From a virus, in IMG/VR virus record IMGVR_UViG_3300043664_000003, positions 1 to 21,619 of that record: a stretch of 21,619 nt of DNA. One strand, given 5' to 3'. This document shows, in pieces, positions 1 through 21,619 of the stretch. Every line of letters starts with the position of its first letter. Position 1 is the first letter of the stretch. The position numbers and the translations under genes are program-made. The notes below the pieces were generated by a model. It was not told the DNA's origin. It saw only the letters and a list, made by a program, of their open reading frames with translations, and ran no database searches.

Positions 1-1
1 C

Positions 2-709
2 GACGCGCTGATCGATTTCCTCAACGCTTCCGCCGATGTGAACATCGCGAAGGCGCGATATACCGCGGCGGGAACGGTCATCACCATGACCTCGGTTCTC
101 GGCGGCGTGGCGGGCAATGCCTACACACTCGCGGCCGTCGGTCCGGTCATGGTGGTGGGCGGCGCCACGTTCGCGGGCGGCGCCGCGAATACCGGCAACG
201 GCGCATTTACGCTCGACCCGACGACGCCCATTCTCGCCAACGCGACCCCTGGCGTCTATACGGCCAAGTGCACGGTTGCCGGCGCGAACGCAGCCACGTT
301 CCGCCTTACCGATCCGAACGGCGCGGTGCTACAGGACGGCGCGTACAACGGCGCGGGCGCTTCGGCCCCGTTTGCCGACCGGATCAAGTTCACCATCACC
401 GACGGCGCGACCGACTTTGTTGTCGGTGATGCGTTCTACGTCACGGTGCTCCTGGGCGCAGGCAAATACAAGCTCTCCGTCGCGACAGCTCTCGATGGCT
501 CGCAAAAGCCGAGCGCGATCCTCGCCGACTACGCCGATCCGAGCGCGGGCGACGTGGTGTGCGCGATCTACCTCACCGGAGAATTCAACGCGAACGCGAT
601 CAACTACGACGCGAGCTGGGAGCCCTCGGCGCTCCTTGCCGCGCTGCGTCCGTATTCGATCTTCCTGCGCTCGGTGCTGCCGGCCACGGGCACGATCATC
701 AACAAGTAA
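2..709 (+). CDS. Head decoration protein, lambda gpD-like (5' end missing)
   Basis: The reading frame is already open at the window's left edge, so the start lies upstream; 235 residues are visible. The C-terminal third (GKYKLSVATALDGSQKP, then ILADYADPSAGDVV and a tail rich in Leu and Pro) matches the lambda D capsid-stabilising family, which trimerises on the shell after expansion. Lambda gpD is only about 110 residues. Ahead of this core sit a beta-rich module (visible residues about 65-150, with TDPNGAVLQDG and ITDGATDFVVGDAF) and an N-terminal piece (VITMTSVLGGVAGNAYTLAA) resembling an insertion domain of contractile-tail sheaths. The capsid gene follows 41 bases downstream, as expected for a D-E pair. 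A GTG at 38 is in frame, but coding continues upstream of it, so I do not take it as the start. The family call is firm; the role of the extra modules is inference. Confidence 0.85.
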   Translation, partial: DALIDFLNASADVNIAKARYTAAGTVITMTSVLGGVAGNAYTLAAVGPVMVVGGATFAGGAANTGNGAFTLDPTTPILANATPGVYTAKCTVAGANAATFRLTDPNGAVLQDGAYNGAGASAPFADRIKFTITDGATDFVVGDAFYVTVLLGAGKYKLSVATALDGSQKPSAILADYADPSAGDVVCAIYLTGEFNANAINYDASWEPSALLAALRPYSIFLRSVLPATGTIINK

Positions 710-750
710 CGCGCTAGCGGCTTTTGCCATTTCGTTCGAAGGAGTTTCAA

Positions 751-1995
751 ATGAAAAATTCAGCAAATCTATTCCGGCCGCTGCTCACCATCGCCGCATT
801 TTTCGTGTGGCTATACGTGCTCGCACGCTGGTTCGTGGGCGAGATTGGCGAAGCGCTCTTCGTGCGCCTCATGCGTGGTATGCTGCGACTCGGGCTGATC
901 CAGACACTCGATATTTTCGACACCAACGTGCTCATCAAGGTGGTGCCGACCTTGCTGCTCTCGCAGAATTGGCTCCTCGACAAATTCTTTCCCAGCATCT
1001 ACAGCTCGGATTCGGAGTTTGTTTCAATCGACGTAGACATCGGGAAGCGTCGCATGTCGCCGTTTGTCAGTCCGCTGGTCGCCGGCAAACTGGTCGAGCA
1101 GCGCACCTACCAGACCAACACGTTCAAGCCTGCGTATATCAAGGACAAACGCGCGCCGGATCTTCGCAAACCCGTTCGCCGTCAGATCGGCGAGCGCATC
1201 GGCGGTGAGCTGACCGGCGAAGAACGAATGATGGCGAACCTGCAGTTCGAAATGGCGGATCAGATCGACATGCTGAACCGGCGCCTGGAATGGATGGCGG
1301 CGCAGGTGCTGCAGGCTGGATCAGTCACGATTGCTGGTGACGGCTTTCCAACGGTGTCCATCAATTTCAACCGTGATCCGAGTCTCACTATCACGCTCAT
1401 TGGCGCCGATGACTGGAATGCCGTCGCGACGACCGCCACCCCGGCGTTCGACATCGAGGAATGGTGCAATCAGGTGTTGCTCCTCTCCGGCGCCGTGATT
1501 ACCGACCTTGTGTTCAGCCCGAGCGCGTGGCAGTTTTTCCTCGCCGACCCGCGCGTGCGTGATGCGGTGGTGCTCGATACGAGTCGCGCGCGCGAACTGA
1601 ACAAGATGGGCGCGCAGGTGGAACTGGGCGTTCGCGTGCAAAAAGGCGCGATCTACAAAGGCAATTGGGGCGGGTTCGACTGCTGGATCTACAACGATTG
1701 GTATCTCGACGATACCGGCCTCGTACAACAGCGCATGTTGCCCGATGGCGGCGTGCTCGGCTGCGGCCCGGACTTGATGGGCACGCGCGCTTTCGGGCAG
1801 ATAATGGATCCGGATTTTAACTATGGTCCATTGCCGTTCGCGCCGAAAACGTGGGTAGAAAAAGACCCGGCGCAACGCTTGATCCTGATGCAATCCTCGC
1901 CGATCGTCATTCCGGCCCGCGTCAATGCCGCATTCTACGCCACGGTGACTGCGACTGCCGGCATGGGCGCACTGCCTGCGCCTGGCATCCTGTAA
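751..1995 (+). CDS. Major capsid protein, lambda gpE family, with N-terminal hydrophobic extension
   Basis: This 414-residue protein builds the head shell. From about residue 53 (LDIFDTNV) it follows the lambda E family: SPLVAGKLVEQ, FKPAYIKDKRAPD, then a C-terminal part with LPDGGVLGCGPDLMGTRAFG and WVEKDPAQRLILMQSSP. The chosen ATG at 751 has a strong ribosome binding site (AAGGAG at 741-746). An upstream in-frame start near 724 would bury that site. The first 52 residues are unusual: residues 11-29 (LLTIAAFFVWLYVLARWFV) look like a membrane helix, and family members normally begin near LDIFD. In-frame ATGs at 871 and 880 could give the normal-length form but have no visible ribosome binding site. 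The upstream neighbour is the decoration protein. Capsid identity is secure; which N-terminus is made, and whether it is cleaved, is not. Confidence 0.93.
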   Translation: MKNSANLFRPLLTIAAFFVWLYVLARWFVGEIGEALFVRLMRGMLRLGLIQTLDIFDTNVLIKVVPTLLLSQNWLLDKFFPSIYSSDSEFVSIDVDIGKRRMSPFVSPLVAGKLVEQRTYQTNTFKPAYIKDKRAPDLRKPVRRQIGERIGGELTGEERMMANLQFEMADQIDMLNRRLEWMAAQVLQAGSVTIAGDGFPTVSINFNRDPSLTITLIGADDWNAVATTATPAFDIEEWCNQVLLLSGAVITDLVFSPSAWQFFLADPRVRDAVVLDTSRARELNKMGAQVELGVRVQKGAIYKGNWGGFDCWIYNDWYLDDTGLVQQRMLPDGGVLGCGPDLMGTRAFGQIMDPDFNYGPLPFAPKTWVEKDPAQRLILMQSSPIVIPARVNAAFYATVTATAGMGALPAPGIL

Positions 1996-2010
1996 CCAGA
2001 TGAGGCCATG

Positions 2011-2050
2011 AAAAGAAAGCACCCCGGCATCCGTCGGGGCGATTTTATTT
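2011..2050 (+). terminator. Probable intrinsic terminator after the capsid gene
   Basis: An A-rich lead-in is followed by a 7-bp stem (CCCCGGC at 2022-2028 with GTCGGGG at 2033-2039, one G-U pair), a four-base loop and a T-rich run (GATTTTATTT). It begins 15 bases after the capsid stop. It would reduce transcription from head genes into the connector and tail genes, or set an excess of capsid mRNA. The hairpin overlaps an alternative in-frame start at 2008 for the next gene, which argues against that start. Confidence 0.75.
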
Positions 2051-2070
2051 CCCAACATTCGGGGGCACCA

Positions 2071-2358
2071 ATGGCAAGTGAGAAGCAAGTCGAGTCGCAG
2101 GGCGACCCGCAAATCGAGTTGCAGGTGGCAAAAGGCCGATCGATCCACAAATCCACCGGTAGGAACATCCTGAAGGAGAAAGACGGCAGCCACCGGACGA
2201 GTCCGAAACGCTTCATTGTGTTCCCGGAAAAACTGCAGTGTTCGCCCGAAGTGGCGGAGTTCCTCCTTCGCACCGGCGTTTGCATCGACCCGACAAAGCC
2301 GGTACCGGAATTCAAGATTCTGCCCGGCACCACGTCAACCCAGGTTCTGTCGGCGTAA
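2071..2358 (+). CDS. Small unknown protein between capsid and head-tail attachment genes
   Basis: A 95-residue hydrophilic protein, not recognised. Charged and Gln/Ser-rich residues occupy the first 50 positions (QVESQGDPQIELQVAKGR), and a more ordered half follows (KRFIVFPEKLQCSPEVAEFLL). I chose the ATG at 2071 (GGGGG 5 bases upstream) because the other in-frame ATG, at 2008, falls in a terminator-like hairpin. There is no signal peptide or membrane segment. Its place just after the capsid gene and before the attachment gene suggests a small head or connector protein, as lambda FI sits between E and FII. That is position only; no FI-like sequence is apparent. Confidence 0.7.
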   Translation: MASEKQVESQGDPQIELQVAKGRSIHKSTGRNILKEKDGSHRTSPKRFIVFPEKLQCSPEVAEFLLRTGVCIDPTKPVPEFKILPGTTSTQVLSA

Positions 2359-2364
2359 TGCGAA

Positions 2365-2694
2365 ATGGCGATCGACTGGGATGCGCGCGTCGTAGCGCCG
2401 TGCGTTAGGGTGCTCGGTGAACCGATCACCTATCGCCCAGCGAACGGCGTGCCATACCAGATCAGTGGAGTTTTCGATAACGCCTATCGCGAGATTGACG
2501 AGCTGACAGGCGAATTGGTGCCACTGGTAGCGGCCATCCCGGTAATCGGCGCGAGGATGGCTGATTTCAACATCCCGCCCGCGCAGGGTGATCAGCTTAC
2601 GGTGCTCGGCAACGGGCTTTCCTACGTCGTAAAGGAACAACGTGCGGACAGTCACGGGCACGTATTGCTGAAGTTGAATCGGACCACTGCGTGA
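2365..2694 (+). CDS. Head-tail attachment protein (lambda FII-like, Phage_attach family)
   Basis: This 109-residue protein matches the small head-tail attachment family. It opens with IDWDARVVAPCVRVLGEPITY, has a central beta stretch (ISGVFDNAYREID) and the typical closing pattern ADFNIPPAQGDQLTVLGNGLSYVVKE, followed by a short C-terminal strand. Such proteins cap the portal ring of the filled head and form the surface that the tail docks to. The length agrees with lambda FII (about 117). The stop overlaps the GTG start of the next gene, so the two are probably translationally coupled. The ribosome binding site is weak, 6 bases after the previous stop. The family assignment is good; direct involvement in joining is inferred from family and position. 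Confidence 0.8.
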   Translation: MAIDWDARVVAPCVRVLGEPITYRPANGVPYQISGVFDNAYREIDELTGELVPLVAAIPVIGARMADFNIPPAQGDQLTVLGNGLSYVVKEQRADSHGHVLLKLNRTTA

Positions 2695-3242
2695 CGACAT
2701 CATCCGATCTGCGGGCTCTGGCGGTGGCAGCGGTCACGCGCACGGCAATCGTGCCGGCCGGCAGCGTGTTCTCCCCGCGCGATTGGCCGACCTATGCCGG
2801 GCAGTATCCAATGATTCTGTTGCAGACCCCGCGCGAGGAAAAGGCATCGCTTGGCCGGAACGTCCCACAGTTCACGACGACAGTGGTTCTAAAGATTACG
2901 GCGCGCGTCAAGGCTGCGGCGTCCCCGGCCGATGCTGGCGCGATTACAGCGGAAGTGGCGATTGAGGCCTTGAAAATAGCAATCGAAGGGGCGCTGATCA
3001 ATGATTTTGATCTCACTGCCGCCATTCAGCAGTTTTCCTTCGTCAATTCCGTGATCAAGGTGGACGCCGAGGGCGAATATCACATCGGCGAGCTCGTGCA
3101 GGAGTACGGACTCGAAATCTACCAGGGGCCGGAAGATTTCGCGAGGCCCGTTGCCATATCGCTTGATGAAGTCACGTTGACCGCTGCCGAGCCAGCGGGC
3201 ACGGTTCGACCAGCAATCGAATTACCAGCCTTGCAATCCTAA
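2691..3242 (+). CDS. Probable tail terminator / tail completion protein
   Basis: A 183-residue protein beginning at GTG 2691, which overlaps the previous TGA. The N-terminal half is alpha/beta (SDLRALAVAAVTRTAIVPAG, then YPMILLQTPREEKA). It is followed by a beta hairpin with VVLKITARVKAA, a helix (VAIEALKIAIEGALIND) and a strand ending ELVQEYGLEIYQGPEDF. This order resembles lambda gpU/gpZ-like terminators, which cap the last tube ring and meet the head connector. It lies between the attachment protein and the DUF2635-sheath pair, where Mu-like phages carry this function. I recognise the pattern rather than a diagnostic motif, so the role is moderately supported. The last 35 residues are Pro/Ala-rich and probably disordered. 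Confidence 0.65.
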   Translation: MTTSSDLRALAVAAVTRTAIVPAGSVFSPRDWPTYAGQYPMILLQTPREEKASLGRNVPQFTTTVVLKITARVKAAASPADAGAITAEVAIEALKIAIEGALINDFDLTAAIQQFSFVNSVIKVDAEGEYHIGELVQEYGLEIYQGPEDFARPVAISLDEVTLTAAEPAGTVRPAIELPALQS

Positions 3243-3254
3243 AGGGGACACATT

Positions 3255-3443
3255 ATGCACATCCAAGTGAAACGTGGTTTCGTCATCCGCGACCCGCTGA
3301 CGAAAACGTATATCCCATTGGAGGGGTTGGACGTCCCGGACGCTGACCTGTTCTACGCGCGCCGGCTGGCTGAGGGCAGCGTTGAAATTGCTGAATCGGC
3401 AATCCCTCGTGACGCGGCCAAGCAGGAGCAGAAAAAATCATGA
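3255..3443 (+). CDS. DUF2635 small tail protein (Mu gp38-like)
   Basis: A 62-residue protein with the DUF2635 pattern: an early KRGFVIRDPLTKTYIP strand pair, then PLEGLDVPDADLFYARRLAEGSVE, where the xRRLAdG stretch is the family hallmark. The last 15 residues are charged. It has a good ribosome binding site (AAGGGG) and overlaps the sheath gene by four bases (ATGA), so it is probably coupled to sheath translation. In Mu the equivalent gene also lies directly before the sheath gene L. Its molecular function is not established; a role in sheath or tail assembly is inferred from this constant pairing. Confidence 0.85.
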   Translation: MHIQVKRGFVIRDPLTKTYIPLEGLDVPDADLFYARRLAEGSVEIAESAIPRDAAKQEQKKS

Positions 3444-4927
3444 TCCCATTCAAACGAATCCCCGAAAACCTGCGCACGCCGCTCTTTTACGCGGAAATCG
3501 ACCCGTCGCACGCGAACACGGCCCAGGTGAGCCAGCGCGCGCTGATTATCGGCCAAATCATCGCCGGCGTCGGTATCGCTACGCCCAATATCCCGACGAT
3601 TTCGCAAGGTCCGGCCGATGCGAGGGTGCAGGGTGGGCCCGGATCCATGCTCGCGCGCATGGTGGCGGCATACGCCAAAAATGACAGCTTCGGCGAGCTT
3701 TGGCAGTTGCCGCTCGCCGATCCGGTCACGACTGCAGCAGTCGGTTCGATCAACCTCACTGCGCCCGCCACGGCACCGGGCACACTCAACCTCTACATTG
3801 CCGGTACGCGCGTCCAAATGGGGGTCACGGGCAGCCAGACGGCAGTGGCGCTTGCTACCGCGCTCGCTCTCGCCATCAACGCCGCCGTGGACCTTCCCGT
3901 GACCGCCGCGGTGAATGGCAGCGTCGCGACCACAGTCGATCTGACAGCGAAGAACGTCGGCGCGCTTGGCAACGACATCGACATCCGGACGAATTTTCAA
4001 GGCAACGCCGGCGGCGAGGCCTTGCCGGCGGGCATGGCGATCACGATCGTCCCGATGGCAGGGGGCACCACCAGTCCGTCCTTGACCACGGCGCTCGCGA
4101 ATCTGATGGACATGCCCTTCGATTTCATTGTCATGCCGTACACCGATACGACTTCGCTCGATGCGATGAAGGCGTTTTTGAACGACACCGCGGGCCGGTG
4201 GTCCTGGGCGGTGCAGGTGTACGGGCACGTATTCTCCGCCTACCGGGGAAACTACGCCGCGCAGGTGACGCTCGGCTCCGGGCGAAACGATCAGCACGCC
4301 TCGATCCTCGGTTTCTACGACTCGCCGACATCGGGCCCGGAATGGGCGGCGGCGATGGCGGGCGCCGCCGCCGTGAGCCTGCGCGCCGATCCCGGCGTGC
4401 CGCTACAGACGCTCGCGCTCGAAGGCGTGCTCGCGCCGCCCCTTGCGAGCCGCTTCCCGCTCTCCGAGCGTAACACGCTCCTCTATGACGGCATTTCGAC
4501 CTATACGGTCGCGACCGATGGCACGGTGCAACTGGAAAACGTAATCACGACCTATCGGCTCAACACCTTCGGTCAGCCTGATAACAGTTACCTCGAAATC
4601 GAGACGATGTTCCTCTTGGCCTTCGTGTTGCGGTTCCTCGCGATCCGCATCACGAGCAAGTTCTCGCGCGTGAAACTCGCAGCCGATGGCACGAGGTTCG
4701 GCCCCGGTTCGAACATCGTCACGCCGGCGATCATCAAGGCCGATCAGATCGCAGCCTACGGCGAGCTCGAGTTCAGGGGCATGGTGCAGAGAGCCGATCT
4801 CTTCGCGAAGAACATCATCGTGGAACAGAACGCGACGAACCCGAACCGCGTGGACGTACTTTGGGCCGGAACGCTGATCGATCAACTGCGCATTTTCGCG
4901 CTGCTCGCTCAGTTCCGCCTGAATTAA
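3440..4927 (+). CDS. L: Contractile tail sheath protein (Mu gpL-like)
   Basis: A 495-residue sheath subunit that polymerises around the tail tube and contracts to drive the tube through the envelope. The start (IPFKRIPENLRTPLFYAEID) is the usual sheath N-terminus. The conserved C-terminal core contains the R-N-T-L-L-Y-D-G motif (about residues 345-352), then YRLNTFGQPDNSYLEIETMF and a closing RVDVLWAGTLIDQLRIFALL strand that joins neighbouring subunits. Residues about 95-210 (LYIAGTRVQMGVTG, LTAKNVGALGNDIDIRTNF) form an insertion domain that would sit on the outer face of the sheath. The ATG overlaps the DUF2635 stop. The tube gene follows 24 bases downstream. Length is typical of Mu-like sheaths. 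Confidence 0.95.
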   Translation: MIPFKRIPENLRTPLFYAEIDPSHANTAQVSQRALIIGQIIAGVGIATPNIPTISQGPADARVQGGPGSMLARMVAAYAKNDSFGELWQLPLADPVTTAAVGSINLTAPATAPGTLNLYIAGTRVQMGVTGSQTAVALATALALAINAAVDLPVTAAVNGSVATTVDLTAKNVGALGNDIDIRTNFQGNAGGEALPAGMAITIVPMAGGTTSPSLTTALANLMDMPFDFIVMPYTDTTSLDAMKAFLNDTAGRWSWAVQVYGHVFSAYRGNYAAQVTLGSGRNDQHASILGFYDSPTSGPEWAAAMAGAAAVSLRADPGVPLQTLALEGVLAPPLASRFPLSERNTLLYDGISTYTVATDGTVQLENVITTYRLNTFGQPDNSYLEIETMFLLAFVLRFLAIRITSKFSRVKLAADGTRFGPGSNIVTPAIIKADQIAAYGELEFRGMVQRADLFAKNIIVEQNATNPNRVDVLWAGTLIDQLRIFALLAQFRLN

Positions 4928-4951
4928 TCGCTGGTCTCTAGGAGAGCCACT

Positions 4952-5320
4952 ATGTCGCTAACCCCAAATCGCCTCGCCGGAACCGCGAATCTCACTGTCG
5001 ACGGCGTGCCCTACCTGCTCGTGGGAGAGTTCGAATACAACCCGAGCGCCTTCACGCGCGAATCCGCCGTCGGCATGGATAGCGTGCACGGTTTCATTGA
5101 AAAGCCGAACACGCCGCATATCGGCGGCACGCTGCGCGATTCTGGCGGCCTTTCGGTCGCCGATTTGAATGCCATGGACAACGTGACTGTCGTCGCGATG
5201 CTCGCCAATGGCAAGACAATCATCGGGCGCAACATGTGGACGGTTGAGTCGCAGACCGCGAAGGCCACTGACGGCACAATCGAAGTGAAGTGGGAAGGCC
5301 CGAGCGTGATCGAGGCGTGA
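4952..5320 (+). CDS. M: Tail tube protein (Mu gpM-like)
   Basis: A 122-residue tube subunit; hexamer rings of this protein make the rigid inner tube through which DNA passes. Family features are the opening NRLAGTANLTVDGVPYLLVG, then VHGFIEKPNTPHIGGTLRD, a loop with VADLNAMDNVTVVAMLANGKT, and the final strand ATDGTIEVKWEGP. Mu gpM is nearly the same length. A clear ribosome binding site (AGGAG) precedes ATG 4952. It lies between sheath and chaperone, the order seen in Mu. The next gene begins 3 bases after its stop. The call is secure from sequence pattern and gene order together. Confidence 0.93.
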   Translation: MSLTPNRLAGTANLTVDGVPYLLVGEFEYNPSAFTRESAVGMDSVHGFIEKPNTPHIGGTLRDSGGLSVADLNAMDNVTVVAMLANGKTIIGRNMWTVESQTAKATDGTIEVKWEGPSVIEA

Positions 5321-5322
5321 GC

Positions 5323-5619
5323 ATGGAAGACACGAAAACCATCACGTTGATAAAAGCCGTGCAGTTGGGCGATCCGGCGAAGGGCGGCATCCTCTACGAT
5401 CACATTGACCTGTCTGAGCCGACCGCAGGGCAACTGGAAAAGGCGAGCCGCGCCGATACCCCGATCGGCGTGGCGGTCTCGCTGATCGCGCTGAACGGAG
5501 GAATACCGCGCGCGGCGGTGGAGCGATTCTGCCAGCGCGATATGCAGCAATGTCACGACTTCCTCGAGTCTTTTCAGCAGCCCGCCCCGGCGACTGGCTC
5601 GACATCCTCGCAGAGCTAG
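5323..5619 (+). CDS. Tail assembly chaperone (Mu gp41-like), shorter product
   Basis: A 98-residue protein of the Mu gp41 chaperone family, which coats the tape measure before tube polymerisation. Diagnostic stretches are IDLSEPTAGQLEKASRADTP and VAVSLIALNGGIPRAAVERF, followed by a helix ending CHDFLESF. The last 15 residues in this frame (QQPAPATGSTSSQS) are low complexity and look like a read-past tail, while the -1 frame from about 5571 carries a typical chaperone extension (see the entry at 5550-5726). ATG 5323 follows the tube stop by 3 bases, with GAGCGTGATCGAGG upstream as a weak ribosome site. The gene lies just before the tape measure, where such chaperones are always found. Confidence 0.88.
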   Translation: MEDTKTITLIKAVQLGDPAKGGILYDHIDLSEPTAGQLEKASRADTPIGVAVSLIALNGGIPRAAVERFCQRDMQQCHDFLESFQQPAPATGSTSSQS

Positions 5620-5726
5620 CGAAGTTCTACGGCTGGGCGCCGGGCGATGCGTGGGGATTGACATGGAGTGAATTGTGTTTCTGGATGCGGCAGGCGGAAC
5701 GAATGACGAAGGCACAAAATGAATAA
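5550..5726 (+). CDS. Chaperone extension in the -1 frame (probable programmed frameshift product)
   Basis: From about 5571 the -1 frame encodes GDWLDILAELAKFYGWAPGD and then WGLTWSELCFWMRQAERM, ending at TAA 5724-5726, inside the first codons of the tape measure gene. This Trp-rich helical piece has the look of the second part of gpG-GT / Mu gp41-42 type chaperones. The most likely slip is at T-TTT-C (5571-5575), where a Phe tRNA can re-pair one base back. The fused protein would be about 134 residues. An ATG at 5550 could start a separate 58-residue protein, but no ribosome site precedes it. That the region is coding is well supported; the slip position is inference. Confidence 0.72.
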   Translation: MSRLPRVFSAARPGDWLDILAELAKFYGWAPGDAWGLTWSELCFWMRQAERMTKAQNE

Positions 5727-7128
5727 TTTCACAATCCGCATCACGGCAATCGACAACGCCACGAAGTCAATCGTCGCCATCAACAATTCGGTCTCCAAGC
5801 TCGCGCGCCCGCTCACTGAACTGGGCCGCTCGTTCTCCCGCATGGGTTCGGCGCTTGGTATTTTCGAATTAAAAAAATTGGGCATCCAGGCGGGCATCGC
5901 GGGCTCCGCGGTCAGCATTGCCGGTTTCGCGATTTACGAATTCATGGCGCACTGGGCGGCTCTCGGATGGGAGATAAACCGCACCGCCGTCACTCTCGGT
6001 GTTTCCGCCGTGACTCTGCAGCAATATCGCGGCGCAGCGCATCTGGCGGGCGTGTCCACCGAAGATCTGACGGGCGGCATGAAAACGCTGGGCGATACGA
6101 TGCAAGATGCGTTGATGGGGCGCAATTTTAACGCGGCCTACATGCTCCAAAGACTAGGCGTCACCGTGCATCACCTCGCCGACGGCACGATTGATACCGT
6201 GCGCGGATTCGAGGATCTGGCCGTTGCGATTCACGCCATCAAGAGTCCGCAGGTGCAGGGATTGGTGGCGCGCACGTTCGGCCTTGAAGCGTCGCTACCT
6301 TTGATGCGCATGTCGAAAGCGGAACGAAAGGAATTCCTGGAATTCTCAAAACGCGTCGGCGCAACCATGAGCGAAGAGGATACGAAGCGAGTAGGCGAAT
6401 TCGGTAGCTCCCTTGCTCGCCTGGGCGAACAATTGCTCGGCGTCAAAAATACGATGGCCATTGACTTCCTTCCGACCGCAAACTCGCTGGTGTCCACATT
6501 CCGCTCATGGCTTGATACGAACAGGGAACTTGCCGCCACATTGGCATCGGGGCTTGGTTTAGGCGCGCTCGTTCTCGGGATCGGCGCGCTCAGTGCGGCG
6601 CTGCTCAATCTTGCGTTGTCCCCGGGTGGCTTGTGGGTCACGGCCTTGTTGACCGGCCTTGGCTCAGGCTACGTCCTCGGAGCGCTGATCAATAAATTTC
6701 TAATCAATCCAGCAATGGAAATTGCTACCGGGCAGCAAGGAACGACTCTTGGTTCGTGGCTTGCCGATAAATTTGACAACAGCAACACGGGCATAGGGAC
6801 GACCAGCGGCGGGAAGATTGGAGGCAGAGCCTACAGCGCACCACGCGACGCCGGCGCGTTCGATATGTCTGCAGGACTGGCAGCAGATCGCAAGGCATGG
6901 AACCCGTCCGGAAACAAGATCAAGAGCCGCGTGGAAATACTGCAGCAGGAAGCGTTCGAAAATCCTGACGACCCGATGTTGAAAAAAGAAATCGCGAACG
7001 AGCAAAAGGTGCAGGTCGAAGTAATCATCCACAACGCGCCTACCGGCACCACGGCGACGACGCGTACGAGCGGGGGCGCCATCGGTCGCGCCCGCATCGG
7101 GCACGCACTCTCAGGCGCCCCGGGGTGA
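5719..7128 (+). CDS. Tail tape measure protein
   Basis: A 469-residue protein that sets tail length and is ejected ahead of DNA. It begins with a typical tape-measure opening (FTIRITAIDNATKSIVAINN) and is mainly helical. Hydrophobic segments at about residues 54-76 and 272-326 could insert in the host membrane during DNA entry. The C-terminal part is Gly/Ser-rich and then charged, ending in TTRTSGGAIGRARIGH. It is short for the family, implying a short tail, roughly 70 nm at about 0.15 nm per residue. The ATG has GAAGG 8 bases upstream and overlaps the chaperone extension. Its stop overlaps the next GTG. Identity rests on position and composition as well as the N-terminal pattern. Confidence 0.88.
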   Translation: MNNFTIRITAIDNATKSIVAINNSVSKLARPLTELGRSFSRMGSALGIFELKKLGIQAGIAGSAVSIAGFAIYEFMAHWAALGWEINRTAVTLGVSAVTLQQYRGAAHLAGVSTEDLTGGMKTLGDTMQDALMGRNFNAAYMLQRLGVTVHHLADGTIDTVRGFEDLAVAIHAIKSPQVQGLVARTFGLEASLPLMRMSKAERKEFLEFSKRVGATMSEEDTKRVGEFGSSLARLGEQLLGVKNTMAIDFLPTANSLVSTFRSWLDTNRELAATLASGLGLGALVLGIGALSAALLNLALSPGGLWVTALLTGLGSGYVLGALINKFLINPAMEIATGQQGTTLGSWLADKFDNSNTGIGTTSGGKIGGRAYSAPRDAGAFDMSAGLAADRKAWNPSGNKIKSRVEILQQEAFENPDDPMLKKEIANEQKVQVEVIIHNAPTGTTATTRTSGGAIGRARIGHALSGAPG

Positions 7129-8510
7129 ATCCCGCCATTCTAAGCAGTTCGAACGCGCGCGCGCCTGCTTGGTATGCGGGTCTGCAGAAGGCGGCTTTTC
7201 GCGGAATCCCGTTTGCCGTCCGGAGCTCCGACAGTCATTGGGGACGGCGTATCGCGGTGCATGAGTACCCATACCGCGATACGCCGTGGGTCGAGGATTT
7301 GGGCCGCTCCACGCGGCGCCTTACGGTCTCGGGATTTCTGATCTCGAACAGTCTGATCTATGGTGGCGGCGACGTCATCGCGCAACGCGCGCGCATGGTG
7401 GCCGCGTGCGAGACGGCAGGCACCGCAATCCTTGTCCATCCGACGCTCGGGCAAATCTCTGTTAATCTCGCTGCAGACGGATTCAATATCAGCGAGCGCT
7501 GGGACGCGGGCCGCTATTTCGAGATCGTGTTCAATTTGATCGAATCCGGTGCACTGCTATTTCCGAGCATAGGCACCGCAACCGGTGATCTGGTAGGCGA
7601 GGCGGCAAGCAAACTGGACGAGGCCTCGGCCTCGCGTTTCTCGGCGCGCTTGGGCGCCATGTCGCTTCTTGGCCAAGCCGTCTTCGATGCGCTGTCCCTC
7701 GCGTCGCGCGCGTTCGGCGCACTCGTTGATCGCGCCGCGTGCGATGCCACGCGCACGTACAACATGCTTGGCGAGTTGCCTGGAATTCACGGCCTCTATG
7801 CCGGTAGTGGCAACCAGAACGTGCTCGGTTCAGCCGGTGCGAGCGCACCGCGCAAGGCGCTGAAAGCCGCGATCCCGCAAACCGCGCAGAGCCTGACATC
7901 GACCGCGGCGGTGACGCGCTCCACCGTGGGTTCGGCGATTGCCGCCATGGATGTGGCGGGCGCAGCAGGCGGAGCATTTGCCGGCGCATTGCAAGCCGCG
8001 ATTGCCGCGCTCGCCAAAGCAGTCGTGAATCCGGCCGATGGCCTTCGTCTCTTCGCTGACCTCTCTGGGTTCACGCCGGACAATTCGGCGCCGGGTGCCC
8101 AGGCGGGCGCCGCGCAGGGTGCGGCCGGCGACCTTGCCAGGCGTGCGGCAATCGCGGCGCTCGGGCGCGCGGTGGCAGCGTATCAGCCATCGTCCTACGA
8201 TGATGCCGCCGCGGCGCGAACCTTCGTCGTAACGGTTATCGAGCGCGAGATAACGATTGCCGGGGACAACGCGGAGGATGACACCTACAACGCGCTGCGG
8301 GTACTGCACCAGGCTGTGGTGCAGGATCTCAATACGCGCGGAGCGAGCCTCGCGCCCATGAAAATATTCACGCTGCACGCGCCGCTGCCTTCGCTTGCCG
8401 TGGCGTACCGGCTCTACCAAGACATGTCGCGCTCGGATTCCATGGTGCTGCAATCGCGCGCGCGGCATCCCGCTTTCATGCCGACTTCATTTCTGGCGCT
8501 TGCGCGATGA
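7125..8510 (+). CDS. N: Baseplate/DNA circularisation-domain protein (Mu gpN/gp43-like)
   Basis: A 461-residue protein with the DNA_circ_N domain in residues about 10-110: AWYAGLQKAAFRGIPFAV, VHEYPYRDTPWVEDLGRSTR, LTVSGFLISN and LVHPTLGQISV. The name is historical; in Mu the protein is a tail/baseplate component (gpN) that links tube end and hub. The middle (about 150-320) is Ala-rich and helical, and the end has MKIFTLHAPLPSLAVAYRLYQDM. The start is GTG at 7125, overlapping the tape measure stop; the hub gene ATG overlaps its own stop. The length is close to Mu gpN (about 490). Family call is strong; the exact contact partners are inferred from Mu. Confidence 0.9.
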   Translation: MNPAILSSSNARAPAWYAGLQKAAFRGIPFAVRSSDSHWGRRIAVHEYPYRDTPWVEDLGRSTRRLTVSGFLISNSLIYGGGDVIAQRARMVAACETAGTAILVHPTLGQISVNLAADGFNISERWDAGRYFEIVFNLIESGALLFPSIGTATGDLVGEAASKLDEASASRFSARLGAMSLLGQAVFDALSLASRAFGALVDRAACDATRTYNMLGELPGIHGLYAGSGNQNVLGSAGASAPRKALKAAIPQTAQSLTSTAAVTRSTVGSAIAAMDVAGAAGGAFAGALQAAIAALAKAVVNPADGLRLFADLSGFTPDNSAPGAQAGAAQGAAGDLARRAAIAALGRAVAAYQPSSYDDAAAARTFVVTVIEREITIAGDNAEDDTYNALRVLHQAVVQDLNTRGASLAPMKIFTLHAPLPSLAVAYRLYQDMSRSDSMVLQSRARHPAFMPTSFLALAR

Positions 8511-9607
8511 GCGGCGCCGACCTGACGCTGAAGGCCGGCCCGGACGCTAAATCCATGCGGGAGATTAGCGGCTGGACGCGGGTGCGCGTGACACGTGGCA
8601 TTGAACGGCTGCCATCTGACTTCGACCTCGAGCTGACCGAGCTGACGCCAGAAGATGCGCAACTCATCATCGTCAACCCGGGCGATCATTGCCAGATCCT
8701 GCTCGGGGGCGACCTGGTGATCACGGGCTACATCGATCGCGTGATCCCACACATCGCGCCGCATCAGCACAGCATCCGCGTGACGGGACGCGGGAAGTGC
8801 CAGGACCTGGTTGATTGCGCCGCCATCATCGATCACAGCCAGGTCTCTTCGACCACTGCGCTGCCCCTTGCACAGACGCTCGCGAACAAGTACGACATCA
8901 CTGTGACGTCGACCATACAGGAAACGCTGGCAATACCGCAGTTCAACATCATGCAGGGCGAGACTTCGTTCGAGGTGATCGAGCGCGCCGCCCGCTATTC
9001 GGCGCTCCTCGCCTACGACGAACCCGACGGCAATTTGCTCCTCACGCGTGTCAGTACGGACAAAGCGGCGAGCGGATTTACGCAAGGGGTGAATATCGAG
9101 GAGGCGAACATCGAATATTCCCAGGATCAGCGTTTTTCAGAGTACGTCGGATTCATGGTGAGCCTTGACGTGCTGAACGATCTGGCTTCGAGCGGCGGGA
9201 GCAACCAGCAATTGCTCGTAACCGATGAGGGCGTGAAGCGCTTGAGGCGCAGGGTCGTGATCGCGGAAGGTCCGGCAGGCCCGATTACGTGGCAGGCGAT
9301 GCTGGCGCTACGCACGGTGTGGGAAAAGAACCGGCGCGCCGGCCGCTCTGAAGTGGTGCACATCACCGCCGACAACTGGCGCGATTCCGCCGGCGTGCTC
9401 TGGACCCCGAATACGCTCGCGCCGGTGAACCTGCCTGCGCTCAAACTGCCACCGGACGCCATGCTGCTGATCGGCGAAGTGTCCTATGAGTTCGATGATG
9501 GCGGCACGCATTGCAGGCTCACGCTCTATCCGCCAGACGCGTTCAGTCCGCAGCCATTTGCGCCACGCGGTGCGCCCGTCGATGTGCAGCAGAATCCGGG
9601 GCTATGA
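8507..9607 (+). CDS. P: Baseplate hub protein (Mu gpP/gp44-like)
   Basis: A 366-residue hub subunit, the trimeric ring at the centre of the baseplate to which the spike binds (structural relative: T4 gp27). Typical features are the opening [20 protein letters not shown], the beta-barrel stretch [36 protein letters not shown], and [19 protein letters not shown] before the second barrel. Residues about 200-300 form the [10 protein letters not shown] to [18 protein letters not shown] region. It begins at an ATGA overlap with the gpN-like gene and ends inside the first codons of the spike gene, so three baseplate genes are translationally linked. The length is close to Mu gp44 (379). Confidence 0.92.
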
Positions 9608-10110
9608 TGGAAATGCTCGACTCGCTCGAACGCATTTGGCGGCGCATGCTCTACGTCATCGGGCGCGGCAAGGTGACGCTCGCCGACGACACCCAAGGCG
9701 TCCAATACCTGCAGGTGCAAATGGGCGCGCTCGAGACGCGCGACAATACGCCACGGCTCGCGGAATTCGGATTCGCCTCGGTACCGCCCGTGGGGAGCGA
9801 TGTGATTGTGGTATTCATCGCGGGCGACCGTTCGAACGGCGTGGCGATTGCGAGCGGGCACCAGGGGTCGAGGCCCCGAGGCTGGCTCCCAGGCGAAGTT
9901 GGGATCTATGACGACATCGGCCAAATGGTCAAGTTGGCACGCACTGGCATCGTGATCAGCGCTCCGCTCGGCTTCACGATCAATGGCAACGTGGTCGTCA
10001 ATGGAACCGTCGAGAGCTCGGGCGAGGGCACGTTCGAAGGCATCAAGGTCAGTACGCACACGCACTCCGAACCCGGCGAGACTAGCCCTACCGGGCCGCC
10101 GATAGGCTGA
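9604..10110 (+). CDS. Baseplate central spike protein (Mu gp45-like)
   Basis: A 168-residue membrane-piercing spike. The N-terminal oligosaccharide-binding fold has [20 protein letters not shown] and [21 protein letters not shown] narrowing beta-helix follows ([17 protein letters not shown]). The tip motif THTHS places His152 and His154 in the HxH arrangement known to hold an iron ion in P2 gpV and phi92 gp138, then [12 protein letters not shown] start at ATG 9604, which overlaps the hub stop; ATG 9607 is equally possible, while a further upstream in-frame start would run 90 bases into the hub gene. Family and motif are clear; metal binding here is inference. Confidence 0.92.
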
Positions 10111-10113
10111 GGC

Positions 10114-10944
10114 ATGAGCGATATTTCGACATTCTGGGATATTTCGCGTTCGGTCGGTGACTGGCAGTTGCAAGGCGCCGCGCTCGCGAGCGGCAATGAT
10201 CTCAGCACGGCGGTATTGATTTCGCTTTTTACCGACCGCTTCGCTAATCCCGATGACATTATTCCCGATGGCACTGACGACCCGCGCGGGTGGTGGGGCA
10301 ATGCCGGGCAGGAAGTGCTGATCGGATCACGCTTGTGGCTTCTCGCGCGTTCCAAATTGACCGAAGAGATAGCCAGCCGCGCGCGTGATTATGCAGCCGA
10401 GGCACTGCGCTGGCTGCAGGATGATGGCGTGGTTGCTGATATCGAGATCACCACAGAGATTACCCCGCCCGCCATGTTGGGCACGCAGATCGTGTTTACG
10501 AAACCGGATGGCAAACGAACGGCGTTAAATTTTTCATGGATCTGGTCTGGCATAAATACGCTGGCATCACCGACCGGCGGTTGGGCCGCGTTTGATTATG
10601 TCCCGAATGTTCCTACCGGACTCACCGCTGTGGGCGGCGCTGGAGCGGTAACGCTGACATGGAATTCAATTGCCGGCCTTACGTACAACTTGTATTGGTC
10701 GGTCGCGCCAGGTGTCACCCCCGCGAATGGAATCATGATTGCCGGTGTCTCTAGCCCTTTTGTCCACCCCGGGCGCAATGAGATCGCCACGTACTACTAC
10801 GTGCTGATCGCAACAAACGCCGCTGGAGAGAGTTCGCCATCTGCGCAGGTTGAAGCAATGGGAGAGGTGCTGGACATTAATGAATTGCTAGGTCGGCTTG
10901 CGCAGTTCGCGAACACCGACACGCTTGTGCTAGTGGGTCTTTGA
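10114..10944 (+). CDS. Baseplate wedge protein gp46 (T4 gp25-like) with C-terminal fibronectin III domain
   Basis: A 276-residue two-domain protein. Residues 1-145 are the Mu gp46 family (related to T4 gp25): LSTAVLISLFTDRFANPDD, RGWWGNAGQ, GSRLWLLARSKLTEEIASRA and AEALRWLQDDG, ending in the ALNFSWIW strand. This domain starts sheath polymerisation at the baseplate. Residues 166-252 look like a fibronectin type III domain: VPTGLTAVGGAGAVTLTW, then YNLYWSVAPG and YYYVLIATNAAGESSPS. Mu gp46 has no such addition. The FN3 may bind carbohydrate or stabilise the virion surface, as proposed for other phage FN3 domains. The start is an ATG 3 bases after the spike stop. Both domain calls are good. Confidence 0.88.
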   Translation: MSDISTFWDISRSVGDWQLQGAALASGNDLSTAVLISLFTDRFANPDDIIPDGTDDPRGWWGNAGQEVLIGSRLWLLARSKLTEEIASRARDYAAEALRWLQDDGVVADIEITTEITPPAMLGTQIVFTKPDGKRTALNFSWIWSGINTLASPTGGWAAFDYVPNVPTGLTAVGGAGAVTLTWNSIAGLTYNLYWSVAPGVTPANGIMIAGVSSPFVHPGRNEIATYYYVLIATNAAGESSPSAQVEAMGEVLDINELLGRLAQFANTDTLVLVGL

Positions 10945-10982
10945 TATGTGGTCTTGAAGCAGAAACACTACTGAAGATAAAA

Positions 10983-11061
10983 ATGTCATCCCTCAACATA
11001 GTTGACCTCAATAACGCCAAGACGGGCGCAATGACCACATTGCGGATTTACCGATTTATTG
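10983..11061 (+). other. Possible 5' fragment of a frame-disrupted small gene
   Basis: ATG 10983 opens a frame reading SSLNIVDLNNAKTGAMTTL, which resembles the first residues of the tailspike at 14282 (ITLTDLNNAK). Beyond about 11060 this frame becomes Arg/Cys/His-rich and stops at 11201, which looks out of frame, while the +1 frame becomes plausible (entry at 11062). The simplest reading is a small fibre- or baseplate-associated gene broken by an indel, or a sequence error. Ribosome site GAAGAT is weak. Confidence 0.4.
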
Positions 11062-11313
11062 ATGGCGGACGGGGCAACGCTGGGCGTGACGATGGTCGAT
11101 CAGATCGCATCTATTATCACTGTGGACGTGTACTCGCTCATTTTCCCCGCTCGCACTCTCGTTGGAACTATTTCGGTTGCGTCCAATGCCGCCGGAGCTA
11201 ATTTTGCGAGCGGAAATCCTACGTCAGTGCCTGCTGGCACGGGATACGAGTTTGTCATCACGTCGGCAACCTCTGGCGCTGCTCCACTTATTTGCACGCT
11301 GACGCCAGTTTGA
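11062..11313 (+). CDS. Small beta-rich protein of unknown function, start uncertain
   Basis: The frame is open from 11035. From ATG 11062 it gives 83 residues (TTG 11059 is also possible). Composition is balanced and protein-like: MADGATLGVTMVDQIASIIT, then VDVYSLIFPARTLVGTISVA, and a Gly/Ser/Thr-rich end, SVPAGTGYEFVITSA. No clear ribosome site precedes either start, while a plausible N-terminus lies in another frame at 10983, so a frameshift is suspected. There is no signal peptide and no clear membrane helix. Its place between two baseplate genes suggests a small accessory virion protein, but I recognise no family. Confidence 0.45.
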   Translation: MADGATLGVTMVDQIASIITVDVYSLIFPARTLVGTISVASNAAGANFASGNPTSVPAGTGYEFVITSATSGAAPLICTLTPV

Positions 11314-11346
11314 TAGGTTGATCTAAAGCGACTTCGGCGCATTTCG

Positions 11347-11380
11347 ACGCCCGCCTGGTGCACACCGCGCGGGTGTTTTA
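11347..11380 (+). terminator. Hairpin with T-run before gp47
   Basis: An 8-bp stem (ACGCCCGC at 11347-11354 with GCGGGTGT at 11369-11376, one G-U) encloses a 14-base loop that can itself form a GGT/ACC pairing. TTTTA follows. The gp47 ribosome site (GGAGA, 11382-11386) begins just after it. It could be a weak intrinsic terminator or a structure that affects access to the ribosome site. Confidence 0.5.
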
Positions 11381-11395
11381 TGGAGACAGATCCAA

Positions 11396-12541
11396 ATGCC
11401 GTTCCCGCGTCCATCGCTCACCGAAATCCGCAATCAAGCCGCGGCAGATGTTTCATCAAATCTGCCCGGCGCCGATGGACTCCTGCGATTTTCCAACATG
11501 CAAATTCTGGCCACGTCCTTGGCCGGCATGATATACGAGGAATACGGCTACACGGACTGGATTGCGCTCAATGCGGTCCCCTTCACTGCGACGGCCGAAT
11601 TCCTCGAAGGTTGGGCGGCGCTGCGCGACGTGTTCCGCTTACCGCCATCACCCGCAATCGGCACAGTCACGTTTACTGGCACGCCTGGGGCCTCCATACC
11701 GGCCGCTACAAGGCTCTCGCGCGGCGATGGCTACGCATACATCACGAACACCGATGCGACGGTTGGCGGAAGCGGTACGGTCACGGTAGCTGTAACGGCG
11801 GTGCTACCGCCAATCGACCCGACGAACAATCCAGCCGGCAACGGCGCGCTTGGCAACATGGACGCCGGGACCGCGCTGACCCTCGCCAATGCGGTGACCG
11901 GCGTGCAATCGTCCACAATCGCGGCAAGCACCTTCACGGGCGGCGTTGACGTTGAGACCGATGACAGCATGCGCGGGCGGATGCTGCTTGCCTACCAGAA
12001 TCCGCCGCACGGCGGGGACCGCTCTGATTACATCGTCTGGGCGCGGGAGGTGCCAGGCGTTACCCGCGCGTGGACAGTGCCGAACGGCATGGGCGCCGGA
12101 ACTGTGGTGGTGTATTTCATGATGGATGTGGCCGAATCCGCGCACCAGGGTTTTCCGCAGGGCGCAAACGGCGTGGCCACGGACGAAACGCGCGGCGGAG
12201 CGATCGCAACGGTGGACCAGCTCGCTGTCGCCAATTACATCTATGGCGTGCAGCCAGTGACAGCGACGGTGTACGTCTACGCCCCGGTTGCGGGCGCAGT
12301 CGATTTCACGATTCACGGCATCCCCGGCGCGAGCGCGGCGACGAAGGCTGCGATTTCGGCTGCGATCGCCGGCGTGTTCGCGCAGTACGGCGCGCCTGGC
12401 GGCGTCGTGGATTTGTCCTACCTTGAGAGCGCGATCGGCGCCGTGCCCGGCACGACAGGATTTATCATCACGACACCGGCCGGGAACGTAGCGAGCGCAG
12501 TCGGTGCAATTCCAACCGTCGGCGCCATTACGTATCTATGA
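11396..12541 (+). CDS. Baseplate J-like protein (Mu gp47-like)
   Basis: A 381-residue baseplate wedge component of the Baseplate_J family (T4 gp6 relatives), which forms the ring joining hub to fibres and transmits the contraction signal. Features: the opening FPRPSLTEIRNQAAADVSSN, a helical arm with ILATSLAGMIYEEYGYTDWI, the gp47 motif TFTGTPGASIPAATRLSRGD, a core with DDSMRGRMLLAYQNPPHGGD and REVPGVTRAWTVPNGMGAG, and the last strands VVDLSYLESAIGAVPGTTGF. The start has GGAGA 9 bases upstream. The stop overlaps the gp48 ATG. Length is typical (Mu gp47 about 360). Confidence 0.93.
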   Translation: MPFPRPSLTEIRNQAAADVSSNLPGADGLLRFSNMQILATSLAGMIYEEYGYTDWIALNAVPFTATAEFLEGWAALRDVFRLPPSPAIGTVTFTGTPGASIPAATRLSRGDGYAYITNTDATVGGSGTVTVAVTAVLPPIDPTNNPAGNGALGNMDAGTALTLANAVTGVQSSTIAASTFTGGVDVETDDSMRGRMLLAYQNPPHGGDRSDYIVWAREVPGVTRAWTVPNGMGAGTVVVYFMMDVAESAHQGFPQGANGVATDETRGGAIATVDQLAVANYIYGVQPVTATVYVYAPVAGAVDFTIHGIPGASAATKAAISAAIAGVFAQYGAPGGVVDLSYLESAIGAVPGTTGFIITTPAGNVASAVGAIPTVGAITYL

Positions 12542-13137
12542 GCACGCCGAATCTCTCCAACGCGGATTTTACGGCAGCGCTGCTCGCGCTCCTACCGCGC
12601 GGCCGCGTCTGGCCAAGAGACATGGACTCGGTGCAGGCGTGCGCTGTCAGCGCCTTCGCGCCAACGTTCCAGCGGCATCTGGCCGGCCTCGCGGCGCTCT
12701 TAGTCGACGCGTTCCCCGCCACGAGCGTTTTTCTCCTGCCGGAGTGGGAAGCAACGCTCGGACTGCCAGATCCGTGCTCTGGGCCGCAGCCGACCCTCGC
12801 GCTTCGCCGCGCGCAGGTGATGGCGCGGCTCTTCGATCCGGGTGGGCAGTCGGTGTCCTATTTGATCGCGGCGGCCGCGGCACTCGGTTACACCATCACG
12901 ATCGACTATCCGGCAACGCCATTTCGGGTGGGTCACTCGCGCGCTGGAGATGAACTTTTCGGGCCGGCTTGGGTGCACGCGTGGCGCGTCAACGCACCGG
13001 CAGTGACCGTGCGCGAATTCAGAGCGGGACAATCCGCCGCCGGCGAGCCGTTGCGCTATTGGACGAATGCAATCCTGGAATGCGAATTACGCGCGCTCGC
13101 GCCGGCGCACACCGTCGTACAGTTTTCATACTCGTAA
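12538..13137 (+). CDS. Tail protein gp48-like (DUF2313 family)
   Basis: A 199-residue protein of the Mu gp48 family (T4 gp53-/P2 gpI-like role in completing the baseplate wedge). Motifs: ADFTAALLALLPRGRVWPRD at the start, a helix with FQRHLAGLAALLVDAFPATS, then LLPEWEATLGLPDPCSGPQP and ALRRAQVMARLFDPGGQSVS, which are the family's most conserved parts. The C-terminal half is beta-rich (FRVGHSRAGDELFGPAWVHA) and ends LECELRALAPAHTVVQFSYS. ATG 12538 overlaps the gp47 stop. It lies last in the baseplate group and directly before the fibre genes, as in Mu. Confidence 0.92.
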   Translation: MSTPNLSNADFTAALLALLPRGRVWPRDMDSVQACAVSAFAPTFQRHLAGLAALLVDAFPATSVFLLPEWEATLGLPDPCSGPQPTLALRRAQVMARLFDPGGQSVSYLIAAAAALGYTITIDYPATPFRVGHSRAGDELFGPAWVHAWRVNAPAVTVREFRAGQSAAGEPLRYWTNAILECELRALAPAHTVVQFSYS

Positions 13138-13148
13138 GGAGTCCCATC

Positions 13149-13664
13149 ATGTTCAGAATCGATGATGCGAGCGCGCAAGGCTCACTTCCCGCCCCGGAAG
13201 CCGCTGGCGCTGAGGCCTATTTCACCGAGGGGAATCCGATTGGCCCGGTGCCAGCTACGCCCGTGCGCGCATCCTGGCTCAATATGATCCAGGAGGAATT
13301 GCGCGCGATCGTGGTGGCTGCGGCTATTATTCCTAGCAAGTCCATCTATAACCAGGTGCTGACGGCGATCAATGCGTTGATCGCTGCTATGCCCAGATTG
13401 GGTGTGGGGCAGTCGTGGCAGAATATGACCGCGAGTCGCGCAATCGCCACTGTGTACACGAATACGACGGGCGGGCCGATTATGCTGAGCATCAATGTCA
13501 ATGAGGCGAGTTTTAACACACTGGTCGTGGGAGGCCTTACGGTAGTGAACACTACCCTTGATGCGAATGCGGGAAGCTATCAGATAACGAGCGTTATTCC
13601 GAATGGGACGTCCTATTCAATGGGAACCCCGGGGACTATTCTTTCATGGTTTGAACTTCGGTAG
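13149..13664 (+). CDS. Short tail fibre-like protein
   Basis: A 171-residue protein. The N-terminal half has the usual adsorption-protein pattern: MFRIDDASAQGSLPAP, YFTEGNPIGPVPATPVRASW, then LNMIQEELRAIVVAA and a helix SIYNQVLTAINALIAAM. The second half is a compact beta domain (VGQSWQNMTASRAIATVYTN, TTGGPIMLSINVN), a repeated C-terminal module in many phage fibres. It is short for a fibre, so it may be a baseplate-attached stub or a second receptor protein alongside the large spike. ATG 13149 has AAGGAG 9 bases upstream; the in-frame start further upstream would overlap gp48 by over 150 bases. Two consecutive TAG stops end the gene. Confidence 0.82.
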   Translation: MFRIDDASAQGSLPAPEAAGAEAYFTEGNPIGPVPATPVRASWLNMIQEELRAIVVAAAIIPSKSIYNQVLTAINALIAAMPRLGVGQSWQNMTASRAIATVYTNTTGGPIMLSINVNEASFNTLVVGGLTVVNTTLDANAGSYQITSVIPNGTSYSMGTPGTILSWFELR

Positions 13665-13681
13665 TAGAGGAGAAAAAAATT

Positions 13682-14089
13682 ATGCGGCACTTCAAGGACA
13701 CGGTGACAGAGAAAGTATGGTCCTTCGATGACGATGTTGTTGTAAGCCAGTCCGATGGCATTTATGTTTTTGCCACCAAGGATTCAATCCCCGTCAACGC
13801 GCCCGCCACGTTGCGGCCGTACACACCGCCCGCGCCGCCCGCACCAACACCGCGTCCGGATGTTGGCGGATTCATCGATGCGCTCAAGACCGCCATGGGC
13901 GGCATCGTCGGTGCGAATGCGCTCGCGAAGGCATACCCGCTTTTCTACCCGGCGCTGCAGACTGGAAACTGGGCTGATGTGCAGGCCTTACTAGCTGACG
14001 CGCACGCGACCGGTGCGCTCACGGAGGCGCAGTATGCGGCGTTTAAGACGCTGGCTGCGACGCACAACATTCCTGTGGAGCCGGTGTAG
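13682..14089 (+). CDS. Probable tail fibre accessory or assembly protein
   Basis: A 135-residue protein. The N-terminus (MRHFKDTVTEKVWSFDDDVV, then DGIYVFATKDS) resembles small proteins encoded next to phage fibre genes. A Pro-rich linker (about residues 45-58, PYTPPAPPAPTPRP) separates it from an all-helical C-terminal domain with FIDALKTAMGGIVGANALAK and ALLADAHATGALTEAQYAAF. Its position between two fibre genes favours a chaperone or adaptor for fibre assembly. I do not recognise a named family in the helical half, so the function is inference. A good ribosome site (GAGGAG) lies 10 bases before the ATG, and the stop is followed at once by the next GTG. Confidence 0.7.
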   Translation: MRHFKDTVTEKVWSFDDDVVVSQSDGIYVFATKDSIPVNAPATLRPYTPPAPPAPTPRPDVGGFIDALKTAMGGIVGANALAKAYPLFYPALQTGNWADVQALLADAHATGALTEAQYAAFKTLAATHNIPVEPV

Positions 14090-14272
14090 GTGCGCGGGCG
14101 TTTCCATTCATTCGCCGCTGACAGCGCCCGCGGCGCGATGGCGTACCTCGTCCAGGAACTCGATATCGCCGCCGACCCGCAGTACGTGACGATTCGGGCG
14201 ATCAACTACTCCGACACGTACTATCAGATGGACACCGCGTCCATTCCGGCCAAAGCCACGATCATCAACTAG
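14090..14272 (+). CDS. Small unknown protein in the fibre region
   Basis: A 60-residue protein starting at GTG 14090, directly after the previous TAG, with GGAG 9 bases upstream; ATG 14138 would give 44 residues. The recognisable part is MAYLVQELDIAADPQYVTIR followed by AINYSDTYYQMDTASIPAKA, mostly extended and rich in Tyr. No signal peptide or membrane helix is present. It lies 9 bases before the tailspike ATG, so it is cotranscribed with it and may be an accessory of the spike. Function unknown. Confidence 0.55.
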   Translation: MRGRFHSFAADSARGAMAYLVQELDIAADPQYVTIRAINYSDTYYQMDTASIPAKATIIN

Positions 14273-14281
14273 AGAGCAAAC

Positions 14282-17200
14282 ATGCCAGCCATCACCCTCA
14301 CTGATCTGAACAACGCCAAGATCGATGTTGACGATTGGAAAGAATTCATGACGTCGGCGAGTCCGACGTACACCGACCGTCTGGGGAATGTCAGGCCGAC
14401 GCTCGTGGCGCTTCAAGTTGAGTTTCCAAACGCCTCGGCCAATGCGGCAGCGGCAGCGGCGAGCGCGGCCACAGCGACGGAGGAGGCAGCCATTGCGATT
14501 GCGCAGGCTGTGTTGGCGACTACCAACGGAGTGGCACAGGTAGTGCTGGCTGCGACACAGGCCGATCTCGCTGCGACGAACGGAGCGACGCAAGTAGCGC
14601 TTGCAACTGTGCAGGCGGGGCTTGCCACTACCAACGGAGCGGCACAGGTAGATCTTGCAACCATACAAGCAGGGTTGGCCACAACGAACGGGGCTGCGCA
14701 GGTGACATTGGCGACGGCCGCAAAGACCGCTGCCGAGGCTGCACGCGATGCATCGTTCGTGACCGGGCCGAAGTATGCGACTGAGGCGCTAGGCCGAGCC
14801 GCCGTCGCGGACGGCGTGAATTTCATGGTGCAGGGCAACGGCACGGACATCGCTGCCTACGAGTATAGGCGGACGAACAGCACGACATCGGTGCTCCTGA
14901 CCACATACCCCAGCGTCGCGGCGCTCATTATTGCCTCCTACGCCGAATCCTCGCTAATGCCTCCTGCACTGATCAATAAGGGACTTACGCTCAGTTCGCT
15001 GTGGGGATGGCTCTCCAAAATCTATGACGTTGGCGTGAATCTGTTCGATGCCAGTCGGACGACCGCGGGCCAGATTCCCAACTCGACGGGCACTACGGGC
15101 GGCAGCGGCACGTTTAGCACTTCGCACCTGATCCCCGTAACACCTGGAGTTGACTACCGGCGCACATCCGGCGGCGCAGGCGAGTATCTGCAATGGTTCG
15201 ATATCAACGGCGCCTTTCTCTCCGCCGTCATTGGCACAACACCACTGACAGCCCCTGCCGGCGCGTTTTGGGCGCGCACGTCGGTAAGCACGGCTGCGGC
15301 CGGCAGTTTCATGTTCACGGAAACGAGCAAGTGGCCCGCCGCGTACACCGCGTTCAAGCGGACGCTCAAGATAGCCAATAATCCTATCCCTTCGTTTGCC
15401 GAATTGACGACGGCAGATCCTAGCGTGATCCCGACCGGCGTCACCCTGAGTTCCGTATGGAGTTTGATCAGCCGGCTCTATGTCACTGGCGCCAATCTGT
15501 TCGACGTTTCCCGCGTCGTTCCACTCAGTATTACAACCGTGACAGGCGGCGTATCTGTGCATGGATCGGCTGGCGTGTCGCACCTCATGCCGGTAACGCC
15601 GGGGGTGGACTACAAACGCTCACAATCCGGAGTCGGGTGGTACCTGCAATGGTTCACGATCGATGGCGCCTTCATCTCTGCCGACACCACCCAAACCGCA
15701 ACGGCCCCCGCTGGTGCGTTTTGGGCGCGGATGTCCTTTGGAAGTGGCGGGGCGAACGGAATGTTTACCGAGACGGCCAAGTACCCCGCTGTATTCGCCG
15801 CGTTCCAGCGTTCGCTGCGCGCAGTGCTGAATGTCGAAAAAACCGCGCTCGACCCAAATCAACGTAGCTCCGCCTACAAGCCAACCACGCATGGGCAAAT
15901 GCTCGACTATGTGGGCACCAAGATCGCACCTCAGACGAATCTTTTCGATAAGTCGCGGGTGACACCTGGTGCGTATCTGAACGCCACCGGAGGCACTAGC
16001 GTAAGCGCGAATTATGCAGTGTCACATATGATCCCGGTCGTGGCTGGCACTTCCTATGTGTCCACGCAAGCGTGGATTGCCGTGACGCCGGTCGGTGGGG
16101 AAAACGTGCAGTGGTTCGATGCTGACGGCAATTTCTTGTCGTTCTTGGCGGCACCGCAGACTTCGCTCACGGCCCCGGCTGGGGCGGCGTTTGCGCGAGT
16201 GAGTGTGATCAACACAGCGCTGAACTCGGCGACGTTCATGCCAGGCACCGCCATGCCGACGCGCTATTGGCCCTATGAGGAAGCCATCGCGCGCACAGCC
16301 TTGCCGCGAAGTGTCAGGCCAGACGTGCAGGTTTTGAGTCTCCCGCTGACGCAAGCAGACCGCATAGCGGACAACGGTGGCACGGTGTTGTCTGGCACCC
16401 TGGGTGTCGATGCCGCGATCTCCATACCATTTGAGTTTAAGCTCCCAACGGTCATTGAGTTTGATTTTAAGCTTCCTGTCGACATCCATTCGGGCGTAGG
16501 TGAGAGAGTGCTGGCGTCATTGACCGCTGATGGCAATGTTGGAGCGCCAAATCTTCAAGTCGGCATCAACTCAGTGGCCCCCACCACGCAAGCGTATGTG
16601 CCGCTATACCACTCAACTTTTTTTATTGGGGTCATTGGTTACGGTAAATACTATGGGACCGAAGCTGCTATTCAAAACGTGCTCGATCGCAGTTTGAACG
16701 GGCCCGTCGCCTTTTCTCTGCGTAAAGTGGTACCGACCGCTGCCGATGTCACCATCACCCTTGAGGTGACGGCCGCGCAGGTTCGATTGTTCGATGGCGG
16801 CACGACCCTCGGCGCATGGACGTTTGCGGCCTATCCTACCGTCACCGCGCTGATCTCACAAATGGCCACGGCCCTGGGCGCTGCCTATGTGGTCACCGCC
16901 TACGGCTCTGACGGCGTTGCCAGTACCGCGTTGGCGAGGTTCACGGCCTACGTGTGCAAATCGCAGACTGGGTGGGATGTGCTGACGAATCTCACGACAG
17001 GCGTCACGGTGTACGACAGTTATGAGGTTTTTGTTCCTGTCGTGGATTTCCAGAAGTGGCACAAAATGACGCTTGAGTTCACTTTGGTTGCCACGAATGT
17101 TGTCGTCAAACTGTATGTGGATAACATCCTGTGCTTTGGCGATCTTTCGTGGGCATTTGGGGCACTAACATTGGCGGAAGTACGCAACACCCTGTATCTG

Positions 17201-17968
17201 AACAAATCAACAGCAGGCACGGACGTTTATCTCAACGCCCCGACGCAGAACCTGAAAATTCACCACGACGCCGCGCCGAGAGCGCGGTTCATCGCGGTGA
17301 TGAATCACACGTACATCGATGGCCCGGAGCAGGACGGCGTTGCTCCTGGCGGTGTCAGCCTAACCATGACATCGGGGCGTTTGCGGCGATTCATTATTGC
17401 TGCGAAAGCAAACGGCTGGAAGTTCATCACCATGCGCGACTTCCTCCAAATGCAGAACGGTCTGATGCCTGCTCAGGATAAGAGCATCGTCATGACGACG
17501 GACGATAGCAAATTCGGGTATGACGATGTGCCTGGGTGCCGTCAGGTGTGTGACCAGAATGAAATTAAGCAAACGACGGCCATTATTTCCTCAGCGTTCA
17601 ATTTCGCAACAAACCAAACGCTGCTGAACAGGGTGATGTCGGATGGGAATGCCATCGCCTATCACGGGTATCACCACATCATCACAGAGAACATAACCTA
17701 CGCTCAGTTCGTGGCCGAAATGGCATCAGCGCGTTCGACGTTTTCTGCTGCGGGGTACAAGTCCGGCGTAGCAATATACCCGTATGGCTCAGTGACTCCT
17801 GCGCAGCGTCTGTGGTATCGCAACAACGGTTTTACCGTTGGATTTTTGGCTACGGCGGGACTTTCTTCAGTCGTTCGCACCTTTGGAGAAAACCCGATGA
17901 ACATTGGGCGTGGCATGTTCGATGACGAAGCGCTTTGGGCGCCGATATTGGCAACGCTGCAACAATAG
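14282..17968 (+). CDS. Large tailspike with C-terminal polysaccharide deacetylase (NodB/CE4-like) domain
   Basis: A 1228-residue host-recognition protein, seen in order as: a baseplate-attachment N-terminus (ITLTDLNNAKIDVDDW, TYTDRLGNVRPTL); four 18-residue repeats at 78-149, a probable trimeric stalk; three tandem repeats of about 150 residues starting NLFD-SR at 253, 405 and 553; a beta-rich region at about 700-995 resembling a concanavalin/LamG fold; and a deacetylase at about 1000-1228. The deacetylase has the strand FIAVMNHTYIDG, motif 1 as TTDDS (Asp1074, Asp1075; usual TFDDG), motif 2 as HGYHH (His1128, His1132; usual HSxxH) and motif 3 as YPYG (1166-1169). Overall order resembles PgaB/IcaB. 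It probably removes acetyl groups from a capsule or exopolysaccharide. The usual first-motif Phe and Gly are replaced, so activity is likely but unproven. The ribosome site is modest (AGAGAG). Confidence 0.88.
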   Translation: MPAITLTDLNNAKIDVDDWKEFMTSASPTYTDRLGNVRPTLVALQVEFPNASANAAAAAASAATATEEAAIAIAQAVLATTNGVAQVVLAATQADLAATNGATQVALATVQAGLATTNGAAQVDLATIQAGLATTNGAAQVTLATAAKTAAEAARDASFVTGPKYATEALGRAAVADGVNFMVQGNGTDIAAYEYRRTNSTTSVLLTTYPSVAALIIASYAESSLMPPALINKGLTLSSLWGWLSKIYDVGVNLFDASRTTAGQIPNSTGTTGGSGTFSTSHLIPVTPGVDYRRTSGGAGEYLQWFDINGAFLSAVIGTTPLTAPAGAFWARTSVSTAAAGSFMFTETSKWPAAYTAFKRTLKIANNPIPSFAELTTADPSVIPTGVTLSSVWSLISRLYVTGANLFDVSRVVPLSITTVTGGVSVHGSAGVSHLMPVTPGVDYKRSQSGVGWYLQWFTIDGAFISADTTQTATAPAGAFWARMSFGSGGANGMFTETAKYPAVFAAFQRSLRAVLNVEKTALDPNQRSSAYKPTTHGQMLDYVGTKIAPQTNLFDKSRVTPGAYLNATGGTSVSANYAVSHMIPVVAGTSYVSTQAWIAVTPVGGENVQWFDADGNFLSFLAAPQTSLTAPAGAAFARVSVINTALNSATFMPGTAMPTRYWPYEEAIARTALPRSVRPDVQVLSLPLTQADRIADNGGTVLSGTLGVDAAISIPFEFKLPTVIEFDFKLPVDIHSGVGERVLASLTADGNVGAPNLQVGINSVAPTTQAYVPLYHSTFFIGVIGYGKYYGTEAAIQNVLDRSLNGPVAFSLRKVVPTAADVTITLEVTAAQVRLFDGGTTLGAWTFAAYPTVTALISQMATALGAAYVVTAYGSDGVASTALARFTAYVCKSQTGWDVLTNLTTGVTVYDSYEVFVPVVDFQKWHKMTLEFTLVATNVVVKLYVDNILCFGDLSWAFGALTLAEVRNTLYLNKSTAGTDVYLNAPTQNLKIHHDAAPRARFIAVMNHTYIDGPEQDGVAPGGVSLTMTSGRLRRFIIAAKANGWKFITMRDFLQMQNGLMPAQDKSIVMTTDDSKFGYDDVPGCRQVCDQNEIKQTTAIISSAFNFATNQTLLNRVMSDGNAIAYHGYHHIITENITYAQFVAEMASARSTFSAAGYKSGVAIYPYGSVTPAQRLWYRNNGFTVGFLATAGLSSVVRTFGENPMNIGRGMFDDEALWAPILATLQQ
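14513..14728 (+). repeat. Four 54-bp repeats in the tailspike stalk
   Basis: Four in-frame copies of a 54-base unit encode an 18-residue motif close to LATTNGAAQVxLATxQAG, at tailspike residues 78-95, 96-113, 114-131 and 132-149. The copies are diverged at DNA level but keep their period exactly. The Leu/Ala/Val spacing suggests a coiled-coil or triple-stranded stalk. Copy number may vary among relatives. Confidence 0.85.
15038..16285 (+). repeat. Three tandem lectin-like domain repeats in the tailspike
   Basis: Three homologous segments begin at 15038, 15494 and 15938. Each starts NLFD-SR and goes on through S-HLIPVTPG-Y or a variant, a QWF-DG-F stretch, a TAPAGA-WAR or TAPAGAAFAR stretch and a closing aromatic/Pro motif. 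Units are spaced 152 and 148 residues. DNA has diverged clearly, so the duplication is old. The fold is probably a carbohydrate-binding beta sandwich; binding is inference. Confidence 0.85.
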
Positions 17969-17980
17969 CCTAGGGCAGAT

Positions 17981-18121
17981 ATGGCAACAGCGAGGCCGAC
18001 AAGAGGCGCGTCCAAACCGCTGCGGCGGCGTGTGCTCGATTGCGAAGAGGACAGTGTGATGGGTGCAACGAATGAAACTATCGCGGTGCATGGCAAAACT
18101 AACGTCGTGCCAGTGGGTTGA
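17981..18121 (+). CDS. Very small unknown ORF after the tailspike
   Basis: A 46-residue frame from ATG 17981 (AGGG 8 bases upstream) to TGA 18119-18121. It is basic at the start (ATARPTRGASKPLRRRVLD) and then mildly acidic and polar (EEDSVMGATNETIAVHGKTN). It fills the space between the tailspike and the next gene and has no membrane segment. Support is limited to the fit between neighbours and a weak ribosome site. Confidence 0.35.
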   Translation: MATARPTRGASKPLRRRVLDCEEDSVMGATNETIAVHGKTNVVPVG

Positions 18122-18136
18122 CTTTGAGGTATCCGA

Positions 18137-18505
18137 ATGAACGAAACCGGCCTTGCGCAGCTTCTGATCGAGCACCTGGTCGGGTGGGCAGCCTACCTCG
18201 TTGCCGGGCTAACGGGACTGCTTTATTCAATTACCCGCACCGAGCTTAACGCTCTGCGGGAAGCGCTCGGGAAAACAATCAGCCGTGAGGACTTCGAGAA
18301 ACACGAAGTACGGGAAGCCAATGACAGAGGTGAACGCCGTGACGCTGAGAAAAGCATACGCGAACAGGTTACGTCGCTTGACAATAGGATCGACTCAAAA
18401 CTCAATTCGCTTGATGTCAAGATGGACAATAAACTGGATTCGATCCTAAACAACATGATGCAAGCGGCATTGGCTCCGCACAACCGGCGCGCCGGGGACA
18501 CGTGA
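18137..18505 (+). CDS. Membrane-anchored coiled-coil protein at the start of the lysis region
   Basis: A 122-residue protein. Residues about 9-31 (LLIEHLVGWAAYLVAGLTGL) form one membrane helix. The rest is strongly charged and heptad-like (REDFEKHEVREANDRGERRD, then LDNRIDSKLNSLDVKMDNKL), so a long cytoplasmic or periplasmic coiled coil is likely. The build is like phage proteins of the haemolysin XhlA type but with the helix at the N-terminus instead. It could help holin function, act as a spanin-like protein, or exclude superinfecting phages; none is shown. Ribosome site GAGG lies 8 bases before ATG 18137. The stop overlaps the next GTG. Confidence 0.75.
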   Translation: MNETGLAQLLIEHLVGWAAYLVAGLTGLLYSITRTELNALREALGKTISREDFEKHEVREANDRGERRDAEKSIREQVTSLDNRIDSKLNSLDVKMDNKLDSILNNMMQAALAPHNRRAGDT

Positions 18506-18633
18506 CGAACTGTCACGGCTTCCTGCGCTCCTGGGCGTTGATCGTGCTTGCCTGCCTTGCGCTGGAAACAGCCTTGCTGCTGGCGATCGTGTCGCATTGC
18601 AACTGTCGATGGCTTTATTATTTACCGGATTGA
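18502..18633 (+). CDS. Tiny membrane protein (43 residues), coupled to the upstream gene
   Basis: GTG 18502 overlaps the previous TGA. The product has a short N-terminus (TNCHGFLRS), one strongly hydrophobic helix (WALIVLACLALETALLLAIV) and a Cys-rich end (HCNCRWLYYLPD). The overlap suggests translational coupling. It may be a small holin, antiholin or spanin partner; I recognise no family. Confidence 0.55.
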   Translation: MTNCHGFLRSWALIVLACLALETALLLAIVSHCNCRWLYYLPD

Positions 18634-18730
18634 ACCTAGGTGGGCAGTATCCAGTATTTGCGCGAGCACTGGCCGGGCCAACATTCCCGAGTCTCCTACT
18701 GCTACCTGGGCCACATGAAACCGGGCCGGC

Positions 18731-18763
18731 TGACTGTTAGCGTTAGCAGTCAACGGAATTTTT
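18731..18763 (+). terminator. Hairpin followed by a T-run upstream of the first holin gene
   Basis: A 9-bp stem (TGACTGTTA at 18731-18739 with TAGCAGTCA at 18744-18752, one G-U) has loop GCGT, followed after six bases by five T (18759-18763). The gap between stem and T-run is longer than in the best terminators. An open frame (GTG 18640 to TGA 18789, 49 residues) crosses the hairpin, but I see no gene-like signal in it. Confidence 0.4.
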
Positions 18764-18792
18764 CCGGGTCGGCTCGGCCAGAGGATTGAAAC

Positions 18793-19170
18793 ATGTATGA
18801 CACGAAAACATTGTCCATCCTCTCCGCCGCGCGGTTGGGGATAGCGCTCATTGGTGCCGTCATGGCGGCGTTAGCGCACCACATTGACGCAGGTGCCCTG
18901 CAAACCCTCGACATCGCCACTGGAGCGTTTCTAGTTGCGCTCATGGCAGCATGGGGGCAATGGAATGTGCATCAAGTCGAGACGGCGGCGAAGGCGCGCG
19001 AGGTGGTCGCCCTACGAGTCGGACAGGCTATCGCTGACGGTACCGCCGGTCCGACCCCGCTTGCCGCTGCGTCCGAAGTGCCGGCGCTGATCAAGATCAT
19101 CGCGCCTAAACTGCCGCCGGTTGATTCGTTGCCAGATGCGGTTCCCAATCCGCTGGCGGGGCACACATAG
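18793..19170 (+). CDS. Holin-like protein, paralogue of the gene at 19912
   Basis: A 125-residue protein with two predicted membrane helices (about 10-28, LSAARLGIALIGAVMAAL; about 41-58, IATGAFLVALMAAWGQW), then a conserved soluble tail: REVVALRVGQAIADGTAGPT and ALIKIIAPKLPP. The helix pair resembles the Pam3 gp28-type putative phage holins. The protein at 19912 has the same layout and the same tail motif (AD-T-GPTPLA, ALIK--AP), so the two are paralogues. A holin would make the inner membrane permeable at lysis; one of the pair could be an antiholin. It has a good ribosome site (AGAGGA). Function is inferred from layout and neighbours. Confidence 0.75.
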   Translation: MYDTKTLSILSAARLGIALIGAVMAALAHHIDAGALQTLDIATGAFLVALMAAWGQWNVHQVETAAKAREVVALRVGQAIADGTAGPTPLAAASEVPALIKIIAPKLPPVDSLPDAVPNPLAGHT

Positions 19171-19172
19171 TC

Positions 19173-19268
19173 ATGCTGTCCGTTGCTGAAAAACTCGCAA
19201 TCGCTGTAACGGCCTATGCGCTCGTGTCCGGCGTGGTGCTCTTGATGTGCCGTTGGCTGAAATGCTGA
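19173..19268 (+). CDS. Tiny single-helix membrane protein (31 residues)
   Basis: The sequence is almost all one membrane helix: LSVAEKLAIAVTAYALVSGV, then VLLMCRWLKC with a basic, Cys-containing end, so the C-terminus probably stays in the cytoplasm. ATG 19173 follows the holin-like gene by two bases. Its stop overlaps the next ATG (ATGCTGA). No family is recognised. It may modify holin timing; this is from context alone. Confidence 0.5.
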   Translation: MLSVAEKLAIAVTAYALVSGVVLLMCRWLKC

Positions 19269-19357
19269 TTCCCCCGCGCATCGACTGGCCGCGTATTACG
19301 GCTGCGCTCATTGTAGTGGTGCTCGCGCTCGCGCTGCTTAGTCTGGCGATAGGATAG
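19262..19357 (+). CDS. Tiny single-helix membrane protein (31 residues)
   Basis: This begins inside the end of the previous tiny gene. The N-terminus LIPPRIDWPRI is followed by one very hydrophobic helix (TAALIVVVLALALLSLAIG) reaching the C-terminus. The size and build are like those of many late-phage micro-proteins. The coupled overlap with the previous ORF supports translation. Function is unknown. Confidence 0.5.
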   Translation: MLIPPRIDWPRITAALIVVVLALALLSLAIG

Positions 19358-19376
19358 CCGCGCTGGTGCGGAACTA

Positions 19377-19481
19377 ATGATGTGCATGGAGTTCTACCGC
19401 GACCAGACCGACGGCTGGGGACCGTCGGGCGGAATCGGACTGGTCGTCTTGATCGTGATCATCATACTGCTCTTGCGATGA
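19377..19481 (+). CDS. Tiny C-terminally anchored membrane protein (34 residues)
   Basis: The N-terminus is short and polar with MCMEFYRDQTDGWGPSGG, followed by a pure aliphatic helix (IGLVVLIVIIILLLR). ATG 19377 and 19380 are both possible. The stop overlaps the endolysin ATG (ATGA), so translation of this ORF probably feeds the endolysin. It is the third micro-membrane ORF in a row. A role in lysis control is plausible but unproven. Confidence 0.55.
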   Translation: MMCMEFYRDQTDGWGPSGGIGLVVLIVIIILLLR

Positions 19482-19915
19482 TCACCTCCCGCAGCACCGC
19501 GGATCTCTCGCCGCAGACGCAGAAAAAGGCGGACGAGCTGGTGAGCCTGTGCGCCGGCACCGGCATTGACCTCCTCATTATCAGCACCTACCGAGACCTC
19601 GAGGCGCAGGCCGCGCTCTACGCGCAGGGGAGAACCACGAAGGGCCGTATCGTCACCAATGCCCGGCCTGGCATGAGCTATCACAACTGGCGCGTGGCGT
19701 TCGACGCCATCGCGATCATCAACGGCAAGGCATTGTGGCGCGTCAGAAACGACGACCGCACGCTCACGACGCAATGGCGGGCCGTGGTTGATCTCGCGAA
19801 GGGGATCGGCCTCGAGACCGGCGCTGATTGGTCGAGTATCACGGACGACGACCATTTTCAATTTACCGAGAGCATCACGCTCGCGCAGTTTCAGAGCGGC
19901 ACGGCAGCAGCATGA
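19478..19915 (+). CDS. Endolysin, M15 family L-alanyl-D-glutamate peptidase type
   Basis: A 145-residue peptidase that cuts peptide bonds in peptidoglycan. It shows the phage M15 (VanY-like) pattern: GIDLLIISTYRDLEAQAALY, then TKGRIVTNARPG and the zinc motif SYHNWRVAFD (His69, Asp76). The second zinc site is DDDHFQF (His126). All expected metal ligands are present. There is no signal peptide or membrane helix, so it needs a holin to leave the cytoplasm. I start at ATG 19478, overlapping the previous stop; the in-frame start at 19382 would cover the tiny ORF upstream and give an atypical Arg-rich lead. Its stop overlaps the second holin-like gene. Confidence 0.92.
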   Translation: MITSRSTADLSPQTQKKADELVSLCAGTGIDLLIISTYRDLEAQAALYAQGRTTKGRIVTNARPGMSYHNWRVAFDAIAIINGKALWRVRNDDRTLTTQWRAVVDLAKGIGLETGADWSSITDDDHFQFTESITLAQFQSGTAAA

Positions 19916-20250
19916 ACGACACTGAAATCCTGCAAGGTCAGATCCGCACAGCGCTCGCGCTGATCGCCGGCGCTCTTGCCGCGCACGGCTTCTTGTCCAA
20001 CGTCGCGGCCACTGAGATTCTGGGCATCGCAACGGCCATTATTCCCATTGCGTGGAGCGCCTACAGCAAGATACTGGCTAGGCGGCGGGTTGCTCTCGCG
20101 CTCAACGTCGGCTTCGTCGTCGCCGACGCCACGGTTGGACCGACACCGCTTGCCTCGCCTGAGAAGGCCGCCGCGTTGATCAAAGCGGTCGCACCGTCGA
20201 TACCGGCAGTCATTCCCGCAGCGCTATCACCGATGGAGGTAAATCCATGA
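19912..20250 (+). CDS. Holin-like protein, second copy (Pam3 gp28-type)
   Basis: A 112-residue protein with two membrane helices (about 11-28, IRTALALIAGALAAHGFL; about 33-52, ATEILGIATAIIPIAWSAY), a basic turn (KILARRR) and the soluble tail ALNVGFVVADATVGPTPLAS with AALIKAVAPSIP. Helix order and tail match the protein at 18793. ATG 19912 overlaps the endolysin stop. In this family, short N-terminus and two helices suggest a class II-like holin with both ends in the cytoplasm. Together the two paralogues flank the endolysin, so an effector/inhibitor pair is plausible. The call is by family layout, not experiment. Confidence 0.78.
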   Translation: MNDTEILQGQIRTALALIAGALAAHGFLSNVAATEILGIATAIIPIAWSAYSKILARRRVALALNVGFVVADATVGPTPLASPEKAAALIKAVAPSIPAVIPAALSPMEVNP

Positions 20251-20519
20251 AACGTCTTTTCGCCGCGCTCCTCTGGCTGGTGCTATCGGCGTGCTCGGTG
20301 ATCGCGACGAAGGACATTGACCAGGCGATTAGCCTGGCCGAAGCCGCGAACGACACCGAGGGGATCGCGTGCCTCCAGTCCCAACGCCTGATCTTCGGCG
20401 TCGAGTCGATCGGGCTCTTTACGATTGCGGAGCAGGCAAGGCTGATGCAGCGAGCGCTCGTCATCTGCACGGGCGTAATACCGCAACTGCCGATGCCAAT
20501 AGGGGGAGGCCAACAATGA
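20247..20519 (+). CDS. Small lipoprotein of the lysis region
   Basis: A 90-residue protein with a clear lipoprotein signal: KR, a hydrophobic core (LFAALLWLVL) and lipobox LSAC with Cys16, so the mature protein is 75 residues and lipid-anchored. The mature part is helical (IDQAISLAEAANDTEGIACL, IAEQARLMQRALVICTG) with two more Cys at 42 and 74 that could form a disulfide. It lies where an outer-membrane spanin subunit would be found, but it lacks the Pro-rich stretch of typical Rz1, and no Rz-like partner is obvious. It has a strong ribosome site (GGAGG) and an overlap with the previous stop. Spanin function is a guess; lipoprotein status is well supported. Confidence 0.8.
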   Translation: MKRLFAALLWLVLSACSVIATKDIDQAISLAEAANDTEGIACLQSQRLIFGVESIGLFTIAEQARLMQRALVICTGVIPQLPMPIGGGQQ

Positions 20520-21613
20520 AAGTCGAGTTCAAATCGCCCCTCGATGCGCGAGAGATTGCAGAGGGCAAGTGGAAGTTACTCAACCCGCTCAAGTGGACTG
20601 TGACGAACGACGACGGGAGCACCATTGACCTGGAAGCGCCGGCAGATTTCGAGACGGACTTTTGCAGCGTGCCGCCGCCGTTCGAGAAGATCGCCAACAA
20701 AGCCGGAGCCGCCCACGACTACGCATATAAGGTTCACAGGAAGCCGCGCGCCTGGTGCGACGTCATGCTGCGCGCCGCGGTGATCGCCTGCGGGTATTCG
20801 GATGAGACGGCGGAAGCGTTTTATCTCGCGGCGCGCGCCTTCGGGCACTCGCACTATGGCTATATCCCTGACCTCATGGACCGGCGCGATCTGGTCTACA
20901 GCGTCGAGCGGCCGGTCCCGGCGCCGCCGATGGTGGACCTGCGGCCACTGTGTCCGAACGTCTACGACCAGGGGCAACTTGGTTCGTGCGTAGCCAATGC
21001 GATCGCCGGCGCCATGCACTTCGACCGCATGAAGCAACACCTACAGCCATCATTTATTCCAAGTCGCCTGTTCACATACTTCAACGCCCGCGCAATGGAG
21101 GGGACCGTCAATTCCGACGCCGGCGCCCAGATCCGCGACGGCATCAAGAGCGTGGCGCAGTACGGCGACTGTCCGGAGGCGGCGGTTGATGGGTTTCTGG
21201 GTTGGAACTATCGGATCCGTGACTTCATGATGAAGCCCTCGAAAATTTGCTACGAGCAGGCGCTGCGATACACGGCGGTGCAGTACGCCAGGGTCGAGCA
21301 GAACCGGGATGCGATGCGGCAGTGTCTTGCCCAGGGCTATCCGATCGTGTTTGGCTTTTCGGTGTACGACAGTTTCGAAGCAGCAGACGTCGCGCGCACC
21401 GGCGTAGTGCCGATGCCGGGTGCGCAGGAGCGGCTCCTCGGCGGGCATGCCGTCCTGGCCGTTGGCTACGACGACGCCACGGGCAGGGTGATCGTGCGCA
21501 ACTCCTGGGGCCCGGGCTGGGGAATGGACGGGTACTGCACCATGCCCTATGACTACCTCGAGGACACGAACCTCGCGGCGGACCTGTGGACGATCCGGTT
21601 GATTGCGGCTTAA
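20516..21613 (+). CDS. DUF1353 domain fused to a papain-like (C1) cysteine protease
   Basis: A 365-residue two-domain protein. Residues about 10-115 form a DUF1353 domain: ADFETDFCSVPPPFEKIA, AAHDYAYKVHRKPRAWCDVM, and YLAARAFGHSHYGYI. A Pro-rich linker (VERPVPAPPM) leads to a papain-type domain at about 138-365: YDQGQLGSCVANAIAG with oxyanion Gln152 and catalytic Cys158 in papain spacing, GGHAVLAVGYDD with His311, and VRNSWGPGWGMDGYCTMPYD with Asn329. The catalytic set is complete. No signal peptide and no C1 propeptide are visible. ATG 20516 has a very strong ribosome site (GGGGGAGG); the in-frame start at 20369 lies inside the lipoprotein gene. Role is unknown: lysis, virion maturation or cleavage of a host protein are all possible. 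Confidence 0.88.
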   Translation: MKVEFKSPLDAREIAEGKWKLLNPLKWTVTNDDGSTIDLEAPADFETDFCSVPPPFEKIANKAGAAHDYAYKVHRKPRAWCDVMLRAAVIACGYSDETAEAFYLAARAFGHSHYGYIPDLMDRRDLVYSVERPVPAPPMVDLRPLCPNVYDQGQLGSCVANAIAGAMHFDRMKQHLQPSFIPSRLFTYFNARAMEGTVNSDAGAQIRDGIKSVAQYGDCPEAAVDGFLGWNYRIRDFMMKPSKICYEQALRYTAVQYARVEQNRDAMRQCLAQGYPIVFGFSVYDSFEAADVARTGVVPMPGAQERLLGGHAVLAVGYDDATGRVIVRNSWGPGWGMDGYCTMPYDYLEDTNLAADLWTIRLIAA

Positions 21614-21619
21614 GTCGCT

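Follow-up and report, generated by a model that had tools for sequence, protein, structure and literature searches.

Does a long protein encoded behind the baseplate genes of an uncultivated virus end in an enzyme, and what would that enzyme do to the surface of the host? Phage enzymes that alter glycans decide host range and are in use against biofilms, and most of those known cleave polysaccharide chains or take off O-acetyl groups.

A tail fibre gene in a Mu-like tail cassette

The window, that is, the whole stretch of DNA analysed, is a virus record of 21.6 kb, a fragment of a Mu-like myophage that includes its tail cassette. The following genes were located in it.

3440-4927: tail sheath gene
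11396-12541: Baseplate_J gene
12538-13137: Mu Gp48-like gene
ending at 13664: collar-fibre-type gene
14282..17968, + strand: tail fibre gene of 1228 aa, 3' of the baseplate genes and the tail-collar-type fibre gene

The 1228-aa open reading frame, whose codons run to 17965 and whose stop codon is 17966-17968, occupies the tail-fibre position of the cassette and is followed by lysis-type genes, including one for a VanY-type peptidase. The closest tail sheaths found in genomes were 67% identical (a Pseudomonadota MAG) and 64% identical (Paraburkholderia), and the host is probably a burkholderial or related proteobacterium. Two similar small proteins, encoded at 18793-19170 and 19828-20250 on either side of the VanY-type endolysin gene, have the motif VG..(I/V)AD.T.GPTPLA in common and are possibly holin-like. 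At 20414-21613 lies a gene for a papain-type cysteine protease fused to a DUF1353 domain, as identified with Pfam; in the phage that carries the near relative described below (L123), a DUF1353 protein adjoins a separate protein that is papain-like by eye, without a Pfam match.

Upstream of its C-terminal domain, the fibre protein was divided as follows.

14282..14431, + strand: N-terminal virion-attachment segment, aa 1-50, assigned by likeness to the N-terminus of the VarioGold tail spike
14429..14776, + strand: Ala-rich repeats forming a coiled-coil-like stalk, aa ~50-165, by direct reading
15020..15397, + strand: repeat module R1, aa 247-372, from a three-repeat alignment
15473..15826, + strand: repeat module R2, aa 398-515, from the same alignment
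15917..16297, + strand: repeat module R3, aa 546-672, from the same alignment
16391..17281, + strand: domain of ~300 aa, aa 704-1000, common to the L123 protein at 42% identity

Over residues 1-47 the protein shares 48% identity (E=3e-4) with the N-terminus of a protein of Variovorax phage VarioGold that is annotated as a tail spike, and residues 78-135 gave a low-complexity match to proteins of Pseudomonas phages UNO-SLW that carry a tail-fibre annotation. The ~300-aa domain, LamG/concanavalin-like by eye, had no match in Pfam or among PDB sequences. With phmmer, chains of botulinum neurotoxin also matched weakly (E~0.01); this was dismissed as chance, with support from neither Pfam nor fold. 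The preliminary description of this DNA had called the protein a tailspike; no pectate-lyase-like (beta-helix) family was matched in the family searches, and tail fibre seems the better term for a protein of this fibre-like, multidomain build.

R1 to R3 are related modules of ~120 aa each that match phrog_11541. In the fibres of three other phages (Klebsiella phage YX3973, Staphylococcus phage EW and Streptococcus phage Javan585) modules of this type are followed by an SGNH/GDSL esterase domain. No SGNH/GDSL domain was matched in the 1228-aa protein. Because the modules precede SGNH esterases in those other fibres, the NodB domain here looks like a swap, taking the enzyme slot that SGNH holds in the related proteins.

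A NodB2-type domain at the C-terminus

The last ~227 residues of the fibre contain the features listed below, with residue roles proposed after the CE4 mechanism (PMC5855634).

17285..17965, + strand: NodB2-type (PgaB/IcaB-like) CE4 deacetylase domain, aa 1002-1228, from PF01522, AF2 with Foldseek, and the L123 relative at 50%
17306..17308, + strand: H1009, an MT5-type His on the N-terminal strand and proposed general acid, within NHTY 1008-1011, from alignment with IcaB-like proteins
17495..17509, + strand: motif 1, TTDDS 1072-1076, with D1074 the proposed base and D1075 a proposed metal ligand, both Asp invariant in 28 sequences
17663..17677, + strand: motif 2, HGYHH 1128-1132, with H1128 and H1132 proposed metal ligands, both His invariant in 28 sequences
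17777..17788, + strand: motif 3, YPYG 1166-1169, resembling the NodB2 form AYPYG, which has its Arg outside the motif, from alignment and PMC10967932
17909..17911, + strand: R1210, which may be the active-site Arg that is displaced in NodB2 enzymes, kept in L123, from a by-eye alignment

A NodB/CE4 polysaccharide deacetylase had been proposed here from the letters alone, at coordinates that proved right, and with a search against PF01522 (Polysacc_deac_1) as its check. That profile matched the domain alone with 43.9 bits (E=2.9e-11) and the whole protein with 39.9 bits (4.9e-10), the curated Pfam cut-off being 23.1 bits. An HMM made from 26 other viral CE4s, leaving out the window protein and its relative, scored the real domain at 25.5 bits versus at most 7.8 in 2000 shuffles, and the motifs in their order, with loose spacing allowed, arose in 7 of 200,000 composition-preserving shuffles. 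The proposal of a C-terminal deacetylase domain was thus borne out by both profile and shuffle controls.

TTDDS, HGYHH and YPYG all lie at the residues first reported, and the early His that had been pointed to is H1009, which in an alignment with IcaB-like proteins stands opposite the His of VLQYHH. D1074, D1075, H1128 and H1132 are invariant across 28 aligned viral CE4s. Motif 1 is a variant, TTDDS as against TFDDG, that retains both Asp residues and reads TTDDN in L123. The Ser/Thr that follows the first His of motif 2 is missing, being Gly in the window domain and Ala in L123; Gly is usual at this position in the aligned IcaB-like bacterial proteins, where HG..H is common. This is a common variation that does not exclude the domain from CE4. 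By the same kind of evidence D1075, H1128 and H1132 would be expected to meet in one metal site. R1210 falls close to the Arg of the IcaB/PgaB 'PR' motif in the by-eye alignment.

An AlphaFold2 model of the domain based on the 28-sequence alignment reached pLDDT 72 and pTM 0.74, with low confidence at domain residues 9-29 and 188-216; a model from two sequences (pLDDT 38) was set aside. Foldseek against the PDB ranked IcaB 4WCJ first (E=1.5e-9, TMq 0.73, rmsd 5 A), followed by AaPgaB 4U10 and PplD 6DQ3, then by E. coli PgaB 3VUS and 4F9J, with BpsB 5BU6 at rank 16. Nearly all significant PDB fold matches were CE4/NodB-fold deacetylases, so that the predicted fold is of the NodB type and no other. 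The best of these matches are circularly permuted enzymes, and the model has a strand, E2-7, directly before H1009, as in the MT5-first order of the permuted enzymes. Non-permuted CE4s made up most rows of the alignment, and the leaning towards permuted PNAG deacetylases was therefore not built into the input.

NodB2 enzymes have MT5 (VLMYH) first and MT3 of the form AYPYG, and draw their Arg from elsewhere (PMC10967932). The window domain reads, in order, AVMNH (with H1009), TTDDS, HGYHH and IYPYG, with R1210 as the candidate Arg. The Pfam score, the fold search and this motif order together support assignment to NodB/CE4 and, within it, to the NodB2 (PgaB/IcaB-like) subtype; the preliminary description, too, had called the domain PgaB/IcaB-like. 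The PgaB equivalog model TIGR03938 gave 18.1 bits, far below its cut-off of 321.9, and the domain is therefore PgaB/IcaB-like rather than PgaB.

Relatives of the domain

A profile scan of IMG/VR recovered one other phage lineage with the domain, L122/L123 (3300025011_001471 and 3300024999_000128), two records only, which encode a 568-aa protein near a terminase gene, with the gene sequence identical in the two. The L123 protein is 50% identical to the window protein in the CE4 domain, 42% in the ~300-aa domain and 46% over the whole two-domain unit. It keeps H1009, D1074, D1075, H1128 and H1132; its motif 2 reads HADVH and its motif 3 is degenerate (YSSG). Besides that motif, it differs from the window protein in its length, in being without the repeats, in its N-terminus and in its gene neighbourhood. 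The pairing of the ~300-aa domain with CE4 in both proteins indicates that the two domains travel as a unit.

Searches with the single sequence turned up no relative among phages, viral contigs or genome contigs, nor in 17 genomes with a related tail sheath, and only the profile scan was successful; across phages, plasmids and sampled genomes there was none beyond L122/L123. Genomes of the Paraburkholderia order (300), of its phylum (398) and of the Azospirillum class (289) contained remote CE4s at most. Of 50 records searched for PF01522, 47 carry a related baseplate gene and none gave a match; within this sample the domain is therefore not an ancestral feature of that tail group.

More distant CE4 domains were seen in other viral proteins. 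L126 (4212-6446) encodes an apparent phage tail protein, a 745-aa open frame with a CE4 domain and weak tail-protein PHROG matches, whose relative among the PHROGs, phrog_28468, bears the label minor head protein. The TM7 (Saccharibacteria) phage gene CQ476_49 (L127, 2147-3682) encodes a 511-aa CE4 protein and lies beside pectate-lyase-type tail genes. A 1698-aa tape-measure protein (L140, 1547-6640; the same protein is in L142) combines a canonical CE4 with an SLT lytic transglycosylase domain and is possibly a tail-delivered peptidoglycan deacetylase. Very large proteins of two further viral contigs (L133, 2-4912; L152, 2-7609) carry CE4 with endolysin-type domains. Two CE4 matches labelled 'Bacteriophage sp.' (L158, L159) were dropped because their surroundings, inspected by eye, contain no phage genes, and the many other CE4 matches in the phage collection, being unannotated fragments, were left out.

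Proposed function and comparison with known systems

We propose, with a probability of roughly 0.65, that this is a tail fibre tipped by a NodB2-type CE4 domain that deacetylates host surface polysaccharide at adsorption. Computation supports the homology, the fold subtype, the motif set, the conservation of the catalytic residues, the two-domain unit and the fibre position; the metal, the activity, the substrate and the part played in adsorption are proposed from these. The N-terminus would join the fibre to the virion, the Ala-rich stalk and the three repeat modules would extend it, and the CE4 domain would sit at its tip. We infer that the repeats and the ~300-aa domain, a probable glycan-binding domain, bind the surface polysaccharide at adsorption. 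Homology points to a divalent metal, coordinated by D1075, H1128 and H1132, that would polarise the acetyl group, to D1074 as activator of water and to H1009 as proton donor. The tip would in this way strip acetyl groups; the NodB2 fold makes it most likely that these are N-acetyl groups, on a polymer of the GlcNAc type or of another amino sugar. The glycan would then be modified, or a receptor exposed, with the chain left uncut, which is the job of the SGNH esterases in other fibres. This suggests a virus that trims the sugar coat of its host chemically, not by cutting.

Three other explanations were weighed. The domain might be a catalytically dead NodB fold serving as a lectin-like receptor-binding tip, which we regard as unlikely. 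CE4 pseudoenzymes do exist: structures of BA3943 are among the fold matches, and BA0330 and BA0331 are reported inactive (PMC4505593). The loss of motif 3 in L123, the only near relative, and the lack of the motif 2 Ser/Thr in both proteins mean that the domain may work slowly, or may be a remnant that serves for binding. Against this, the four motif 1 and 2 residues and the MT5 His have been kept at just 50% overall identity, the window copy retains YPYG, and bacterial enzymes of the IcaB type often have HG..H.

Less probable again is an active CE4 that, in the manner of the SGNH fibres, would remove O-acetyl groups from capsule or O-antigen instead of working as a de-N-acetylase. The fibre does have the R-modules that accompany SGNH domains, and acetylxylan esterases are among the CE4 members (PMC5855634); these esterases, however, rank under IcaB and PgaB in the fold search, and NodB2 has so far been tied only to de-N-acetylation of poly-beta-1,6-GlcNAc (PNAG) (PMC10967932). 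A peptidoglycan deacetylase at the tail tip, aiding penetration of the cell wall, would recall the CE4 and lytic domains found together in the tape-measure and virion lysin proteins of other viral contigs (L140, L152), but it is very improbable for a domain that ends a multi-module fibre with a tail-spike-like N-terminus, whose fold neighbours are PNAG enzymes and not PgdA/PdaA, and with a separate VanY-type lysin gene in the window.

The deacetylating fibre tip being the preferred reading, a wider proposal may be put forward tentatively, at somewhat worse than even odds: that some phages infect by means of a fibre NodB2 de-N-acetylase acting on PNAG-like or amino-sugar exopolysaccharide, changing the charge of the polymer to engage or pass it, in a second and chemically distinct deacetylation strategy able to replace SGNH in the same architecture. 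If true, a tail-borne member of the PNAG-deacetylase class would add N-deacetylation to phage glycan chemistry. It would also provide a small and testable domain, with modules that show how fibres exchange enzyme tips.

With PgaB, IcaB and BpsB the window domain has in common the predicted fold and topology, the MT5 His on the N-terminal strand, the DD and HxxxH motifs and, it seems, a motif 3 of the (A)YPYG form without Arg. Those proteins, in contrast, are cellular enzymes of PNAG synthesis with 13-20% identity to the window domain, which ends a phage tail fibre. The characterised tail deacetylases are SGNH esterases (G7C gp63.1, Possum gp66, Aristophanes gp41 and Klebsiella prophage fibres), so that the literature agrees with the earlier view that tail deacetylases are mostly of this type. 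They resemble the window fibre in their proposed biological role and in the repeat module common to related SGNH fibres, but their fold and chemistry are unrelated, a serine esterase acting on O-acetyl versus a predicted metal-dependent NodB enzyme.

A search for literature on CE4 with phage tail depolymerases, outside of which lay subscription journals and preprints, found none. The L126 protein, that of CQ476_49 and a minor tail protein of Arthrobacter phage Mudcat, the last CE4/NodB-like by fold, have such a domain in or beside tail genes; they are of other subtypes, with no sequence kinship beyond fold, and no published activity was found for any of the three. Only one virion NodB deacetylase was found in the literature, the turret head protein gp31 of HFTV1, an archaeal tailed virus, which has a NodB-like deacetylase domain with bound Zn on the capsid (PMC12494034). 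Like the window domain, it is a C-terminal NodB-like domain of a virion protein that follows a predicted carbohydrate-binding domain, with the motifs TIDD, HGYNH and YPSG; unlike it, it is on capsid turrets and not on the tail, is non-permuted (closest to 3RXZ) and has no detectable BLAST similarity to the window domain. In view of HFTV1 and of the apparent tail proteins with CE4 domains, a virion-borne CE4 has precedents; what is new, as far as found, is a fibre tip of the NodB2 subtype in company with modules associated with SGNH.
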